Shown: piece after piece, positions 1 to 64,000 of the stretch
Layout: every line of letters starts with the position of its first letter
Position numbering within the stretch: position 1 is the stretch's first letter
DNA from: Lachnospiraceae bacterium
GTDB lineage: Bacteria; Bacillota; Clostridia; Lachnospirales; Lachnospiraceae
NCBI GenBank assembly: GCA_017622845.1
Contig: JAGAQJ010000012.1
Location: forward strand, 1-64,000
DNA: 64,000 nucleotides
Direction: 5' to 3'
Translations under genes and position numbers: made by a program
The notes under the pieces: generated by a model
Seen by the model: the letters and a program-made list of their open reading frames with translations, nothing else
Told to the model about the DNA's origin: nothing
Database searches by the model: none

Positions 1-191
1 ATATCATCAACAACAGGAAATCTGTGCACGGACAGATTTTTCCCTTTATATTCTTTTCGCAGGTACCGCCATGCGCTTTTAACCTGCAACAGATTCTGGC
101 ATAAAATATAAATGCCGCTGCTATTTACATGAACCCAGTATGCCCATCTCATATACAATCCTGTTTCACTCAGCTGTGTACACTCTCTCAT
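1..191 (-). CDS. partial hypothetical protein, cut by window edge
   Basis: An open minus-strand frame starts with ATG at 191-189, about 6 bases after a GAGGTGG ribosome binding site, and stays open to the window edge. About 63 residues are visible, beginning MRECTQLSETGLYMRW and rich in aromatic and basic residues. I do not recognise a family. It lies just downstream of a copy of the 5' region of the XRE gene at 787-1011, whose start codon would give only a 17-residue peptide overlapping this start. It is probably an accessory-element gene. The stop codon lies outside the window. Confidence 0.5.
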   Translation of the reverse strand, partial: MRECTQLSETGLYMRWAYWVHVNSSGIYILCQNLLQVKSAWRYLRKEYKGKNLSVHRFPVVDD

Positions 192-205
192 AAAACCACC
201 TCACA

Positions 206-260
206 AAATTCTTTCTCATCTGCTGCCTCCTTGATATTTTGGGGTATTCCGCCCTGAAAA
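206..260 (-). repeat. direct repeat, copy 1 (5' region of XRE gene)
   Basis: About 54 bases nearly identical to 998-1050, differing by single substitutions and short indels. On the minus strand it contains an AGGAGG site followed by ATG AGA AAG AAT TT, the exact start of the XRE gene at 787-1011. After that the two copies diverge. It is therefore a second copy of that gene's leader and start codon joined to another gene, a scar of local duplication or recombination. Confidence 0.75.
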
Positions 261-350
261 CGAGATATTTTCCTGCTATTATTTCAATACGTTATCTGCT
301 ATTATTGGCTTTTCCTCCTAATTGTGATAAAATATATATAAATATCTAGT

Positions 351-402
351 AACGACATAGCGCGTCGTATTTCCCTTCATTATACCGACGTGTTATGTCG
401 TT
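351..402. promoter_or_regulatory. 17-bp inverted repeat operator upstream of XRE gene
   Basis: Left arm AACGACATAGCGCGTCG (351-367) and right arm CGACGTGTTATGTCGTT (386-402) are reverse complements at 15 of 17 positions, with an 18-bp spacer. The right arm ends 23 bp before the start of the XRE gene at 426. The placement and symmetry are what is expected of an autoregulatory repressor operator. Which XRE protein binds it is inference. Confidence 0.7.
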
Positions 403-425
403 GTCAATATATTTAGGAGGTATAT

Positions 426-851
426 ATGAATTTTAATGAACGTTTAAAAAATATACGTAAACGTGCTAAGGTCACTCAAAAATCTGTTTCTGACTATCTT
501 GGCGTTACCCTACGCACCTACCAACGGTACGAAGAAGGCCGTATTGAACCGCCACTATCAACTGTCAGTGCCCTATCCCAATATTTTGATTTACCGGTTG
601 ATTGTTTATTAGGTAACGGCTTATTCTCTAATTGGGACGATATACTTTCTCATAAGGAACCCATATTACTTTATTTAAAAGAAGAAGTCATATCCTTTCC
701 TGATGACTTTGACCTGTCAACCCTTAGCGAAAGCCAGCTTGCTCATATACTGCCTGCAGTTTTTACCAAAATTACATTTGACGGTTCTAGCATGAGTTTT
801 TTTCTGCAGCTTCCGACAGACTCTCTTCCATTCTCAATTCACGCTGATTAA
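426..851 (+). CDS. XRE-family transcriptional regulator
   Basis: This 141-residue protein has an N-terminal Cro/C1-type helix-turn-helix (about residues 5-60, with the typical TQKSVSDYLGVTLRTYQRYE recognition region), then a PxDxLLG-like segment and an acidic C-terminal part I do not recognise. It starts at an ATG after AGGAGG. A long inverted repeat (351-402) immediately upstream suggests autoregulation. Its last 65 bases overlap, tail to tail, the convergent XRE gene at 787-1011. It is likely a repressor of the surrounding mobile element. Confidence 0.85.
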   Translation: MNFNERLKNIRKRAKVTQKSVSDYLGVTLRTYQRYEEGRIEPPLSTVSALSQYFDLPVDCLLGNGLFSNWDDILSHKEPILLYLKEEVISFPDDFDLSTLSESQLAHILPAVFTKITFDGSSMSFFLQLPTDSLPFSIHAD

Positions 852-1011
852 TCTTGAACAAGTCTTCCAAGGCATCCCAATTCTGTATGCTGCCAAGGAG
901 TTCACCACTTTCTAACCTTTGGTAACTCCTTACTGTTATTCCCAAATATTCTGCAACCTGCCGTTGCACCATGCCCGCCTTTTGACGGGCTTCTTTTAAA
1001 TTCTTTCTCAT
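787..1011 (-). CDS. small XRE-family helix-turn-helix protein
   Basis: A 74-residue protein consisting almost only of a Cro/C1-type HTH (MRKNLKEARQKAG, then VAEYLGITVRSYQRLESGE). The start at 1011 is chosen because AAGGAGG lies 6 bases upstream; a longer frame to 1152 has no such site and reads through unrelated sequence. Its 3' end overlaps the convergent regulator at 426-851 by 65 bp, so the two transcripts would be antisense at their ends. The leader and start codon are duplicated at 206-260. Confidence 0.8.
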   Translation of the reverse strand: MRKNLKEARQKAGMVQRQVAEYLGITVRSYQRLESGELLGSIQNWDALEDLFKINQRELRMEESLSEAAEKNSC

Positions 1012-1050
1012 CTGCCGCCTCCTTGATTTTTGGGTATTCCGCCCTGAAAA
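998..1050 (-). repeat. direct repeat, copy 2 (5' region of XRE gene)
   Basis: This is the partner of 206-260. It covers the ribosome binding site, start codon and about 30 bp of leader of the XRE gene at 787-1011. See copy 1. Confidence 0.75.
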
Positions 1051-1170
1051 ATGGTAAAAAAATAAAAGCCTGCTGCCGACTGCTGCCATCATGCCCTCTG
1101 TGCGGCACACAGGAGCAGCAACGGGGGATTGCTGTTTCCTGTGTCCGTCCAAGAAGTAAGAGGATTTGAG

Positions 1171-1201
1171 GTGCGGTACACCGGATTATTGTGTACCGCA
1201 C
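1171..1201. other. perfect 11-bp inverted repeat
   Basis: GTGCGGTACAC (1171-1181) and GTGTACCGCAC (1191-1201) are perfect reverse complements around a 9-base loop. The site lies 23 bp beyond the stop of the minus-strand gene at 1224-1406. No T-tract follows on either strand, so it is either a weak terminator or a protein-binding palindrome. Confidence 0.5.
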
Positions 1202-1223
1202 AGAAGGCATGATAGAAAAAACA

Positions 1224-1406
1224 TTATAAAGCTTCCTGTTTGCTGCGTTCTTTGCTCTTTAGCAGGTTTATAGTGGCTCTTTCAAGCTCTTTATGTCTCC
1301 TCTGATACTCTTCTTCGGTAAGATCAGGCTTAATAACTTTTATTGTCATATTGCCGAAATGATATTCTTTAATTTCCTTTACTTTAAACTCTTTATCCTG
1401 ACTCAT
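1224..1406 (-). CDS. small hypothetical protein
   Basis: A 60-residue, strongly charged protein (starts MSQDKEFKVKEIKEYHF, ends SKERSKQEAL) with a predicted helical C-terminal half (EEEYQRRHKELERAT). The start at 1406 follows a GATGTGAGGTA site; the upstream in-frame ATG at 1424 lacks one. Small proteins of this kind are common next to excision genes in Lachnospiraceae mobile elements, but I cannot assign a function. Confidence 0.6.
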   Translation of the reverse strand: MSQDKEFKVKEIKEYHFGNMTIKVIKPDLTEEEYQRRHKELERATINLLKSKERSKQEAL

Positions 1407-1533
1407 TACCTCACATCCTTTCATGTATTTAATAAATCTTATGAATTCAGTAGTTGTCTAAATTCGTGCTGTTCTCTTTTTGAATCTGCAAATCCACCAA
1501 CAGATATTTATGAGTGGGAACACTGCTGACATT

Positions 1534-1740
1534 TTATTCTGCCGGACTCCCTCCGGCAGAATTTTTTATAATCTCTTTTACGTTCTTCCAAAATCTCTCC
1601 ATTTCTTCATGAAGCTTTCTTTCGGTTTCTTCTGAATATCCATAAGCTGAATAGGTAACATACACTCTTGGTCCATTTTCGACATCTGAGCCAATAGATT
1701 TTTTGAAAATTTCTCCATTTTGAGTCTTAATTCCGCTCAC
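1534..1740 (-). CDS. small hypothetical protein, probable GTG start
   Basis: About 68 residues (VSGIKTQNGEIFKKSIGSD...), ending KNVKEIIKNSAGGSPAE. A GTG at 1740 directly follows a strong GGAGGTGAGGAGAAA site, which is why it is preferred over the upstream ATGs at 1770 and 1779. The middle carries a PRVYVTYSAYGYSEETERKLHEE segment. No family recognised. It is transcribed from the minus side of a divergent promoter region whose other side drives 1874-2083. Confidence 0.55.
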   Translation of the reverse strand: MSGIKTQNGEIFKKSIGSDVENGPRVYVTYSAYGYSEETERKLHEEMERFWKNVKEIIKNSAGGSPAE

Positions 1741-1784
1741 TTTCTCCTCACCTCCCTCCTGCTTCGCCATCAACTCCAAACACG

Positions 1785-1850
1785 CATTATGGTTCTATTG
1801 CCTTTTCTTCTATGTTCTCCTATACTGTACTTACAAGTGTTGTAGCACTG
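1785..1850. promoter_or_regulatory. divergent promoter module, copy 1
   Basis: On the plus strand TTGCCT, a 17-bp spacer and TATACT precede the gene at 1874. On the minus strand a CATAAT -10-like box points at the gene at 1534-1740. The segment from CTCCAAACACGCATTATGG to TATACTGTACTTACA recurs at 3343-3411 with few changes, and its left half also at about 2395-2420. The repetition marks it as a duplicated regulatory cassette. Confidence 0.55.
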
Positions 1851-1873
1851 AGTACAAAAGAAAGGAGATTATC

Positions 1874-2083
1874 ATGGCGCTTTACAAATATTCTGTTGAT
1901 GGAAGTACTCTTTCCATCAGCGATCGTTCAAAACTCATATATCTTTTAGAAGAATTGTCAGATATCGGAGTTATTTTTGTTGATACGGAAAAGGGGCTAT
2001 ACCAGATTTTTGTCCAAGAAACTACTGATATTTCATCTATTCCTTTTCCACCTGGAACGATTCTAAACCGGATTTATCCGTAA
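1874..2083 (+). CDS. small hypothetical protein
   Basis: A 69-residue protein (MALYKYSVDGSTLSISDRS...) with a good AAAGGAG site 7 bases upstream. No recognised domain; it looks like a compact alpha/beta fold (LIYLLEELSDIGVIFVDTEK). A TTGCCT-17-TATACT promoter lies upstream in the divergent module. Its 3' end overlaps the convergent gene 2037-2363 by 47 bp. Confidence 0.6.
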   Translation: MALYKYSVDGSTLSISDRSKLIYLLEELSDIGVIFVDTEKGLYQIFVQETTDISSIPFPPGTILNRIYP

Positions 2084-2363
2084 TATACTTGTGTATTACC
2101 ACTTTTACCTGTTCCGGATCGTAATCAATCACGATTCGGAAGGGTTTTGAATCGCTTATATGAGCTACTCTGTCTCCCAATACCTGCAACATATTTAAAA
2201 ACGCAAGGAAATTAGTTGACCCTATAGTCATGTATTCTTCTTTTCCGTTTTCTTCCAAGTATTTGTTGCCATTTACCTTGAAATCTTGAAGTTTCTGAAA
2301 TTCCTTGTCGGTCATCGTATTAAGCGATTTAGAATATAACCTTTTCCTTTCTTTTGTTTCCAT
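2037..2363 (-). CDS. hypothetical protein
   Basis: 108 residues starting METKERKRLYSKSLNTM. The start at 2363 is chosen because GGAAGGTAGGAGAG precedes it; the frame extends further to 2408 but that part overlaps the repeated promoter segment. Contains TDKEFQKLQDFK and a hydrophobic STNFLAFLNMLQVLGDR helix, followed by FRIVIDYDPEQVKVVIHKYI. No family recognised. It ends inside the convergent gene at 1874-2083. Confidence 0.6.
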   Translation of the reverse strand: METKERKRLYSKSLNTMTDKEFQKLQDFKVNGNKYLEENGKEEYMTIGSTNFLAFLNMLQVLGDRVAHISDSKPFRIVIDYDPEQVKVVIHKYITDKSGLESFQVEKE

Positions 2364-2427
2364 CTCTCCTACCTTCCTCCTGCTTTTCCACCTTCTCCAA
2401 ACTCGCATTATAGTTCTTTAGGCTAAG

Positions 2428-2616
2428 TTAAAGCTTAGTGTTCTTTTTTTCCGTGTGCCATGCATCATCAATAAGACCTGAAACATCTTCCAAAAGGTCC
2501 CTTGCCTGACACACGGAAAGATTCTTACTTCTTAACCAGCCAATTAAATCATCAAAAAGATATTCTTTTCCCAGTAATGAACGATGTGTGCCACGTGAAT
2601 TTTTATCTATTTCCAT
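2428..2616 (-). CDS. small hypothetical protein
   Basis: 62 residues (MEIDKNSRGTHRSLLGKEY...), with a GAGGTGGTAGCAG site before the ATG. It contains FDDLIGWLRSKNLSVCQARD and LEDVSGLIDDAWHTEK, which resemble small helical proteins found beside XRE genes in clostridial elements. It lies between 2037-2363 and 2634-2798 in one orientation with short gaps, so the three probably form an operon repressed from the 2822-2917 region. Confidence 0.6.
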   Translation of the reverse strand: MEIDKNSRGTHRSLLGKEYLFDDLIGWLRSKNLSVCQARDLLEDVSGLIDDAWHTEKKNTKL

Positions 2617-2633
2617 CTGCTACCACCTCCCTC

Positions 2634-2798
2634 CTACTGCTCTACAAGCTTTTTATCTTTTTTCAGCAGCTTAGTTTTCTGCTGTTCAAGCCCTTGCTGT
2701 GTTAAAATACCCATAATAAAAATTCTAACTTTTTCAATTGTTATATCATCATCAATCTTCTCAATGTCTAATTTTAGGTTCTCTTGTGCTTTAGTCAT
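2634..2798 (-). CDS. small helical protein ending LVEQ (paralogue of 4088-4246)
   Basis: 54 residues (MTKAQENLKLDIEKIDDD...), with the start at 2798 after AAAGGAGGAAAAGTA. The central IEKVRIFIMGIL and the C-terminal KKLVEQ match the arrangement of the 52-residue protein at 4088-4246 (IEKAFILGYMV and PELVEQ). Each is divergently paired with an XRE regulator (2932 and 4389). Function unknown; the constant pairing suggests it is the regulated partner, perhaps a small anti-repressor. Confidence 0.65.
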   Translation of the reverse strand: MTKAQENLKLDIEKIDDDITIEKVRIFIMGILTQQGLEQQKTKLLKKDKKLVEQ

Positions 2799-2821
2799 TA
2801 CTTTTCCTCCTTTCATGTTGT

Positions 2822-2917
2822 TTATGGCAATATTGTATATTGCTTATAGCAATTTGTCAAGAGCTTTTACAATGTTTTATATTGACATAAGCAATATACT
2901 TTGATATGCTAACCTCA
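2822..2917. promoter_or_regulatory. XRE operator/promoter region with repeated ATATTGCTTATR sites
   Basis: A strong plus promoter, TTGACA-17-TATGCT (2883-2911), drives the XRE gene at 2932. The 12-mer ATATTGCTTATA (2838-2849) recurs inverted inside the promoter spacer (2886-2897, one mismatch) and in a weaker inverted copy at 2822-2833. The palindromes GCAATA-N5-TATTGC (2827-2843) and ATTGC-TTATA-GCAAT (2839-2853) overlap. Repressor binding would block both divergent transcripts. The binding protein is inferred. Confidence 0.65.
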
Positions 2918-2931
2918 GCGAGGTGATAAAA

Positions 2932-3258
2932 ATGATTTGTGACAGACTAAAAGTTCTCTTAAAAGAACTTAATATTTCTCAACGCCAGTTTGCAATGAAA
3001 ATTAATCTTGACGCTGGCTATTTTTCAAGGATTATGCAAGGCAAGGTTAATCCACCTGATAGAATTCTTTTATTAATCGAGAATGTTTTTAACGTAAATA
3101 AGAACTGGCTAGAAAATGGAGAAGGCGAAATCTTCTCTACACAAGGAATATCATTAGCCAAAAAACAAGTATTGGAATCAATTGATACTCTCACTGATGA
3201 ACAAGTAAATGCTGTTTCATCTTTTATCAGATATCTGACTGAATCCAAAGATAGTTAA
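2932..3258 (+). CDS. XRE-family transcriptional regulator
   Basis: A 108-residue protein with an N-terminal Cro/C1-type HTH (LKVLLKELNISQRQFAMKIN, then GYFSRIMQGKVNPPDRIL) and a C-terminal helical tail (QVLESIDTLTDEQVNAVSSF). The ATG at 2932 has GAGGTG 6 bases upstream; a GTG at 2923 lies inside that site and is rejected. The FNVNKNWLENGEGEIF segment matches FNVDPIWLSTGEGEMF of the regulator at 4389, so the two are paralogues. It is followed by a strong terminator and is divergent from the three tiny genes at 2037-2798. Confidence 0.85.
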   Translation: MICDRLKVLLKELNISQRQFAMKINLDAGYFSRIMQGKVNPPDRILLLIENVFNVNKNWLENGEGEIFSTQGISLAKKQVLESIDTLTDEQVNAVSSFIRYLTESKDS

Positions 3259-3279
3259 ATCTCAAAGCACTATTAAGTA

Positions 3280-3308
3280 AAGCAGGTGGGCATGGCACCT
3301 GCTTTTTT
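3280..3308 (+). terminator. Rho-independent terminator
   Basis: AGCAGGTG (3281-3288) pairs with CACCTGCT (3296-3303) and is followed by a run of T. It closes the XRE transcript 22 bp after its stop codon. Confidence 0.85.
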
Positions 3309-3342
3309 GATTGCAGCGCCTTTCTCCCTCACCTCTCGCCTG

Positions 3343-3411
3343 CTTCTCCAAACATGCATTATAGTTCTATTGCTTTTTCCCCGATACCCTCCTATACTGT
3401 ACTTACAGGCT
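3343..3411. promoter_or_regulatory. divergent promoter module, copy 2
   Basis: The segment repeats 1774-1840 closely (CTCCAAACATGCATTATAG at the left, TATACTGTACTTACA at the right). It gives TTGCTT-17-TATACT on the plus strand for the lipoprotein gene at 3450, and a perfect TATAAT -10 box on the minus strand that now faces no obvious gene. The left-pointing gene seems to have been lost from this copy. Confidence 0.5.
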
Positions 3412-3449
3412 GTTTCAGCAGCTAAGTGCTTATGAAGAAAGGTATAATT

Positions 3450-4004
3450 ATGAAACACAAATTACAATCTATCCTATTACTAATTCTTGTATTACTTTTA
3501 TCTGGTTGTGGTATTTCCCAATCAGAATATGATGCACTTCTAGAAGAAAACAAACAATTAGAAAAGGACAATGATTTATTATCACTCCAGGTCAAATCAC
3601 TACAAGAATTCCAAGCTGACCAAATTCTTGAATCGCAAGATACCCACGGAAAAGCTTGGGCTACAACAGCTTTTGGAGATAACACCATTTGTTTTTCCGA
3701 TGAAAACCACTCATATTTTCATTGTATTTCTGGTAAAACTTACCCCATTTCCGATGATGGGATTTCTGAATTGTGGTCCGATTATTTGGCATCAATGACT
3801 TTATTAGGATATATGCAACGTGAATATCCTGATAAGATATCCTACGAAACAATATCGGTTAAATTTTTTGACCAGTCCGGAACATATCTTCTTGATATGA
3901 CTTTTAAACGTGTAAACAAATCCTATGCAATTGATTATGTTTCATGCAATATCCTCTATTTTGATACAATAATTTCTAACCTTGCATCTTTAGTAAACGA
4001 TTAG
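3450..4004 (+). CDS. putative lipoprotein with coiled coil
   Basis: 184 residues with a signal peptide (MKHKLQSILLLILVLLLSGC) ending in an LSGC lipobox, so the mature protein should be lipid-anchored at C20 outside the membrane. A short coiled coil follows (YDALLEENKQLEKDNDLLS), then a globular domain of about 120 residues I do not recognise. The third in-frame start (3450) is chosen because AAAGG lies 7 bases upstream and it gives a clean signal peptide. It is a single-gene unit between the repeated promoter module and a terminator. Confidence 0.75.
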   Translation: MKHKLQSILLLILVLLLSGCGISQSEYDALLEENKQLEKDNDLLSLQVKSLQEFQADQILESQDTHGKAWATTAFGDNTICFSDENHSYFHCISGKTYPISDDGISELWSDYLASMTLLGYMQREYPDKISYETISVKFFDQSGTYLLDMTFKRVNKSYAIDYVSCNILYFDTIISNLASLVND

Positions 4005-4043
4005 TCTATACTTTAGCAAATTTGGAAGAATAAAAACTCTTTT

Positions 4044-4072
4044 GAGCATCAGCCTTGTGCTGGTGCTCTTTT
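4044..4072 (+). terminator. Rho-independent terminator
   Basis: GAGCATCAGC (4044-4053) pairs with GCTGGTGCTC (4059-4068) around CTTGT and is followed by TTTT. It lies 40 bp after the lipoprotein stop codon. Confidence 0.8.
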
Positions 4073-4087
4073 CGTTTCTCATTCTTC

Positions 4088-4246
4088 CTACTGCTCTACA
4101 AGCTCTGGCACTCTTTCTCCCTGATTCTTTTCTTTTTCCTGTGATATCTTGACCATATAGCCGAGAATAAACGCCTTTTCGATTTCTGTCTTTTTTGTAA
4201 AACTCTCTGCCACTCTTTCAATGACCTTATTCTTTTCTTCATTCAT
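4088..4246 (-). CDS. small helical protein ending LVEQ (paralogue of 2634-2798)
   Basis: 52 residues starting MNEEKNKVIERVAESF, with GAGGTGATAATC before the ATG at 4246. The IEKAFILGYMVK core and PELVEQ end resemble the 54-residue protein at 2634-2798. It is divergent from the XRE gene at 4389, just as its relative is divergent from the XRE gene at 2932. The ribosome binding site, codon use and conserved pairing support a real gene despite its size. Confidence 0.7.
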   Translation of the reverse strand: MNEEKNKVIERVAESFTKKTEIEKAFILGYMVKISQEKEKNQGERVPELVEQ

Positions 4247-4264
4247 GATTATCACCTCGCTTCC

Positions 4265-4366
4265 ATTCTTTAATCATAATATTATATAATTAAATCATAT
4301 TTGTCAAGTCTTTTTATTCTTTAATCATATTTAAAGATTGACCTTTTATTAATCTCATGATATTAT
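4265..4366. promoter_or_regulatory. operator/promoter region of second XRE pair
   Basis: TTGACC-17-TATTAT (4338-4366) is a good plus promoter for the XRE gene at 4389. CTTTAATCATA occurs at 4268-4278 and again at 4319-4329, with a related AATTAAATCATAT between them. The repeats differ in sequence from the ATATTGC sites of the first pair, suggesting each regulator has its own specificity. Confidence 0.55.
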
Positions 4367-4388
4367 CATTCCAAGGAGGTATGAACAA

Positions 4389-4772
4389 ATGACGGAAGGA
4401 GACAGACTTAAACAAATCAGAAAAAATGCGAATATGACTCAAGAAGAATTTGCAAAAAGAATGGGTGTAACTCAATCTGCGATTGCACGAATTGAAAGAA
4501 ATACTAATAATGTATCCGAACAAATGCGTAAATCCATCTGCCGAGAATTTAATGTTGACCCCATTTGGCTCTCTACCGGAGAGGGCGAGATGTTCTTCGA
4601 ACAGTCGCTTGACTCTATTGAAATGCTGGATAAGCTCTTACATACAGAAAGCAAATTTGCAAATACCATGTTCAAGATGTTTGCAAAGTACACCAAGGAA
4701 GATTGGGAAGACTTGGAGCGCCTTGTATCAAAAAGCGCCGAATATATAAAGGAGCTTGATGACAGACTCTAA
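4389..4772 (+). CDS. XRE-family transcriptional regulator
   Basis: 127 residues with an N-terminal HTH (RLKQIRKNANMTQEEFAKRM, then GVTQSAIARIERNTNNVS) and a C-terminal helical domain (FANTMFKMFAKYTKEDWEDL), the arrangement of many phage and ICE immunity repressors. AAGGAGG lies 8 bases before the ATG. It is a paralogue of the 2932 regulator. The small gene at 4791 follows in the same frame after one stop codon and is probably co-transcribed. Confidence 0.85.
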   Translation: MTEGDRLKQIRKNANMTQEEFAKRMGVTQSAIARIERNTNNVSEQMRKSICREFNVDPIWLSTGEGEMFFEQSLDSIEMLDKLLHTESKFANTMFKMFAKYTKEDWEDLERLVSKSAEYIKELDDRL

Positions 4773-4790
4773 AAGAAAGGATTTGATATA

Positions 4791-4937
4791 TTGCAGTTCA
4801 AATATGATTTTATTAAAAGATTGGTTCTTACATGGGACCCTTATTACACGAAGCTTACTCCAAAAGAATTGGAACGGGTGGTGGCGGCAGAAAACGGCGA
4901 ATATATCAACGCAGAAGATATTGATTGGGAAGTATAA
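4791..4937 (+). CDS. small hypothetical protein, TTG start
   Basis: A 48-residue frame in phase with the preceding XRE gene, starting at TTG 4791 with AGAAAGG 10 bases upstream: LQFKYDFIKRLVLTWDPYYT, then KLTPKELERVVAAENG and an acidic INAEDIDWEV end. The composition is protein-like and the pattern (F-hydrophobic-TWDPYYTKLTP) looks like small proteins downstream of XRE regulators in clostridial elements. No function can be assigned. The first codon could be wrong, because no ATG is available between the XRE stop and the conserved-looking part. Confidence 0.55.
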   Translation: MQFKYDFIKRLVLTWDPYYTKLTPKELERVVAAENGEYINAEDIDWEV

Positions 4938-4994
4938 TAATGACTGCACAAAATGATATTGATTTGTTAAAAAAGCATACACTATAATGTCGTT

Positions 4995-5071
4995 AGCAGC
5001 AGAAATGAACTTAGTACTATTAACAGCCAACACAGAAGCCCCAAGGTGTGCGATACCTTGGGGCTTTCTTT
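4995..5071 (+). ncRNA. antisense-type small RNA, copy 1 (degenerate locus)
   Basis: TTGATT, an 18-bp spacer and TATAAT (4983-4988) precede a short unit that ends in a strong hairpin (AGCCCCAAGGT / ACCTTGGGGCT) followed by TTTCTTT. The unit matches the small RNA at 7237-7312 across the -10 box, body and terminator. The region beyond the terminator matches the 3' end of the toxin transcript of that locus, but the hydrophobic toxin frame is missing here; only a short frame starting MVPLLIQQQEA remains. The RNA itself is inferred, not observed. Confidence 0.55.
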
Positions 5072-5128
5072 ATATATGCGGCTTATATATTGGCTATGCT
5101 TCCTGCTGCTGTATCAGAAGCGGAACCA

Positions 5129-5236
5129 TCAGGCTCCACTTTTTAAATAATAATACAGCAGCATGTTGTAAGCATCCTTCAATCTTGACTCCTCTATTCT
5201 ATTCAGCAGCCATATGATTTTTTTCTTGTATACCAT
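5129..5236 (-). CDS. small charged protein in degenerate par-like locus
   Basis: 35 residues starting MVYKKKIIWLLNRIEESRL and ending YYYLKSGA, with AAGGAG 7 bases before the ATG at 5236. The KKxIIxxLxxI...LxxxYxxLxxYL spacing resembles small helical proteins often encoded near regulators in clostridial prophages and ICEs. It runs toward the small RNA at 4995-5071 and its stop overlaps the ATG of an 11-codon remnant frame. It may be the target of that RNA or an unrelated gene inserted into the old toxin position. Confidence 0.45.
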   Translation of the reverse strand: MVYKKKIIWLLNRIEESRLKDAYNMLLYYYLKSGA

Positions 5237-5584
5237 AACAACGCTCCTTTCTTGTTAATATCCCCAAACTGTCTAATGTTACAGAACCATATTATCAGAT
5301 AGAAAGGCATAAAATCCACACTCACCTTTTCATATCTTATGTTTCATGTAAATTTCAGCAGATACCAACAAAATAGTAACCGTCACTTTTTTAGAGTTTC
5401 TTGCATATTGTCGTTTTTTTATACATAAATGTATGATTATATTTCCAAAATACAACCTATAGTGCAAAATAGCTATTTTTAATGCAAAATTTGATATTAT
5501 TTTATTCAAAAAGCATATTACAAACGGCTTTTATGTGTTAATATTTTATTATTACATTTTTTATGGAAAGGTATGGTATTTTTT
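5237..5584. other. AT-rich intergenic region upstream of GIY-YIG gene
   Basis: No credible gene is seen in about 350 bp. It holds the perfect 14-bp palindrome AAAATAGCTATTTT (5466-5479), flanked by the direct repeat TGCAAAAT (5463 and 5483), which could be an operator for the gene at 5585. Confidence 0.4.
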
Positions 5585-6895
5585 ATGGAAAAAAAATGGT
5601 ATCTCAATTCGTGGTTCATCAGCCTTATGTTCATGTTTAGTTTTCTAATCATCCCTGGAATCATAGGGCTAGTTCTGTTAATAAAACAGACAATTCAAAA
5701 TAAATATGCAGCCCAAAGATATGGTGATATTGATGAATTAGAAGATTCTATCTCATCACTTGATAACCAGATATCAGATTTGAAACAGAACATATCTGCC
5801 TTGCAACGGCAGCGTGACAATGCAATGTCCTCTGTTAATTCACTTAATGATGAAATATCTGCCCTTGAAGCTGATACTATCTGCAAACATTACTCATTTT
5901 CTGATTATGATGCAATTTCGTCCAATGAATGCAAAGATAGGCTTTCTGTATTGAAAATACAGGAACGCGAAGCTATTTCTTCGTCTTCGGCTCTAACTAT
6001 AACTAACTCTTTTAGCAAAAAAAGAACAAACGATAATATAAAACAAATACTTCGTTGCTTTAATAGTGAATGTGAAAATGTTCTGCTCAACTTATCTGTT
6101 AAGAATATAGATGCTTCAAGAAATAAAATTACAAAGTCATTTGAAAGCCTAAATAAAATATATGCAATTGACGGCATAAAAATGAATCAATCATTGTTAG
6201 AATATAAGCTAGAAGAGTTAAATCTCGTCTATACATATGAACTAAAGAAGGAGCAGGAAAGAGAACAGCAAAAGGCAATCAAAGAGCAGATGATTGAAGA
6301 GGAAAAAGTCAGAAAAGAGATTGAGCAACGCAAAGCCAAACTTGAAAAAGACCAGAAGCAGTGCTCAAATGAAATCAATAAATTATTAAGTTATATACAG
6401 AAGACTCAAAGCGAAGTCGAAAAACAGCTATACATTGATAAAATTCATGAACTTGAGGAAAAATTAAACCAATTAGAGACTGAAAAAGCTAGTGTCTTAG
6501 AACGCGAAGCCAATGCCCGAGCAGGTTATGTATATGTTATTTCTAACATCGGTTCCTTTGGCGAAAATGTATACAAAATTGGTATGACGCGCCGACTCGA
6601 ACCTATGGACAGAATTAAGGAGCTTAGCAGCGCATCTGTTCCTTTCGAGTTTGATGTTCATGCTATGATTTTCTCCGAAGATGCTCCTGCGTTAGAAACA
6701 GCCCTGCATCAGACCTTTGATAAAAAGCGTGTAAATCTCATTAATTCTCGCAAAGAATTTTTCAGAGTTTCCTTAGATGAAATAGAAAACACTGTTAAAG
6801 TTAATTATAACAATACTGTTTCCTTTACAAAAATTCCGATCGCAAAGGAATATAACGAAACTATTCAAATCTTAAACAACATGAATGCTTCGTAA
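5585..6895 (+). CDS. membrane-anchored coiled-coil protein with C-terminal T5orf172 (GIY-YIG) domain
   Basis: 436 residues. One hydrophobic segment near the N terminus (about 7-33: WFISLMFMFSFLIIPGIIGL) should anchor it; then come a coiled coil (about 45-100), a middle region matching what I know as DUF4041, a second long charged coiled coil (about 220-315), and a C-terminal T5orf172/GIY-YIG-type domain (AGYVYVISNIGSFGENVYKI then GMTRRLEPMDRIKEL). The family is widespread in prophages and genomic islands with no firmly established role; the fold implies nuclease activity. ATG 5585 is preferred to 5573 because the AAAGG site is one base from the latter. Confidence 0.8.
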   Translation: MEKKWYLNSWFISLMFMFSFLIIPGIIGLVLLIKQTIQNKYAAQRYGDIDELEDSISSLDNQISDLKQNISALQRQRDNAMSSVNSLNDEISALEADTICKHYSFSDYDAISSNECKDRLSVLKIQEREAISSSSALTITNSFSKKRTNDNIKQILRCFNSECENVLLNLSVKNIDASRNKITKSFESLNKIYAIDGIKMNQSLLEYKLEELNLVYTYELKKEQEREQQKAIKEQMIEEEKVRKEIEQRKAKLEKDQKQCSNEINKLLSYIQKTQSEVEKQLYIDKIHELEEKLNQLETEKASVLEREANARAGYVYVISNIGSFGENVYKIGMTRRLEPMDRIKELSSASVPFEFDVHAMIFSEDAPALETALHQTFDKKRVNLINSRKEFFRVSLDEIENTVKVNYNNTVSFTKIPIAKEYNETIQILNNMNAS

Positions 6896-6901
6896 TGCAA
6901 C

Positions 6902-6940
6902 CATAAATTCTCCAGTGCTACCTGCACTGGGGAATTTATG
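6902..6940 (+). terminator. long hairpin after GIY-YIG gene
   Basis: CATAAATTCTCCAGTGC (6902-6918) and GCACTGGGGAATTTATG (6924-6940) pair at 16 of 17 positions, 7 bp after the stop codon. There is no clear T-tract. A related hairpin sits after the orphan hicB (10110-10133). The following stretch to about 7205 is AT-rich and holds no gene I can support. Confidence 0.6.
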
Positions 6941-7236
6941 TAGTTTCATATATAATAAATGTATAACAAAAAAACGCTTGACAAGCAAGCGATTTCGTTA
7001 CTCCTTCTTCCTATAAATGGTAGATGAGCTATACTGATGTGCACACTATATAGTATGCTAAAAACTTTTTTATATAATATACCACAACTAAGATTTTGTC
7101 AACAACTATTTGTGTTTTTGTTAAATCTAAAATAACACGTTTTTCAGTTTTTGTAAATGTTTTTTATCAATTACCTTTTCATTTTACGAGTAATTTGCAT
7201 ATTGATTTGCCGAGAAGCATATGCTATAATGTCGTT

Positions 7237-7312
7237 AGCGACAGAAATGAGCTTGGTTCTATTAGCAACCAACACAAAAGCCCCAAGGTGTGCGAGACCT
7301 TGGGGCTTTCTT
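7237..7312 (+). ncRNA. candidate type I antitoxin RNA (Fst/par RNA II-like)
   Basis: TTGATT-17-TATAAT (7202-7230) is followed by a unit of about 75 nt ending in a hairpin (AGCCCCAAGGT / ACCTTGGGGCT, loop GTGCGAG) that has T-tracts on both strands. The body contains CGACAGAAATGAGCT (7239-7253). Its two halves, CGACAGAAA (7388-7396) and GAAATGAGCT (7405-7414), recur on the same strand inside the convergent toxin gene, so this RNA can pair in trans with the toxin mRNA at two patches and at the terminator. That is the layout of the Enterococcus pAD1 par locus. Transcription is inferred. Confidence 0.65.
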
Positions 7313-7337
7313 TATGTGTGTAGCTTATACGTTGCCG

Positions 7338-7421
7338 CTACTTCCTGTCCAGCCACTTGCAAACAAAGTATGCGATTACCTTGCTTACGACAGAAAGTAT
7401 AAACGAAATGAGCTGTTCCAT
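7338..7421 (-). CDS. candidate type I toxin: short hydrophobic peptide
   Basis: 27 residues: a membrane-spanning stretch (MEQLISFILSVVSKVIAYFV) followed by a charged CKWLDRK tail. AGGAGGG lies 6 bases before the ATG at 7421. The size and the hydrophobic-then-charged layout match Fst/holin-like toxins of type I systems. The gene runs into the bidirectional terminator shared with the opposing small RNA and carries both direct-repeat patches. It is proposed to act at the membrane when the antisense RNA is lost. A homologous but gutted copy lies at 5075-5130. Confidence 0.65.
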   Translation of the reverse strand: MEQLISFILSVVSKVIAYFVCKWLDRK

Positions 7422-7468
7422 CAGTAACCCTCCTTCCTGCTGCCAGTATCGGAGGCGACAACATATTT

Positions 7469-7497
7469 ATTCTACCAAATTCACATTATCAGGGCAA
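7469..7497 (-). promoter_or_regulatory. toxin mRNA promoter
   Basis: On the minus strand TTGCCC (7497-7492), a 17-bp spacer and TAGAAT (7474-7469) give a predicted transcript starting near 7462 and running about 180 nt to the shared terminator. It leaves a leader of about 40 nt before the toxin ribosome binding site. Confidence 0.55.
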
Positions 7498-7532
7498 GAA
7501 GGTTTTATATATTAAAAACGGGACTCTTCAAC

Positions 7533-7604
7533 CTTTGACGATTTTTTCATGAACAGACATGAGAAAACGATACTTCCAAAAATATTATTGTAACAGACAC
7601 AAAT
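7533..7604 (-). repeat. remnant of the membrane-protein gene at 8443-9063
   Basis: About 72 bases nearly identical to 8788-8860, which lies inside the membrane-protein gene (the part coding for the third hydrophobic segment and the KKSSK loop). A one-base deletion destroys the frame. The fragment sits just upstream of the hicA promoter and shows that another copy of the membrane-protein gene once stood here, or that part of it was copied in by recombination. Confidence 0.75.
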
Positions 7605-7612
7605 CAAACCAT

Positions 7613-7641
7613 TTGACAATACGTGCGATACGTGTTACACT
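7613..7641 (+). promoter_or_regulatory. hicAB promoter with ACGT repeat operator
   Basis: TTGACA (7613-7618), 17 bp, TACACT (7636-7641). The spacer carries ATACGT twice, giving ACGT-N5-ACGT, similar to the ACACGT...ACGTGT palindrome in the promoter of the orphan hicB (9638-9666). HicB proteins autoregulate through such sites. Confidence 0.7.
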
Positions 7642-7662
7642 GTTTTTGTAAGGAGGTAGAAC

Positions 7663-7839
7663 ATGAAAGATAAAGACCTGCTAAAACTTTTGAAGAAAGA
7701 CGGCTGGAACATTGTCAGAATCAACGGCAGCCACCATGTTCTTCAAAAAGATGGGAAAACTACAGTAGTTCCTATACATGGCAAAGATGTTCCTATCGGC
7801 TTACTCAACAATATTCTCAAGGAGACAGGGCTTAAATAG
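7663..7839 (+). CDS. hicA: HicA toxin (mRNA interferase)
   Basis: 58 residues with the whole HicA signature: KDKDLLKLLKKDGWNIVRIN, then GSHHVLQKDGKTTVVPIHGK and a DVPIGLLNNILKETGL end. The family has a double-stranded-RNA-binding fold and cleaves mRNA; the conserved histidine in GSHH is the catalytic residue. AGGAGG precedes the ATG. It is followed 29 bp later by hicB, the cognate antitoxin, under one promoter. Confidence 0.92.
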   Translation: MKDKDLLKLLKKDGWNIVRINGSHHVLQKDGKTTVVPIHGKDVPIGLLNNILKETGLK

Positions 7840-7868
7840 CCCCTCTCCTAATCATAGGAGGTATGATT

Positions 7869-8246
7869 ATGTTATTTGTGTATCCTGCTATCTTCCATAA
7901 AGAAAATGAAGCATATTGGGTTGAATTTCCTGATTTAGAAGGCTGCCACACCTATGGCAGTTCTATCAATGAAACTATGGAAGCGGCACAGGAAGCCTTG
8001 TCCGCTTATCTTCTTACTCTTTTAGAACAGAAAAAAGTGCTTGCTCCTCCCTCTGATATTTCAACCATTCACGTAAACGATGGCTTCTCGTCTCTTGTAT
8101 CCTGCGATATTAACCAGTATAAGGATGCAAAAGCGGTAAAAAAGACTTTAACTATACCATCGTGGTTAAATGACCGTGCCATTTCTATGGGGATAAACTT
8201 TTCACAGGTTCTGCAAGAAGCACTTCTTTCCAAAATACAGGCATAA
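7869..8246 (+). CDS. hicB: HicB antitoxin
   Basis: 125 residues. The N-terminal half is the degenerate RNase H-like HicB fold (YPAIFHKENEAYWVEFPDLE, then GCHTYG); the C-terminal part is a ribbon-helix-helix DNA-binding segment (KKTLTIPSWLNDRAISMGIN, then FSQVLQEALLSK). It neutralises HicA and represses the operon. ATG 7869 is preferred because AGGAGG lies 7 bases upstream, against one base for ATG 7863. A terminator follows at once. Its C terminus is almost identical to that of the orphan HicB at 9688. Confidence 0.92.
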   Translation: MLFVYPAIFHKENEAYWVEFPDLEGCHTYGSSINETMEAAQEALSAYLLTLLEQKKVLAPPSDISTIHVNDGFSSLVSCDINQYKDAKAVKKTLTIPSWLNDRAISMGINFSQVLQEALLSKIQA

Positions 8247-8251
8247 TATCA

Positions 8252-8292
8252 AAGACTGCCTCTGTTTACCAGAGAATCGGGGCAGTCTTTTT
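8252..8292 (+). terminator. Rho-independent terminator of hicAB
   Basis: AAGACTGCC (8252-8260) pairs with GGCAGTCTT (8281-8289) and is followed by TTTT. It lies just after the hicB stop codon. Confidence 0.8.
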
Positions 8293-8390
8293 CTATAAAT
8301 GAAATGATTTTTGCGTAATTATGTGTTATATTATACATAAAAAGGCAATGCCAGTGAATGGTTGCCTGCAAAATTAATGGTTACTTACAT

Positions 8391-8431
8391 AAAAATAACC
8401 GCCAAGTTTCTCAGGCAGGGCGGTTATTTTT
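8391..8431. terminator. bidirectional terminator, possible small-RNA unit upstream
   Basis: AAAAATAACCGCC (8391-8403) pairs perfectly with GGCGGTTATTTTT (8419-8431). On the minus strand it closes the membrane-protein transcript (stop at 8443). On the plus strand about 60 bp upstream (8330-8390) hold no frame but start with a TTATATTATACAT promoter-like run, so a short RNA ending at this hairpin is possible. Confidence 0.65.
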
Positions 8432-8442
8432 ATGTTATTAAT

Positions 8443-9063
8443 TTACGCATCTTCCTGATTAACTCCAGTATCAGGAAATACAACATCCACAGTTCCATAA
8501 GTTTCGTCCAAACTACCATCATCATCAGAGCTACTTTTATAATGTTCTTTTTCCTCATCTGATAACATATCATGCCAATCCATTTTACAAGTATTAATTC
8601 CACCTTGTATGTATTTTATTTGATCCATTGCACTGTTCAACATTAACTTGGCATTCTCATCTAATTGAACATCTTCGTGCAAATACTGTTCAATTTTTTT
8701 ATAAGCTGTATTTGCTGCCGATTCAATATAGTTTATATGTCTATAGGATCTCAATGCTAACTCTTCTTCTTGTTCTTTAAATTCAATCTTTGACGATTTT
8801 TTCGTGAGCAGCCATGAGAAAACGATACTTCCAAAAATATTTATTGTAACAGACGCAAATACTTCCATTTTTCCAATTGTGGCACAATAAATTGATGATA
8901 TCACTACAATAACTGAAATTAGTAAAATAAAATTATCAAGATTAGTATATATCTTCCTAAGAAATACATATATTCCCATGTTTTTAGGAGTCAACCGACC
9001 AAGGAAAAAACCGACCAGTAATCCACTTATTGCTCCTATAATAACAATATCACTATTCGCCAT
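8443..9063 (-). CDS. membrane protein, probable toxin partner of Panacea antitoxin
   Basis: 206 residues with three hydrophobic segments near the N terminus (about 6-24, 43-64 and 68-86) and a cytosolic helical C-terminal half (RSYRHINYIESAANTAYKKI) ending in an acidic tail. The start codon lies inside the 3' end of the upstream Panacea gene (11-bp overlap), a layout typical of toxin-antitoxin pairs. Panacea-domain antitoxins are known to neutralise several unrelated toxins, including membrane-acting ones; this protein has no family I recognise. A 72-bp piece of it is duplicated at 7533-7604. Confidence 0.7.
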   Translation of the reverse strand: MANSDIVIIGAISGLLVGFFLGRLTPKNMGIYVFLRKIYTNLDNFILLISVIVVISSIYCATIGKMEVFASVTINIFGSIVFSWLLTKKSSKIEFKEQEEELALRSYRHINYIESAANTAYKKIEQYLHEDVQLDENAKLMLNSAMDQIKYIQGGINTCKMDWHDMLSDEEKEHYKSSSDDDGSLDETYGTVDVVFPDTGVNQEDA

Positions 9064-9502
9064 ACACTTTTCCTATCCTTTCGCCATAATAATCTCTCAT
9101 ATCTTTTAAGGCAATCGGGTTTCTTGAATAGCTACCTGGTGCACAATTTATTCTAGCCTTATTCCATGGTTCATCTGTATGTGTTATTCTTTCTAATTCA
9201 TCCGCAGTATAGTCACCATATATATCATATACTTTATCCAGAAATCCTGCCACCTCTGCCCCATCAAATAACACGGGTTGTCTTTCAACCGGAATTTTTT
9301 CCCATCCCCATCCACGATATCGGTTATATAAATCCGGGCATACCGGACCATGAACCCATGCTTCAAATCTATTAGGCACCAATGGTTTTCCATAATTAGC
9401 CAAGAACCACGCCTGTGCAAAATAGCACAATTTCTGAAGTTTTTTGTGCGACATTGATTCTTTTGTTAAGAAATATCTAGCAACCTCATAAATGCTTTCC
9501 AT
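9053..9502 (-). CDS. Panacea (SocA/DUF4065) domain antitoxin
   Basis: 149 residues matching the Panacea domain from end to end: VARYFLTKESMSHKKLQKLC, then YFAQAWFLANYGKPL, FEAWVHGPVCPDLYNRYRGW and DELERITHTDEPW. The domain serves as antitoxin to diverse toxins and is often found in mobile elements. AAGGGGG precedes the ATG. It is the first gene of a two-gene unit with the overlapping membrane protein. The partner's identity as toxin is inferred from this arrangement. Confidence 0.85.
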   Translation of the reverse strand: MESIYEVARYFLTKESMSHKKLQKLCYFAQAWFLANYGKPLVPNRFEAWVHGPVCPDLYNRYRGWGWEKIPVERQPVLFDGAEVAGFLDKVYDIYGDYTADELERITHTDEPWNKARINCAPGSYSRNPIALKDMRDYYGERIGKVYGE

Positions 9503-9607
9503 AAGCGCGCCCCCTTTTTAATCATTTATAATATTATACTATCATATGTTCAATAACGTGTCAATATTTTCGAATAAACGTTTGCTTTTAAAACAAAATT
9601 ACGGGTT

Positions 9608-9635
9608 ATGACTGCTGCCAACCTGCAGCAGTCAT
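9608..9635. other. perfect 11-bp inverted repeat
   Basis: ATGACTGCTGC (9608-9618) and GCAGCAGTCAT (9625-9635) pair perfectly around CAACCT. It lies immediately upstream of the orphan hicB promoter and about 100 bp upstream of the Panacea gene. There is no T-tract, so a regulatory or insulating hairpin is as likely as a terminator. Confidence 0.5.
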
Positions 9636-9637
9636 AT

Positions 9638-9666
9638 TTGACACACGTATTTAGACGTGTTATAGT
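9638..9666 (+). promoter_or_regulatory. orphan hicB promoter with ACACGT/ACGTGT palindrome
   Basis: TTGACA (9638-9643), 17 bp, TATAGT (9661-9666). The spacer is filled by the palindrome ACACGT-N6-ACGTGT (9643-9660), a clear operator related to the ACGT repeats of the hicAB promoter at 7613. Confidence 0.75.
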
Positions 9667-9687
9667 CTTATTATGAAAGGAGTAACT

Positions 9688-10083
9688 ATGAATAAATATT
9701 CTTATCCTGCAGTTTTTACACCAGAGAAAAACGGTGCTTATTCTGTAATTTTTCCAGACTTGGAAAGCTGCTACACATGTGGTGATGATTTAACTGATGC
9801 CATTATGATGGCAGAAGATGTCCTTGCCTATACCTTATATGACTACGAAAGGGAAAGTAAAGATATACCGGTACCCTCTCCAATCAATTCCATTTCCACT
9901 TCCGGTGATGAATTTGTAAGTTATGTAGCTTGTGACACACTGGAGTATCGCAAGATGCACAACAGCAAGGCTGTCAAGAAGACGCTTACTATACCTGAGT
10001 GGCTAAATGAAGAAGCTACTGCTCTCGGCATAAATTTTTCTCAAGTATTACAGGAAGCTCTGCTTTCCAAAATACAGGTATAA
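9688..10083 (+). CDS. orphan HicB-family antitoxin/regulator
   Basis: 131 residues with the HicB fold (YPAVFTPEKNGAYSVIFPDL, then ESCYTCG) and a C-terminal ribbon-helix-helix (KKTLTIPEWLNEEATALGIN, then FSQVLQEAL) that is nearly the same as in the HicB at 7869. ATG 9688 follows AAAGGAG by 5 bases. No hicA lies on either side. Its promoter has an operator of the same type as hicAB, so it could cross-regulate or cross-protect against HicA, or regulate the recombinase that follows. Confidence 0.85.
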   Translation: MNKYSYPAVFTPEKNGAYSVIFPDLESCYTCGDDLTDAIMMAEDVLAYTLYDYERESKDIPVPSPINSISTSGDEFVSYVACDTLEYRKMHNSKAVKKTLTIPEWLNEEATALGINFSQVLQEALLSKIQV

Positions 10084-10109
10084 ATATCCCATAAAAAGGT
10101 AATTAAAAC

Positions 10110-10133
10110 TCCCCAGCGCTACCAGCACTGGGG
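10110..10133 (+). terminator. hairpin after orphan hicB
   Basis: CCCCAGCGCT and AGCACTGGGG pair with one mismatch around ACC, 27 bp after the stop codon. It resembles the hairpin at 6902-6940. The T-tract is weak. Confidence 0.5.
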
Positions 10134-10198
10134 AATGCTTATATTCCACTCATACGACTTATTTCACATTAATAATATAATTGCAGGAGGAATTTATC

Positions 10199-11791
10199 AT
10201 GTACGAAAACTATACTTTTAAACCTGATGAGGTACTGGAGTACCTTCGTAAATCACGTTCTGATGATCCCACTCTCACCGTTGAAGAGGTATTGTCAAAG
10301 CATGAAGCCATATTATCCGAGTGGTCTATTCGAAACATGGACGCCGCTGTGCCAGAAGAACATATCTATAGGGAAGTCGTATCCGGTGAGACCATTGCAG
10401 ACCGTCCTGAGATGATTAAACTCCTCAAAATGATTGAGAATCCACGTATAAGGGGTGTACTCGTCGTTGAGGTCCAACGACTAAGCCGTGGAGACCTTGA
10501 AGATGCCGGACGTATCATAAAGCTTTTCCGCTACACCAATACCATGATTATTACGCCTATGAAAATCTATAATTTGCATGACGAATATGACCGTGATATG
10601 TTCGAACGTGAATTAAAGCGTGGTAATGAATTTCTTGAATATCAGAAAAAGATCATGAACCGTGGACGATTGTTATCTGTAAGTCAGGGCAATTATGTAG
10701 GTTCTGTGCCGCCTTACGGGTATGACCGCACAGTTGTCATGGATGGCAAAAGAAAATGCCCCACTCTCAAGATTAATGAAGAACAGGCTTCCGTGGTCCG
10801 CATGATATTTGATTTATATGTAAATCATGATATGGGAAGACAGAAAATCTGCAATCATTTAGACGAACTCCATATTAAGCCGCCCAAAGGAACACACTGG
10901 TCTCCTGAAACTGTTGTTGATATGCTATCAAATGTACATTATACAGGAAAAGTCAAATGGAATTGGAGAAAAACCGTCACTGTTATAGAGAATCAGGAGG
11001 CAGTCAAAACACGTCCAAAGTCAAAGGATGGAGATTTTTTAATATATGATGGCAAACATGAAGCAATCATCTCTGATGAATTGTTTGAGGCAGCTCAGGC
11101 AAAAAAAGGCAGAAACCACAGAGCTAAGCCAACTACCAAAGTGCGCAATCCTTTAGCTGGTCTTGTATACTGCTCCTGTGGCAGAGCTATGTCATTGAGG
11201 TATTATAAGCGTCCCGACGGAACAGAGCGCTCTGCTCCGCGCCTAATGTGTGATGGGCAGTTTCGTTGCAATACTGGTTCCTGCCGATACAGCGAGATAT
11301 TAATCAGGGTAAATGATATTTTGGAATGCAGCATAGCTGATTTTGAAGTGCAGTTGAAAAATGATGATGCGCTTTCGACTGACCTGCATAAAAAAATGAT
11401 ATCTCAGTTAGAGGTTAAGCTTGAGGATTTAAAGAATAAAGAAATTAATCAGTGGGAAAAGTATTCAGAAGAAGGCATGCCGAAAGAAATATTTGATAAG
11501 TTAAATGAAAAGGTTCTTAAAGAGCAAGCTGATGTCAGCGCAGCCCTTGCACAGGCTCGTGCTTCCATGCCATCTCCTGTTGACTATCAAGAACGAATCA
11601 ACTGTTTTACAGATGCCTTGGAAGCTTTAAACGACGATTCTATTGATGCTGAAAAGAAAAATATACTATTGAAGAACTGTATTGACAGAATTACATACAG
11701 CCGCGAGAGACCAGTGCGAATGGTAGGTGCCGGACATCATGGAACATGGACTGATACTCCCATAAACCTTGAAGTGAAGTTGCGCCTTTGA
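10199..11791 (+). CDS. large serine recombinase (integrase)
   Basis: 530 residues. An N-terminal resolvase domain carries the catalytic serine (YLRKSRSD) and the VVEVQRLSRGDLEDAGRIIK motif; a recombinase domain (VSQGNYVGSVPPYGYDRTV, then EEQASVVRMIFDLYVNHDMG) follows, then a zinc ribbon (CSCGRAMSLRYYK ... CDGQFRCNTGSC) and a coiled coil (about 395-455). Such enzymes integrate and excise phages, ICEs and skin-like elements. AGGAGG precedes ATG 10199. A hairpin (11782-11812) overlaps its stop codon, and a truncated cotJC-like frame begins within 30 bp, so this gene lies at the element's edge. Confidence 0.92.
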   Translation: MYENYTFKPDEVLEYLRKSRSDDPTLTVEEVLSKHEAILSEWSIRNMDAAVPEEHIYREVVSGETIADRPEMIKLLKMIENPRIRGVLVVEVQRLSRGDLEDAGRIIKLFRYTNTMIITPMKIYNLHDEYDRDMFERELKRGNEFLEYQKKIMNRGRLLSVSQGNYVGSVPPYGYDRTVVMDGKRKCPTLKINEEQASVVRMIFDLYVNHDMGRQKICNHLDELHIKPPKGTHWSPETVVDMLSNVHYTGKVKWNWRKTVTVIENQEAVKTRPKSKDGDFLIYDGKHEAIISDELFEAAQAKKGRNHRAKPTTKVRNPLAGLVYCSCGRAMSLRYYKRPDGTERSAPRLMCDGQFRCNTGSCRYSEILIRVNDILECSIADFEVQLKNDDALSTDLHKKMISQLEVKLEDLKNKEINQWEKYSEEGMPKEIFDKLNEKVLKEQADVSAALAQARASMPSPVDYQERINCFTDALEALNDDSIDAEKKNILLKNCIDRITYSRERPVRMVGAGHHGTWTDTPINLEVKLRL

Positions 11792-11812
11792 TGATATCCA
11801 ACATCAAGGCGC
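11782..11812. other. hairpin at recombinase end / putative att junction
   Basis: GCGCCTTTGATG (11782-11793) and CATCAAGGCGC (11802-11812) pair with one bulged base. It spans the recombinase stop codon and the point where homology to CotJC begins (about 11815). It may act as a terminator or mark the crossover site of integration. The att core cannot be fixed without the other end. Confidence 0.45.
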
Positions 11813-11816
11813 ATAT

Positions 11817-12047
11817 GAACTTGCACACTTTGAGATGATCTGCGCCATCGTATACCAACTGACAAGAAATCTCACTCCGGAAGAAATTAAGGAATCCGGC
11901 TTTGACAAATACTATGTTGACCACACACTTGCCCTTTGGCCGCAGGCGGCAGGTGGAATACCGTTTAATGCCTGTGAATTTCAGTCTAAAGGTGACGTGA
12001 TTACGGATTTGATGGAGGACATGGCAGCAGATGCTGCATATATGTAA
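11817..12047 (+). pseudogene. cotJC: cotJC-like (Mn-catalase-type spore coat protein) remnant
   Basis: The frame reads ELAHFEMICAIVYQLTRNLT, then PEEIKESGFDKYYVDH, GGIPFNACEFQSKGD and ITDLMEDMAAD. This matches the middle of CotJC/manganese catalases (EEFAHLEMI ... YxxxH ... QxxGDPIADLYEDIAAE). About 70 N-terminal residues are missing, cut at the recombinase end of the element, and the frame stops (AAYM, stop) just where the conserved EQKARxTY part should follow. The C terminus is therefore also damaged. Inference: an element inserted into or next to cotJC and the remainder decayed. Confidence 0.75.
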
Positions 12048-12217
12048 GTACAACGAAATATTTTTATAAGAAAGAGACATATAAAACAAATCAATATCTC
12101 ATTTTTTGGGGACTGGCGAACAGTTCTTTTTTTATGCTTTGAATTGCTATCTGAAAGGTCAAAGCCTTTTGAATATAGAAACTAAAAACATCACAAATTT
12201 TTATGGAGGGAAAATTT

Positions 12218-12500
12218 ATGAGTAGAATTATTGCGATTGCAAATCAGAAAGGTGGAGTAGGAAAGACCACCACAAGTATTAATTTAGGAATAGGGCTATC
12301 AAAGGCAGGTAAAAAAGTTTGCCTGATTGATTTAGACCCACAAGGGAATGCAACACAAGGTTTAGGATATAATTCTGATGAACTGAATTGTACGATAGCG
12401 ACCATTATGGAAAAGATAATTGGTAAGGATTTTAATATTCATAAAATCTTGGCGTTTTGCATCATGATGAAGGTATGTCCCATTAAACTTCAATCAAAAT
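12218..12500 (+). pseudogene. parA/soj remnant, frameshifted
   Basis: The first 80 residues are a good ParA ATPase start ([20 protein letters not shown], then [20 protein letters not shown] and QGNATQGLG) with deviant Walker A and Walker A' motifs intact. At about 12448 the frame is lost in a run of A: the neighbouring frame continues [12 protein letters not shown], the expected ParA sequence, and then also stops. About two thirds of the gene is missing. GGAGGG precedes ATG 12218. It is probably left over from a plasmid-like or conjugative element. Confidence 0.8.
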
Positions 12501-12755
12501 ATACATATTTTTTTAATTTTTGTACATACTTTACCATATCTCAATCAATATTATTCAATATCTTTGTGTACAAAAAACGTGTTTGATATTACGATTTTTA
12601 TAAGCCGTATAAACTGCTACAGTATTTGTTTTTCTTTAACTACACTCATAAAAACCCCAGTATACAGGTTCAGTTCACAAGCTGATACAATGCAGTTATT
12701 TTGAAACTGTTCATTAATGTACTAACACCACTATATTTTAAGGATTTAGAAAGGC
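12501..12755. other. AT-rich gap after parA remnant
   Basis: About 250 bp with no gene I can support. It is AT-rich and presumably contains the sporulation-type promoter of the germination gene that follows; I could not identify one with confidence. Confidence 0.4.
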
Positions 12756-14165
12756 ATGGTATCTATGTATCAAAGTTTTGAAGAAAATAAAAATTATATG
12801 AAAAATCTGCTTCATGTTGATGAATCTTTCGACATTGTAAGCAGAGAAATCATAATTGGTGATAAAAATGCTGTATTTTACTTTGTTAATGGCTTTTGTA
12901 AAGATGATTTGATGCAGAAGCTCCTTCAATTTATGATGGGATTAAAAGCTGATGAAATGCCGCAAAATGCAAGGGAATTGAACAGGCTGATGCCTTATAT
13001 AGAGATGGATGTCTCAAAAGATTTTAATGAGATTGCCAAAAACATTCTTTGCGGTGTGTTTGCTATCATTATTGACGGCTATGATGAGTGTGTTCTCATT
13101 GATTCCCGTACCTATCCTGCGCGTAACGTATCGGAGCCGGATAAGGACAAGGTTCTGCGAGGCTCAAAAGATGGTTTTGTCGAAACGGTAGTATTTAACA
13201 CTGCCCTGATACGCCGCCGTATCAGAAGCACTGATCTTCGCATGGAGATACTCAGTGCCGGTAAAGCATCAAAGACGGATATTGTTCTCTGCTACATGGA
13301 TAGCCGTGTCGACAAAGGATTCCTCAAAAAAATCCGGGACCGCATCAACGATATCAAGGTAGATGCCCTTACGCTCAATCAGGAAAGCCTTGCTGAGTGC
13401 CTGTTCACTTCAAAATGGTACAATCCGTTTCCAAAGTTCAAATATACAGAGCGTCCTGACACAGCCGCGGCACAAATTTTAGAAGGAAATATCATTATAC
13501 TGGTGGATAACTCTCCTTCGGCTATGATTCTGCCTATCAGTGTTCTGGACATGATACAGGAGGCAGACGATTTCTATTTTCCGCCTGTTACAGGCTCGTA
13601 TTTAAGACTTTCCCGCTTTTTAATATTAATACTGACTTATTTTATCACACCGACCTTTTTGCTGTTAATGCAGAATCCTGACTGGATACCGCCTGCATTT
13701 GACTTTATCGTAGTGAAGGAGGATATTAATGTCCCTCTTATCTGGCAGTTTTTGATTCTTGAGCTTGCCATTGACGGTCTAAGGCTTGCAGCCGTTAATA
13801 CCCCCAATATGCTTTCCACTCCGCTCAGTGTGATGGCGGCTTTGATTCTTGGAGAATTTTCTGTAAAAAGCGGCTGGTTCAATGCCGAAGTCATGTTGTA
13901 TATGGCTTTTGTAGCTATTGCAAACTATACACACCCCAGTTATGAGCTTGGATATGCCATCAAATTTTTCCGGCTCATCAATCTAATCTTAACTGCGCTC
14001 TTTCAGTTTTGGGGGTATATTGCAGGTATTATTTTATTTTTCACAGCTATCATTACTAACAAAATGGTATCAGGTCAAAGTTATCTCTATCCTTTGATAC
14101 CGTTCAGCTTCCAAAAACTCAGCCACGCATTATTCCGGCACAGGCTGCCGGATTCGCGCGAATAA
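12756..14165 (+). CDS. spoVAF: GerA-family spore germination protein, SpoVAF-like
   Basis: 469 residues. The N-terminal hydrophilic half (about 1-270) carries the GerA A-subunit domain (LRGSKDGFVETVVFNTALIR, then RRIRSTDLRM and GNIIILVDNSPSAMILP); the C-terminal half has several membrane segments (about 285-305, 320-345, 355-375, 385-400, 410-440). GerAA-type proteins sit in the inner spore membrane and take part in germinant sensing or in SpoVA channel opening. The length and the ILVDNSPSAMILP motif fit SpoVAF, but no spoVA genes are adjacent, so a generic GerA assignment is also possible. ATG 12765 is an alternative start. Confidence 0.75.
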   Translation: MVSMYQSFEENKNYMKNLLHVDESFDIVSREIIIGDKNAVFYFVNGFCKDDLMQKLLQFMMGLKADEMPQNARELNRLMPYIEMDVSKDFNEIAKNILCGVFAIIIDGYDECVLIDSRTYPARNVSEPDKDKVLRGSKDGFVETVVFNTALIRRRIRSTDLRMEILSAGKASKTDIVLCYMDSRVDKGFLKKIRDRINDIKVDALTLNQESLAECLFTSKWYNPFPKFKYTERPDTAAAQILEGNIIILVDNSPSAMILPISVLDMIQEADDFYFPPVTGSYLRLSRFLILILTYFITPTFLLLMQNPDWIPPAFDFIVVKEDINVPLIWQFLILELAIDGLRLAAVNTPNMLSTPLSVMAALILGEFSVKSGWFNAEVMLYMAFVAIANYTHPSYELGYAIKFFRLINLILTALFQFWGYIAGIILFFTAIITNKMVSGQSYLYPLIPFSFQKLSHALFRHRLPDSRE

Positions 14166-14173
14166 CAAATCGG

Positions 14174-14205
14174 GCAGGGGAATTTCAGTGCTAATTTTTC
14201 CCTGT
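14174..14205. terminator. bidirectional terminator between convergent genes
   Basis: CAGGGGAATT and AATTTTTCCCTG form an imperfect stem between the germination gene and the convergent dut gene, overlapping the last codons of dut. Confidence 0.5.
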
Positions 14206-14643
14206 CGTACCAAAGCCCCCACGATTTGCACCCGTAAGCTCCGAAACCTCCTCAAATACAATCTCTGGCTGCTGCTCCATAATCCGGAACTGGCAGATGC
14301 GGTCATTTAAATGAATCTGTGTATCTCTCATCGCGTACATTGGCACAAACCATTGGTCATCATTTCCACAGTAGCCCCCTTCTCCTGTCTCGCGGTCAGG
14401 CCCGTCAATTACGCCCTGATGATTGACCTGAATCAGTCCGAAATTTTTAAAGGTAGAGCTTCTTGGCACCACATGCGCCTCATAGCCCCTTGGAAGCTCT
14501 ACTGCAATTCCTAACGGAATCAGCTTAAACTCACCCTTTTTCATCTCTACATCTTCAGCAGCCCTCAAATCTATCCAATTTCCCTTTGCAATCTTTTCAA
14601 GCTTTTGTACTTTATCTGTAAAATATTTGATTTTAATATTCAC
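14191..14643 (-). CDS. dut: dUTP diphosphatase
   Basis: 150 residues with the trimeric dUTPase motifs: [20 protein letters not shown] (motif 1), [11 protein letters not shown] (motif 2), [13 protein letters not shown] (motif 3), [11 protein letters not shown] (motif 4) and [10 protein letters not shown] (motif 5). It hydrolyses dUTP to dUMP and keeps uracil out of DNA. The GTG at 14643 is chosen because GGAGG lies 5 bases upstream and the conserved fold begins right after; the longer frame to 14703 has no ribosome binding site. It lies beside the anaerobic ribonucleotide reductase genes, a fitting nucleotide-metabolism neighbourhood. Confidence 0.93.
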
Positions 14644-14816
14644 GTGAACCTCCAATTTTACTGCCGTTCTGCCTTTCCGCTGCAAAGTGATACTAAACGG
14701 CAATCATTATCCTCTGATTTTACTGCTGTGCCGCCTCTCTTCTGCAAAGTGATGTGAAATGATGGTTTTATTATATGACCCAGCCATCATTTCTATCATA
14801 ATTGACTATTGCTTCA

Positions 14817-15428
14817 TTATGCCTCACACGCATTCTTCTTAACTGCACAGCTGCCATTAGCAAGAAACGGTATAATATTCTTATCCTGTGTACCTGCCGT
14901 CTCTCTGCCCATCGGGATATCATCATAATCGCCGCAATGCAGGACAGGCACAAGCTTATTCTCCTGAGCCAGTGTTGCCTGTACATTAATCACACGCTGG
15001 TTGCTGCTTCCCTTCCACAGAAGCGTGACGTCCTTTTTATCCTGTTCAAACTCACCGTCAACAAGCACGTCCACATATTTCAGCAAGGGATATTTCACAA
15101 TATTTTCCCACACATCACCTGTATACAGCCATATATTTTTATCAGGATATTTCTCCTTGATTTCGGCAGCAAGCTCCTTTACGCCGTCACGATTGGCACA
15201 GTGGAGCGGATCACCCCCGGAAAATGTAATTCCTTCGATATACGGCTGATCAAGCTGGTCAAAAATTTCTGCTTTTGCTGCCTCGTCAAACGGCAGACCG
15301 CCATCCGGATCCCATGTCATAGGATTCTGACATCCCTTGCAGCAGTGGTCACAGCCTGCCACCCACAAAACAACCCGTAGTCCATCTCCATTCAGCATAT
15401 CATCCTTTGTAATATTGTGATATCTCAT
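14817..15428 (-). CDS. nrdG: anaerobic ribonucleotide reductase activating protein
   Basis: 203 residues, a radical SAM enzyme with the cluster motif CDHCCKGC (near residue 26, CxxxCxxC), followed by the GITFSGGDPL SAM-binding segment. It uses S-adenosylmethionine to create the glycyl radical in NrdD. AAGGGG precedes the ATG. It lies 198 bp downstream of nrdD on the same strand, and the pair should be controlled by the NrdR boxes at 18054-18101. The C-terminal 40 residues are longer than in many relatives and end in cysteine-containing NGSCAVKKNACEA. Confidence 0.95.
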   Translation of the reverse strand: MRYHNITKDDMLNGDGLRVVLWVAGCDHCCKGCQNPMTWDPDGGLPFDEAAKAEIFDQLDQPYIEGITFSGGDPLHCANRDGVKELAAEIKEKYPDKNIWLYTGDVWENIVKYPLLKYVDVLVDGEFEQDKKDVTLLWKGSSNQRVINVQATLAQENKLVPVLHCGDYDDIPMGRETAGTQDKNIIPFLANGSCAVKKNACEA

Positions 15429-15626
15429 TTTCCATTGCCCCTTGCATTTTTATATTCTATTATAACTATTCAGTACCTTCATAGTTCATGGCTTAAGCCT
15501 TTCTACCATTACACTTTCTTACGTGGTTTACAGCAAGTGCAAACCTCTGAGCTGAATCTGTAATTCCTATACACCTGTCTTTGCCGTTTCTCTGCCCGAA
15601 ATTTAGAACTTTAGTTCCTATTCAAT
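15429..15626. other. nrdD-nrdG intergenic region with repeat B
   Basis: No gene is seen. A family B hairpin repeat (15523-15547) is present. nrdG may have its own promoter here or be read through from nrdD. Confidence 0.4.
15523..15547. repeat. dispersed intergenic hairpin repeat B, copy 1
   Basis: GTGGTTTACA, loop GCAAG, TGCAAACCTC: an imperfect stem with the family's invariant GCAAG loop. Other copies are at 37869, 47636 and 54881. Confidence 0.6.
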
Positions 15627-17792
15627 CTACATACTCTTTCTCTCCGCAATCTCTGCCATTTTCGCATCGTTCAGTCTGGTATCCCCATGAACGCGGGAAT
15701 AAGACAAATACCCATTCATGCGGTCTATTTTTGTAAGATTTTTGCTTCCGCACTTCGGACACACATCCATCTCAAGCTCCTGATGACCACAATCATCGCA
15801 ATACGCGAGAGACAGATTCACACCTTCATAAAATCCCATATCCATGGCACGTCTCACAAGTGTCTTAATCGCTGAAATATTGTAGTCAATCGGATATTTT
15901 ACATACTGTATCTTACCGCCGTTTGACAACTCCCAAAATCTGTACTCAAGGTCTTGCTTCTGTATCGGTGTAATATCCTCTGTCACATGGCAATGAAAAC
16001 TATTGCTGACATATTCTCTGTCAGACACGCCCTCTACAATACCGTATTTAGCCCGAAACTGCTTTACCTGCAAGCCACAGAGATTCTCTGCCGGAGTGCC
16101 GTATATCGCATAAAGATTTCCATCCTCCTCCTTGAAGCGCGCCACCTCTTTGTTGATGTACTCAAGCACTTCAATTGCAAAAGCACCATCCTCCACAAGC
16201 GATTTGCCATTGTAGAGCATCTGAAGCTCATTAAAAGCTGTAATTCCAAAGGAAGCTGTCGCTGTCTTGAGCAGCGGTTTAATCTTATCAGTCAGCTTAA
16301 GATGTCCTCCTAAAAAGCCTCCCTCACAGTATGCAAGCGGATTGGTGGAAGCACGCATATTTCCAAGATATGCATAAGTTCTGATATGAAGCTGTCTGAT
16401 TAAATTCAAATAATAATCAAGCACCTCATAAAAATCCCTGCTCTCCTGTCTTGCCTTTGCAAGAATCATCGGCAAATGAAGGGAAACCACACCGATATTA
16501 AAACGTCCTACAAATACCGGTGTATCCTTGTCATCAGTAGGATGCATGCCGCCTCTTTCATACCACGGCGAGAGAAAAGCACGACACCCCATAGGAGAGA
16601 TTACTTTTCCATACTGCTTATACATGCTGGCAATATATCCCTTTCCTGTCAAACTTAACCAGTCAGGATACATGGTCTTTGCCGAGCATCTGACACCTGC
16701 CTCAAAAACATCCTCAAGCGGCTTTCCGGGACCATGCAGATTCTCATCATACAAAAATACAATCTTAGGGAAAAGCACCGGCTTCTTACATTCCTTTTTG
16801 CCCTGTCCCTTTCGTCGTACATTTAACATCTGTATCGTTGCCATCTTCGCAAAACGCTCCGTTCCAATGCCTGCCGTAACAGTGATAAACGGATAATCTC
16901 CACGGCTGCTGGCTACGGTATTAAACTTATACTCCCACCCTTGGAAGCCCTGTTCAAATTCGCGTTCTACATCAGCAATTGCAACCTCATCAGCTTTTGC
17001 AGCATCAATGCCAAGTCCGACATATTTCTGGACAGCCGACTGGTATGTCTTTTCGGCATAAGGTGCAAGAATCTTATCTACCTCCGGCACTGTAAAGCCA
17101 CCATACTGCTGACTCGCTGCACTCAGTACGATATCACCGATCACGTCAAATGCCACATCAAGCGATTTCGGCTCATTATACCAGATATTTCCCATCTCAA
17201 AGCCGCCGGACAACACGCTCTGCACATCAAAAAGGCAGCAGTTCATTGTATCACGGCGCGCTGACATGTCATGAACATAGATATAGCCGTCCCTGCATGC
17301 CTGTATCTCCTCTGTTGTCATGAAAAATTTCTGATAAAGCTCCTTATTGAACTGATTGAATATCAGGCTTCTTTTCGTAGAGACAAGCGCTGAGTCTGTA
17401 TTTGCATTTTCCTTGTCTCCGACATACATAATGGACTGGCTCTTCTTATATACATCGTCCATCATACGCACGAAATCCTGCTTATAATTTCTGTAGTCCC
17501 GATAGCTCTTTGCAACGACAGGCTTCACTTCCTCCAATGCACTCTCGACAATGTTATGCATTACAGGAATCGGTATCTCTCCGGTATCCATCTCGTCGAC
17601 CTTTGATATGACATAACTGCAGATATGGCACTTTTCCTCATCAGTAAACTTCGTCAATGCCCTGTATGCAGATTTGCCCACGGCAACGATTACCTTTTGG
17701 ACATTAAAAAGCTCCTTGCTGCCGTCTTTTTTGATCACATAGACTTCTCTTTTCGGCTGATAAAGCTCACTGTAATTTAACTCTTCACTCAT
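15627..17792 (-). CDS. nrdD: anaerobic (class III) ribonucleoside-triphosphate reductase
   Basis: About 721 residues: an N-terminal ATP-cone (YVIKKDGSKELFNVQKVIVA), the NrdD catalytic barrel, a C-terminal zinc site (CDDCGHQELEMDVCPKCG) and the glycyl-radical motif RMNGYLSYSR near the end. It reduces NTPs to dNTPs without oxygen. ATG 17792 is preferred because GGAGG lies 8 bases upstream; the frame extends to 17828. Twin NrdR boxes (18054-18101) lie in the long upstream region. Together with nrdG it implies an anaerobic lifestyle. Confidence 0.96.
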   Translation of the reverse strand: MSEELNYSELYQPKREVYVIKKDGSKELFNVQKVIVAVGKSAYRALTKFTDEEKCHICSYVISKVDEMDTGEIPIPVMHNIVESALEEVKPVVAKSYRDYRNYKQDFVRMMDDVYKKSQSIMYVGDKENANTDSALVSTKRSLIFNQFNKELYQKFFMTTEEIQACRDGYIYVHDMSARRDTMNCCLFDVQSVLSGGFEMGNIWYNEPKSLDVAFDVIGDIVLSAASQQYGGFTVPEVDKILAPYAEKTYQSAVQKYVGLGIDAAKADEVAIADVEREFEQGFQGWEYKFNTVASSRGDYPFITVTAGIGTERFAKMATIQMLNVRRKGQGKKECKKPVLFPKIVFLYDENLHGPGKPLEDVFEAGVRCSAKTMYPDWLSLTGKGYIASMYKQYGKVISPMGCRAFLSPWYERGGMHPTDDKDTPVFVGRFNIGVVSLHLPMILAKARQESRDFYEVLDYYLNLIRQLHIRTYAYLGNMRASTNPLAYCEGGFLGGHLKLTDKIKPLLKTATASFGITAFNELQMLYNGKSLVEDGAFAIEVLEYINKEVARFKEEDGNLYAIYGTPAENLCGLQVKQFRAKYGIVEGVSDREYVSNSFHCHVTEDITPIQKQDLEYRFWELSNGGKIQYVKYPIDYNISAIKTLVRRAMDMGFYEGVNLSLAYCDDCGHQELEMDVCPKCGSKNLTKIDRMNGYLSYSRVHGDTRLNDAKMAEIAERKSM

Positions 17793-18575
17793 GCTCTGTT
17801 CCTCCATTATTTCGTACCTGTTATGCACATAATTTATCTATCCTTAACCTTTCATAGTATCATGCCTGTTCATACTTTATCAGACGGCACAATCATTTCT
17901 ATCCCTTTTTCTTCCTCTTGCCCCAACTCTGCTTACAGTTCTTATATCTATTACTAAAGCAAATATGCCATAAAACACTTCACATCAGCTCACTGCTTAT
18001 GTGCCTGGAGTTATATTGTCTGTAAAAGCATAACAATTTCAAAAGTTTAAAATAACATTTATATAGTATATGTTATTTAATCAAAACACTATATCTAGTG
18101 CCTGCCTTCTAGTATAGAATAATTACTCTGCCCTGTCAATTATAACTGTTAACAGATATCAGAAGAATTATTTATAGAAAAACAACAATTTTAATGAAAT
18201 CACATTTTACGTATTGACTAACTAAAGTTATTGTAATCCATTTTGAGATTCGCATCTGTAACATTAGTTACACATGATGTCAGTGTATCACATACACCGG
18301 CACAAGTGTCTTGTCTCGTTGATATTTGGCAAAATTACGCAGAATATTTGTTCATCTGCTGCGTTGCCGTCAAGCGACAGAGTCACCGCTACGCCTCATT
18401 CCTCCGCCTTGCAGATTGAAAATTTATTTTTTGCCAAACATATAGGTAATTAAAACGGATTATACTGGATACTAAGCTTAATCAAGTAAGGGTGTGTCCT
18501 TCTCTCCTACTCGCCGCGCGACCCGTGTACCTCTTCTGCAGCATATTTCCCCTGCACGGGTCTGTGCAGAAAAAA
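17793..18575. other. long intergenic region upstream of nrdD
   Basis: About 780 bp without a gene I can support. It holds the twin NrdR boxes (18054-18101) and, further right, GACCCGTG and CACGGGTC arms (about 18520-18562) that could form a large hairpin. A plus-strand frame over 18494-18814 is the shadow of the terminator and the small membrane gene and is not believed. Confidence 0.5.
18054..18101. promoter_or_regulatory. twin NrdR boxes upstream of nrdD
   Basis: ACACTATATCTAGTGC (18086-18101) matches the NrdR consensus acaCtATATaTaGTgt at nearly every position. A weaker box, AACATTTATATAGTAT (18054-18069), starts 32 bp away, three helical turns, the spacing typical of NrdR operators. NrdR would repress nrdD-nrdG when dATP/ATP signals sufficiency. 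A TATACT -10-like box on the minus strand overlaps the weaker site. Confidence 0.8.
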
Positions 18576-18595
18576 GCATCTGCCGAAGCAGATGC
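18576..18595 (-). terminator. Rho-independent terminator
   Basis: GCATCTGC-CGAA-GCAGATGC is a perfect 8-bp stem; on the minus strand it is followed by TTTTTTC. It closes the transcript of the small membrane protein genes at 18613-19013. Confidence 0.85.
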
Positions 18596-18612
18596 CTTCC
18601 TCTACATTTACA

Positions 18613-18795
18613 TTATTTTAATAAATACTTTTCAAATGCCTTATGCGCATCAATATGCAAATCCTTAAAAAATAAAATTCCCCAAACGATAAAAGCAATC
18701 AGAGCAGCATATGAAGTGATAAAATACGAAACCAAAGCCCCTGCCAGCATAAAACATGGCACCAAAACAATACAGCACCAAAATCCAATATTCAT
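18613..18795 (-). CDS. small membrane protein
   Basis: 60 residues, with two hydrophobic segments (about 5-24 and 26-44: IGFWCCIVLVPCFMLAGALV and FITSYAALIAFIVWGILF) and a short charged C terminus (DLHIDAHKAFEKYLLK). GAAGGTGACTG precedes the ATG and a strong terminator follows, so the frame is probably expressed. No family recognised. Confidence 0.65.
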   Translation of the reverse strand: MNIGFWCCIVLVPCFMLAGALVSYFITSYAALIAFIVWGILFFKDLHIDAHKAFEKYLLK

Positions 18796-18860
18796 CAGTC
18801 ACCTTCCCATATAAGCTTCTAATGTACTGACCGTTCATTTTTGAGTGAAGGCAGCCGCCG

Positions 18861-19013
18861 CTACGCCTCATCTTCCTTCACTTCCTCAACCTTTACTTTT
18901 GGTTTCCAAACCTTCACACCAATAAAACCGCCAATCCCTGACACGACAACAATCACTGCAAAGGTTAAAAGATAAGATAATACCATTCTGAAAAATTCTA
19001 TTAAATTTGCCAT
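18861..19013 (-). CDS. small single-span membrane protein
   Basis: 50 residues: an amphipathic N terminus (MANLIEFFRMVLSY), one transmembrane segment (LLTFAVIVVVSGIGGFIGVK) and a charged tail (PKVKVEEVKEDEA). The start at 19013 follows GTGAGGTAGATTTT; the longer frame to 19106 has no ribosome binding site. Small proteins of this shape are common in Lachnospiraceae next to housekeeping genes. Function unknown. Confidence 0.65.
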   Translation of the reverse strand: MANLIEFFRMVLSYLLTFAVIVVVSGIGGFIGVKVWKPKVKVEEVKEDEA

Positions 19014-19235
19014 AAAATCTACCTCACATTCCGCTAACATTGATTTTCTGAAATCAATGCTGCAATATACTAAGCTTTGATATCCTTTCAGCCATGCAAA
19101 AATCATTGTGCAATATAGTTATAATCACTGCCTGCTAAAACATAATCATTTTTACAAGACACCCATCATTTGGATACGTTGTTATCAGTCACTAATACAT
19201 CTGCATCGCTGAACAATTGTCAGAAAACTATATTT

Positions 19236-19730
19236 TTATAATATCACTTCTCCTGCAACATCGTCAAGCAGGTTCTTCTTATCCGGACAATCCGCCGCTG
19301 TCGTAGCCAATGAGTCGCATCGCTCATTTTCAGGGTGTCCTGCATGTCCTTTGACCCATGTAAAGGTTACATTATGCGGCTGTTTGGCACGCAAAAGCCG
19401 CTGCCACAAGTCAATATTTTTGACCTCCTGCTTTGCGCTGTTATGCCAGTTTCTTTTCAGCCAGCCGTCTATCCAATGCTGGTTAAAGGCATCCGTCACA
19501 TACTTGGAATCTGATATCACTTCAACCTCGCAAGGCTTTGTCAGCGCCTCAAGTCCTACGATTACCGCCATAAGTTCCATGCGGTTGTTTGTCGTCTTTT
19601 TATATCCTGCTGAAAATTCTCTCTCGTGAAGCTGCCCTTTGCTGTCCACATACTGAAGGATACAGCCGTAACCGCCTGGCCCCTCAGGATTTCCCCTTGC
19701 CGCTCCATCTGTAAATATCTTTACAAACAT
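19236..19730 (-). CDS. rnhA: ribonuclease HI
   Basis: 164 residues with the RNase HI active site: [19 protein letters not shown] (first Asp), [15 protein letters not shown] (Glu), [20 protein letters not shown] (second Asp) and [17 protein letters not shown] (His and last Asp). It degrades the RNA strand of RNA-DNA hybrids. The basic handle region ([18 protein letters not shown]) is present, as in the E. coli type. It lies 9 bp after the MutS-like gene and the two are probably co-transcribed. Confidence 0.95.
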
Positions 19731-19739
19731 TTTGCCTCC

Positions 19740-21446
19740 TTATTCCGCCGTCCATTCGCCACTTTTCAGGAACTCACCTGCCATAAAGTCTGCCTTTTTT
19801 ATAATATCGCTTGAAAATCCAATAATTTCCAAAAGCTTTATTGCATTTCTTGTATGTGCCCTTCCCTCAAGGAGCCTGTAAGAAAACAGTACATCACCGT
19901 CTTTTACTTCTTCCTCAAAGTGATAATTGTCATAGTATTGCTCCAGCAAATGTGTCAATTCTATGTCATGCGTCGCCGCAAAGCAATAGATTCCCTCACA
20001 GGAAAGCCTTTTCAAAATCTGTGTTGATGCCGCAATACGCTCTACGGTATTCGTGCCTCTCAGCACCTCATCGACAAAGCATAACAGCGGATTGGAGCTG
20101 TTATCATCTGCTGCGTCCATGATGCGCTTCAATGCCTTAATCTCAACCATGTAATAGCTCTCGCCGCTGTCAAGGTTATCCCGTAATGCCATTGACGAGT
20201 AAATTCTATAATAATTTCCCTGATATTCCCTGGCAGCACAGGTGTGTATTGTCTGCGCCAGAATCGCATTGATTGCCGTTGTCTTGAGAAATGTCGATTT
20301 GCCTGATGCATTAGAGCCTGTAATCACCATTCCTCTGCTTTGTGAAAAACTGTTCGCCACAGGCTTGTCAATGCATGGGTGAAAGCCCTCCTGCATCACA
20401 AGTCTGCCGCCACGCCCTTCCTCCAGCCGCGGAATGCAGTAATACGGCAGCGCCGCCCGGAAATAAGCAATCGAAATCAGCGCGTCAATATAACCGATAT
20501 CTTCAACTAAGCTGCTGATTTTCTGTCTGTTTTTCTGAACAATGCTGAGCATCTTATTAAATCGGATGATATCAATATGCGTAAGCATTTTGATATAGTC
20601 AAACAGAATCTCACCAATACTTCCTGATGAAGCATTCATTTTAAGCACCATACCTGAATTTTTCTCAAAGTCCCTGAAGCTGTCTCTTTTTGCCTTTAAT
20701 GCAGAAACATAGTCCTCCATTTCTGAGCCATAATTCAGCTTCCCGATACTGTCAGCACAATGAATCAGACGCATAATATAAGAAAAGGTTGTCACATACG
20801 GCGCTGCCGCTCCTTTTTCCTTCATATAAGTGACAATATTGATGCATGCCGCTGCAATGACCATCGGAACACCAAGTGAAGTCCTGATAAAAATAAGAGC
20901 AATGGATACCAGAAGCAGCAGAATACAGCCATAATGAACCTTATTGCTCCGCACCCCCAGTTCATCGAGATAATCTAAATAGTCAAAAAGAGAATATTTT
21001 CCGGTGTGCCCCAGCTCTTTCAGATGCATCAGAGTGTCAAGCCTGTCCTTTTCATGCTCCATCATATAGCTGATATGCCCTTCCATCTTCGCCTGGAAGC
21101 CGTCTTGATCATCTTTCACAGGCTGTCTCAGCATGGCATATAAATATTCCTCTCCGGAAGACGACTGTGTAAAGTTCATACGGGCAAAAATATTGTCCAT
21201 GCTCAGGTCGTTCCATGTGATATCATCAATATCGTTGTCCTGCTGTCGGTGAGCATAATACCTTGATATCCGTTCTATCTCCTCTGCGCTGCAGGATATA
21301 TTCTGAAAGCTGCCGTATGTCTGTTTTAACTGTTCCCGATACTTTTTTCTGCGGTTTTTCTCCTCTGCTGCACCCCTGATCATCGCATACAAAAATACAG
21401 CAGCCAGCAAAACCAAAAGTATAATCATTTCCATATTCTGCACCAA
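19740..21446 (-). CDS. membrane-anchored MutS-like ATPase
   Basis: 568 residues. An N-terminal transmembrane helix (about 6-24: MIILLVLLAAVFLYAMIR) precedes a helical core and a C-terminal MutS ATPase domain: Walker A GSNASGKSTFLKT (about 378), the Y-MVEIKAL segment, Walker B LLCFVDEVLRGTNTVERI and the ATHDIEL histidine. No mismatch-recognition or clamp-connector domain I and no Smr domain are seen, so it is neither MutS nor MutS2. It belongs to a small, poorly studied MutS-related family with membrane anchors. It starts with GTG (21446) or ATG (21434). Confidence 0.85.
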   Translation of the reverse strand: MVQNMEMIILLVLLAAVFLYAMIRGAAEEKNRRKKYREQLKQTYGSFQNISCSAEEIERISRYYAHRQQDNDIDDITWNDLSMDNIFARMNFTQSSSGEEYLYAMLRQPVKDDQDGFQAKMEGHISYMMEHEKDRLDTLMHLKELGHTGKYSLFDYLDYLDELGVRSNKVHYGCILLLLVSIALIFIRTSLGVPMVIAAACINIVTYMKEKGAAAPYVTTFSYIMRLIHCADSIGKLNYGSEMEDYVSALKAKRDSFRDFEKNSGMVLKMNASSGSIGEILFDYIKMLTHIDIIRFNKMLSIVQKNRQKISSLVEDIGYIDALISIAYFRAALPYYCIPRLEEGRGGRLVMQEGFHPCIDKPVANSFSQSRGMVITGSNASGKSTFLKTTAINAILAQTIHTCAAREYQGNYYRIYSSMALRDNLDSGESYYMVEIKALKRIMDAADDNSSNPLLCFVDEVLRGTNTVERIAASTQILKRLSCEGIYCFAATHDIELTHLLEQYYDNYHFEEEVKDGDVLFSYRLLEGRAHTRNAIKLLEIIGFSSDIIKKADFMAGEFLKSGEWTAE

Positions 21447-21571
21447 GCCTCAAGCAAACAAATTGATTTGTTTATTTCGTTTCCTTTCTTCCTTTTCTCC
21501 TTTACACTCCGGCCTATAGCTGTTACGCCCCGACAGGTTCAATCCTTTTCAAAGGATTTTATTGAAAGCCT

Positions 21572-21979
21572 TTACAGACTGGCAGGTCCAAATCCATGAG
21601 GCAGCATCCGTTCCAATGTCTGCTCCAGATAGTTTTCCTCCGATATCGCTGTGATAACGCGAAAGCTTTTAGGATTGCAGAACTCCATCATGACCTGCCT
21701 GCACACTCCGCAGGGATATGCATAGTCAACAGGCTCTCCCTTGTAGCCGCCAACGATGGCAATTGCTTCAAAATCACGCTCACCTTCACTGACAGCCTTG
21801 AAAAATGCGGTTCTCTCTGCACAATTGGTCGGTGTATAGCTTGCATTTTCTATATTGCAGCCTTTATAAACTTTCCCCTCTTTCGTGAGCAGCGCCGCTC
21901 CTACCATATATTTTGAATATGGTACATACGCCATTTCCCTTGCCTCTAAAGCCAAACGTATCAATCCTTTATTATCCAT
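21572..21979 (-). CDS. cdd: cytidine deaminase
   Basis: 135 residues with both zinc motifs: CNIENASYTPTNCAERTAF (CAE, catalytic Glu) and PCGVCRQVMMEFC (PCxxC). It deaminates cytidine and deoxycytidine in pyrimidine salvage. It follows the HAD phosphatase gene by 14 bp and lies near purine nucleoside phosphorylase, so a nucleoside salvage group is likely. Confidence 0.95.
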   Translation of the reverse strand: MDNKGLIRLALEAREMAYVPYSKYMVGAALLTKEGKVYKGCNIENASYTPTNCAERTAFFKAVSEGERDFEAIAIVGGYKGEPVDYAYPCGVCRQVMMEFCNPKSFRVITAISEENYLEQTLERMLPHGFGPASL

Positions 21980-21993
21980 TCCGTTAACCCTCT

Positions 21994-22776
21994 CTACTCA
22001 TTGGCGAACTCACGTTCTAAATACTCTGCGATTCCATCGTCATCATTACTGCCGATTACAATATCCGCTTTTTCCTTGACTTCCTCTATTGCATTCCCCA
22101 TAGCAATGCCTTTTCCGCACATTTGCAGCATGCCGATATCTGCATAGTCATCACCAAAAGCTGCTATTTCCTCCGGCTTCATTCCTAAAGCAGTGCATAT
22201 CTTCAGGACAGCGCTTTCTTTTGTGACTGCTTTTGGCGTAAACTTATACCAGTATCCATCTGAAAAGCGTATGCAATCGCAATTCGTTAACAATTGCTGC
22301 AGCTTTTCCGCCTGATTGCCATCAAAAATTTCCACACACATTTTCAGAGAACTTTCTTCAAAATCCTTGAAATCTGTATATATACTGTCTCCCCAGCTTT
22401 GGTCCTGCTTTTTAGGGTCGGTTTTGTAATTCCAGTAATGAGCGTTTATGGTATCAATGGTTATCTCACAATCAGCTCCGCATACTTTTCTGGCAGCAGA
22501 AATCATCTGCTTTGTTCTCTCCTTGGAAAACTCTGCCTTGTAGATATATTCGTTATTGTATTTGATCAGTGCACCGCCGCTCACAATCAATACGTCCGGC
22601 TGCAGTTCTTCTATAAAAGACAGTGCATTCTGCTCTCCTCTTGATGTGCATACGCCGATTAAAATATCTTTTTGCCTGCATTTTTGCAGCATTTGCAATG
22701 TTTTTTGTGAAATTCTTTTATCACTGCCAAGCAGTGTTCCGTCTAAATCAAACAAAAGTAATCTGCAGTTTTCCAT
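21994..22776 (-). CDS. HAD-superfamily (Cof-type) phosphatase
   Basis: About 260 residues. HAD motifs: LLLFDLDGTLLGSDKRIS (I), VCTSR (II), and the C-terminal AAFGDDYADIGMLQMCG, then GIAMGNA (IV), with a C2B-type cap between. Such Cof/YidA-like enzymes hydrolyse sugar phosphates or flavin/pyridoxal phosphates; the substrate cannot be read from sequence. MENCRLLLFDLDG at 22776 is the likely start; the frame extends to 22824 without a ribosome binding site. Confidence 0.88.
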   Translation of the reverse strand: MENCRLLLFDLDGTLLGSDKRISQKTLQMLQKCRQKDILIGVCTSRGEQNALSFIEELQPDVLIVSGGALIKYNNEYIYKAEFSKERTKQMISAARKVCGADCEITIDTINAHYWNYKTDPKKQDQSWGDSIYTDFKDFEESSLKMCVEIFDGNQAEKLQQLLTNCDCIRFSDGYWYKFTPKAVTKESAVLKICTALGMKPEEIAAFGDDYADIGMLQMCGKGIAMGNAIEEVKEKADIVIGSNDDDGIAEYLEREFANE

Positions 22777-22798
22777 TTTCTTACCGCACGCTCCTATA

Positions 22799-23647
22799 TC
22801 ACTCTGCCGAAGCAACGCAGTCAAGCCTGCCTAACGCGAGAATGCTGTCTGTCACAAGCTTTGTAAACTTCGGTGCTGTCATATCGGCAGCCTCCTGCAC
22901 TTCTTTGTGTGAAAGCGGTGTCGGATTCATGCCTGCTGCAAGATTACAAATGCACGAAATACCACATATTTTCATACCTGCGTGGTTTGCTGCGATTGCC
23001 TCCACCACGGTACTCATACCCACTGCATCTGCAAAGCCTGACAGCATTTTAATCTCTGCCGGCGATTCATAGCTTGGACCAGTAAGCTGTACATAGACAC
23101 CTTCCTTTAAATCAATCTGATTTTGTTTTGCTGCGTTTCTGATAATCTCCTGCAAGTCCAAATCATAAACATGGCTCATATCAGGAAATCTCGTTCCAAG
23201 CTCGTCCACATTTTGTCCTATCAGCGGATTAGGCACAAACATACCAATATGGTCTGTTATCAGCATCAAATCTCCTGCCTTAAAGCTTTTGTTCATGCCG
23301 CCGGAAGCATTTGTCAAAAATAAAATCTCAGCACCCAGCAGCTTCATCAGGCGTGCCGGAAGAACCACATCGGACACAGGATAGCCTTCATAATAATGCA
23401 CCCGTCCCTTCATGCACACAACAGGTACTTCACCAACATAGCCAAATATAAATTTACCTGCATGTCCGGGAACTGTTGATACCGGAAAACCTTCAATATC
23501 TTTATATTCAATTTCTGTCACTACCTTAATGCTGTCAGCATAATCACCAAGCCCTGAGCCAAGCACCAAAGCTACCTTCGGCTCAAAATCCGTTCTGCTT
23601 CGCACGCTTTTGCAGCAGTTCATCAATTTATCATATATTTCACTCAT
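22799..23647 (-). CDS. punA: purine nucleoside phosphorylase
   Basis: 282 residues of the trimeric PNP family: VALVLGSGLGDYADSI, the phosphate site VPGHAGKFIFG, RVHYYEGY, TNASGGMNKSFKAGDLMLIT, and the purine site YVQLTGPSYESPAEI, then GMSTVVEAIAANHAGMK. It splits purine nucleosides into base and ribose-1-phosphate. The start at 23647 follows CTGGAGGAAGTACA; the long upstream extension is rejected. Confidence 0.94.
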   Translation of the reverse strand: MSEIYDKLMNCCKSVRSRTDFEPKVALVLGSGLGDYADSIKVVTEIEYKDIEGFPVSTVPGHAGKFIFGYVGEVPVVCMKGRVHYYEGYPVSDVVLPARLMKLLGAEILFLTNASGGMNKSFKAGDLMLITDHIGMFVPNPLIGQNVDELGTRFPDMSHVYDLDLQEIIRNAAKQNQIDLKEGVYVQLTGPSYESPAEIKMLSGFADAVGMSTVVEAIAANHAGMKICGISCICNLAAGMNPTPLSHKEVQEAADMTAPKFTKLVTDSILALGRLDCVASAE

Positions 23648-23770
23648 TGTACTTCCTCCAGTATTTTTAAAATACAGTATACCACATTTGACAAGCATCA
23701 GCAACCAGACAGAACATAAACTCTTTATAAAAATATAGCAGTTCAGCCTTTTATGCATAAACACCTGACG

Positions 23771-23805
23771 AAAACGGCAGATAGTATCCCTCCGACTGCC
23801 GTTTT
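23771..23805. terminator. bidirectional terminator downstream of spoIVA
   Basis: AAAACGGCAG and CTGCCGTTTT form a perfect 10-bp stem around a 15-base loop, between the spoIVA end and punA. A second long inverted repeat (about 23917-23958, ACACAG...AAGGGCG / CGCCCTTCG...CTGTGT) lies nearer to the spoIVA stop codon. Confidence 0.65.
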
Positions 23806-23979
23806 CTGTTCATTGGAACCACAAAACTGTGAACGATAACAAGAAGACTTTATTATATAGATAATCTGAAGCAGTGAAAAATGGTAAGTCTTAAATGGAT
23901 AACTGGCAGTTGTCCATACACAGAAGGGCGACATATAACTGCCGCCCTTCGTCCTGTGTAAAGCAAACTACTAGTGTAG

Positions 23980-25482
23980 TTAAATGATAATGCACACCAT
24001 TCCGCCGTTGGAATCATTGACAATCTTCTGCATCGTATCCTGCAGCTTTATCTGGCTCTCCTCGCCAATCATGGAAACCTTGCTTGTAATGCCGTCATTG
24101 ACAAGCTGTTCCACTGTCTTTCCAAAGATATTCGTCTCCCAGATGCCCTCTTTTGATGTTTCGGCATTGGAGATATAGCCTATCAAATCCTGAGCCTGCT
24201 GCTGCGTTCCGACAATCGGCGCTATCTCAGTCTCAATATTTGCCTTAATCATATGAATAGACGGACTTTGAGCCTTTATCTTCACTCCGTATTTATTGCC
24301 ATGCTTGATTAAAGTAGGATTCTCCAGGGTAATCTCATCGCGCTCCGGCGTTACGACGCCATATCCTTTTTGTCTGACGCTCTCAAGCGCATTGAGCACT
24401 TTCTTATACTCGCGTTTCATGTCAGCAAGGCTTGAGAGAAGCTGCATAAGCTGATATTCTCCTGATATGTTCTCTCCCGTCATGGAGCTTAGAAGCTCGT
24501 AATAATATTTTGTATCACCCTCCAGCAAAAAGGAAGCTGAACCGTCTGCTATATTTACACTGTCATACTTACAGCGTTTTATGTACTCACTATCCTTTTC
24601 CAGTAATTGACAAAAATCTTTTTCCACAAGGTCTCTCACAGTCCTGACCTTATCCATAATGATATGCAGCTTGTCAATTACTTCTTTTTTCATGGGATTG
24701 TCTATCGCCATAATATCCATCCATTTGGGCGTATAAAATTCAATCACAGATACCGGAAATTCGTACATAATCTGTTCGAGAATCATTGTAATGTCATCTC
24801 GTCTGAGCTGTTCTATATTGACGGGTATTGCTTTTACCAGATGATTTTTTTCAAGCTCAGCGGCTATGCTTTTTGCTTCCTCAGAATAGGGCTTTGTCGT
24901 GTTCACAAGCACAACAAATGGTTTTCCGAGCTGTTTTAATTCCATGATTGTCTGTTCTTCTGCCGTCCGGTAGGAGCTGCGCGGTATCTCGCCAAAGCTT
25001 CCGTCCGTAGTCACCACGATACCGATTGTTGAATGATCCTGAATCACCTTTCTTGTACCGATTTCGGCGGCTTGTGTAAATGGAATCTCCTCTTTAAACC
25101 ACGGAGTTTTAACCATTCTTTCCACATCTTCCTCCATGTGTCCTGCCGCACCTTCTACCATATAGCCGACGCAGTCTATCAATCGTACTTTTACATGAAT
25201 CCCTGAGCTAATCTCTATCTGAGCAGCCTCCTTTGGTATAAATTTAGGCTCTGTTGTCGTGATTGTACGTCCACCACTGCTTTGCGGCAATTCGTCCTGT
25301 GTGCGTGTGCGTTCATGTTCGTTTTCAATCTGTGGAATGACCATCAAATCCATAAATCTCTTGATAAATGTAGATTTGCCTGTTCTGACAGGTCCCACGA
25401 CTCCTACATAGATTTCTCCTCCGGTGCGCTGGCTGATATCCCTGTATAGATTAAATTCCTGATTTGCATCAAGCTGACTCAT
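23980..25482 (-). CDS. spoIVA: stage IV sporulation protein A (spore coat base ATPase)
   Basis: 500 residues, close to the 492 of B. subtilis. Walker A GPVRTGKSTFIKRFMD, an RIRLIDCVGY-like Walker B (VKVRLIDCVGYMVEGAAGHM), and the TTDGSFGEIPR and VVLVNTTKPY segments are all typical. SpoIVA polymerises with ATP hydrolysis on the outer forespore membrane and is the platform of the coat; the C-terminal GGMVCIII is the expected end. GGAAAGGGG precedes ATG 25482. It confirms a spore former. Expression is probably from a SigE promoter upstream, which I did not pin down. Confidence 0.97.
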   Translation of the reverse strand: MSQLDANQEFNLYRDISQRTGGEIYVGVVGPVRTGKSTFIKRFMDLMVIPQIENEHERTRTQDELPQSSGGRTITTTEPKFIPKEAAQIEISSGIHVKVRLIDCVGYMVEGAAGHMEEDVERMVKTPWFKEEIPFTQAAEIGTRKVIQDHSTIGIVVTTDGSFGEIPRSSYRTAEEQTIMELKQLGKPFVVLVNTTKPYSEEAKSIAAELEKNHLVKAIPVNIEQLRRDDITMILEQIMYEFPVSVIEFYTPKWMDIMAIDNPMKKEVIDKLHIIMDKVRTVRDLVEKDFCQLLEKDSEYIKRCKYDSVNIADGSASFLLEGDTKYYYELLSSMTGENISGEYQLMQLLSSLADMKREYKKVLNALESVRQKGYGVVTPERDEITLENPTLIKHGNKYGVKIKAQSPSIHMIKANIETEIAPIVGTQQQAQDLIGYISNAETSKEGIWETNIFGKTVEQLVNDGITSKVSMIGEESQIKLQDTMQKIVNDSNGGMVCIII

Positions 25483-25584
25483 ATTTTCCCCTTTCCGATT
25501 ATGAATTTTGTAAATAATTACACATGTTTCCATCTAATTAAGCTTATGCATACAGGCACAAAAAAAGAACCATAACTGTTACCC

Positions 25585-25619
25585 GTCAAACCATGCAAAA
25601 CCGCTTCGCAATGGCTTGA
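25585..25619. repeat. dispersed intergenic hairpin repeat A, copy 1
   Basis: Core ATGCAAAACCGCTTCGC flanked by TCAA...CTTGA. It lies between the CoxE-type gene and spoIVA. The inner stem is partly broken here. Other copies are at 27842, 47561, 54821 and 63909. Confidence 0.6.
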
Positions 25620-25676
25620 GTCCGGTAGTTGGAAGCCATAAGGCTGAACTGCTGCCAATTATGATTCTTTTCGTTA

Positions 25677-26879
25677 TTACTTATTAGCCATGAGATGTAT
25701 CATCGCTTCATTCAGTCCTTTTACTGTCAGCTTATACATAGGGAAGATATCCTTCACCGCTGTTTCCGCTTCGCGCCATGGAGCCTTTCCCGGTGCCATC
25801 TTGGGATTCATCCAAACTACCTTTTTGTAATGCCGTTTCACCAATTGAAGCCATTGATAGCCTGATAAACCTCCGTTTGGACCTCTGTAATTACCTGTAT
25901 CCGAGTAAAGCTCCTCCGGTGCCATCGCTGCATCACCGACAATAATTACTTTATAGTCGCTATCTGTATTGCGAAACAGCCATTCCGTATCAATCCAGTC
26001 ACCATTCTCACACTCCGGTGTCTTGTACAGCTTGGAATAAATACAGTTATGGAAATAATAGACCTTCACATCTTTAAAATGATTCGATTTATTAACCGAC
26101 TGGAATAAGTCATTCATAAGCTTTGTATAAGGAATCATTGTTCCGCCTGAATCCATAAGGAGCAAAAGCTTTACTGCATTTTTGCGCGGCTTCATCATCT
26201 CAATCTGGAGATATCCGCCATTGTTGCAGGTTTTGTCGATTGTTCCATCAATGTCAAGCTCTGTTTTTGGAATGTCAAGCTTCGTGGAAAACTGCCTTAA
26301 CCGCCTCAGCGCCATCTGAAACTGACGGTTATCAATCACCTTATCATCCCGGAAATCTCTGTACTTACGTGCACCTACTACAGAGAACGCTGACTGATAG
26401 CCTGTCGTACCGCCGACACGCACTCCTCCGACATTTCCGCCAGTATTGCCAAACTGTGTCTTACCCATCGTGCCAATCCAAAAACTTCCGCCATTGTGCT
26501 CCTCATTCTGGTCCTTTAGACGCTGCTTGAATTTCTCCTCCACATCGTCCTTATCTACATGAATTTCTTCGATCTGATTGAGCCAGTGCTTTTCCTCCTC
26601 ATGAAGCAGCTCACTCATTTCAGGCTTATCAAGCCATGAAAGCATCGTCTTGCCAACTTCAAGCTCCGTTTTCACACCCTTAAAGCATTCTTCAAAAGCC
26701 ATATCGAATTTGTCAAATTCCGTCTCGCTCTTTACGAGTATCATTCTTGCCACATAATAGAATTGCGTCAGTGAGCTTTCGCAGAGCCCTTTATCAAGCG
26801 CCTCCTGCAGGTCGAGCCACTCGCCCAATGTGACCTCAAGCCCCTTATCCTTCAGTGCATAGAAAAATTTTGAAAACAT
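25677..26879 (-). CDS. VWA (CoxE-type) protein paired with MoxR ATPase
   Basis: 400 residues. The N-terminal part (FFYALKDKGLEVTLGEWLDL) is typical of CoxE-like VWA proteins; the C-terminal VWA domain starts at about 220 with KLLLLMDSGGTMIPYTKLMN. The MIDAS motif is DSGGT, with glycine in place of the second serine of DxSxS, so metal binding may differ. VIIVGDAAMAPEEL is a later VWA strand. It lies 27 bp after the moxR gene and the pair is probably a chaperone-like unit that remodels or assembles a target complex. The target is not evident here. Confidence 0.88.
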   Translation of the reverse strand: MFSKFFYALKDKGLEVTLGEWLDLQEALDKGLCESSLTQFYYVARMILVKSETEFDKFDMAFEECFKGVKTELEVGKTMLSWLDKPEMSELLHEEEKHWLNQIEEIHVDKDDVEEKFKQRLKDQNEEHNGGSFWIGTMGKTQFGNTGGNVGGVRVGGTTGYQSAFSVVGARKYRDFRDDKVIDNRQFQMALRRLRQFSTKLDIPKTELDIDGTIDKTCNNGGYLQIEMMKPRKNAVKLLLLMDSGGTMIPYTKLMNDLFQSVNKSNHFKDVKVYYFHNCIYSKLYKTPECENGDWIDTEWLFRNTDSDYKVIIVGDAAMAPEELYSDTGNYRGPNGGLSGYQWLQLVKRHYKKVVWMNPKMAPGKAPWREAETAVKDIFPMYKLTVKGLNEAMIHLMANK

Positions 26880-26905
26880 TCTTTTCCCTCAATTAAAATC
26901 AGTTA

Positions 26906-27721
26906 TTAATGAATTTCCTGCTTTACTGTGTCTAAATCCTCATCTTTTTTAACCACCACACCTAAAAACGGAAGCTTTGCTCTTAGCGTATCTGCTGATA
27001 TTCCGCCTACCTGCAGTGCATTAATCCAGTCAATTAACTCAGAAGTGCTTGGCTTCTTGCGGATATCGCGGAGTGCTCTGATATCATAAAATACCTGCAT
27101 TGCATTCTTCATAAGATTTTCTTCAACGTTTGGATAGTGGGTTTTAATAATCTCCTCCATAAGCTCAGGATTGGGAAAATCAATATAGTGGAAGATACAT
27201 CTTCTTAAAAACGCATCAGGAAGCTCCTTCTCTGCATTGGAAGTAATAATCACAATCGGTCTGTTCTTCGCCTTTACAGTACGCTTTGTCTCATGAATAT
27301 AAAATTCCATCTGGTCAAGTTCCCACAAAAGGTCATTGGGAAATTCAAGGTCTGCTTTATCAATCTCATCAATCAGAAGAACTACCTGCTCATCACTCTC
27401 AAATGCTTCACCAAGCTTGCCAAGCTTAATATATCGGGCAATATCATCCACACCTTCTTCACCAAATTGTCCGTCATAAAGTCTCTGAATTGTATCATAC
27501 ATGTATAAGCCGTCTTGTGCCTTTGTTGTCGACTTTACGTTCCATATAATTAATTTTTTTCCAAGTGAATTTGCAACTGCCTGTGCAAGCATTGTCTTCC
27601 CCGTTCCCGGCTCTCCTTTGATCAGAAGCGGCTTTTTAAGCGCAATTGCCACATTAACACTTGCCAAAAGCTCCTCGCTTGCAACATAATCCTGTGTACT
27701 GCTAAATGCTGTATCTGCCAT
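26906..27721 (-). CDS. MoxR-family AAA+ ATPase
   Basis: 271 residues: Walker A KGEPGTGKTMLAQAVA, Walker B VVLLIDEIDKADLEFPNDLL, sensor 1 IVITSNAEKELPDAFLRRC (with the arginine finger) and a C-terminal lid (LRDIRKKPSTSELIDWINAL). MoxR ATPases work with VWA proteins to mature enzymes or complexes. The VWA partner is directly downstream. Confidence 0.93.
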   Translation of the reverse strand: MADTAFSSTQDYVASEELLASVNVAIALKKPLLIKGEPGTGKTMLAQAVANSLGKKLIIWNVKSTTKAQDGLYMYDTIQRLYDGQFGEEGVDDIARYIKLGKLGEAFESDEQVVLLIDEIDKADLEFPNDLLWELDQMEFYIHETKRTVKAKNRPIVIITSNAEKELPDAFLRRCIFHYIDFPNPELMEEIIKTHYPNVEENLMKNAMQVFYDIRALRDIRKKPSTSELIDWINALQVGGISADTLRAKLPFLGVVVKKDEDLDTVKQEIH

Positions 27722-27772
27722 TTTATATCTTTCCTTTCTCTGTTTCTATCTGCAATCATTTATCCATTTACA

Positions 27773-27797
27773 CAAAGAACAGCTCTGCTGTTCTTTG
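27773..27797 (-). terminator. hairpin downstream of gpsA
   Basis: CAAAGAACAGC and GCTGTTCTTTG pair perfectly over 11 bp around TCT, between the gpsA end and the moxR start. On the minus strand it is followed by TGTGTAAATGG, so it is a weak terminator at best. Confidence 0.5.
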
Positions 27798-27841
27798 AGA
27801 ATTCAGCAGCAGTTCATCCTTATGACTTCCTGTTGCCGGAC

Positions 27842-27875
27842 GCAAGCCATGCAAAACCGCTTCGTGGCGACTTGC
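27842..27875. repeat. dispersed intergenic hairpin repeat A, copy 2
   Basis: GCAAG...ATGCAAAACCGCTTCGTGGC...CTTGC, with a conserved core and an outer GCAAG/CTTGC stem. It lies just past the gpsA stop codon. Confidence 0.65.
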
Positions 27876-27888
27876 ATCTTTCATAAAT

Positions 27889-28905
27889 TTATTCTTCCCA
27901 CTCTGCATCATGTATGATTTCTATTTTTTTGTCGCGAATCATCAAATCCTTAACGGCTGCCGCTGCAGGTTTACCATGAAACAAGACCTCATTTACCTGC
28001 TCTATGATAGGAAGCTCCACATCATATTTCTCAGCAAGCTTCATAGCAGCTTTGGCAGAGAACACTCCCTCTACAACCATCTTGACCTCGGACATTGCTT
28101 CTTCCATTGTTTTACCCTGCCCTATCAGAATACCTGCCCGTCTGTTTCTGCTGTGCATACTCGCACAGGTCACTATCAGGTCTCCGATTCCGGAAAGTCC
28201 GCAGAAGGTTTCAAATTTGCCTCCCATGGCTATGCCAAGTCTTGCAATCTCTGTGATGCCGCGCGTAATCAGAGCAGCCTTTGTATTGTCTCCATAACCA
28301 AGTCCGTCAGCGATGCCTGCTGCCAATGCAACCACATTTTTCAGAGCAGCTCCAAGCTCAATTCCCAGCACATCGGGACTTGTATATACTCTAAACACAT
28401 CACTCATAAAGATATTCTGTATATACTCCGCTGTCTTTCTTGCACTTGCTCCTACTACGATTGTCGTAGGAATGCATTTTCCTACTTCTTCTGCATGGGA
28501 GGGTCCTGACAAAACTGCTACATCTGCCTGCGGTATCTCATCCTCTATTACCTGTGAAAGAGTCATCAGCGTAGCTTCCTCAATTCCTTTGGCTACATTT
28601 ACAATAATCTGACCGTCTGATACATATTCCTTCATATCATGTGCCGTCTTTCTTGTAAAGGAAGATGGTACTGCAAGTACCAGAATATCCTTTCCATTGA
28701 CAGCCTCCGACAGTTCTTTCGTAAATACAACATCATCGGCAAGCTTCACTCCCGGAAGCTTATCCTTGTGTTCATGCTCCCTTTGCAGCATGTCGATTTC
28801 TTCCGCCAATGCTGACCATATTGTAACAGCATGTCCGTTATTATGCAGAAGCACACTCAAAGCAATCCCCCAGCTTCCGGCTCCTATCATTCCTATTTTT
28901 GCCAT
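27889..28905 (-). CDS. gpsA: glycerol-3-phosphate dehydrogenase [NAD(P)+]
   Basis: About 338 residues: the N-terminal Rossmann motif KIGMIGAGSWGIALSVLLHN, the VLSGPSHAEEVGKCIPTTIV segment, the catalytic lysine region GAALKNVVALAAGIADGLGY and the LSGIGDLIVTC and SRNRRAG signatures. It makes sn-glycerol-3-phosphate, the substrate of plsY, which lies just upstream in the same direction; together they begin phospholipid synthesis. ATG 28905 has GGAGG 6 bases upstream. Confidence 0.96.
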   Translation of the reverse strand: MAKIGMIGAGSWGIALSVLLHNNGHAVTIWSALAEEIDMLQREHEHKDKLPGVKLADDVVFTKELSEAVNGKDILVLAVPSSFTRKTAHDMKEYVSDGQIIVNVAKGIEEATLMTLSQVIEDEIPQADVAVLSGPSHAEEVGKCIPTTIVVGASARKTAEYIQNIFMSDVFRVYTSPDVLGIELGAALKNVVALAAGIADGLGYGDNTKAALITRGITEIARLGIAMGGKFETFCGLSGIGDLIVTCASMHSRNRRAGILIGQGKTMEEAMSEVKMVVEGVFSAKAAMKLAEKYDVELPIIEQVNEVLFHGKPAAAAVKDLMIRDKKIEIIHDAEWEE

Positions 28906-28953
28906 ATCCATCCTCCATTCTCAGACTTCCTGCAGATTCTGCAGCCTAAACGC

Positions 28954-29601
28954 TTACTCCTTATCCTTTTTGCTAAGATAGGTCTTTCTCTCATTTTTAT
29001 GTATCAGCCTGTTGATATTCGCACGATGTCCCCAGAATGCAAGCAATGCTAATAATACCGTAACAACATAAAGCTCATTTAATGCTGTCTGCTCCATTCC
29101 CCACAAGCCCATCTGACCAAAAATAACCATTTCCGCAATCAGCACAAGCTGTACGACCAGGGAACCAAGCGATACATAGTGCGTCGTCAAAAAGATTCCA
29201 AAGAATGTAATAATCTGCGGAATAATCATATATGGATGAAAGAAAATTATCAGTCCTGCTGTACATGCAATTCCCTTTCCACCTTTAAAGCCAAGGTAAA
29301 AGGGAAAATTATGTCCTAAAATCGAACCGGCAGCCGCATAGATAGCAAGCAGATACAGAATATCACCATACTGCTCCCTGAACAAAATTCTGACAAGCGT
29401 CATAGCAAGTCCTGTCTTTAGAATATCACAAATCAGAACAATTGCACCTGCTTTTTTCCCAAGCACACGGAGAGAATTGGTCGTTCCTGCATTACCGCTT
29501 CCATACTTTCTGATATCAATGCCATGAAGCCTTCCGTAAATGTAAGATGTCTGAAAGCATCCAAAAACATAACCAATCAATAAACATACGATACGAATCA
29601 T
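28954..29601 (-). CDS. plsY: acyl-phosphate glycerol-3-phosphate acyltransferase
   Basis: 215 residues, an integral membrane protein with the PlsY motifs GSGNAGTTNSLRVLGKKAG, GHNFPFYLGFKGGKGIA and a final membrane segment followed by a basic tail (GHRANINRLIHKNERK). It transfers the acyl group from acyl phosphate to glycerol-3-phosphate. The order der-plsY-gpsA is the usual one in Firmicutes. Confidence 0.95.
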   Translation of the reverse strand: MIRIVCLLIGYVFGCFQTSYIYGRLHGIDIRKYGSGNAGTTNSLRVLGKKAGAIVLICDILKTGLAMTLVRILFREQYGDILYLLAIYAAAGSILGHNFPFYLGFKGGKGIACTAGLIIFFHPYMIIPQIITFFGIFLTTHYVSLGSLVVQLVLIAEMVIFGQMGLWGMEQTALNELYVVTVLLALLAFWGHRANINRLIHKNERKTYLSKKDKE

Positions 29602-29625
29602 TTTAATATCCTTTCCGGCGAATTA

Positions 29626-30963
29626 CTATTTATCGTCTTTCCTTTCTCTGATAATAAATTTCAGGGATGTTCCTTTGAAACCGAACGCCTCCCGAATCTT
29701 ATTTTCAAGGTATCTGGTATAGGAAAAATGCATCAGTTCCTTATCATTTACAAAAATCACGAATGTAGGCGGCTTGACTCCTGCCTGCGTCGTATAAAAA
29801 ATCTTCAGGCGCTTTCCTTTATCTGAAGGCGGCTGCTGCAGCGCTACTGCCTCTGTAACGATTTCATTGACAACCCCTGTCGAAATACGGAGCGACTGAT
29901 TTTCAATTACCATATCAATTGTCTCAAATAGTTTGTTTAACCGCTGCCCTGTTGCTGCCGAGATAAACACAATCTCCGCATAAGTCATAAAAGATAATGT
30001 ATTTCTTACTTTTTCCGTAAAGCGGTATATCGTTTTATCATCTTTTTCAATGGCATCCCACTTATTCACCGCTACGATAATGCCCTTTCCTCTGTCGTGG
30101 GCAATACCTGCGATTTTAGCATCTTGTTCTGTAACACCCTCCACCGCATCAATGACAAGAATCACCACATCAGCGCGTTCTACAGCACTGACTGTACGGA
30201 TAATCATAAAGCGCTCCAGTTCTTCCTTTATCTTATTCTTCCTGCGCAGTCCTGCGGTATCAATAAACACATATTCTCTGTCATTGTATACAATCTCCGT
30301 ATCAATGGCATCTCTGGTCGTTCCTGCGATATCCGATACGATAACGCGGTTCTCACCTGCGAGCTTATTGATAATAGAGGATTTCCCTACATTTGGTTTT
30401 CCTACGATTGCAACTCTTGGCCTGTCGTCTTCCTCCTCCGTAAGTGCCTCCTTGTCAAACAATTCTGTCACTGCATCAAGCATTTCCCCAAGTCCAAGTC
30501 TGTTGACAGAGGATATCGGATATGGGTCGCCGATACCAAGATTGTAAAACTCATAAACATCTGCCTCCATCTTGGCAAAGCTGTCAACCTTGTTTACAAC
30601 AAGCACCACTGGCTTATGGCTTCTCCGAAGCATATCAGCCACCTTTGCATCTGCGTCTACAAGTCCCTGCCTGACATCAACAAGGAAAATAATTACATCT
30701 GCGGTGTCTATTGCAATCTGTGCCTGCTCGCGCATCTGCGACAATATGATATCCTTGCTGTCCGGCTCAATACCTCCTGTATCAATCATGGTAAAATTCC
30801 AATTCAGCCAGTTTACATCTGCGTAAATGCGGTCTCTGGTAATTCCCGGAGTATCCTTTACGATAGAAATTTTGTCACCTGCAAGCACGTTAAACAATGT
30901 CGATTTTCCTACATTCGGACGGCCAACAATCGCCACAATGGGTTTCTTGCTTCTCTTTTCCAT
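29626..30963 (-). CDS. der: ribosome-associated GTPase Der (EngA)
   Basis: 445 residues with two tandem GTPase domains: [16 protein letters not shown] and NKVD in the first; [28 protein letters not shown] and NKWD in the second; then the KH-like C-terminal domain ([20 protein letters not shown]). It is essential for 50S subunit maturation. It starts 34 bp after the DUF512 gene. Confidence 0.97.
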
Positions 30964-30997
30964 TCTATATCTCCATTTCTTTTTTGTCTAAATTCAT

Positions 30998-32323
30998 CTA
31001 AAACACAATGGCATCAAGAAAATCCTGCCCGCTTGATTTTACAATATCTATCGGAACTTGTAAAGACTTTTCAAGCTCCGATAACGTCATATCATCAAGA
31101 AATACGGCTTCTCCGCTCTTTAATACATTCTGCGGAAGCAGCAGCCTCTGTCCCAGCTTCTGCCCTTTTAACTGCGCAAGCAAATCCTGTCCGGTAAGCA
31201 GGCCGGAAACCGTTATCATCTCTCCAAAGAAATCATTCCTGATTGGATAAATGTGTATCTGAATCTGCGGAAATTCCTGCATGATTTGCGCCGCCATATC
31301 GTTAATAAACCGATATGCAAGCCTTCCCGTCGCAATCGAAAGCTCTTTAGGGGGAATCTCCACTCCTTTTGTTATCTTCAGCTCCTCAAACGCCTCATGA
31401 AATTCATTCATCAAAAGCCTTAACATTCCGACACCGTTTTCCAACTGCAGATACCCGTCATACCGTTCCTCCTCCGGCATATCCTCATCCGCAAGAATAT
31501 ACCACTCATCACTTGCATGAATAAAATGAACACCATATTCAGGATAAAGCTTGTCCTGCCACTTATGAATAATGGACAGCACCTGTCCGGCGTCTTCCTT
31601 CGTGAACGGTTCAAGCGGATATAATCCCTCTCGAAACTTTGACAACCCTACCGGCACGACAGATACACTTTCGAGGTTCGGCAGATATTTTGACAAATCC
31701 CGTATGCTTCTGTCTAACTCCTCACCGTCATTTACGCCCTTACACAGCACAATCTGTCCGTTCATGATAATTCCCGCCCTGGCAAGCTTCCACGCCTTCT
31801 CAAGCGCCTGTCCTGCAAAGCGGTTGTTGAGCATCTTACAGCGAAGCTCAGGATTGGTTGTCTGAAAAGAAACATTAATCGGTGACAGATTATATTTGAT
31901 AATACGGTCAACGTCCTCATCTGACATATTTGTCAGTGTCACATAATTTCCCTGTAAAAACGACAGCCGTGAGTCATCGTCTTTAAAATAAAGTGTGTCC
32001 CGCATTCCCTTTGGCATCTGGTCAATAAAACAAAAAATGCATTTATTATGGCAGGAACGGTAGTCATCCATCAGTCCATTTTCAAAGGTGATGCCTAAAT
32101 CCTCATCATACTCCTTATCAATCTCTAATAACCATTCCTCGCCGGAAGCTTTTCGAATCAGCACTTCAATATATTCGTCTTGTGTATAATACTGATAATC
32201 AAAAATATCTTCAATTTTATTTCCGTTGATTTCTACAAGGACATCGCCGGCTTCAATCTCAAGCTCCTCTGCAATGCTGCCGGGTGCCACCTTTTCAACG
32301 ATGTGTAAATGCTTTTTTTTCAT
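30998..32323 (-). CDS. DUF512 radical-SAM-like protein with PDZ domain
   Basis: 441 residues: an N-terminal PDZ-type domain (VEKVAPGSIAEELEIEAGDV), then a barrel with the cysteine motif CHNKCIFCFIDQMPKGMR (CxxxCxxC, radical SAM type) and the C-terminal DUF512 region (TGRLAYRFINDMAAQIMQEF). The family is conserved next to der in clostridia, but its reaction is not known to me. A link with ribosome assembly is only an inference from this neighbourhood. Confidence 0.9.
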   Translation of the reverse strand: MKKKHLHIVEKVAPGSIAEELEIEAGDVLVEINGNKIEDIFDYQYYTQDEYIEVLIRKASGEEWLLEIDKEYDEDLGITFENGLMDDYRSCHNKCIFCFIDQMPKGMRDTLYFKDDDSRLSFLQGNYVTLTNMSDEDVDRIIKYNLSPINVSFQTTNPELRCKMLNNRFAGQALEKAWKLARAGIIMNGQIVLCKGVNDGEELDRSIRDLSKYLPNLESVSVVPVGLSKFREGLYPLEPFTKEDAGQVLSIIHKWQDKLYPEYGVHFIHASDEWYILADEDMPEEERYDGYLQLENGVGMLRLLMNEFHEAFEELKITKGVEIPPKELSIATGRLAYRFINDMAAQIMQEFPQIQIHIYPIRNDFFGEMITVSGLLTGQDLLAQLKGQKLGQRLLLPQNVLKSGEAVFLDDMTLSELEKSLQVPIDIVKSSGQDFLDAIVF

Positions 32324-32398
32324 GTTACCGTTTCCTTTTTTATTGCTGTCTTTCTTATTTACCCAAAAACTCTATTATTTTATAATACTAGAAATTTC

Positions 32399-32427
32399 TT
32401 GACGTGTCACTACCTGAATGGTATAAA
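32399..32427 (+). promoter_or_regulatory. prs promoter
   Basis: TTGACG (32399-32404), a 17-bp spacer and TATAAA (32422-32427), 60 bp upstream of the prs start codon. It is a good SigA-type promoter. Confidence 0.75.
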
Positions 32428-32487
32428 TAAAACTGTAATAAATATAAATTGGTTATTATTCAACCTTTGGAAAGGAATGTATATAAA

Positions 32488-33678
32488 ATGTCTTATTTAA
32501 GAGATATGAAAAACACTATGCCTGTCGCACCTTTAAAGCTGATGGTTTTAGGCGGTGCTGCTGAGCTTGGCAGTCAGGTAAATAATTATCTGGTTGACTT
32601 TCGCAGCAAGGTAGACAATGTTTATAACAATGACCCTGCTTTTCAGGGGTATGTTGAGAAAGATTATCTGTTCAAATTCGCAACTCCCCGTTTTAACAGC
32701 GGTGAGGGAAAAGCAGTCTTAGAAGAAACAGTGCGCGGAAAGGATTTATTTATCCTTGTAGATGTGTGCAACCATAGTCTCACATATACCATGAACGGCT
32801 ACACAAACCACATGTCTCCTGATGATCATTATCAGGATTTAAAGCGTGTAATCGCTGCCACAAACGGAAAAGCGCACCGCATCAATGTCATTATGCCTTT
32901 CTTGTATGAGGGCAGGCAGCATCGGAGAACCGGACGGGAATCCCTTGACTGTGCCTATGCATTTGAAGAACTTACCAAAATGGGTGTAAGCAATTTCATT
33001 ACCTTTGATGCACATGATCCGCGAATTCAAAATGCGGCTCCTTTAAGCGGCTTTGATAACTTCACTGCCCACTATCAATTTGCAAGGGCGCTGCTTCGCT
33101 CTGAAAAGGATTTAATTCTTGATAAGGACCACATTATCGTAATCTCTCCTGACGAGGGCGCTCTTGACAGGGCTATTTATTTTTCAAGCGTCATCGGTGC
33201 TGACACCGGCATGTTCTACAAACGCCGTGATTACTCTACAATCGTTAATGGAAAAAATCCGATTGTTGCCCATGAATTTCTCGGCAATGACATTGAAGGA
33301 AAGGATATCATTATCATTGATGATATGATTTCCTCCGGCGACAGCATGATCGACACCTCAAGACAGCTTAAGGCAATGAAAGCGAAACGTGTTTTTATCT
33401 GCACTACTTTCGGTTTATTTACAAATGGACTTGCTGCTTTTGATAAAGCTTATGCAGAAGGAGTCTTTGACAAGGTTATCACGACGAATCTCAGTTATCG
33501 TCCCCCTGAATTACTCACAAGGCCATATTACATGGAAGCCGATATGAGTAAATTCCTTGCCTCCATCATTGATTTTATGAATCACGACCTGTCTATGGAA
33601 AATGTATCGACACCTACGGAAAAAATACAGTATATTCTTGAGCTGTACACAGACGGGAAAGAAATTTTCGAAGTTTAA
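32488..33678 (+). CDS. prs: ribose-phosphate pyrophosphokinase
   Basis: 396 residues, longer than the usual 315. Conserved parts include LMVLGGAAELGSQVNNYLVD at the N terminus, ITFDAHDPRIQN, and the PRPP-binding loop DIIIIDDMISSGDSMIDTSR. It makes PRPP from ribose-5-phosphate and ATP. The length and divergent N terminus (no classical GNA nucleotide motif) match the second, longer Prs class seen in Lachnospiraceae. GGAAAGGA precedes ATG 32488. It is the only large plus-strand backbone gene here besides the germination gene. Confidence 0.93.
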   Translation: MSYLRDMKNTMPVAPLKLMVLGGAAELGSQVNNYLVDFRSKVDNVYNNDPAFQGYVEKDYLFKFATPRFNSGEGKAVLEETVRGKDLFILVDVCNHSLTYTMNGYTNHMSPDDHYQDLKRVIAATNGKAHRINVIMPFLYEGRQHRRTGRESLDCAYAFEELTKMGVSNFITFDAHDPRIQNAAPLSGFDNFTAHYQFARALLRSEKDLILDKDHIIVISPDEGALDRAIYFSSVIGADTGMFYKRRDYSTIVNGKNPIVAHEFLGNDIEGKDIIIIDDMISSGDSMIDTSRQLKAMKAKRVFICTTFGLFTNGLAAFDKAYAEGVFDKVITTNLSYRPPELLTRPYYMEADMSKFLASIIDFMNHDLSMENVSTPTEKIQYILELYTDGKEIFEV

Positions 33679-33713
33679 GTTAAAAACATCAGTCTTTTAA
33701 GCATTGACACAGC

Positions 33714-33747
33714 AAAACGACAGATTGTATCCTCAATCTGTCGTTTT
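33714..33747. terminator. bidirectional terminator between prs and tyrS
   Basis: AAAACGACAGATTG and CAATCTGTCGTTTT are perfect 14-bp arms around six bases, 36 bp after the prs stop. The convergent tyrS ends at 33856. Confidence 0.85.
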
Positions 33748-33855
33748 CTGTCCTGAAACTGCAAAGGTTACCAGCCAGCATCAGGCTTTTTGTCATTCAT
33801 AAACTGCGAATGGCAGCAGGCAGCCTTTACCATATGGCAATGCTATTTGATATTA

Positions 33856-35076
33856 CTAAAAGCATATTTTCTGAAAGCTCTTTTTTCCCTTTTTGAGAAT
33901 AAATTCATCTGCAAACGCATCTTTTGCATATACCTGCTTCACATCAGTGACCTTATCACCGTTTACTGACACGCCGCCCTGCTCCACAGCACGTCTTGCC
34001 TCTGACTTGGACGCTGTCATGCCTGCTGTGACAAGGAGCGTCAGAATGTCAATATTTCCGTCTGTAAAATTATCGTCTGTAAGCACTGTCTTTGGCATAT
34101 TCTCTGAATTTGCACCGCCTGCAAACAATGCTGCCGCTGCCTCTTTCGCCTTGTTTGCCTCCTCTGTGCCATGTACAAGCTGTGTCAGTTCAAATGCCAG
34201 AATTTCCTTTGCCTTGTTCAGTTCACTGCCCTGCCACTTCTCCATAGCCTCTATCTCCTCAAGCGGAAGGAAGGTAAGCATCTTCAAGCATTTGATTACA
34301 TCAGAATCGGATACATTTCTCCAATACTGGAAGAAATCATAAGGTGAGGTTTTCTCAGCATCAAGCCATACCGCACCGGATTCTGTCTTGCCCATCTTCT
34401 TGCCCTCTGAGTTGAGGAGCAGATTGATTGTCATGGCATATGCGTCTTTACCAAGCTTCCGGCGTATCAACTCTGTACCGCCAAGCATATTGCTCCACTG
34501 GTCATCTCCTCCAAACTGCATGTTGCAGCCGTATTTCTGGAATAAGGTATAGAAGTCAAAGCTCTGCATAATCATGTAATTAAACTCTAAGAATGTAAGA
34601 CCTCTCTCCATACGCTGTTTGTAGCACTCTGCTGCCAGCATACGATTCACGGAAAAATGAGGTCCGATCTCGCGGAGCATATCCATGTAATTCAAGTCAA
34701 GAATCCAGTCCGCATTGTTTACAAGCATCGCCTTATCCTCGCCAAACTCGATAAACTTACTCATCTGCTTTTTGAAACAATCTACATTGTGCTGAATTGT
34801 CTCCGTTGTCATCATCTTGCGCATATCTGTCTTACCGGAAGGGTCGCCAATCATGGCTGTTCCGCCGCCAATCAAAGCGATTGGTCTGTTGCCTGCCATC
34901 TGAAGACGCTTCATAAGGCAAAGCGCCATGAAATGTCCTACATGAAGACTGTCTGCCGTCGGATCAAAGCCAATGTAAAATACAGCCTTTCCGCTGTTTA
35001 TCAGCTCCTTGATCTCCGCCTCATCTGTCACCTGTGCAATAAGTCCTCTTGCCACTAATTCATCATACAATTGCAT
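33856..35076 (-). CDS. tyrS: tyrosyl-tRNA synthetase
   Basis: 406 residues: class I signatures [20 protein letters not shown] (HVGH) and KKMGKTESG (KMSKS variant), the [19 protein letters not shown] segment, and a C-terminal S4 RNA-binding domain ([20 protein letters not shown]). It charges tRNA-Tyr. AAAGGAGAG precedes the ATG. Upstream lies a tyrosine T-box leader. Confidence 0.97.
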
Positions 35077-35160
35077 CTTATTCTCTCCTTTTCGTATAAT
35101 AGCTTATATTTCAGAGACGATATTCTGCTGACAACTTCCTCCGGATGTCCGTGTGCATAA

Positions 35161-35461
35161 CAAAAAACTCGTCCCTGAACCTGTTCGTTTCAAAGGACGA
35201 GGTATCTACCACGTGTTACCACCTTTTTTCACATAGAACTCACGCTCTATGCCTCTGCAAGTACGGGAAATACTTCCGATACTCCTCCCGATATAACGTT
35301 CGGGGATTCCGGCACAGTCTACTCTTACATATTATAAAATACAAATTTCGGTGTGCAGCTCCAAGATGTATTCACCCTCACTTTCCCTTGCGCCTCTCAT
35401 CTGCCGGCTGCTTTCTGTAAGTTCCCATGAAAGCTACTTCTTCTTTTCACAGCTTTTTATA
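35161..35461 (-). promoter_or_regulatory. T-box riboswitch, tyrosine specifier
   Basis: On the minus strand the leader shows the T-box AAGGTGGTAACACG, a specifier context GTGAATACATC with the codon UAC (Tyr) followed by A, and a terminator (CTCGTCC / GGACGAG then TTTTTT, 35162-35203) next to the T-box. Uncharged tRNA-Tyr would stabilise the antiterminator and allow tyrS expression. Confidence 0.92.
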
Positions 35462-35467
35462 TGAACG

Positions 35468-35496
35468 ATTATAACCATTGAACTGAACTTTGTCAA
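35468..35496 (-). promoter_or_regulatory. tyrS T-box leader promoter
   Basis: On the minus strand TTGACA (35496-35491), a 17-bp spacer and TATAAT (35473-35468): both boxes match the SigA consensus exactly. Confidence 0.9.
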
Positions 35497-35506
35497 TTAC
35501 TCTTTA

Positions 35507-37738
35507 TCAATTTCTTTTGTAAAAGGCATAACCATCTTTACCATTTTGTTTGATTTGATACATCGCTTCGTCAGCTCTCTGCACCAGCTCCTCAACATTA
35601 TCTGCATCAAGCGGATACACACTCACGCCAATACATACGGAAAGACCTGTCTTTTCTGCATCGCATTCCTTCTTCACACGGGCTATCTCAGTGCGGAGCG
35701 CTTGAATTTTATTGACAGCCTCATCATCATCAATCCCTTTGGCATACACCACAAACTCGTCTCCGCCAAATCGCGCAATAATATCATTGGACCGAAAGAC
35801 TTTTTTCATGCCGTCAGCCACGTTCACAAGAATTTCATCACCTGCCAAATGTCCCATCAAATCATTTACCGACTTAAAGTTATCCAGGTCAAGAAACAGC
35901 AGCACGCCTCCTTCATCCTCACTATTGACAGTCTCAGCGACAAGTGTATAAAAGGCTGCTTTATTGTATAAGCCTGTCAGCTTATCTCTCATTGACGCAT
36001 CGCTAAGCTGCTGCATCCGATGCACCTCGCTGTCAATATCTGTCATTTTACCAAGAAGTCTATACAAATGCTTATTTTTCTCCATACGTTTCACCTGAAT
36101 CCGGTGCCATTTAAATAAACCGTTAGCGTACCGCAGCCTCATATTGGCTTCTACGGACGCCTCACCCATTTTCAGCGAATTAATCATTTTATGGAGCACA
36201 GGAATATCCTCTTTAACAACCATCTGCGTAAGCGGTGCAAGCTCATCGCCCAAGCCAAAGGATTTCGGAGGTGTATATCCGAATCTGCTTTCCCAATAAT
36301 CGGGCCAGTGAAACTCTTTTGTTGTCCAGTCCACATGAAAAACAATGTCCTTGGCTTCATCCACAAAGATACGGTACATTTCCTTTTCGTCCTCGATCGC
36401 CTCTTTTAAAGCCTCTTCTCTTTGAATGTCTATCAGGATGCATAGAATATTTTTTCTGCCGTCAAAATCATTATAAATCCTTCCTTTCAGCAAAACGGGC
36501 AGCACTGTATCTTCCCTTTGAAGATTGAATTTAATTTCCATAGGGCACTCTGTTCTCCATATTTGTTCAAAGGCGCTTAATACCTGTATCCTGTCATATG
36601 AAGCCACAAAGTTCATAAAATTTCTGTCAGATTCTTCATTGATATGCTTGTCTATTCCTGCAATCTGCCAAAAACAGTCATTTGCATATTGTATGATAAA
36701 ATCGCCGCATTTTTCTATACTTATCACGCCACCGCTGATGTTATTGGTAATACTTCTGAGCTGCTCCTCGCTTTTTAATATAATATTCATCATCTTTTTC
36801 CGATTTCTTAGTCTCAAATACAGGAACAGCACTATTGGTATGATAAGTATCACAAGCTGTACTGAGATAAAAAGGAGCAGATTGTCACTTACGTATTCCA
36901 GCAAAGACGGATAATATCTTCTTGTAATGGTGTAATCCGCGATAAGCTGCCAGATAAACTCCTCCGGCATTGCTGCGAATGCCTTATTCAAGATGCTTAC
37001 CAGCAGCGCATCTTCCTTGGCGGAAACGGCACAGGCAAGCTTTTCACCAGTCAGTGAACTTTTAAACAAACTCAAATCACGATAGGCAGGTCTGGTAAGA
37101 TATTCATTCATGACATAAACATTCTGAAAAGCCAAGTCTGCCTCGCCTTTTTGAACTGCCTTAAGACTCGCCTCTACATTTTCTGCATAATCCACCTCAT
37201 AATCGGGAAATGCATCCGTAAGATACTGATAGCCCATTCGGTATCCTTTGCTGACAAGCACCTTCAAAGGCTCACTCATATCAATGGCTGCACCTTTTTT
37301 TGCAACAAGTACCATATCGCTTTCAAAAAAGGTATCTGTCATCATAATATCAGGATTGGTGAGATTATCTCCGTAATGAAATACACCTACTGCCACATCT
37401 GCATTTCCGTCATTGACAAACTCAACCGGATTTTCACCTGCAGGTACCATCACATAAGAAAACTGCAAACCTGTGTTTTCCTGTACCCACTGCATAATAT
37501 CCCTATAAATTCCAGACAATTCTCCATCTTCACCGATAAATGAAAAGGGCGGTCTGGTCACCAGAAATGCAAGTTTGATTTCATCATTCTGTGAAATATA
37601 TTGGTATTCCTCAGGAGTTAAATCGATTTCAATATTTTTTGCTTCTGATGCCCTTGCAGATGGTGCTGTGCAAATAGTATTTATTGTCATACATAAAATG
37701 ATAAAACCTGACAAAAAAACATGAATTCGCTTCCTCAT
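35507..37738 (-). CDS. diguanylate cyclase with periplasmic solute-binding sensor
   Basis: 743 residues. A signal peptide or anchor (RIHVFLSGFIILCMTINTIC) leads an extracytoplasmic family 3 solute-binding domain (about 40-265: IKLAFLVTRPPFSFIGEDGE), then a transmembrane helix (about 288-310), two PAS-like domains and a C-terminal GGDEF domain with an intact active site (RFGGDEFVVYA) and an upstream RSND inhibitory site five residues before it. It should make cyclic di-GMP in response to a small ligand, probably an amino acid, outside the cell. AAGGAG precedes ATG 37738. Confidence 0.93.
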   Translation of the reverse strand: MRKRIHVFLSGFIILCMTINTICTAPSARASEAKNIEIDLTPEEYQYISQNDEIKLAFLVTRPPFSFIGEDGELSGIYRDIMQWVQENTGLQFSYVMVPAGENPVEFVNDGNADVAVGVFHYGDNLTNPDIMMTDTFFESDMVLVAKKGAAIDMSEPLKVLVSKGYRMGYQYLTDAFPDYEVDYAENVEASLKAVQKGEADLAFQNVYVMNEYLTRPAYRDLSLFKSSLTGEKLACAVSAKEDALLVSILNKAFAAMPEEFIWQLIADYTITRRYYPSLLEYVSDNLLLFISVQLVILIIPIVLFLYLRLRNRKKMMNIILKSEEQLRSITNNISGGVISIEKCGDFIIQYANDCFWQIAGIDKHINEESDRNFMNFVASYDRIQVLSAFEQIWRTECPMEIKFNLQREDTVLPVLLKGRIYNDFDGRKNILCILIDIQREEALKEAIEDEKEMYRIFVDEAKDIVFHVDWTTKEFHWPDYWESRFGYTPPKSFGLGDELAPLTQMVVKEDIPVLHKMINSLKMGEASVEANMRLRYANGLFKWHRIQVKRMEKNKHLYRLLGKMTDIDSEVHRMQQLSDASMRDKLTGLYNKAAFYTLVAETVNSEDEGGVLLFLDLDNFKSVNDLMGHLAGDEILVNVADGMKKVFRSNDIIARFGGDEFVVYAKGIDDDEAVNKIQALRTEIARVKKECDAEKTGLSVCIGVSVYPLDADNVEELVQRADEAMYQIKQNGKDGYAFYKRN

Positions 37739-37868
37739 ATGCATTCTCCTTATAAATCAGCATAATTTCTATTTATAAGCATTTGGTGTTTTATTGTATA
37801 CACAATTTCATTATAGTAGTAAGTTTTTCAACTGTCAAATGGAACGACTGATATCACATTTTCCTTAC

Positions 37869-37892
37869 AAGGTATGCAGCAAGGCAAACCTC
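37869..37892. repeat. dispersed intergenic hairpin repeat B, copy 2
   Basis: AAGGTATGCA, loop GCAAG, GCAAACCT. The left arm carries one mismatch. It lies 11 bp from the end of the HisI-like gene. Confidence 0.55.
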
Positions 37893-37903
37893 CGGACGAA
37901 ATG

Positions 37904-38323
37904 TTACTTTTCCTCATTCATATTGATAAGCTTCATGCTGTCCATGTCAAGCCTTCTGTAAAAACAATTATTGGCTTTTCCTTTGTAAGAGGTATGACAA
38001 ATATTTCCGTTCATCGGTCTGACCTTGTATACCAGAGAATTCTGCTCGCAATTCACGAATATATCCATTAACTCAAATTCATTCCCTGAAGTTTTTCCCT
38101 TATGCCATAGTTCATTTCTTGAAGTGCTCCAAAGGACAAGACGGCGAAGTTTTATAGACTCAAGCATCGCCTGTTCATTGGTATATGCCACAAGGATAAC
38201 CTCATTTGTATCCGCATTTTGAATGGCAACAGGTATCACCTCCTGCCCTGACATCTTCGCAATCTTCTGAAAATCAAGCTTTAATTCGTTTGTTTCTTCT
38301 ATATATCCCATTTTAAGAACCAT
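37904..38323 (-). CDS. HisI-like protein lacking the metal-binding aspartates
   Basis: 139 residues with clear similarity to phosphoribosyl-AMP cyclohydrolase: VILVAYTNEQAMLESIK, LWSTSRNELWHKGKTSGNEF and a NGNICHTSYKGKANNCFYRR end. The family's DCDxD magnesium motif reads N91-C92-E93-Q94-N95 here, so all three aspartates are replaced, while the zinc cysteines (C92, C109, C120) remain, with a 4-residue insertion between the last two. No his genes are nearby. It is probably a paralogue with another role. It follows rsmH by 16 bp on the same strand. ATG 38311 is an alternative start. Confidence 0.85.
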   Translation of the reverse strand: MVLKMGYIEETNELKLDFQKIAKMSGQEVIPVAIQNADTNEVILVAYTNEQAMLESIKLRRLVLWSTSRNELWHKGKTSGNEFELMDIFVNCEQNSLVYKVRPMNGNICHTSYKGKANNCFYRRLDMDSMKLINMNEEK

Positions 38324-38339
38324 GCCTTTCCTAAATAAA

Positions 38340-39389
38340 TTACTGTCCGCGCCTCGCCCACCGCATCTTTGTGGAGCGTGCTCTGCCGTTCTGCCTGCAT
38401 TCCTCTGCTGAAGGGCGGATAACTTCCTCAGAAATCTCGCTGAATACGCCCTGCTTTTTCCACTGCTTAAACGCTTTCTTAACCATTCTGTCCTCTCCGG
38501 AATGGAAGGTCAAAATTGCTGCTCTGCCGTTTGGCGCAAGTGCATCGGGAAGCTTGTCAAGAAATGCCTCTAACACCTCAAATTCACTGTTGACATCAAT
38601 GCGCAATGCCTGAAAGGTACGCTGACAGGTCTTTTTGACGATATCCTTCTTCTCGTTATTATTTGGAAGAAACGATAATGCAGCTTCAATGATGTTCTTT
38701 AGCTGCGTCGTTGTTTCTATCGGTGCTTTGCGGCGCAGGTTCTTCATAATCTCTGCGGCAATTTCTGCGGCATATGGCTCATCCGCGTTTTCCACAAGCA
38801 TTCCCTCCAGCTCCTCCTGCGTCAGCTCCTTTAAGCGTTCCGCTGCGGATACGCCCTTTTGCGGATTGAGCCGTAAATCAAGGGGACCTTCTACCTTATA
38901 AGAGAAACCACGGCTTGGATTGTCAATCTGCATAGACGACACTCCCAAATCAGCCAGTATAAAATCAAATGGACCGTATTCTGCTGCAATCGCATCAATA
39001 TTTGCAAAATTCTCCTGTATGATTGTCAGGATTTCCGGACCATACCCTGCACTGGCAAGCCGTTCTCTTGTCTTTGCAAGCTCAATCGGGTCTACATCAA
39101 GCGCATAAATATGTCCCTTACCCTGCAGCTGCTCCAGCATTTTTCGGGTATGTCCTCCATACCCCAGTGTGGCATCAAGTCCCTTTTCCCCCGGCTGTAT
39201 CTTGAGAAAATCCAGTATTTCCTCAACCATAATCGATCTGTGCATTCCTGCCGGCGTACTTCCTTTACCGATTACCTTTTCTATGGTCTCTGCATATTTT
39301 TCGGGGTTATGCTCCTTATATTTTTCTTCGTATTTTGTGGGGTGTGTCCCCTTGTAGCGCACGCGCCGCTTGTGTGGCTGCTGTTCCAT
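38340..39389 (-). CDS. rsmH: 16S rRNA (cytosine-N4) methyltransferase RsmH, N-extended paralogue
   Basis: 349 residues. The MraW/RsmH core is clear: HRSIMVEEILDFLKIQPGEK, LDATLGYGGHTRKMLEQ, FILADLGVSSMQIDNPSRGF, SYKVEGPLDLR and the C-terminal FHSGEDRMVKKAF. A basic N-terminal extension of about 48 residues (KRRVRYKGTHPTKYEEKYKE) precedes it. The usual rsmH sits in the mraZ-ftsL-pbp division cluster; this one stands alone next to the DUF262 cassette, so it may be a second copy with a different target or expression. Confidence 0.9.
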   Translation of the reverse strand: MEQQPHKRRVRYKGTHPTKYEEKYKEHNPEKYAETIEKVIGKGSTPAGMHRSIMVEEILDFLKIQPGEKGLDATLGYGGHTRKMLEQLQGKGHIYALDVDPIELAKTRERLASAGYGPEILTIIQENFANIDAIAAEYGPFDFILADLGVSSMQIDNPSRGFSYKVEGPLDLRLNPQKGVSAAERLKELTQEELEGMLVENADEPYAAEIAAEIMKNLRRKAPIETTTQLKNIIEAALSFLPNNNEKKDIVKKTCQRTFQALRIDVNSEFEVLEAFLDKLPDALAPNGRAAILTFHSGEDRMVKKAFKQWKKQGVFSEISEEVIRPSAEECRQNGRARSTKMRWARRGQ

Positions 39390-39467
39390 ATCCTCATTGT
39401 CCTCCTATCAAAATCATCCTATATGATATGTCACTACAAATCAGGGAACAGATAAACTGCTCCCTGA

Positions 39468-40352
39468 TTATGTGTGTTCTGTTATCTTATATACATATAT
39501 TCTTCCTGACAAATCCTTTCCATTTAAACGAATACCTTTAGGAACAGATGCACAAAAGTATATTCTGTCAGGTTTTTGTGAACCAATTGTCTCCATCTTT
39601 GTATGCAATTCACATTTTATTTTTTGGTTGTTGTCTGCCTCTTTCGTCAATAAATTTGCAACAATGCTCCTATCTCTTTCCGGAGAGCACCGAATCGACA
39701 TTTTGTCTCCCATTGCCTGATTGGCTAACAGTCCGTGTTTTTCTAAAATTTCCGGAATTTCTTTATGTATGCAGTATAAATGATATAAAATCTCATGCCG
39801 CCTGACCATAAAACCGGCAGTCAGCTTTTTCATGCTATTCTCTATGTTGTCGTCGAAACAAATGGTTTGATATACATTTCGTATATACTCTGTAAATTCA
39901 TGCAGGTCATCTATATCTAATCCCAATACTGTCAACACACGATACAAGTCTTCTTCCGATGCAATTATTCTCAAAGCCTCTGTTTCACCTATGGCCAAAA
40001 GATGTTCCTCTCGGTGAAAAAGCGCCTGATGATACAATATTGCTTTCATGTCAGCAGACTCGTTTTTTATCACATTTTGCAGTCTTTCATTTTGAGCGTC
40101 AAACAGATTTTGATTCATTCGTTTAATGCTTCCCACCCTGTTTCTGTCAAGGAAAATACTAAATTCTTTACATTCCTCTTTTTTTCTGTTGTGCATTAAT
40201 AATTCATATAGCTTTGCTATATGTTTCTCGTCCAAGAGATACTCCATATCAAAACACTTCAGGTGCTCTAATATAGGAAGGAACTTCTCCATCTGATTCT
40301 TTTCTATCATCTCACAGATTATCTGGGTATTCATTAGTATGTCTATTGTCAT
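39468..40352 (-). CDS. unknown third protein of DUF262/ATPase cassette
   Basis: 294 residues, mostly helical and charged (ICEMIEKNQMEKFLPILEHL; FSIFLDRNRVGSIKRMNQNL; GFMVRRHEILYHLYCIHKEI), with a C-terminal beta-rich end (DRIYFCASVPKGIRLNGKDL). I recognise no family. GAGG lies 7 bases before ATG 40352, inside the last codons of the ATPase gene (41-bp overlap), so translation is probably coupled. It is a candidate effector or specificity subunit of the cassette. Confidence 0.75.
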   Translation of the reverse strand: MTIDILMNTQIICEMIEKNQMEKFLPILEHLKCFDMEYLLDEKHIAKLYELLMHNRKKEECKEFSIFLDRNRVGSIKRMNQNLFDAQNERLQNVIKNESADMKAILYHQALFHREEHLLAIGETEALRIIASEEDLYRVLTVLGLDIDDLHEFTEYIRNVYQTICFDDNIENSMKKLTAGFMVRRHEILYHLYCIHKEIPEILEKHGLLANQAMGDKMSIRCSPERDRSIVANLLTKEADNNQKIKCELHTKMETIGSQKPDRIYFCASVPKGIRLNGKDLSGRIYVYKITEHT

Positions 40353-41412
40353 TCATCATCCTCATTTTACGTATGAAATACAAATCCATTTCTTCCTGTT
40401 CCATAAAATCTTCCGGCCATTCGCTTAAATCCGCGTTTTCATCAATTGTTATCCTTTTTGCCTGACAAGCACTGTCAAAAAAATAAATAGCAGCTTGAGA
40501 AGACTCCAATCCGCATTCACAATCTACGATTACTTTTCTCAGCCCATTTACAATATGGTCACTGTGCGTTTCTATGATTACCTGTACTCCTGTACTTACC
40601 AATCGTGCAAGAAATCGCATTAAAGCGGATTGCGCCTTCGGATGCAGATGCAGTTCCGGATTTTCTACTATAACAATATCCCCTTTACCTGCAAGCAGCC
40701 CACTAACTAAAATCGGAAGTATGAAGCTGATTCCATATCCGACATTTGTTTTGTGAAGCTTTTGTTCCTTGCCAAAACGCATTGATATCAGATTATCATT
40801 TCCTGTTGTCGCAGCCATCACCTGATTTCCCGGCAATATATAATCCAGCCATTCATTTACCTGCGTCATAAGCAACAGATTTTCCATATCCTTGCAGTTT
40901 CGTCTTTTATCTACAGGAATTTTGTTTGAACGTCCTTTTTCCAGAATAAAACCTATATATTCACTTTCTTTTCCCAACTCAAGCTTTGTTACATTGCCCC
41001 TTTTCTGAAGCTGGCTGATTGTTCTGTCTGAGCCTAAATACCACACTTTCCCCCAATTTTTCACTGGGTATGCATTTAGCGGATTGGATTGATAATAGAC
41101 GTTGTTGTCATTTTCTTCTGAATAAAACACAAAACCAATATCGTGCTCATTGATTGTTAGTTTTACAGAAATTTCTTCCTCTTCGGCATTGTCATATAAT
41201 ATCTCATCAAAAGAATATAAATCTGCGTTATATTTCATATTCATCAAATCAAAATTTCCATTTGACTCCCAGGCTTCCCTTGCCAGCAGCATAGCCTGTA
41301 TAACAGAGGATTTTCCACATGAATTAACACCACATAAAACAGTAAAGGGCTTACATTCCATTTCCATATGATGAAAACATTTAAAATTTTGTAATTCCAG
41401 CCTGCTAATCAT
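40312..41412 (-). CDS. AAA-family ATPase (OLD-like, DUF3696-type)
   Basis: 366 residues. An SMC/ABC-type ATPase split by an insert: SRLELQNFKCFHHMEMECKP, Walker A CGVNSCGKSSVIQAM, a signature region TNVGYGISFILPILVSGL, Walker B IVIVENPELHLHPKAQSAL and an ETHSDHIVNGLR switch. The end (SEWPEDFMEQEEMDLYFIRK) matches DUF3696-type ATPases. It has no TOPRIM nuclease domain, unlike OLD. It lies 11 bp after the DUF262 gene and overlaps the next, forming a tight three-gene unit typical of defence cassettes. Confidence 0.88.
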   Translation of the reverse strand: MISRLELQNFKCFHHMEMECKPFTVLCGVNSCGKSSVIQAMLLAREAWESNGNFDLMNMKYNADLYSFDEILYDNAEEEEISVKLTINEHDIGFVFYSEENDNNVYYQSNPLNAYPVKNWGKVWYLGSDRTISQLQKRGNVTKLELGKESEYIGFILEKGRSNKIPVDKRRNCKDMENLLLMTQVNEWLDYILPGNQVMAATTGNDNLISMRFGKEQKLHKTNVGYGISFILPILVSGLLAGKGDIVIVENPELHLHPKAQSALMRFLARLVSTGVQVIIETHSDHIVNGLRKVIVDCECGLESSQAAIYFFDSACQAKRITIDENADLSEWPEDFMEQEEMDLYFIRKMRMMNDNRHTNEYPDNL

Positions 41413-41423
41413 TTCATTCTCTC

Positions 41424-42845
41424 CTATATATAAATGCTGTCTAAAAACGCACTTATCCTTCCCATTGTCGTTTCTCTCAACTGATAATTGGTATTATGTG
41501 AAATGGAGTAATAAAAATCTTCATCTTCCCATAGGAATTGGGCAAATTCATCCGTAATCAATCCTTTTTGCTGAATCTGCTTCATGGAATATTGCTTTAA
41601 CATAATAGAAAAGGCGATGAACAGCGATTTATTAACCGGATATTTTTTATTCGTTATCTTACCGGTAACATCTACCTCTATTTTTCTAAAAGCCCTGTTT
41701 CCAAACATTAGCACCGCTTTAACCATAGCATCTATAAAATTCGTTTTGATTTTTTCATAAGGCACTCTGCGGCAATTATTCAGTGCAACTGCAATATCAT
41801 CCAAAAAATCATCCATTTTGGTTGTATATTCCAACTCAAGAAAATTATCATAGGTCAGGCAATAAAATCCTATATACCTCAATACCAATTCCTGTGCCAT
41901 CATCCGCTTATCGCTTACTCCATAGTCTGTAGCTTTCGCAAATTCCTCCGAATCAACAAGCTCCTTTACAAACTCTCTAATCTCTTTCTTCATAAATGCA
42001 TGGCGCACTTCCTGCTTATTCAGCTCTTTTCCGCCAGTGTTCAGCCGTTTAAAAATATCAAGCTTTACATTTTCCGGCGTACTCGGCTCTATGACATTAC
42101 AATCAATCTGATAACGTCTCAATGCACGTACCAGCTGTGGCCGTAATGATTTGTCTTCCGGCAAATCACTTCTCTTGAAATATTTTCCTTCACATTCCTC
42201 ACCCAAATACTCAAGCTTAGACAGCTTAAATTCATTTTTAAAAAACTTATATATTGTTGTCAATCTCTGCAAACCATCGACAACCTGCAGCTTACCGTTT
42301 TTGTCTCTTGAAAGGTAAAACATCGGCAGCGGAATATTCAATAAAATAGATTCTATCAGTCTTGACTTCCGTACATTATCCCACACATAATCCCTTTGAA
42401 AAGCAGGTGCCAAATCTAAAACAGGTTCCTCGTCTTCTTCTCCATCCACCATGCTTACAATTTCTTTTAAGGAAAAACGTGCCTGTGCAACAGTAATTAA
42501 CTGTGGATCATATGGAACCTTTATCCCTGCATCTTTATCTTCCTCGTCATTTTCATCATACTCAAAGCCGCTTTCAAAACTCTCCTGCTGCTGCCTAATC
42601 CGCTTCTCATATTCTTCTTCAAATTGTCCTAATATCTGCTCCTTATAATGCTGCAGCGTTTGGGCAAGCCGAATAAAACGATAAATTCTGCCCTCTGCAA
42701 AATTTTCCGATTGTTCAATTTCAATCACAATGGTCTGATCAGAGGAAATGTAGGAATTATCGTCCTTTTTCTCAAAGCGAATCTCTTTTTCTTCCTCTCC
42801 AATATTGCTGTAAATAACGATTGCCGGTGATTTCACGCTTTCCAT
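41424..42845 (-). CDS. DUF262 (GmrSD/ParB-like) protein
   Basis: 473 residues. The core carries FQRDYVWDNVRKSRLIESIL, LNIPLPMFYLSRD and KLQVVDGLQRLTTIYKFFKN (the DGQQR motif of DUF262 with Gln replaced by Leu), then FKRLNTGGKELNKQEVRHAF. An acidic N-terminal extension of about 110 residues precedes it. DUF262 proteins have a ParB/sulfiredoxin-like NTPase fold and occur in type IV restriction (GmrS) and other anti-phage systems. AAAGGAG precedes the ATG. It is the first gene of the three-gene cassette. Confidence 0.88.
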   Translation of the reverse strand: MESVKSPAIVIYSNIGEEEKEIRFEKKDDNSYISSDQTIVIEIEQSENFAEGRIYRFIRLAQTLQHYKEQILGQFEEEYEKRIRQQQESFESGFEYDENDEEDKDAGIKVPYDPQLITVAQARFSLKEIVSMVDGEEDEEPVLDLAPAFQRDYVWDNVRKSRLIESILLNIPLPMFYLSRDKNGKLQVVDGLQRLTTIYKFFKNEFKLSKLEYLGEECEGKYFKRSDLPEDKSLRPQLVRALRRYQIDCNVIEPSTPENVKLDIFKRLNTGGKELNKQEVRHAFMKKEIREFVKELVDSEEFAKATDYGVSDKRMMAQELVLRYIGFYCLTYDNFLELEYTTKMDDFLDDIAVALNNCRRVPYEKIKTNFIDAMVKAVLMFGNRAFRKIEVDVTGKITNKKYPVNKSLFIAFSIMLKQYSMKQIQQKGLITDEFAQFLWEDEDFYYSISHNTNYQLRETTMGRISAFLDSIYI

Positions 42846-42976
42846 TCCACTCCTTTATGCGAATTTACATAAAATATTATTGTTGCTCTGCATGACTCAT
42901 GTTCGATAACAGAAAGCCATAATTGCCCTTTTGCTGTTTCTTTATGAAAATATAATAAGCGCATACCAATGAAATG

Positions 42977-43639
42977 TCAAGGCAAGCCGCGTCCTGTCCC
43001 TTCTGCAAGCATATGGTCATACTCTTCCCATGAGATATATCTGCCGCCCATGCTTTCCAGATGTTCTGTGTGAAACTGACAGTCGATGAACAAAAAATCG
43101 TTTTTCTCAAGAAGCTGTGCAAATACAATCAACGCTGTTTTCGAACCGTTTTCCTTCTCAGAAAACATGCTTTCACCAAAAAAACACTTACCGATAGAAA
43201 CTCCATAAAATCCACCGGCAAGCTCGCCATCTTCAAAAACCTCCACACTGACTGCAAACCCTTCCTCGTTCAGGCGGTGATATGCCTCCTCCATCTCATC
43301 CGATATCCATGTGCCTTCGTTAAATTCTCTTTTGACACGGCATCGGTGCATCGTATCTGCAAAATCCCTGTTTAATACGATGCGAAACTCATGCTTTTTC
43401 ATATACTTCCTCATGGAGTGTGAGATGTGAATTTCCTTTGGAAAAATCACAAAACGCTTCTTCGGACACCACCACATAATCTCATCTCCCGGGTTATACC
43501 ATGGAAAAATTCCATGCGTATATGCCAGCAAAAGCCGGTCAACACACAAATCTCCCCCGACAGCAAGCAGACCGTCTTCTCTTGCAAGCGTCGGATTCGG
43601 AAAGGTTATCTTCTCCTCACTCAACCGAAAAACAGGCAT
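42977..43639 (-). CDS. aat: leucyl/phenylalanyl-tRNA-protein transferase
   Basis: 220 residues with the Aat signatures FPNPTLAREDGLLAVGGDLC, YTHGIFPWYN, MWWCPKKRFVIFP, GTWISDEMEEAYHRLNEEGF, GGFYGVSIGKCFFGESMFS and FIDCQFHTEHLESMGG. It adds Leu or Phe to N-terminal Lys/Arg and so creates primary N-degrons. It follows clpA by 5 bp, after clpS, giving a full N-degron pathway in one operon. Aat is uncommon in Firmicutes as far as I know. Confidence 0.95.
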   Translation of the reverse strand: MPVFRLSEEKITFPNPTLAREDGLLAVGGDLCVDRLLLAYTHGIFPWYNPGDEIMWWCPKKRFVIFPKEIHISHSMRKYMKKHEFRIVLNRDFADTMHRCRVKREFNEGTWISDEMEEAYHRLNEEGFAVSVEVFEDGELAGGFYGVSIGKCFFGESMFSEKENGSKTALIVFAQLLEKNDFLFIDCQFHTEHLESMGGRYISWEEYDHMLAEGTGRGLP

Positions 43640-43644
43640 ATGCT

Positions 43645-45996
43645 TTACCTCTTTCCTTTCAAATCTCCTTTACTAAGCTGAAAGCTGTCACCACTGACAG
43701 TCAGACTGCATTTTCCGCCTTTTTTGAACTTTCCAAACAAGATTTCGTCCACCAAAAGCGGCTTTATCTCGTTCTGAATCACGCGGTCGATTTCTCTGGC
43801 TCCGAATTCTGTCGTGATGCCTTTCTTTTTTACAAGTGTTTTTGCTGCTGCATCGACAGTAAGTGCAACCTTCTTCTGTAAAAGCAGCGTTTGAAGCTCT
43901 CCAAGCTTTTTCTCCGTAATCTGCTCTGCCATCATCTCGTCCATGCCATGAAATACTACGATTCGGTTCAGGCGGTTGCGGAATTCGGGCTGAAAAATGC
44001 GCTTTACTTCTTCCATAATCACATCTGCCTTCACATCCTGCCCCTGAAAGCCGATTCCATGCTTTCCAATCCGGTTTGCTCCCGCATTGGAGGTCATGAT
44101 AAGGATGACATTTCTAAAGTCTGCCTTTCTGCCCTGATTATCTGTCAGTGTCGCATAATCCATGACCTGCAGCAGGATATTGTAAATATCCGGGTGTGCC
44201 TTTTCAATCTCATCTAAGAGCAGAACGGCATGCGGATTTTTGCGTATCTGCTCGGTTAAAAGTCCGCCCTCCTCATAGCCTACATAACCTGCCGGTGAAC
44301 CGATTAATTTTGCAACAGCATGCTTTTCCTCATACTCACTCATGTCGAAACGCACCAGCTTCACACCCAGTTCGTCGGCCAGACTTCTTGCAATCTCAGT
44401 CTTTCCGACACCTGTCGGACCAACAAACAGAAGGCTTGCCAAAGGTTTTCCTTCCTCCAAAAGTCCTGCCCTTGAAAATTTCACTGCATTGACGACCTGT
44501 GATACTGCTTCTTTCTGACCATATACACGACCCGTCAGTCTCTGTTCAAGTGTTGCAAGGGTCGTAATCTCATCCTGTTCAACTACCTGCTTTGGAATCT
44601 GACAGGTCTTTGATAAAATTTCATCAATCAGATTTTTATTGACGGACTGCGTTTTTTGTTCCAGCGGATGCATACGGCGGTAAGCTCCTGCCTCGTCCAT
44701 CAAATCAATCGCCTTATCCGGCAGATAACGTTCATTGACATACTTTGCGCTCATTTTGACAGCATACTCAAGGACGCCTTTTGCGTATGTCACTCCGTGA
44801 AATTTCTCATAGCTCTTTTTTAAGCCTTCTAAAATCCGAATCGCATCCTGTATATCCGGCTCCTTAATATCAATGTTCTGAAAACGCCTTACCAGACTTT
44901 TGCTTTTTTCAAAGTGCTTTTTGTATTCCTCATAGGTTGTCGCTCCAATAAAGCGGATATGTCCTGCCGTCAGATAGGGCTTTAACATATTTGAAATATC
45001 GAAAGCGCCGCCGTTTACAGCGCCTGCACCCACAATATTATGAATTTCATCAATATAGATAATAGGCTTTTCTTCCTTACTGATGCTGTCCATCACGCGT
45101 TTGAAGCGTCTTTCAAAATCGCCGCGAAACTGCGTTCCGGCAAGAAGACTGCCTAAATCCAGCGAAAATATTTTTGCCCCTTTCAGCGGAGCCGGAACCT
45201 TATCTTCCTCAATCAGTCTGGCAAGCCCATATGTAATTGCCGTTTTACCGACTCCCGGTTCTCCGATGTGCAACGGATTATTCTTCTCCTTGCGGCAAAG
45301 AATCTGCATAGTCCGCTCCAATTCTTCCTCCCTGCCAATCAGCGGATTAACACCTTTCAGCTCATCATTCAGGCAGATGGCATACTGCTCCCACAATCTC
45401 GTACTTCCCTGTCCGCTGTCCGCCTCCATGTCATCTGCTTCCTTTTCGTGAAAGGCATTTTTATCAACACTTGCTTTGTTACCTGAGGACTGCTTCTCAT
45501 ACGGCATTGTAATTTGTTGCCAATTATGAAATGCATTTTCACCACCACCCGCATTATTGCCTGAAGACTGTTCCTCGTACAGTATTGTCATTTCCTGCAA
45601 AAGCTCTGCATGCTCTACTCCCTGCAATCGCATATAATAAACGGCATAGCTCTCCTCAAGCGCAAACATTGCATGCATGATGTGTGTCAGCTCTACCCTT
45701 GCCTTACCGCTGCTCTGGGCAGACTGCCATGCATAAGCCAGCACATTTGCCATACCTGCTGAAAACTCGGGATTGCAATCCACATCTGATTTTTCCATAT
45801 ATTCGTCCATATAATTTTTTAACTGATTCGACAGCTCATCAGTACTTCCTCCGCAAGCCTCAAATGCCTCCGCAAATATCGGATGTCTGCATATGACATA
45901 TAGTGCCAACTCCGGTGTCGCAAGTTCATAATGCTCGCTTTTTGCCAATTCCAATACCGTTTTGATTATTTCTGCTACTTCTCTTGACACATGCAT
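43645..45996 (-). CDS. clpA: ClpA-type AAA+ unfoldase
   Basis: 783 residues: a Clp N domain (about 1-150), a variable linker (about 150-215) containing an imperfect tandem duplication of about 25 residues, D1 with HIGEPGVGKTAITYGLARL and IIYIDEIHNIVGAGAV, and D2 with LFVGPTGVGKTEIARSLADE, LLLDEIEKAHPDIYNILLQV and NAGANRIG, plus GIGFQG in the ClpP-loop region (IGL/F type). There is no ClpB/ClpC middle domain, so ClpA is the right class. It receives substrates from ClpS, encoded 5 bp upstream, and would feed ClpP, which lies outside the window. Confidence 0.95.
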   Translation of the reverse strand: MHVSREVAEIIKTVLELAKSEHYELATPELALYVICRHPIFAEAFEACGGSTDELSNQLKNYMDEYMEKSDVDCNPEFSAGMANVLAYAWQSAQSSGKARVELTHIMHAMFALEESYAVYYMRLQGVEHAELLQEMTILYEEQSSGNNAGGGENAFHNWQQITMPYEKQSSGNKASVDKNAFHEKEADDMEADSGQGSTRLWEQYAICLNDELKGVNPLIGREEELERTMQILCRKEKNNPLHIGEPGVGKTAITYGLARLIEEDKVPAPLKGAKIFSLDLGSLLAGTQFRGDFERRFKRVMDSISKEEKPIIYIDEIHNIVGAGAVNGGAFDISNMLKPYLTAGHIRFIGATTYEEYKKHFEKSKSLVRRFQNIDIKEPDIQDAIRILEGLKKSYEKFHGVTYAKGVLEYAVKMSAKYVNERYLPDKAIDLMDEAGAYRRMHPLEQKTQSVNKNLIDEILSKTCQIPKQVVEQDEITTLATLEQRLTGRVYGQKEAVSQVVNAVKFSRAGLLEEGKPLASLLFVGPTGVGKTEIARSLADELGVKLVRFDMSEYEEKHAVAKLIGSPAGYVGYEEGGLLTEQIRKNPHAVLLLDEIEKAHPDIYNILLQVMDYATLTDNQGRKADFRNVILIMTSNAGANRIGKHGIGFQGQDVKADVIMEEVKRIFQPEFRNRLNRIVVFHGMDEMMAEQITEKKLGELQTLLLQKKVALTVDAAAKTLVKKKGITTEFGAREIDRVIQNEIKPLLVDEILFGKFKKGGKCSLTVSGDSFQLSKGDLKGKR
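45490..45640 (-). repeat. imperfect tandem duplication in clpA linker
   Basis: Two units of about 75 bp code for YEEQSSGNNAGGGENAFHNW and YEKQSSGNKASVDKNAFHEK. The reading frame is kept. The duplication lies in the flexible linker between the ClpA N domain and D1. Confidence 0.75.
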
Positions 45997-46001
45997 CACA
46001 A

Positions 46002-46301
46002 TTATGCCTCCTCAATTGTCATTCGAAACGGAAACCCCTCTGCCTTGGCTCTGGCTGCTGCGGTCTGAACCTTGGAAACCGCAATATCATACGGATAAGA
46101 GCCTACTGCTGCTTTACCTGCCTCATGTACTAACAGCATCAGCCTCTCTGCTTCTGCCTCGTCCTTATGAAAAATCTCAACCAAAATATCAACCACAAAC
46201 TCCATTGTGGTAAAGTCATCATTATGCATAATCACCTTATAGTTCTTTGGCTCACGTATTCTGATTCTGGTGTTTTCTCTTGTTTCTCCCTGTAACGCCA
46301 T
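46002..46301 (-). CDS. clpS: ATP-dependent Clp protease adaptor ClpS
   Basis: 99 residues: NYKVIMHNDDFTTMEFVVDI (the N-end-binding Asn-Asp pocket motif), LVEIFHKDEAEAERLMLLVH, then EAGKAAVGSYPYDIAVSKVQ. It binds N-degron residues (Leu, Phe, Tyr, Trp) and hands them to ClpA. It lies 61 bp after the VWA gene of the preceding cluster and directly before clpA and aat. Confidence 0.95.
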   Translation of the reverse strand: MALQGETRENTRIRIREPKNYKVIMHNDDFTTMEFVVDILVEIFHKDEAEAERLMLLVHEAGKAAVGSYPYDIAVSKVQTAAARAKAEGFPFRMTIEEA

Positions 46302-46361
46302 TTTGTTTCCTTCTGTGCTATATATTTTTTCTATAAAATTTTTCCGCGAAATCCTGCTTCC

Positions 46362-47531
46362 CTATTTCTTCTTATTCTTATCGAAATCGGATAAGTCCTG
46401 ACCCTTCAGCGCCTTTTCAAGAAGCTCAGGCAAAAGCTGCGGACTGCATGCAAAGCAAGGAATACCAAGTCCTGCAAGCTTTTGCGCCATCTGCGTATCA
46501 TAGTATGGTTTACCGCCGTCTGCAAGTGCCAGCAGGCTTACCACGGTCACGCCGGAAGCCTTCATCTCCTCCATGCGCCGCAAAAGTGCAGCCCTGTTTC
46601 CGCCCTCCTCAAGGTCTGATATGAGGAAAAACAACGTTTTGGACGGATTTTCTATAAACTGTTCACAATAAGCCACGGACTTATTAATGTCCGTACCGCC
46701 GCCAAGCTGGAAACCAAAAAGCAGGTCGACTGGGTCATCACTTTTTTCCGTCAAATCAACAATGTTCGTGTCAAACGCAACAATCCTTGTCTTTACGCTT
46801 GCCATGCTTGCCAGGATACAGCTGATAATCGAGGAATAAATGACAGATTCCCCCATGGAACCACTTTGGTCAATGTCGAGTATAATGGTCCACTTGTTTG
46901 CCGCTGTCGTACTCGTCCGGTCAAAAAAGTAAAAATGTTCCGGCACAATCGTTTTTAAATCGGGATTATAATGCTTTAAATTGCGGCTTATTGTCATTTT
47001 ATAGTCCATTGCGGAAGCTGACGGAATTGGTGAATGCTTTTTCTTATTGACTGCTGCGGTCACTGCGCGTCTGATATCCTGCTCTAAAAGCTTATTAATC
47101 TCCTCCACAATCTTTTTGATAAATTCACGGACACTCTCCTTGGAACGCTTGGGTATCTGGTCCTTCAGCATCAGGATTGTCGATGCCAGACTGACATCAG
47201 GCTCCATATTTTCCAGAAGCTCAGGCTCAAATAATAGCTGCTTTAGCCCGCAGCGTGTCACAGCATCATTTTGTATGACCGTCACAAGCTCCTTGTCAAA
47301 CAAGGTTCTCACATCGCCGAGCCAACGGCTAATCTGCGGATTGGAAGGTCCCCTGCCTGCTCCCTGACTGCCAAATCCGCCAAGCTCTGTGCGGTTATAT
47401 ATCGAAGCAAGCGCCTGATCCATCAAGTCCTGTTCCTGTGTCAGGCTATAATTTGTCATATCCGAAAAGCGTTTTTCGCTTTCCTTTCCTAAAATCAAAC
47501 GCCATCTGCGAATTTGTTCTTCTATCTCCAT
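46362..47531 (-). CDS. VWA-domain protein of MoxR/DUF5682/SWIM cluster
   Basis: 389 residues. An N-terminal helical region (IEEQIRRWRLILGKESEKRF; then TRCGLKQLLFEPELLENMEP) precedes a VWA domain (about 200-370) with an intact MIDAS DIDQSGSMGES and FFLISDLEEGGNRAALLRRM. The domain should bind metal and a partner protein. In clusters of this type VWA and MoxR act as a chaperone-like pair. GAGGT precedes the ATG. It is the last gene of the five-gene cluster. Confidence 0.88.
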   Translation of the reverse strand: MEIEEQIRRWRLILGKESEKRFSDMTNYSLTQEQDLMDQALASIYNRTELGGFGSQGAGRGPSNPQISRWLGDVRTLFDKELVTVIQNDAVTRCGLKQLLFEPELLENMEPDVSLASTILMLKDQIPKRSKESVREFIKKIVEEINKLLEQDIRRAVTAAVNKKKHSPIPSASAMDYKMTISRNLKHYNPDLKTIVPEHFYFFDRTSTTAANKWTIILDIDQSGSMGESVIYSSIISCILASMASVKTRIVAFDTNIVDLTEKSDDPVDLLFGFQLGGGTDINKSVAYCEQFIENPSKTLFFLISDLEEGGNRAALLRRMEEMKASGVTVVSLLALADGGKPYYDTQMAQKLAGLGIPCFACSPQLLPELLEKALKGQDLSDFDKNKKK

Positions 47532-47560
47532 GCTCTACCTCTTATGCTAACGCATGACCC

Positions 47561-47594
47561 AGACCATGCAAAACCGCTTCGCGGTATCGACCTG
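47561..47594. repeat. dispersed intergenic hairpin repeat A, copy 3
   Basis: CAGACCATGCAAAACCGC-TTC-GCGGTATCGACCTG: a perfect 5-bp inner stem ACCGC/GCGGT. It is followed 41 bp later by a family B hairpin, together filling the gap between the VWA and DUF5682 genes. Confidence 0.7.
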
Positions 47595-47635
47595 CGTACC
47601 ACGGTCTGAGTCTCTCAGTCACTACCCTATCTCAT

Positions 47636-47660
47636 GAGGTTTGCAGCAAGTGCAAACCTC
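47636..47660. repeat. dispersed intergenic hairpin repeat B, copy 3
   Basis: GAGGTTTGCA, loop GCAAG, TGCAAACCTC: a perfect 10-bp stem, followed by TGCACGAAAC. It is the best example of family B. Confidence 0.75.
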
Positions 47661-47681
47661 TGCACGAAACTGTCTCATTCA

Positions 47682-49931
47682 TTATATGTCAAAGTCAAAG
47701 TCATCAAGGCTGTCAAGCATCTGCTGTGAGCCTTCGTCAAGCACTGCGTTGACTGCCTCGCTGACCTCCTGGCCGTTCAGTCCCAAGACCTCGCCAAGAT
47801 TTTCTGCAATCTCATCCTTTTCCAGCGCGGAAAAATCTGCAAATGCACGCCGCAAAAAGACGAGCGCTCTCTTAAATTCCTCGTCATCTAAGGTTGTAAG
47901 ATACACGTTTAAGCTTTCCCAAAGGGACAGTCTCGCAATCAGTGCATATTTATTTTTCATGGCAAGACCTTCAAACCAGCCTGCACCCAAGTCAGCCGGA
48001 ATTCCTTTGGAAAGTCTTCTTGACACCTCGGTCCGAAGCTGTTCCGTATCCATCTCTCCGCGTTCCAGAAGAATCGCTGCCGCAAAGCCCGAAAGCTTTG
48101 TATTCAAATCATCTCTTTCCGATATGCTGTTCAGAACCTTAAGCCACTCCGCGTGGTCAAGAAAATCATGCACCAGCTCCGCACTGTTTAGCTGTTCTAT
48201 GGCATTGATCATTGTCTTGCTCGCTGCATCATCACAGACACATGCAGACTCAAGAATGAGGCATGCCCTGTAAAAAAGCTGATGCAAAATCGGTTCCAAT
48301 GGTTTTGAATCAATTCTTCTGATGTTTCCATATTGAATTACCACAGAAAGCCTGTGTGCCGTGTTTGCCAAATCCTCAACTGAGGCAGCATCAACTGCCA
48401 TTTTCTGTAATGCTGCCGTCGCATAACCGACTGCTTTTTCCATGCCGCAGCAGCAGGCATCTTCTATTACAAGCGCAATGTCTCCCATATTCGCCGCATT
48501 CTCCACACGCTCCTTCATGGCAAAGGAGGCGGCTCCTTCAACCGTGTCTCCCTTTAGCGCCGATTCCACAAGCTCTATCTCAGCCTCGGGCGTCCAGCGC
48601 ACAACCCAGTGCTCTGACCATGTGGCATTGTCCTGTTTGACAGTCTGATACTGGGCAAAGCTGACATGAAGTACTCTCAGCCTGTGCAGGAAAAAGGAAC
48701 GATATAAATCCATAAATGCTGATTTTTCTGAATTGACACGTCTGTTTTCGCGAAGATCCAAGGCTAAGTCCTGCGCCGTAATATCGCGGTATTTTTCAAG
48801 CCTTAAGTCTTTTAACTGTCTGTAAAAATCCTCCTGAATACTTGTCCGGCTCACTCCGTCAGGTAATGCTCCGATTGCAGTGCCGATTTCCGTATCAGCT
48901 GTTGCAAGGATAATGTTGGACATGCTTCCTTCACCAAGACAGGTAATCGCTGCGTCCCGTAAATCCCTGAGTGACGGAACAGCGCTGCCTCTAAGCTGAG
49001 CCAGCGACTGCGCCAGTCTCACTGCTTCTATCACAGATGCCGAAGATACAGGGTTGCCCTTCTCACGCTGATACACAGCAATCCTTATCAGATAGCTGTA
49101 AGCAGCATACATCGGCTCCTCTTTGTTTAGGCCCTCCCATAACAGTGCATAATATGCCGGTGCTTTGTTTCCTGCGCCGTAACCTGCCCTTGTAGAAAGG
49201 CGGTAATAAGAATATGGCATCAGAGTATGATTTGCCTCCAGCTTTGGCATTTGGGAAAAATCCTCATCCCTTTCCTGCCAGCTTTTTAGTCCTTCTACAT
49301 GATAAGCGCCTGTCACGACAACAATATTCTGCGCTTCGATGCCGGAATCTACCGCATCTTTTATCTGCTGCCGCATATATGCCTCACGAAGGACCGTTTC
49401 CGCCCAGTCACTTTCCATACCCTCTGTAAGACTTCTGATATTTGCTCCAAAGCTGTTTGCTCCTGCATGATATGCATCAAAGCCGCCTGCCTGTTCCATC
49501 ACACGTTCCCAAAAAGTATCATGTCCGTCCTCCCCGCTTTTCTGGTCGAGCTGTTCATATACATTGACTCTGCTTTCTTCTCCGTCCGTACTTTCCATTC
49601 CACGCGCGGAAATCGCCAGAAAGGTCTGGGAAGGTAAATCCATAAAGCGACACTCCACACCATTTTCACTACACCATTGTATCGCCTGATACTCAGGCGA
49701 ATACTCTGCAAACGGATAGAGCACGGTCCTTACGGGTGCATCCTTTGTATAGGCGAGCACTGCAATCGGAGGCTTTGTCTCCGGTCTGACCATATCCGGC
49801 AGCATATCATTAAAATCGCCTGGTCCTTCAATCAACACAAGTTTTGGCTTTTTTTCATCAAGATAGCTTCTAAGATAATATGCACCAGCAGGCGATAAAT
49901 GCCGTATTCCGAAAAAATTTGGATGATTCAT
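47682..49931 (-). CDS. DUF5682 protein (TIKI/TraB-like)
   Basis: 749 residues. The N terminus reads NFFGIRHLSPAGAYYLRSYL, then VLIEGPGDFNDMLPDMV; later NIVVVTGAYHVEGLKSW. The GxxH ... EGP ... GAxH arrangement recalls the TIKI/TraB/EreA superfamily of metal-dependent hydrolases. The remaining 450 residues are helical. Its ATG directly abuts the moxR stop codon (TAG ATG), so the two are translationally coupled. Family knowledge gives only co-occurrence with MoxR, VWA and SWIM genes; the substrate is unknown. Confidence 0.85.
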   Translation of the reverse strand: MNHPNFFGIRHLSPAGAYYLRSYLDEKKPKLVLIEGPGDFNDMLPDMVRPETKPPIAVLAYTKDAPVRTVLYPFAEYSPEYQAIQWCSENGVECRFMDLPSQTFLAISARGMESTDGEESRVNVYEQLDQKSGEDGHDTFWERVMEQAGGFDAYHAGANSFGANIRSLTEGMESDWAETVLREAYMRQQIKDAVDSGIEAQNIVVVTGAYHVEGLKSWQERDEDFSQMPKLEANHTLMPYSYYRLSTRAGYGAGNKAPAYYALLWEGLNKEEPMYAAYSYLIRIAVYQREKGNPVSSASVIEAVRLAQSLAQLRGSAVPSLRDLRDAAITCLGEGSMSNIILATADTEIGTAIGALPDGVSRTSIQEDFYRQLKDLRLEKYRDITAQDLALDLRENRRVNSEKSAFMDLYRSFFLHRLRVLHVSFAQYQTVKQDNATWSEHWVVRWTPEAEIELVESALKGDTVEGAASFAMKERVENAANMGDIALVIEDACCCGMEKAVGYATAALQKMAVDAASVEDLANTAHRLSVVIQYGNIRRIDSKPLEPILHQLFYRACLILESACVCDDAASKTMINAIEQLNSAELVHDFLDHAEWLKVLNSISERDDLNTKLSGFAAAILLERGEMDTEQLRTEVSRRLSKGIPADLGAGWFEGLAMKNKYALIARLSLWESLNVYLTTLDDEEFKRALVFLRRAFADFSALEKDEIAENLGEVLGLNGQEVSEAVNAVLDEGSQQMLDSLDDFDFDI

Positions 49932-51014
49932 CTAACCCAGCTCCTTACATGCCTTATACAATCCTAACCACTCTGAGCCTCTTTTTTTCATGACATTCTC
50001 AAGATATTCCTTCCATGCCACAGAATCCTTGTCCTCGTCCTTAATGACTGCCCCCTGCAAAGCAGCTGCCAAATCCTCGTTTGTAATCGAACCATTCCCA
50101 AAGCTTCCTGCCAGAGCCATACTGTTGCATAAAAGCGATATCGCCTCAGCCGTAGACAGAACACCCGAAGTACCCTTCACCTTCTGTTTGCGGTCTAAGG
50201 TCTCACCGCTGCGAAGCTCTCTGAAAATCGTACATACCTTCTCTATCACATCATCTGCAGGCTGCTTTGCATTCAGGTCAAGATTTTCTGACAGCTGTGT
50301 CACTCTTGTCTTGACAATTTCCATCTCGGAATCAAGATTGGCAGGTGCAGGAAGCACCACAATATTAAATCGACGCTTCAACGCTGCCGACATCTCATTG
50401 ACGCCCTTATCTCTTGTATTTGCCGTGGCAATGACTGAAAATCCCTTCTTGGCAGCTACCTCGGCAGAAAGCTCCGGAACAGAAATCCGCTTTTCTGATA
50501 AAATGGATATCAATGCGTCCTGAACTTCAGAGGCACAGCGCGAAATCTCCTCAACACGCGCTATCGTTCCAGTCTCCATCGCCTGAAATACCGGACTTTT
50601 AAGCATTGCCTCCTGAGAAGGTCCCTGCGCAATCAGCATCGCATAGTTCCATGAATATTTAATTTGTTCTTCTGTAGTTCCTGCCGTTCCCTGTATCACC
50701 TTTGTAGAATCACCGTTGATGGCAGCGGTCAAATGCTCGGAAAGCCAGCTCTTTGCTGTTCCCGGTTCTCCAATCAATAGTAATGCTCTGTCCGTGACAA
50801 GCGTTGAGATTGCAATCTCTACCAGACGCTCATGACCTATGTACTTGGGTGTAATAACGGTCTTTCCAACTTTTCCGCCGCAAATGTAAGTTTTTACAGA
50901 CTGCGGCGACATTTTCCATCCTGTCGGGACTGGATTCTTCTCTGCTGCAATCAATGCATCAATTTCTGCCTGAAATAATTTTTCGGCTGGTAATCTTAAT
51001 ATTTGTTCGCTCAT
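49932..51014 (-). CDS. MoxR-family AAA+ ATPase of DUF5682/SWIM cluster
   Basis: 360 residues: Walker A LLIGEPGTAKSWLSEHLTAA (Gly-to-Ala in the GKS/T loop region: GTAKS), ARVEEISRCASEVQDALISI in the Walker B position (VEEI), sensor 1 FSVIATANTRDKGVNEMSAA and the LKRRFN arginine finger. It belongs to the MoxR group that works with VWA proteins and DUF5682. It is the third gene of the cluster in transcription order. Confidence 0.9.
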   Translation of the reverse strand: MSEQILRLPAEKLFQAEIDALIAAEKNPVPTGWKMSPQSVKTYICGGKVGKTVITPKYIGHERLVEIAISTLVTDRALLLIGEPGTAKSWLSEHLTAAINGDSTKVIQGTAGTTEEQIKYSWNYAMLIAQGPSQEAMLKSPVFQAMETGTIARVEEISRCASEVQDALISILSEKRISVPELSAEVAAKKGFSVIATANTRDKGVNEMSAALKRRFNIVVLPAPANLDSEMEIVKTRVTQLSENLDLNAKQPADDVIEKVCTIFRELRSGETLDRKQKVKGTSGVLSTAEAISLLCNSMALAGSFGNGSITNEDLAAALQGAVIKDEDKDSVAWKEYLENVMKKRGSEWLGLYKACKELG

Positions 51015-51156
51015 TTTTTACTTCATTCCTCCATATGCTGCTCCGCTTTTTGCATTTCTATTCTTTGCTTTGATTCCTTTGAGTTTGTCTCGCAATCATC
51101 TTTATTTTCCCCATAATGATTGTATTGTCATCATCATTCTCCCTCTATGCCGCTGA

Positions 51157-52653
51157 TTAATACAATAAACGCACATTTTTATCTTCTGCTATAATGCTTA
51201 ATGGCTGCGCCAGCAGTCGGTGCTTCGTCTTATCATAATAGAACGCCGCCAAAAGCACCTGATTTTCGAGCAGCGAGCTGTCTGGCAGCATCTCGATGCG
51301 TGTTGTTGTATGCTCAAGCTGCGGCATATCTCCCAGTAAAATCGTGTCTCCGCTTTCTGATACAAGTACAAGTCCGTCACTGCATTTTCCGATTTTCTGA
51401 TAAGCTACAAGCTTTATCAGCATAGGCTGTGCCATTGCATTTTTTAATATATTCTTGATCGCCTTTGCCTCACTGTTAACAGAAGTCATCGCAAAGCTTC
51501 GTATCTTTGCATAGTCTTCCTGTTTCAATTCACGAATCTGTGAACCGTCCCAGCGTATCCTTAGATTGCCGTCTCCGGGATAGGTTGCTGCACTTGGAAT
51601 CTCTGCTACGCCAAAAACGCTGTCCTCCTGCTTGATGTATTTTAAAGATTTTAGCGGACGATAATTATAGTTGATATAGATTTCACCATCGCTTAAATCA
51701 ATCCAGCAGCCTGTATCGGTGTACTGCTTTGCTGCCTCATCATAATCAACCCAAAAGGAAAGCTGTGCTAAACTGATATCTTTTTTGCCTCTGCCAATCG
51801 CTTCCAGCTCCGTCAGCTTCCATATGCCGCCAAGCTCCTCGTAGAGCATATTGTCGTCCAGCTCTACCGTATCATCTGCAAGCTTGCCCTCTATGTACTG
51901 GCGCGACTTTTTGCTAAGCGTCCGTAATTTTTTCAGCACATCTATGGCATTGTCATAGTGTGACTCGTCATTATCCTTTTGAAACGCTGTAATCTCTATT
52001 AATAGCTGATTGCAAAGTCTTTGAGGACCAGGCAGATAATAATCGCCCATCTGCTTTGTAAGCTCCTGATACGTTTTCAGAGAAGCTCCTCCCATCGTTC
52101 CAAGACCTGCAAGCATCAGCTCATGAATCACCTTATCCACTAAATCGAGTCCTTCCAGCTGTGATTTTAGTTTCTTTACCTTTGCATTTTTTGCGGATTT
52201 TGCGGCAGACGCCTTTTTCTTCTCAGCCTTGAGCTTCTCCTCCTCAGTCATCTCGCTTTCCGGCTTTGCCGCTTCGCTTGCCTTGTTCTCCCTTGCCTGC
52301 TTCTTCTCGCGCTTTCTCTGAATATCCTCAGGAATTTCACAGATGCCAAATGTCTTCTTTGCAAGGATTTCATACATCAGCCCTAAGCTGTGCTTACAGG
52401 GAAACTGTCTGCTCGGGCAGGAGCAGCGGAAAACGGGATTTGCCGCATCAATATAATCTGCAGAGGTAATATAATTGCTTTTACCGCTTCCTGTGCATTC
52501 TCCCATATACAAAGTATCATCTTCCGAGCGTTCCAGCTTTACAAAACCACCCTTTTGGGATATCTTTCTGCCGTTTGCAGCAGCCGCTGCATTGGGCGCC
52601 AATGCCAATATCTGCTGTTCTGTTATCTCTCTCATACTGATAATCATTTTCAT
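51157..52653 (-). CDS. SWIM zinc-finger protein of MoxR cluster
   Basis: About 498 residues; MREITEQQILALAPNAAAAA at 52635 may be the true start, but no ribosome binding site is clear at either. The SWIM motif is PVFRCSCPSRQFPCKHSLGL (CxC...CxH) near residue 80. A lysine- and alanine-rich coiled segment follows (about 110-170), then a helical region and a beta-rich C terminus (SESGDTILLGDMPQLEHTTT). SWIM fingers bind DNA or proteins. It is a constant neighbour of DUF5682 and MoxR genes. Confidence 0.85.
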   Translation of the reverse strand: MKMIISMREITEQQILALAPNAAAAANGRKISQKGGFVKLERSEDDTLYMGECTGSGKSNYITSADYIDAANPVFRCSCPSRQFPCKHSLGLMYEILAKKTFGICEIPEDIQRKREKKQARENKASEAAKPESEMTEEEKLKAEKKKASAAKSAKNAKVKKLKSQLEGLDLVDKVIHELMLAGLGTMGGASLKTYQELTKQMGDYYLPGPQRLCNQLLIEITAFQKDNDESHYDNAIDVLKKLRTLSKKSRQYIEGKLADDTVELDDNMLYEELGGIWKLTELEAIGRGKKDISLAQLSFWVDYDEAAKQYTDTGCWIDLSDGEIYINYNYRPLKSLKYIKQEDSVFGVAEIPSAATYPGDGNLRIRWDGSQIRELKQEDYAKIRSFAMTSVNSEAKAIKNILKNAMAQPMLIKLVAYQKIGKCSDGLVLVSESGDTILLGDMPQLEHTTTRIEMLPDSSLLENQVLLAAFYYDKTKHRLLAQPLSIIAEDKNVRLLY

Positions 52654-52655
52654 AA

Positions 52656-52679
52656 CAGTTCAGCCTTCGGATGAACTGT
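52656..52679. other. inverted repeat between HEAT and SWIM genes
   Basis: AACAGTTCA and TGAACAGTT-type arms (AACAGTTCA...TGAACTGTT) enclose GCCTTCGGA, directly upstream of the SWIM frame. It may be an operator or an attenuation hairpin. The SWIM ribosome binding site is poor, so structure here could matter. Confidence 0.45.
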
Positions 52680-52731
52680 TACTTATTTTCCTTTCCTGTT
52701 ATTCATATATTATTTCTTTGCAAAGCAGCTC

Positions 52732-54789
52732 TTAAAACCTCTCATCTCTTATTCTTTCCAGGCTGCTGACATCAATTCTTTCCTTACCGCTGATATCACT
52801 GATACCCCCGATTTTATTCTGTTTTGCCAAATCGATAAACGCGTCAAGCTCCGCCCGCACAGCCTCCCTGTTTCCCGGAAGGTTTTCAAAAAAGGTATAT
52901 ATCATATAGGTATGGTCAAATGGCGCATTTGTTTCAGCAAACACCTGCGCAAGTCCCTCGCATTTCGTCCAGCCGCAGTCTTTCATATATTTCAGATACG
53001 CCCTCTGATAAAAATGATTCTTGTACTTGCCTGAATAGTTTGGATGCTTCATACAATAACTATGGTAGCTCGATGCCTTCTTCGGATTGCCTGTATCCAA
53101 AAATCTGTTGTAGAACCACTCTCCTGTTCTTGCGCATTCATCCTTATCGCTTTTATTCGCCCATGCATAGATTGTCTCATCCATATAATACTTCTTCATC
53201 CATTCCATGACTGCATTGTAATTCGGCATATGCCGCACCCGCTCAAAAAAGCGATGTCCTGCAGACTGTACCCTGTAATTTTCTTTTTTCAGCTCATTTA
53301 TGTAGCCATGAACGATATGTTCTTCTTTTTTCTTGTTCCAGCAGATATACTCCAACGCCTGCCCGACTGCCAAAAACCTTTCCTTATTGATTCCGCTTTT
53401 GAGCAGACCTTTTTCCTTAATCTGTTCATCCAGCCATGCAGTACAGTCCTCACCCTCAAACAGCTTCACCAACGTGGCTGCGGAAAGAAACCTTGCATTC
53501 TTCTCCTTCCCTCCATGATTGTCATACTGCTCCATGGCAAAAGCGCCAAGCTGCTCATCCTCATGGACTGCAAGCGACAGGGCAAGCTGATTTCCTATCA
53601 GTCCCTCCCATGAATACGGTTTGTCATAGCCTCCATGCAAAGAAGTATTTACCCGATACTCCAAGCTGCCTCCTGCCAGCTTTTCCAGCCGTTCCTGATA
53701 AGTAAGAAGCTGCCGGTAGCACTCCAATACAGCGTCACCGCTTTTTCCAACCAGCGCCTCGACACTCCTGCTGAAGCGTTCGATTGTCAGCCGTTCCTCA
53801 TCGGATTGCTGATTGTCTTTCATTTTCAAAGCCTTTGGCAGCGTATTTTGAATTTTTAAAACCTCCGGCAGCAGATTCAGGCACATCTGCGAAATAATCT
53901 GAGACGCTCCCTGCGTTGTGGAAGCTACCAGGTATTCGCATACCTCCTCCGGCTTTTTCTTTGCCATTTTTTCAAAAACAGCATACACTCTGTCATCTGC
54001 GATATTGGCCAGGGAATGAAGCACCATTTTCTTGCTGCTGCCCTTTTCCGTATTGACCATATCCAGCAGCAGGTCAACATTCACCGGGTTGAAGCCAAGC
54101 AGTTTGATTAACTCCAAACGAATATCCTTTTCTGCGCATTCAAGCATCTGAATATAAAAATCATTCTCCTTTTCCCCGGAAATCGCTGCAATTACCTCCA
54201 GCCTGCGAAGCATGTCCTTTTTTCCCTTGGGGTCAAAATCCTTTTTCAGCAGCGGAATAATAGAATCATCCTCTTCCTTCAGCCAATCCTTCACCATATC
54301 CGCAAGCTCCGCATAAGACGCCCCAAGTGCCTGAATCATGGCATGCCGCACGCGGTAATCCTTAAAAATCTCAGGATTTGCCTGATGCGTATCGCGTACC
54401 AGTGCATAATTTCCACTGCCGCTGGCAGTAAGTGCCTCAATCAGCCCCTTCACCTGTGAATAGGGGGCATTGACAACTATCTCGCCTGATGAAGGGTTCG
54501 TATCAAGTTCCTCTATTTCGCCCTTTACCTCGACCGCTCCAAGTGTACATACGACTGCGTCTGTCAAAGCAATCGTATCAAGCAGTACCATTGCAGGATT
54601 TTGACAGTCTGCTGACAGCAATAATGCCATCTGCTGATTGAGCTTTGCAAATACCGGCGATGCACCCTCCAAGGCTTTTAATGCCTCCGCCGCACGCTTT
54701 AGTCGAAAGTCCTCCTGCAAAAGCCTGACTCCTGCAATTGCCGCTGAGCGTAAGCGCGTCTGCAGCTCGTAGATTGGTGTAATATCCAT
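52732..54789 (-). CDS. HEAT-repeat-like protein of MoxR cluster
   Basis: 685 residues, almost wholly helical. A region of HEAT-like repeats is visible between about 145 and 330 (VRHAMIQALGASYAELADMV; DMLRRLEVIAAISGEKENDF; IRLELIKLLGFNPVNVDLLL; SKKMVLHSLANIADDRVYAV). The C-terminal half contains WKHs-like aromatic segments (NRFLDTGNPKKASSYHSYCM; HPNYSGKYKNHFYQRAYLKY). AAGGAGAG precedes the ATG. It is first in the five-gene cluster and may be its scaffold or sensor. Confidence 0.8.
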   Translation of the reverse strand: MDITPIYELQTRLRSAAIAGVRLLQEDFRLKRAAEALKALEGASPVFAKLNQQMALLLSADCQNPAMVLLDTIALTDAVVCTLGAVEVKGEIEELDTNPSSGEIVVNAPYSQVKGLIEALTASGSGNYALVRDTHQANPEIFKDYRVRHAMIQALGASYAELADMVKDWLKEEDDSIIPLLKKDFDPKGKKDMLRRLEVIAAISGEKENDFYIQMLECAEKDIRLELIKLLGFNPVNVDLLLDMVNTEKGSSKKMVLHSLANIADDRVYAVFEKMAKKKPEEVCEYLVASTTQGASQIISQMCLNLLPEVLKIQNTLPKALKMKDNQQSDEERLTIERFSRSVEALVGKSGDAVLECYRQLLTYQERLEKLAGGSLEYRVNTSLHGGYDKPYSWEGLIGNQLALSLAVHEDEQLGAFAMEQYDNHGGKEKNARFLSAATLVKLFEGEDCTAWLDEQIKEKGLLKSGINKERFLAVGQALEYICWNKKKEEHIVHGYINELKKENYRVQSAGHRFFERVRHMPNYNAVMEWMKKYYMDETIYAWANKSDKDECARTGEWFYNRFLDTGNPKKASSYHSYCMKHPNYSGKYKNHFYQRAYLKYMKDCGWTKCEGLAQVFAETNAPFDHTYMIYTFFENLPGNREAVRAELDAFIDLAKQNKIGGISDISGKERIDVSSLERIRDERF

Positions 54790-54820
54790 CTTTCCCTCTC
54801 CTTTTCTTATTAATTTTTAT

Positions 54821-54853
54821 TCAAATATGCAAAACCACTTCGTGGTGACTTGA
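54821..54853. repeat. dispersed intergenic hairpin repeat A, copy 4
   Basis: TCAAATATGCAAAACCAC-TTC-GTGGTGACTTGA. The inner stem ACCAC/GTGGT shows a compensated change relative to copy 3 (ACCGC/GCGGT). It is followed 27 bp later by family B copy 4. Confidence 0.75.
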
Positions 54854-54880
54854 TGTCTAACGCAATTTGCGCATTCTCAC

Positions 54881-54905
54881 GCACTCCGCAGCAAGTGCGT
54901 AGTGC
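54881..54905. repeat. dispersed intergenic hairpin repeat B, copy 4
   Basis: GCACTCCGCA, loop GCAAG, TGCGTAGTGC, followed by TGCACTAAAC. The stem sequence differs from the other copies but pairing is kept. Confidence 0.7.
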
Positions 54906-54928
54906 TGCACTAAACAATTGCTTATTTT

Positions 54929-55357
54929 CTACGCCAGCATCTCTTTAAAGCACTTGTCAATCTCAGGATACATATGCTTTAATGAAATGACATGCCCGTC
55001 CTTATCTAAAAAGCAGTGTGTGCTTGTTCCTGTTGTGCGAAGTTCACCTGTCTGACTGTCTGTCATCTCGTATGACAGGTCAAGCCTTACTCCGTTATAC
55101 TTTACTACGGTTACCTGTATCTCCACTGTGTCATCAAAGTGAACCATGCTCTTATACTGACAGGCTACCGAAACAACAGGACTAATCACTCCTGTTTCCT
55201 CCATCTTTCGATAGGATATTCCAAATTGATGCATGGCGTCCATTCTCGCTTCCTCCATCCAGCGGATATAATTGGAATGGTGTACAATTCCCATCTGGTC
55301 TGTCTCATAATATTTTGCATTGTGGAGATATGGTTTTATCCTGTTCTCTGTACTCAT
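54929..55357 (-). CDS. acyl-CoA thioesterase (4HBT / YbgC type)
   Basis: 142 residues with the hot-dog signature YYETDQMGIVHHSNYIRWME, including the catalytic Asp (ETDQMG) of the YbgC/4-hydroxybenzoyl-CoA thioesterase group. It should hydrolyse acyl-CoA or acyl-ACP; the chain length cannot be told. A monocistronic position between repeat elements and pgeF. Confidence 0.9.
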   Translation of the reverse strand: MSTENRIKPYLHNAKYYETDQMGIVHHSNYIRWMEEARMDAMHQFGISYRKMEETGVISPVVSVACQYKSMVHFDDTVEIQVTVVKYNGVRLDLSYEMTDSQTGELRTTGTSTHCFLDKDGHVISLKHMYPEIDKCFKEMLA

Positions 55358-55466
55358 CTGTATTCTCTCCCTTGTAAAGCTCCGTCACTGGAGCAAAGCG
55401 AAACTTATTTCCGAATTTATCATAGCACAAATATACAAAAAAGTGTAAAAAATGACACAAATCACT

Positions 55467-56384
55467 TTATTTTAGCATTAAAAATGCACCGAGATTTCCG
55501 CGCCTTCCTTGACTGGCGCGATGACTGAACAGCAGTTCAGGATTGCAGCAGGTGCAGACGTCTGTCACCTCGATATTTTCATCAGGCACTCCTGCGTCCC
55601 GAAATACCCTGAAATTTGCATACCATAGATTGAGCTGGTACTTGCCGTTTTCTTTCTGATACAGCAGGCAGTCTTCGATTTCTTTCTGAGAAGCGTCCAT
55701 TTGATAGCGGCTCATATACTGTGCTGCCTTTTCATCGTCTCTTACAAAGGCTTCCTCAAAGGCAAGTGCAACCTCCTCACTCACCTCATAGCAGGTCTGA
55801 CAGATGGAAGGGGCTATCGCAATTTTTACAAATTCAGGCTTTGTGCCGTATTCTGCTGCCATTTTTTCTAAAGTTACCTTTCCCATTTTCCCGACAGTTC
55901 CGCGCCAGCCGGAATGTGATAAGCCAATTGCCCTGTTGACAGGGTCCACGATAAAAAGCGGAACACAGTCCGCATAAAATGTGGCAAGGATTATTCCCTG
56001 CTCATTCGTAATAAGACCATCAACATCTGTATAATCACGTTCGCATACTACACCCTTGCCTTTATCTGCGGCAGTCACCTTGCGTACATTGGTCGTATGT
56101 GTCTGCTGGGAACAAACAATATCCTTGGTTGTCATTCCCAGATGCGCCGCCGCTCTTTTATAATTTTCATCTACATTTTCTTTCCTGTCGCCCTGTGAAT
56201 AGCTGAAATTAAGTGACGACAGATAATCCCTGCTCACGCCGCCCTTTCTCGTCGAAAAAAAGTGTTCCACGATACCTGTTTCTTCCAGGCTCTGAAACGT
56301 AAAATAAGCCATGTCCTTATAATTTTGATCATAGCTTATTTTACATGTCTCTCTGTTTCCATATCTTATCATATTCTCTGCCAT
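55467..56384 (-). CDS. pgeF: peptidoglycan editing factor PgeF (multicopper polyphenol oxidoreductase fold)
   Basis: 305 residues: VEHFFSTRKGGVSRDYLSSL, QQTHTTNVRKV, DVDGLITNEQGIILATFYAD, CVPLFIVDP and the zinc-site motif GLSHSGWRGTVGKMGKV, then the end CTCCNPELLFSHRASQGRRG. PgeF removes wrongly incorporated L-Ser from peptidoglycan precursors in E. coli; members also act as purine nucleoside hydrolases or phosphorylases. Confidence 0.93.
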   Translation of the reverse strand: MAENMIRYGNRETCKISYDQNYKDMAYFTFQSLEETGIVEHFFSTRKGGVSRDYLSSLNFSYSQGDRKENVDENYKRAAAHLGMTTKDIVCSQQTHTTNVRKVTAADKGKGVVCERDYTDVDGLITNEQGIILATFYADCVPLFIVDPVNRAIGLSHSGWRGTVGKMGKVTLEKMAAEYGTKPEFVKIAIAPSICQTCYEVSEEVALAFEEAFVRDDEKAAQYMSRYQMDASQKEIEDCLLYQKENGKYQLNLWYANFRVFRDAGVPDENIEVTDVCTCCNPELLFSHRASQGRRGNLGAFLMLK

Positions 56385-56489
56385 ATTCTATCCTCTGCCT
56401 GGTACAACGATTTCTAAGTAACTCAAGCAAGTAACTTGCCTTGCGTTTAAAGTCAGTACACTAAGGCGTATTTATAAATCCCATCATTG

Positions 56490-56849
56490 TCAATAGTTAT
56501 AAATATGCGCAAACGCATTTTGATACCACACAATTTCCTCGCCGCATATTGCAATCACGTCATATCGTATCGGTGTAAATTCTCCCATATGATGAATCAT
56601 CCTGTAATAATCTGCAACCGAACATATCGTTTTTCGTTTCCGGTAATTGACTGCTTCAGTCGGGTATCCCCTTGAAGAATCCTTTCGGTATTTCACTTCA
56701 AAAAATACAGTGTACTCTCCATCTCTTCCAATCAAGTCAATCTCACCCTTACGATTTCTGTAATTACATTCCAGTATTCTGACGCCTTGTTTCTGCAGAT
56801 ACCTGACTGCAAGCTGCTCATATTCCGTACCTGTTTTTCTGGTATTCAT
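56490..56849 (-). CDS. yraN: YraN-family (UPF0102) putative endonuclease
   Basis: 119 residues: EYEQLAVRYLQKQGVRILEC and the nuclease-like EIDLIGRDGEYTVFFEVKYR (E-x-D...ExK, restriction-endonuclease fold), then PTEAVNYRKRKTI. Function not established. The position after fliK/flhX and downstream of rnhB is the usual one in Firmicutes. Confidence 0.93.
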   Translation of the reverse strand: MNTRKTGTEYEQLAVRYLQKQGVRILECNYRNRKGEIDLIGRDGEYTVFFEVKYRKDSSRGYPTEAVNYRKRKTICSVADYYRMIHHMGEFTPIRYDVIAICGEEIVWYQNAFAHIYNY

Positions 56850-56870
56850 GCAATGCTCCTGTTTTTACTG

Positions 56871-57179
56871 TTATGATTTCTTTGCATTTTGATGCGCGGC
56901 AACTTTTGCTTTTATCTTATCCATGCCATCTACAAATACAAGAATCTCAGCTACTACCTCATAAAGCTCCGGCGGAATCATGTCTCCAATCTGAAGCTTT
57001 GACAAGGTATCTGCCAGCTTATCATCTTTGTGGACGGGGACATCAGCCTGCTTTGCCTGCTCTATGATTTTGTCTGCCAGTGCGCCGCGCCCCATTGCAA
57101 TGACTCTCGGTGCATTATCCGACGGGTTATATTCCAGTGCTACTGCCTGCTTTACTTTTTTGCTTTTATCCTCTCCCAT
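56871..57179 (-). CDS. flhX: FlhB C-terminal-domain-like protein (FlhX/EscU family)
   Basis: 102 residues equal to the cytoplasmic domain of FlhB: VALEYNPSDNAPRVIAMGRG, then IIEQAKQADVPVHKDDKLAD and GDMIPPELYEVVAEILVFVD. The NPTH autocleavage motif is replaced by NPSD, as in stand-alone FlhX proteins, so it cannot self-cleave. ATG 57179 has AAGGAG 8 bases upstream. It is coupled to the FliK-like gene, both concerned with flagellar hook length and export switching. Confidence 0.9.
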   Translation of the reverse strand: MGEDKSKKVKQAVALEYNPSDNAPRVIAMGRGALADKIIEQAKQADVPVHKDDKLADTLSKLQIGDMIPPELYEVVAEILVFVDGMDKIKAKVAAHQNAKKS

Positions 57180-57191
57180 TGTCATGTCTCC

Positions 57192-59042
57192 TTATGCCCG
57201 TGTATCAAAGGTCTGATAGCTCAGCACTGCGTTTCCGCCTGCTGCCTGCTCTTCGATATGCTCCAGCACGGTCTTATCTTCTTCCTTCTCAACCACCATA
57301 TTTTTGCACTGGTATCCTTTCTTCAAAAGCTTCTCTGTCAGTTCGCCGATATGTTCCTCCACAAGCGTTATGGCGTCCTCGTTCAGATAAAATTTGGTAG
57401 TGACCTGATTTTTCTCTGTTTGAAGCGCAATACTCACATCCAATGACCCTAAATGTTCCATGTCCAGATGCAAAAATGCTGTGAGCATTCCCTCCCGGCG
57501 CGCCATACTTTTTTTGTTGGTGTAGACATACAAGTCTCCGTGTGCCTGAGAATTGCCCAATTTTAATGGAAGCTGTATGTAGCTGAACATCTGGTTCATC
57601 TGATTCATGAACTGCACATTCTCGCTGAGATTTCCTGCAGCTTTTGCCTGTGCACCGCTGAGATTCTGTCCGCCTGTCTGCATGGCTTCATCCATTAGGC
57701 GCGACAACTGGCTGCTTTCCTTCATAAGCTTTTGGTAAAATTCCTCGACCTTGCCTTCCTGCGTCAAATCCTGCGGTGTCAGGGTCCAGCGTTCCTGCAG
57801 TCCGTTTTTGAGTGCGGATTGAAAAGGTTCCGAACGGAATATCATCGCTTTTTGCTCTGTTGACAGCTGTTTTCCCAAATCACTGTTCAGCAAAAGCTGT
57901 CTCACATCTTTGATGCTAAGTTTGCCTTCCTGTATCAGTGCTATCATTTTATTCGGAAGTGCTTGCAGCTTTTCACCCTTTAACAGACTGAAAATCGCAT
58001 TGCTATCTGTCTGACTGCTTTCCTGTGACGGATTCGCCTGTGCGTTTTGCACGTTATCTGACTTGCTGTTCTCCTGCTGTCCTAACGACTGCCTGTCATG
58101 ATTTACAGGCTCTCCCTGCTGTCCTAACGACTCCACATCTTTATTGGCTGCAATTTGTTCCTTTCCGCCTTCCGCTGCGAGCTGTTCCGATGCTTTCCCC
58201 TCCAAAGCAGCAGGACTGTCAGGCTGCCCACTGCTGCTTTGCGTATTATTTCCGGCTTCTGCCGGCTTCCCCTGACCATCGCCGTCTGAAAATAGTGCAA
58301 GCACCTGCTCCATGAATTTACTGCCATTTTCAAGTGCTGTCTGTCCATTCAAAGCTCCCTGCAAAACGTCTTGATTTCCCTGCCCTTCCTGACCTCCGGT
58401 CAGTGCATTATACAATTTCAGTACCTCATCCGAAGTCTCTTTCACTCCCTCTAACAGCTTATGCTGCATGTTCTGATAATTTTGAAGCTGTGCCAGATTC
58501 GCGGAATTTACAGGGAGCTTTAATTTATTTAATTGAATCAGATGCTCCATATCCGCGTTGGGATTCTGCAGTGCAAGTCTGTTGAAGGTCATTAGCGTGT
58601 TTTTATCAATTGACATGCCGTTTTGTATCAGCTTGGAAACAAGTGTCAGCGTTTTATCATTGACTGCCAGATGCGCCGCCCGAAGCGCTGCCTCTCCTAC
58701 CCTTAGCATTTGCGAATTGCTGTCATACACTGGTTTGAGCACCACTCTGTTATCCTTGTTAGACTGTACCTGCAGATTCAATATCTGTCCTATCGCTACC
58801 TGAACATCACGTTCCAGCCTTGCTGTCATATATTGACCATTTGTGAGCTGAATCTGAACCTCCTCGCCATTTACGGAAGCAATCTCTCCCTGAAAGGTAT
58901 CTCCGGGCTGCAGCTGCGTAACATCTGCGCTCTGTGAACCGTTTGCACCTGCGGTTCCTGATGTGCTAACAGTTCCCGTATATCCCTGCCCTATCTGTGC
59001 TCCCCCATAGTTGTGTGAAAATCCTGATAAAAAGCTGTCCAT
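57192..59042 (-). CDS. fliK: FliK-like flagellar hook-length control protein
   Basis: 616 residues. A structured N-terminal part (about 40-220; LQPGDTFQGEIASVNGEEVQ), a low-complexity Gln/Gly/Asn/Ser-rich middle (about 225-350) with a repeated GQQGEPVNHDRQSLGQQENS pattern, and a C-terminal Flg_hook domain (about 480-590: GMLTAFLHLDMEHLGSLDVS; VSIALQTEKNQVTTKFYLNE). The long ruler-like middle and the C-terminal switch domain fit FliK. It lies outside a flagellar operon, together with flhX and rnhB. Confidence 0.82.
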   Translation of the reverse strand: MDSFLSGFSHNYGGAQIGQGYTGTVSTSGTAGANGSQSADVTQLQPGDTFQGEIASVNGEEVQIQLTNGQYMTARLERDVQVAIGQILNLQVQSNKDNRVVLKPVYDSNSQMLRVGEAALRAAHLAVNDKTLTLVSKLIQNGMSIDKNTLMTFNRLALQNPNADMEHLIQLNKLKLPVNSANLAQLQNYQNMQHKLLEGVKETSDEVLKLYNALTGGQEGQGNQDVLQGALNGQTALENGSKFMEQVLALFSDGDGQGKPAEAGNNTQSSSGQPDSPAALEGKASEQLAAEGGKEQIAANKDVESLGQQGEPVNHDRQSLGQQENSKSDNVQNAQANPSQESSQTDSNAIFSLLKGEKLQALPNKMIALIQEGKLSIKDVRQLLLNSDLGKQLSTEQKAMIFRSEPFQSALKNGLQERWTLTPQDLTQEGKVEEFYQKLMKESSQLSRLMDEAMQTGGQNLSGAQAKAAGNLSENVQFMNQMNQMFSYIQLPLKLGNSQAHGDLYVYTNKKSMARREGMLTAFLHLDMEHLGSLDVSIALQTEKNQVTTKFYLNEDAITLVEEHIGELTEKLLKKGYQCKNMVVEKEEDKTVLEHIEEQAAGGNAVLSYQTFDTRA

Positions 59043-59089
59043 AGGCTTCCCTCCAAGTATCCCTTATTGTCCGAAACAACAATGCAGGC

Positions 59090-59851
59090 TTAAGTTACAA
59101 AATTTCCAATAAAGCTTTTTCTATGTATCGGTGTGGGACCGTATTTTTTTAATGCTTCGATATGTGCTGCCGCACCATATCCCTTATTATCTGCAAAATG
59201 ATATTCCGGATATACCTTATCAAATTCCACCATCAGTCTGTCTCTTGTCACCTTCGCTACAATACTGGCAGCAGCAATTGACACACTCTTGGCATCTCCC
59301 TTGATAATAGGCACCTGTTTAATATCCACGTTGGGTATTGTCACTGCATCGTTTAATAATATATCGGGCGTTACGCTCAATTTGCTGATAGCCTGACGCA
59401 TTGCCTCATAAGTTGCCTGCAGAATATTGATTTCATCAATTCTTTCATGTGTCGCATATCCAATCCCCACAGACACCGCTTCCCTCATAATCACCTCGTA
59501 CAGCTCCTCACGTTTCTTTTCACTAAGCTGCTTTGAATCATTCAGATACAGGATTTTGCAATCCCTTGGAAGTATCACTGCACCTGCCACTACCGGTCCT
59601 GCAAGAGGACCGCGTCCCACCTCGTCAATACCGCATATATATCCATATGATGCATATTCTTTTTCGTACTGCTTCATAGCCTCAATGCGCTGGTTTTCTT
59701 TTGCCAATGCAGCAATATTTTTTCTTGCCTTTGCCACAAGCGCCTGCACGCCGCTTCGCTCGTCCTTCTCATATGTTTCCACAAAAACAGGCAGCGTACT
59801 TTCGTCTGCTGCCTTTAATTCATTTTTTATTTCTCCTATTTTCTTTTCCAC
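59090..59851 (-). CDS. rnhB: ribonuclease HII
   Basis: 253 residues: YGYICGIDEVGRGPLAGPVV (DEVGRG, two acidic ligands), LNDSKQLSEKKREELYEVIM, LLNDAVTIPN and AAASIVAKVTRDRLMVEFDK. It incises at ribonucleotides in DNA. An N-terminal extension of about 70 residues (IGEIKNELKAADESTLPVFV) is the substrate-clamp domain found in the B. subtilis type. With rnhA at 19236 the cell has both RNase H classes. Confidence 0.95.
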   Translation of the reverse strand: MEKKIGEIKNELKAADESTLPVFVETYEKDERSGVQALVAKARKNIAALAKENQRIEAMKQYEKEYASYGYICGIDEVGRGPLAGPVVAGAVILPRDCKILYLNDSKQLSEKKREELYEVIMREAVSVGIGYATHERIDEINILQATYEAMRQAISKLSVTPDILLNDAVTIPNVDIKQVPIIKGDAKSVSIAAASIVAKVTRDRLMVEFDKVYPEYHFADNKGYGAAAHIEALKKYGPTPIHRKSFIGNFVT

Positions 59852-59892
59852 TTTATCTCATGTCCTTTCCCTGAAGAATACCATACCTGTCC

Positions 59893-60432
59893 TTACTGAT
59901 GTTTTAATATCCCAAATTTTGATAGCGGCCATATTCTGATGAAAGCTCTGCCGATAATATCTTTGCGGTGAATATTTCCAACCGACGGGTCTCTGCTGTC
60001 CGAACTATTGTTCCTGTTATCTCCCATCACAAAATATTCATCTTCTCCAAGCTGTATCGGTTCACTCGCCCTCCCGGCATTTTGAATCACCTCACGCCCA
60101 TACGATTCTTCCAGTATTTCCCCGTCAATGTATATATTTCCTTTTTCATCAATCTGCACTGTCTCACCAGGCATTCCTATAATGCGCTTTATATAGTAGG
60201 TGTCCTTATCATACTGAAAAGGAAATACAATAATGTCAAACCGTTCCGGGTCTTTAAACCGATACGATATCTTATCCACAATCAAATGGTCTTCATTACT
60301 TAAGGTTGTCTCCATGCTGCTTCCGCTTACCTGTGTTCTCTGTCCCACATAAGTGACAATCAGATATGCTGCACACAGTACCAGCAATAAATAAACACTG
60401 GTCTGTAATATTTCCTTTAATATGTTTTTCAT
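59893..60432 (-). CDS. lepB: signal peptidase I (first of two)
   Basis: About 179 residues: a single N-terminal transmembrane helix (SVYLLLVLCAAYLIVTYVG), the catalytic serine in QVSGSSMETTLSNEDHLIV and the lysine in YYIKRIIGMPGE, then YFVMGDNRNNSSDSR. It cleaves signal peptides at the outer membrane face. ATG 60432 has GAGG 8 bases upstream; the frame extends to 60453, where it would abut rbgA. Confidence 0.94.
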   Translation of the reverse strand: MKNILKEILQTSVYLLLVLCAAYLIVTYVGQRTQVSGSSMETTLSNEDHLIVDKISYRFKDPERFDIIVFPFQYDKDTYYIKRIIGMPGETVQIDEKGNIYIDGEILEESYGREVIQNAGRASEPIQLGEDEYFVMGDNRNNSSDSRDPSVGNIHRKDIIGRAFIRIWPLSKFGILKHQ

Positions 60433-60452
60433 TTTCTTTTCCTCTGTTTCCA

Positions 60453-61307
60453 TTATTCTATCGGCATCTCCAGGGTAATTCTGCCGATTCTTCCATTTCT
60501 GAAATCATCTACTACCATAGAAGACGCTTTCATAATATCTAATTCCTCACCCTTCAAAAAACACCTTTTGCTGATGCAGATTGCCTTAATTGTCTCGTAG
60601 GCATCTTGATTTTCAGGTATCCCGATATTATACCTTTTTTCCAGAAGTCCGGCATATTCTTTGCACAAAAATCGAATCAGCTCATACGCCAGCTCGTCTA
60701 AATGCAAAATCTCATCATTCATAGAGCCAATCATGGCAAGATGAAGTCCTACCGTCTGGTCCTCAAATTTAGGCCACAAAATTCCGGGCGTGTCAAGCAG
60801 CTCCAATCCCTTATTTAACCGAATCCACTGTTTTCCTTTGGTCACGCCGGGTTTATTTCCGGTCTTTGCGCATGCCTTTCCTGCAAAGGAATTGATAAAC
60901 GTAGACTTCCCGACATTGGGAATGCCGACTACCATCGCACGCACAGGTCTGTTGATGATTCCTCTTTTTCTGTCACGCTCTATCTTTTCCCTGCATGCCT
61001 CCTGCACAACACCCTGAATGGATTTTACCCCGGCTCCTGTCTTAGAATTAATCTCCACTGCATGATAACCTTTATTTGTAAAATATTCCATCCACAACTT
61101 ATTTTTCCTTACGTCCGCCAAATCAGATTTATTCAAAAGGATAATGCGGGATTTGTTTTTTCCCAACTCATCGATGTCAGGATTTCTGCTGCTCAACGGC
61201 GCTCTCGCATCTACCAGCTCAATTATTAAATCAATCAGCTTGATATCCTCCTGCATCATTCTCTTTGCCTTTGTCATGTGCCCCGGATACCATTGATAAT
61301 TTGCCAT
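60453..61307 (-). CDS. rbgA: ribosome biogenesis GTPase RbgA (YlqF)
   Basis: 284 residues, circularly permuted GTPase: WYPGHMTKAKRMMQEDIKLI at the N terminus, then NKSDL (G4), GIPNVGKSTFINSFAGKACA (G1), DTPGILWPKFEDQTVGLHLA (G3) and a C-terminal helical domain. It is needed for late 50S assembly. It lies between two signal peptidase genes, in the standard rplS-lepB-rbgA-rnhB order. Confidence 0.96.
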   Translation of the reverse strand: MANYQWYPGHMTKAKRMMQEDIKLIDLIIELVDARAPLSSRNPDIDELGKNKSRIILLNKSDLADVRKNKLWMEYFTNKGYHAVEINSKTGAGVKSIQGVVQEACREKIERDRKRGIINRPVRAMVVGIPNVGKSTFINSFAGKACAKTGNKPGVTKGKQWIRLNKGLELLDTPGILWPKFEDQTVGLHLAMIGSMNDEILHLDELAYELIRFLCKEYAGLLEKRYNIGIPENQDAYETIKAICISKRCFLKGEELDIMKASSMVVDDFRNGRIGRITLEMPIE

Positions 61308-61338
61308 TTTTAACCATGCCTTTCTGTCATATATTCTG

Positions 61339-61920
61339 TCACTCTATCAGCCCCATATCACTGTCGCCCGAAGCCATTTTCATCCAAGCCTTGCCAATGA
61401 TATAGCTTTTCTTAATGGTTCCTATATTTGCAGAACGGCTGTCCTCACTGCTGTTACAGTTATCACCGATTACAAAATATTCATCCTCTTCTAAGGCAAC
61501 TTCATTTTCCAACAGCCCCGGCTCTGCAATTTTATCATTAAAATACTCCTCGACCGATTCATCATTTACATATAAAATACCATTTTTTATGTACAACCGG
61601 TCCCCCGGCACTCCCACCACACGTTTGACATAATAATGGGACTTTTCATTACCATTAGGAAGAAATACCACAACATCTCCTTCCTTGGGAGATGTTACTT
61701 TGTATATCAGTCTGTTCAAAAATATCTCCTGCCCGTTATACAAGCTTGGTTCCATTGAAGAGCCAATCACGCTTGTCTTCATTCCGACGCAGAAAACCGT
61801 AACAACTGCAAGCAGAATCGATGCAAATATCCAAAAAATCCAGCTTAGAATTTCCCTGATAAGAACCATGTTTAATTTTTTCTTTTTCTGATAAAAGGTC
61901 AGTCCTTTTCTTCCAGCCAT
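61339..61920 (-). CDS. lepB: signal peptidase I (second of two)
   Basis: About 193 residues: a basic N terminus (GRKGLTFYQKKKKLNMVLIR), one transmembrane helix (ILSWIFWIFASILLAVVTVF), the catalytic serine VIGSSMEPSLYNGQEIFLNR, the lysine YYVKRVVGVPGDRLYI and YFVIGDNCNSSEDSR. The usual GDNRxxSxDSR box has Cys in place of Arg. ATG 61920 has GGAAAGG 8 bases upstream. The two copies differ enough that they may have different substrates. Confidence 0.93.
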   Translation of the reverse strand: MAGRKGLTFYQKKKKLNMVLIREILSWIFWIFASILLAVVTVFCVGMKTSVIGSSMEPSLYNGQEIFLNRLIYKVTSPKEGDVVVFLPNGNEKSHYYVKRVVGVPGDRLYIKNGILYVNDESVEEYFNDKIAEPGLLENEVALEEDEYFVIGDNCNSSEDSRSANIGTIKKSYIIGKAWMKMASGDSDMGLIE

Positions 61921-62062
61921 TCCTTCTGCCTTTCCTGAAAACAATTTCAACCGCACAAGCGTACATAAAACACGATACCTAACAATTCCGCCACGCTAAA
62001 CTGTTATCATTATACTCAATCTGCTACGCTATTTCAAGCCTTGAATCATCCGAAAAAAATGT

Positions 62063-62097
62063 AAAAGCGGAGCCTGTTTCCAAGCCCCGCCCAACGA
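62063..62097 (-). terminator. terminator of rplS
   Basis: GCGGGGCTTG and CAGGCTCCGC form an imperfect stem around GAAA; on the minus strand TTTTACATTTTTT follows. It lies 6 bp after the rplS stop codon. Confidence 0.75.
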
Positions 62098-62102
62098 ACT
62101 AA

Positions 62103-62450
62103 TTATTTTACTAATTCCTTAACCTTTGCCTTCTTACCAACGCGGTCTCTTAAGTAGTTCAGCTTAGCACGTCTAACCTTACCGGTTCTGACGATTTCTA
62201 CCTTCTCTACATTAGGAGAATGCATAGGCCATGTTTTCTCTACGCCAACACCGTTAGAAATCTTTCTAACTGTAAAGGTCTCTCTATTGCTTCCGCCCTG
62301 AATCTTTAATACAGTACCCTCAAAAATCTGGATTCTCTCGCGGTTACCCTCTTTAATCTTTCCGTGTACTCTTACCGTATCACCAACATGAAAGCTGTCA
62401 ACATTTTCCTTTAACTGCGCCTGTTCAATTTCCTTAATAATTTCGTTCAT
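62103..62450 (-). CDS. rplS: 50S ribosomal protein L19
   Basis: 115 residues with the L19 signature [20 protein letters not shown], then [40 protein letters not shown] and [20 protein letters not shown]. It sits at the 30S-50S interface. AAGGAGG precedes the ATG. It follows rimM and trmD in the usual order. Confidence 0.97.
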
Positions 62451-62596
62451 TTTATTTGCCTCCTTAATTACTTCGACGTTCTTAATACTTCTATACCATT
62501 CTCATAACGGCTCGTACCAGAGGACCATCTCTTTATTCGCAACATTAATAATTTACCACAAACACTTACAAAATGCAAGCACTTTATTTGAACAAA
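62451..62596 (-). promoter_or_regulatory. rplS leader and probable promoter
   Basis: On the minus strand TTGCAT-17-TAAATT lies just after trmD, followed by about 100 nt of leader containing GGTACGAGCCGTTATGAGAA. A CCGTT/AATGG hairpin can form. Firmicutes often carry an L19-binding leader here; I cannot verify the fold. Confidence 0.4.
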
Positions 62597-63346
62597 TTAT
62601 CGCCGTTTTTGCGGCTTGGGAGGGTGTTCCTTGATATATGCCTCATACATCTCAGGTCTTCTCTCCTTTGTCCGTTCCAATGACTGCTCCAGACGCCACT
62701 TTTCAATATTGGCATGATGACCGCTTAAAAGCACCTCAGGTACTCTCTTTTCGTGCCATACCTCCGGTCTTGAATACTGCGGATATTCCAGAAGTCCATT
62801 GGAGTGTGACTCTGTCTGTGCAGATTCGCCATTGTTCAGTACTCCGGGCACCAGTCTTGATATCGCATCAATCATCACCATTGCCGGAAGCTCACCGCCC
62901 GTAAGCACATAATCTCCTATCGAAATATAATCCGTTACAATCTCTTCAAGAACACGCTCGTCAATTCCTTCATAATGCCCACAGAGAAAAATCAAATCCT
63001 TTTCCTTAGACAATTCCTCTGCCTTGCTTTGGTTAAATACCTCTCCCTGCGGTGTCACATATACAACTCTTGTTCGTCCGTCCTCCGACTGTTCACTGGA
63101 TTTTCGCTCTTTAATTTTCTCGTCAAGCGCCTTCCAGCAGTCATAAACCGGCTGTGCCTGCATCAGCATGCCTGCACCGCCGCCATACGTATAGTCGTCT
63201 ACTTTCTTGTGTTTATCAAGGGTGTAATCGCGTATATTGACTGCTTCGATAGAGATACAGCCTTTCTCCTCCGCCCTTCCGATAATACTGGTGTGCAGGC
63301 CATCCAACACCATCTCCGGAAACAGCGTCATAATATGAAAATGCAT
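62597..63346 (-). CDS. trmD: tRNA (guanine-37-N1) methyltransferase
   Basis: 249 residues, trefoil-knot SPOUT enzyme: [80 protein letters not shown] and [20 protein letters not shown]. It methylates G37 of tRNAs to prevent frameshifting. It lies 12 bp after rimM. Confidence 0.97.
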
Positions 63347-63358
63347 AAATCCTCTCTC

Positions 63359-63868
63359 CTAATCCAAAAGTCCATCCATGATGTGAACTTTCATCTTTCT
63401 GTTTTCCATATCGACATCAAGAATACACTGCTTGATTGCAGGAAAGAGCACTTGTCTGCCATCTTCAAATTTTACCTCATAAACATCATTTGCTCCGGTT
63501 TCTATCACATTTGTCAGCACTCCAAGGTAGTTATCCTCCTCGTCATATACCTCCAAATCAATCAAATCTGCTATAAAGTACTCATCACGTCTGAGCTTTA
63601 CTGCATTCGCCCTCGTTACATATAGGTTTTTGCCCTTATAACGCTCTATATCATTTATATTGTCAAGACCCTTGAATTTTAATATCGCATATTGTTTAAA
63701 AAACTTCACGCCTTCGATTTCAAGAGTTATCTTTTCCTTACCTGTATCTAAGATTATTTCTTTCAATTTCTTAAAGCGATGTACATCATCCGTAGTTGGA
63801 AACACTTTTACTTCTCCGCGTATACCGTGTGTCTGTGTAATGATTCCCACTTGTAATAAGTCTTCCAT
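63359..63868 (-). CDS. rimM: ribosome maturation factor RimM
   Basis: 169 residues: an N-terminal reductase-like domain (LLQVGIITQTHGIRGEVKVF) and a C-terminal PRC-barrel (IADLIDLEVYDEEDNYLGVL, then GRQVLFPAIKQCILDVDMEN). It binds S19 during 30S head assembly. In Firmicutes rpsP and a KH-domain gene normally come before it; they would lie to the right of the window. Confidence 0.95.
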   Translation of the reverse strand: MEDLLQVGIITQTHGIRGEVKVFPTTDDVHRFKKLKEIILDTGKEKITLEIEGVKFFKQYAILKFKGLDNINDIERYKGKNLYVTRANAVKLRRDEYFIADLIDLEVYDEEDNYLGVLTNVIETGANDVYEVKFEDGRQVLFPAIKQCILDVDMENRKMKVHIMDGLLD

Positions 63869-63908
63869 GAAACCTCCATCTATTTTCAGTCTTTCTTATC
63901 TGCTGCGC

Positions 63909-63943
63909 ATCAAATCATAAAAATCGTTTTACGATGACTTGAT
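63909..63943. repeat. dispersed intergenic hairpin repeat A, copy 5
   Basis: ATCAAATCATAAAA, inner stem ATCGT-TTT-ACGAT, then GACTTGAT. Both stems differ in sequence from the other copies but still pair. It lies 41 bp upstream of rimM. Confidence 0.65.
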
Positions 63944-64000
63944 ACATCTCATATTCTTTCCGATACCATCAAAATGTATAAAAGGGTGTTCTGATGAACA

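What the first reader, a model, noticed from the sequence alone, without database searches (positions are those of the whole stretch)
7202..7497. Candidate Fst/par-like type I toxin-antitoxin locus in a clostridial mobile element
Seen: a 27-residue hydrophobic peptide gene (7338-7421, minus) and an opposing promoter plus short unit (7202-7312, plus) converge on one hairpin with T-tracts on both strands. CGACAGAAATGAGCT in the small unit recurs as CGACAGAAA and GAAATGAGCT inside the toxin gene on the same strand, so the small RNA can pair in trans with the toxin mRNA. Known: this is the logic of the E. faecalis pAD1 par locus (RNA I/RNA II, direct repeats, shared bidirectional terminator). Inference: a type I module stabilising this element. 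The peptide and repeats do not look like Fst itself, so it may be a separate clostridial family.
Basis: partly seen in the sequence, partly recalled or inferred. Interest (0 to 1): 0.8.

Follow-up and report, generated by a model that had tools for sequence, protein, structure and literature searches.

The report
Gut-bacterial membrane-peptide toxin and RNA antidote
The stretch carries a tiny gene for a membrane peptide and, facing it, a short RNA that can pair with the gene's message to block it; it looks like a well-made example of a known addiction-module design on a mobile element of a gut bacterium, with many relatives that often go unannotated.

Summary
Window 7202-7497 has the layout of a par/Fst type I toxin-antitoxin module: convergent promoters, a 27-aa hydrophobic peptide with a charged tail, a ~79-nt antisense RNA, one two-way terminator, and repeats shared by RNA and gene. 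In 29 of 31 related units and 49 of 52 (the sets overlap) the small RNA pairs best with its own toxin mRNA although the repeats differ between units: strong evidence for regulation by pairing. The toxin mRNA matches Rfam SpF66 (E = 6e-8, just under the gathering score), the mRNA of a pneumococcal Fst-like toxin. So it is not a separate clostridial invention but a branch of the Fst/par kind, with members in Lachnospiraceae, other Clostridia, Streptococcus, Ligilactobacillus, Enterococcus and Negativicutes, on plasmids and integrase-linked elements. By protein models the tie to Fst is weak: the window peptide matches none, and 1 of 37 relatives passes the NCBIfam Fst cut-off. A second copy 2 kb away kept antitoxin and terminator, seems to have lost the toxin gene, and does not pair with this toxin. 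Transcription, toxicity and element stabilisation are inferred.

The parts
7202..7230 (+). antitoxin promoter, TTGATT-17-TATAAT with TG before -10
   Evidence: -10 picked at the same place in relatives
7237..7315 (+). predicted antitoxin RNA (RNA II-like), about 79 nt; start inferred from the -10
7237..7271 (+). antitoxin stretch that pairs with the toxin mRNA (three blocks)
   Evidence: -37.9 kcal/mol
7277..7309 (.). shared two-way terminator hairpin
   Evidence: pairs with double changes
7331..7338 (-). GCGGCAAC, predicted partner of the 5' end of the toxin mRNA
7338..7421 (-). toxin peptide gene, 27 aa
7387..7429 (-). antitoxin target in the toxin mRNA: start codon and codons 1-12, with a 12-nt loop-out
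7428..7433 (-). Shine-Dalgarno GGAGGG
7451..7454 (-). CUCC of the 5' leader, paired with GGAG of the Shine-Dalgarno sequence in the predicted fold
7455..7462 (-). 5' end of the toxin mRNA, GUUGUCGC; start matches position 1 of Rfam SpF66
7469..7497 (-). toxin promoter, TTGCCC-17-TAGAAT with TG
4959..5072 (+). solitary second copy: antitoxin promoter, RNA and terminator (5036-5066) kept, toxin gene gone; end of the RNA inferred

Best explanation
A par/Fst-type type I toxin-antitoxin module. The minus-strand mRNA (about 7462 to 7267) encodes a 27-residue peptide expected to form one membrane helix. The plus-strand RNA (about 7237-7315) pairs with the mRNA over the start codon and codons 1-12, and the complementary terminator loops may start the contact; this blocks ribosome entry. 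The mRNA's own leader hides its Shine-Dalgarno sequence, and its 5' end pairs near the stop codon, so free mRNA is also held back. If the element is lost, the antitoxin is no longer made and decays, the mRNA is freed, and the peptide damages the membrane; this selects for cells that keep the element. Shown by sequence: layout, pairing specificity, conservation. Predicted by folding: leader and 5'-end helices. Inferred: transcription of both RNAs in this host, toxicity, antitoxin lability, stabilisation.
For: Layout. Cognate pairing: set 1, mean -37.1 against -18.8 kcal/mol for non-cognate pairs, cognate best in 29 of 31; set 2, -35.9 against -18.3, best in 49 of 52. Set 1, longest shared word 11.7 against 6.4 nt on average; highest mean of 5000 permutations 7.9. 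Toxin frame: differences 35/15/50% over codon positions 1/2/3 in 105 of 106 loci, 19 codons. Toxin -10: of 71 of 106 loci with a leader anchor, 87% have at least 5 of 6 matches, 20% when shuffled. 24 of 32 RNAalifold pairs (a coding hairpin and the terminator) show a double change in 24 mRNAs. 5'-end/stop-region pairing better for cognates than in any of 5000 permutations. Rfam SpF66 E 6e-8, whose namesake F66 is the pneumococcal toxin mRNA spd_sr109.
Against: No expression or toxicity data for this locus. The window peptide matches no Pfam or NCBIfam model at E up to 10, and 1 of 37 A1 members passes the NCBIfam Fst cut-off. In Pfam, unrelated membrane families score better than Fst_toxin on these peptides (best E 0.0002 and 0.0014 against 0.019), so weak matches may reflect a helix only. 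The family profile finds neither solved Fst nor PepA1 in the PDB. SpF66 39.6 bits is below the gathering score of 42. The window peptide has SVVSK, without the glycine of [P/D/S/T]XXXG. By longest shared word alone the cognate is best or tied in only 42 of 52 units of set 2, and the window itself ranks second in set 1. YUNR in the toxin-strand terminator loop in 12 of 53 units; Shine-Dalgarno paired upstream in single folds in 27 of 53 against 18 expected.
Confidence: 0.87

Rival explanations
1. Same RNA-regulated module, but its job is not element stabilisation: abortive response to phage, or a stress-tuned membrane peptide.
For: Chromosomal Fst-type modules have unclear roles (PMC7472228, sections 4 and 6 read). 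The module sits among other accessory systems: HicAB and Panacea/SocA.
Against: Mobile-element and plasmid settings: HTH and integrase or recombinase neighbours here and in L179; 394 plasmid records match at E up to 10, most of them weakly.
Confidence: 0.3
2. Decayed or detoxified module: RNA pairing kept, peptide no longer toxic because the motif glycine is lysine.
For: Lysine at this position in 2 of 106 family members; the motif glycine is essential in FstpAD1 (PMC7472228).
Against: Frame, leader and promoter are intact. In the other 104 the position is S 52, G 35, N 12, D 4, E 1, so the glycine is no family rule. The relative L007 has the same lysine with a clean frame.
Confidence: 0.12
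3. A regulatory antisense pair unrelated to toxin-antitoxin systems, for instance a small membrane peptide with a physiological role.
For: No toxicity was tested here, and protein models tie the peptide only weakly to Fst.
Against: Helix, W and charged tail; par-type RNA layout; plasmid carriage; SpF66 kinship to a locus annotated as Fst-type.
Confidence: 0.05
4. Chance features around an ordinary terminator.
For: The promoter count of the region alone is at chance.
Against: 0 of 2000 shuffles reach the duplex; conservation and cognate specificity.
Confidence: 0.01

Closest known systems
par of Enterococcus faecalis pAD1 (Fst; RNA I/RNA II)
   Same: Convergent promoters, shared two-way terminator, direct repeats that let RNA II cover the toxin start site, leader helix on the Shine-Dalgarno sequence, small peptide with membrane helix and charged tail (features as in PMC7472228)
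   Different: 27 aa not 33; tail KWLDRK, not the acidic tail; no PXXXG; family profile does not find solved Fst. The pAD1 DNA itself was not fetched or compared
Streptococcus pneumoniae Fst-like loci srf-27/spd_sr109 (F66, Rfam SpF66) and srf-28/spd_sr111
   Same: Toxin mRNA matches the SpF66 model from position 1 to 239; S. mitis copy L080 ends YFVCKWLDGKK against YFVCKWLDRK here
   Different: Tandem chromosomal loci downstream of fucR (PMC9812572, passages); DXXXG in L080; antitoxin pairing of streptococcal copies not tested here
Fst-Sm of Streptococcus mutans in ICE TnSmu1
   Same: Fst-type module beside a cI-like repressor of an integrative element (PMC10233336, passages)
   Different: Sequence not compared here
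Clostridioides difficile type I toxins (NCBIfam NF047374)
   Same: Small hydrophobic toxins; weak helix similarity, 16 of 37 relatives at E up to 10, best 2.4e-5 at 24.6 bits
   Different: Cut-off of 60 bits not met by any of 37; longer model (51 positions); layout not compared here

Membership tests
par/Fst type I toxin-antitoxin modules | Convergent promoters for toxin mRNA and antitoxin RNA | tested here: met
   (sequence only)
par/Fst type I toxin-antitoxin modules | Shared bidirectional intrinsic terminator | tested here: met
   perfect-arm hairpin usable in 31 of 38 and found in 53 of 74 toxin loci (one of the 21 misses lacked flank)
par/Fst type I toxin-antitoxin modules | Direct repeats giving trans complementarity at the toxin translation start | tested here: met
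par/Fst type I toxin-antitoxin modules | Leader helix that sequesters the Shine-Dalgarno sequence; 5' end sequestered | tested here: met
   Window fold. Among the 52 of 106 loci that have both words, leader CCTCC/CTCC goes with GGAGG (29) rather than GGGGG (3) and CCCC with GGGGG (17) rather than GGAGG (3); related loci, so not independent. Against: single folds weak, RNAalifold does not predict the helix
par/Fst type I toxin-antitoxin modules | U-turn (YUNR) in the toxin RNA terminator loop (not in all homologues) | tested here: inconclusive
   CUCG in the window loop CUCGCAC (read); 12 of 53 units of set 2
Fst/Ldr toxin superfamily | Hydrophobic helix, tryptophan, charged C-terminus | tested here: met
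   Window peptide itself; 106 of 106 loci have W, but almost all were picked with patterns that contain it
Fst/Ldr toxin superfamily | [P/D/S/T]XXXG in the helix (majority of members, not all) | tested here: not met
   Window has SVVSK; 27 of 106 loci have the motif
Fst/Ldr toxin superfamily | Score over NCBIfam NF033608 or Pfam PF13955 cut-off | tested here: not met
   Window peptide: no match. NF033608: 11 of 37 match, 1 over the cut-off (L119, 31.1 against 26; next 20.4). PF13955: 2 of 37, 15.3 and 14.3 bits against 36
Rfam RF02442 SpF66 | Score over gathering threshold 42 | tested here: not met
   39.6 bits, E 6e-8; 5 of 100 genomes of the same family pass it
Type I toxin-antitoxin system | Peptide toxic, RNA antitoxin neutralises it | not testable with these tools
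   needs expression experiments

The most novel reading that the evidence does not exclude
These modules form one large, mostly unannotated set of mutually insulated toxin-RNA pairs spread over Bacillota, including diderm Negativicutes. Each copy carries its own pairing code, so that many can sit in one cell, and a resident solitary antitoxin such as the one at 4959-5072 works as an anti-addiction RNA against an incoming element with the matching code.
Probability: 0.2. Interest if true: 0.6.

Novelty: new member of a known kind. Interest (0 to 1): 0.37.

Why it matters
It puts a name on a gene that the protein models used here miss: 1 of 37 family members scanned passes the curated Fst model, and none of the 40 plasmid matches listed has an annotated feature under it (that gene table is incomplete by its own description). 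It also gives several dozen natural toxin-RNA pairs, with in-silico specificity, for testing how par-type pairing is insulated between copies. The design itself is known.

Tried and rejected
A separate clostridial family: rejected, because SpF66 ties it to an Fst-type locus and relatives with a toxin frame lie in Streptococcus, Ligilactobacillus, Enterococcus and Negativicutes. Cross-protection by the second copy at 4959-5072: rejected, -18.0 kcal/mol, and 936 of 2000 shuffles of it pair as well. Hits C27 and C8 in the same genome: hairpin-like stretches only, no toxin frame found. U-turn as a family rule: not supported. Phage collection by DNA: no match. Papers: 'KWLD' with toxin-antitoxin gave 0 and 'Fst' + 'type I toxin' + 'Veillonella' gave 0; 'type I toxin-antitoxin' + 'Lachnospiraceae' gave 4, of which passages of one were seen, a prophage study naming other systems. 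The library is open-licence PMC only, so this is no proof that the branch is unpublished; PMC6563280 itself cites Ldr/Fst-like sequences in C. bolteae and a Fst-like one in C. asparagiforme (passage).

Rows dropped. Set 1: 54 loci gave 43 toxin frames, 13 loci none; 5 repeats of the same loci left out, giving 38; 7 of 38 without a well-placed perfect-arm hairpin left out, giving 31. Set 2: 80 loci fetched of 117 stretches, the scan having stopped at its limit, plus 3 further matches in them and 7 plasmid or phage loci = 90 places; 16 without a ribosome-site frame, then 1 without flank and 20 without hairpin, then 1 duplicate, giving 52. Among the 16 are chance-looking hits such as L096 (Parabacteroides) and L073 (Aerococcus). 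The copies from S. mitis (L080), Streptococcus sp. (L136), S. suis plasmid (L057) and satellite phage (L061) are among the 21, so pairing was not tested there. Of the 3 set-2 misses (ranks 2, 24, 33), the last two (L067, L127) have a poor picked -10, so the segment may be wrong; I did not repair them. Sets 1 and 2 share units: L016/L100 and L019/L102, and further pairs with the same peptide, so they are not independent.

Full report
Observation. The 300-bp unit is as described. A plus-strand promoter (7202-7230) and a minus-strand promoter (7497-7469) face each other across a 27-codon gene (7338-7421, minus) and meet at one hairpin (7277-7309) with T-rich flanks on both strands. The words GAAATGAGCT and CGACAGAAA of the small unit recur on the same strand in the toxin gene. 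A third block, GTTCTATTAGCAACC (7256-7270) against GTTCCATCAGTAACC (7415-7429), was not noted; it covers the start codon and reaches the edge of the ribosome site. Together they give one duplex of -37.9 kcal/mol from about -8 to +35 of the mRNA, with 12 mRNA bases looped out. 0 of 2000 mononucleotide shuffles of the RNA do as well, and the next best of the 84 mRNAs tested (its own included) gives -30.2.

Relatives. A DNA search hit 5 of 38 genomes of the same genus and 22 of 397 of the same family, the own genome counted in each and some hits being short hairpin stretches. Rfam SpF66 hit 16 of 100 family genomes (own included), 5 over its cut-off, and 0 of 14 control genomes. Units from these and from plasmids whose antitoxin fits its own toxin best include records titled Lachnospiraceae, Oscillospiraceae, Erysipelotrichaceae, Veillonella, Phascolarctobacterium, Selenomonadaceae, L. 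salivarius and E. faecium. Streptococcal copies have the toxin frame (L080, L136, L057) but were not tested for pairing. By tblastn, 394 plasmid and 11 phage records match at E up to 10, most of them at under 60% identity. The best plasmid hits include L. salivarius and M. gnavus (both E 4e-4), the latter on a 6.9-kb plasmid with a MobQ relaxase. Host: locus L009, from a genome of the window's genus, lies inside L131, a record titled Roseburia sp., and L019, from its family, in L102, a record titled Lachnospiraceae; so the host is a Lachnospiraceae bacterium, by inference.

Pairing specificity. For each unit the antitoxin (from the -10 to the hairpin) was paired in silico with its own toxin mRNA and with all others. 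Set 1: the cognate is best in 29 of 31, the other two ranking third; by shared words, 28 of 31. Set 2: 49 of 52, the others at ranks 2, 24 and 33; by longest word alone 42 of 52, ties counted. The matched words mostly lie in codons 3-8 or over the start codon, at the same place but with different letters. In the closest relative, L007, the window's GAGCT words give way to TTGCAG both in the RNA and in the gene. This is what selection on RNA-RNA pairing predicts. Weaver's review notes that DRa and DRb are poorly conserved and that RNA II of pAD1 does not protect from the chromosomal par of E. faecalis (PMC7472228, section read), so the principle is known; the scale is what these calls add. Negativicutes copies behave alike: L072, L101, L121 and one of the two L091 units rank first, the other L091 unit second.

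Other par features. The window leader is predicted to fold CUCC onto the Shine-Dalgarno sequence and its 5' end onto GCGGCAAC at the stop codon. Across 106 loci the leader word varies with the Shine-Dalgarno word: CCTCC or CTCC with GGAGG 29, with GGGGG 3; CCCC with GGGGG 17, with GGAGG 3; the other 54 loci have other combinations or no such words. The loci are related, so these are not independent events. 5'-end/stop-region pairing: cognate mean -13.0 against -10.3, below the lowest of 5000 permutations (-11.3), though only 6 of 106 rank first. RNAalifold on 24 mRNAs gives a coding hairpin and the terminator, with 24 of 32 pairs showing a double change, but does not predict the leader helix. 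Single-sequence folds show upstream pairing of the Shine-Dalgarno sequence in 27 of 53 against 18 expected.

Name. NCBIfam Fst (NF033608) matches 11 of 37 members of A1 at E up to 10, one over its cut-off, and not the window peptide. Pfam Fst_toxin matches 2 of 37, at 15.3 and 14.3 bits against 36, and unrelated membrane families score better. The PDB profile search finds no Fst. The firmest tie is SpF66. F66 is a 239-nt pneumococcal RNA with a Northern signal (table passage of PMC3395615), the length of the Rfam model; F66 = srn502 = Spd_sr109 (table passage of PMC12323649). PMC9812572 (passages) describes spd_sr109 as the mRNA of a par-homologous, uncharacterised Fst-like toxin, with Northern blots of toxin and antitoxin RNAs; PMC6212727 annotates the facing RNAs as Fst-family antitoxins (passages). 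The S. mitis copy L080 encodes a peptide ending YFVCKWLDGKK. I therefore file the locus as a par/Fst-type module by architecture and RNA kinship, while the peptide fails the curated family cut-offs.

Setting. The left 12 kb of the window holds three HTH genes, a DUF4041/T5orf172 protein, two HicB genes (one with HicA), a Panacea/SocA gene and a large serine recombinase, next to a GerA-type gene at 12756. L179, from another genome of the genus, has in order a gene that I take from its sequence for a tyrosine integrase, the module, a 35% identical DUF4041/T5orf172 protein and an HTH gene. Both look like integrase-linked accessory regions of mobile elements; the type of element and its ends were not settled.

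Second copy. 4959-5072 keeps promoter, antitoxin and terminator (83% identity to the unit over about 150 bases). After the word CTTCCTG (5099) the similarity resumes at the second CTTCCTG of the unit (7433), in the leader; beyond that word 9 of 2000 shuffles match the leader as well, and CTTCCTGCTG occurs only at these two places in the window. The simplest reading is deletion of the toxin gene between these short repeats (unit 7341 and 7433). Its RNA no longer fits the window toxin, and the CKWLD word has no second exact match in this genome, which is 95.3% complete.

Verdict. Real, well supported, and a known kind: an RNA-regulated membrane-peptide addiction module. The novelty is breadth and missing annotation, not mechanism.

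Noticed in passing
window 4959-5072: Solitary antitoxin copy with promoter and terminator, toxin gene apparently deleted between CTTCCTG repeats; its RNA does not pair with the nearby toxin.
   Followed up: partly
window 5129-5236 (-): 35-aa ORF behind a good ribosome site directly after the solitary copy; no Pfam match at E up to 0.01.
   Followed up: no
window 8443-9502 (-): Panacea/SocA antitoxin domain gene next to a 206-aa gene with only weak matches, several of them to membrane families: possible toxin-antitoxin pair.
   Followed up: no
window 7663-8246 and 9673-10083 (+): HicA-HicB pair and a second HicB without a HicA match among the genes scanned.
   Followed up: no
window 12203-12586 (+): ParA/AAA_31 gene that looks cut short (127 aa), just after the serine recombinase.
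   Followed up: no
window 35190-35459 (-): T-box leader (Rfam RF00230), 93.7 bits.
   Followed up: no
L091 376 and 696; L020 1050 and 1420; L136 96 and 439: Two toxin copies within about 400 bases of each other.
   Followed up: no
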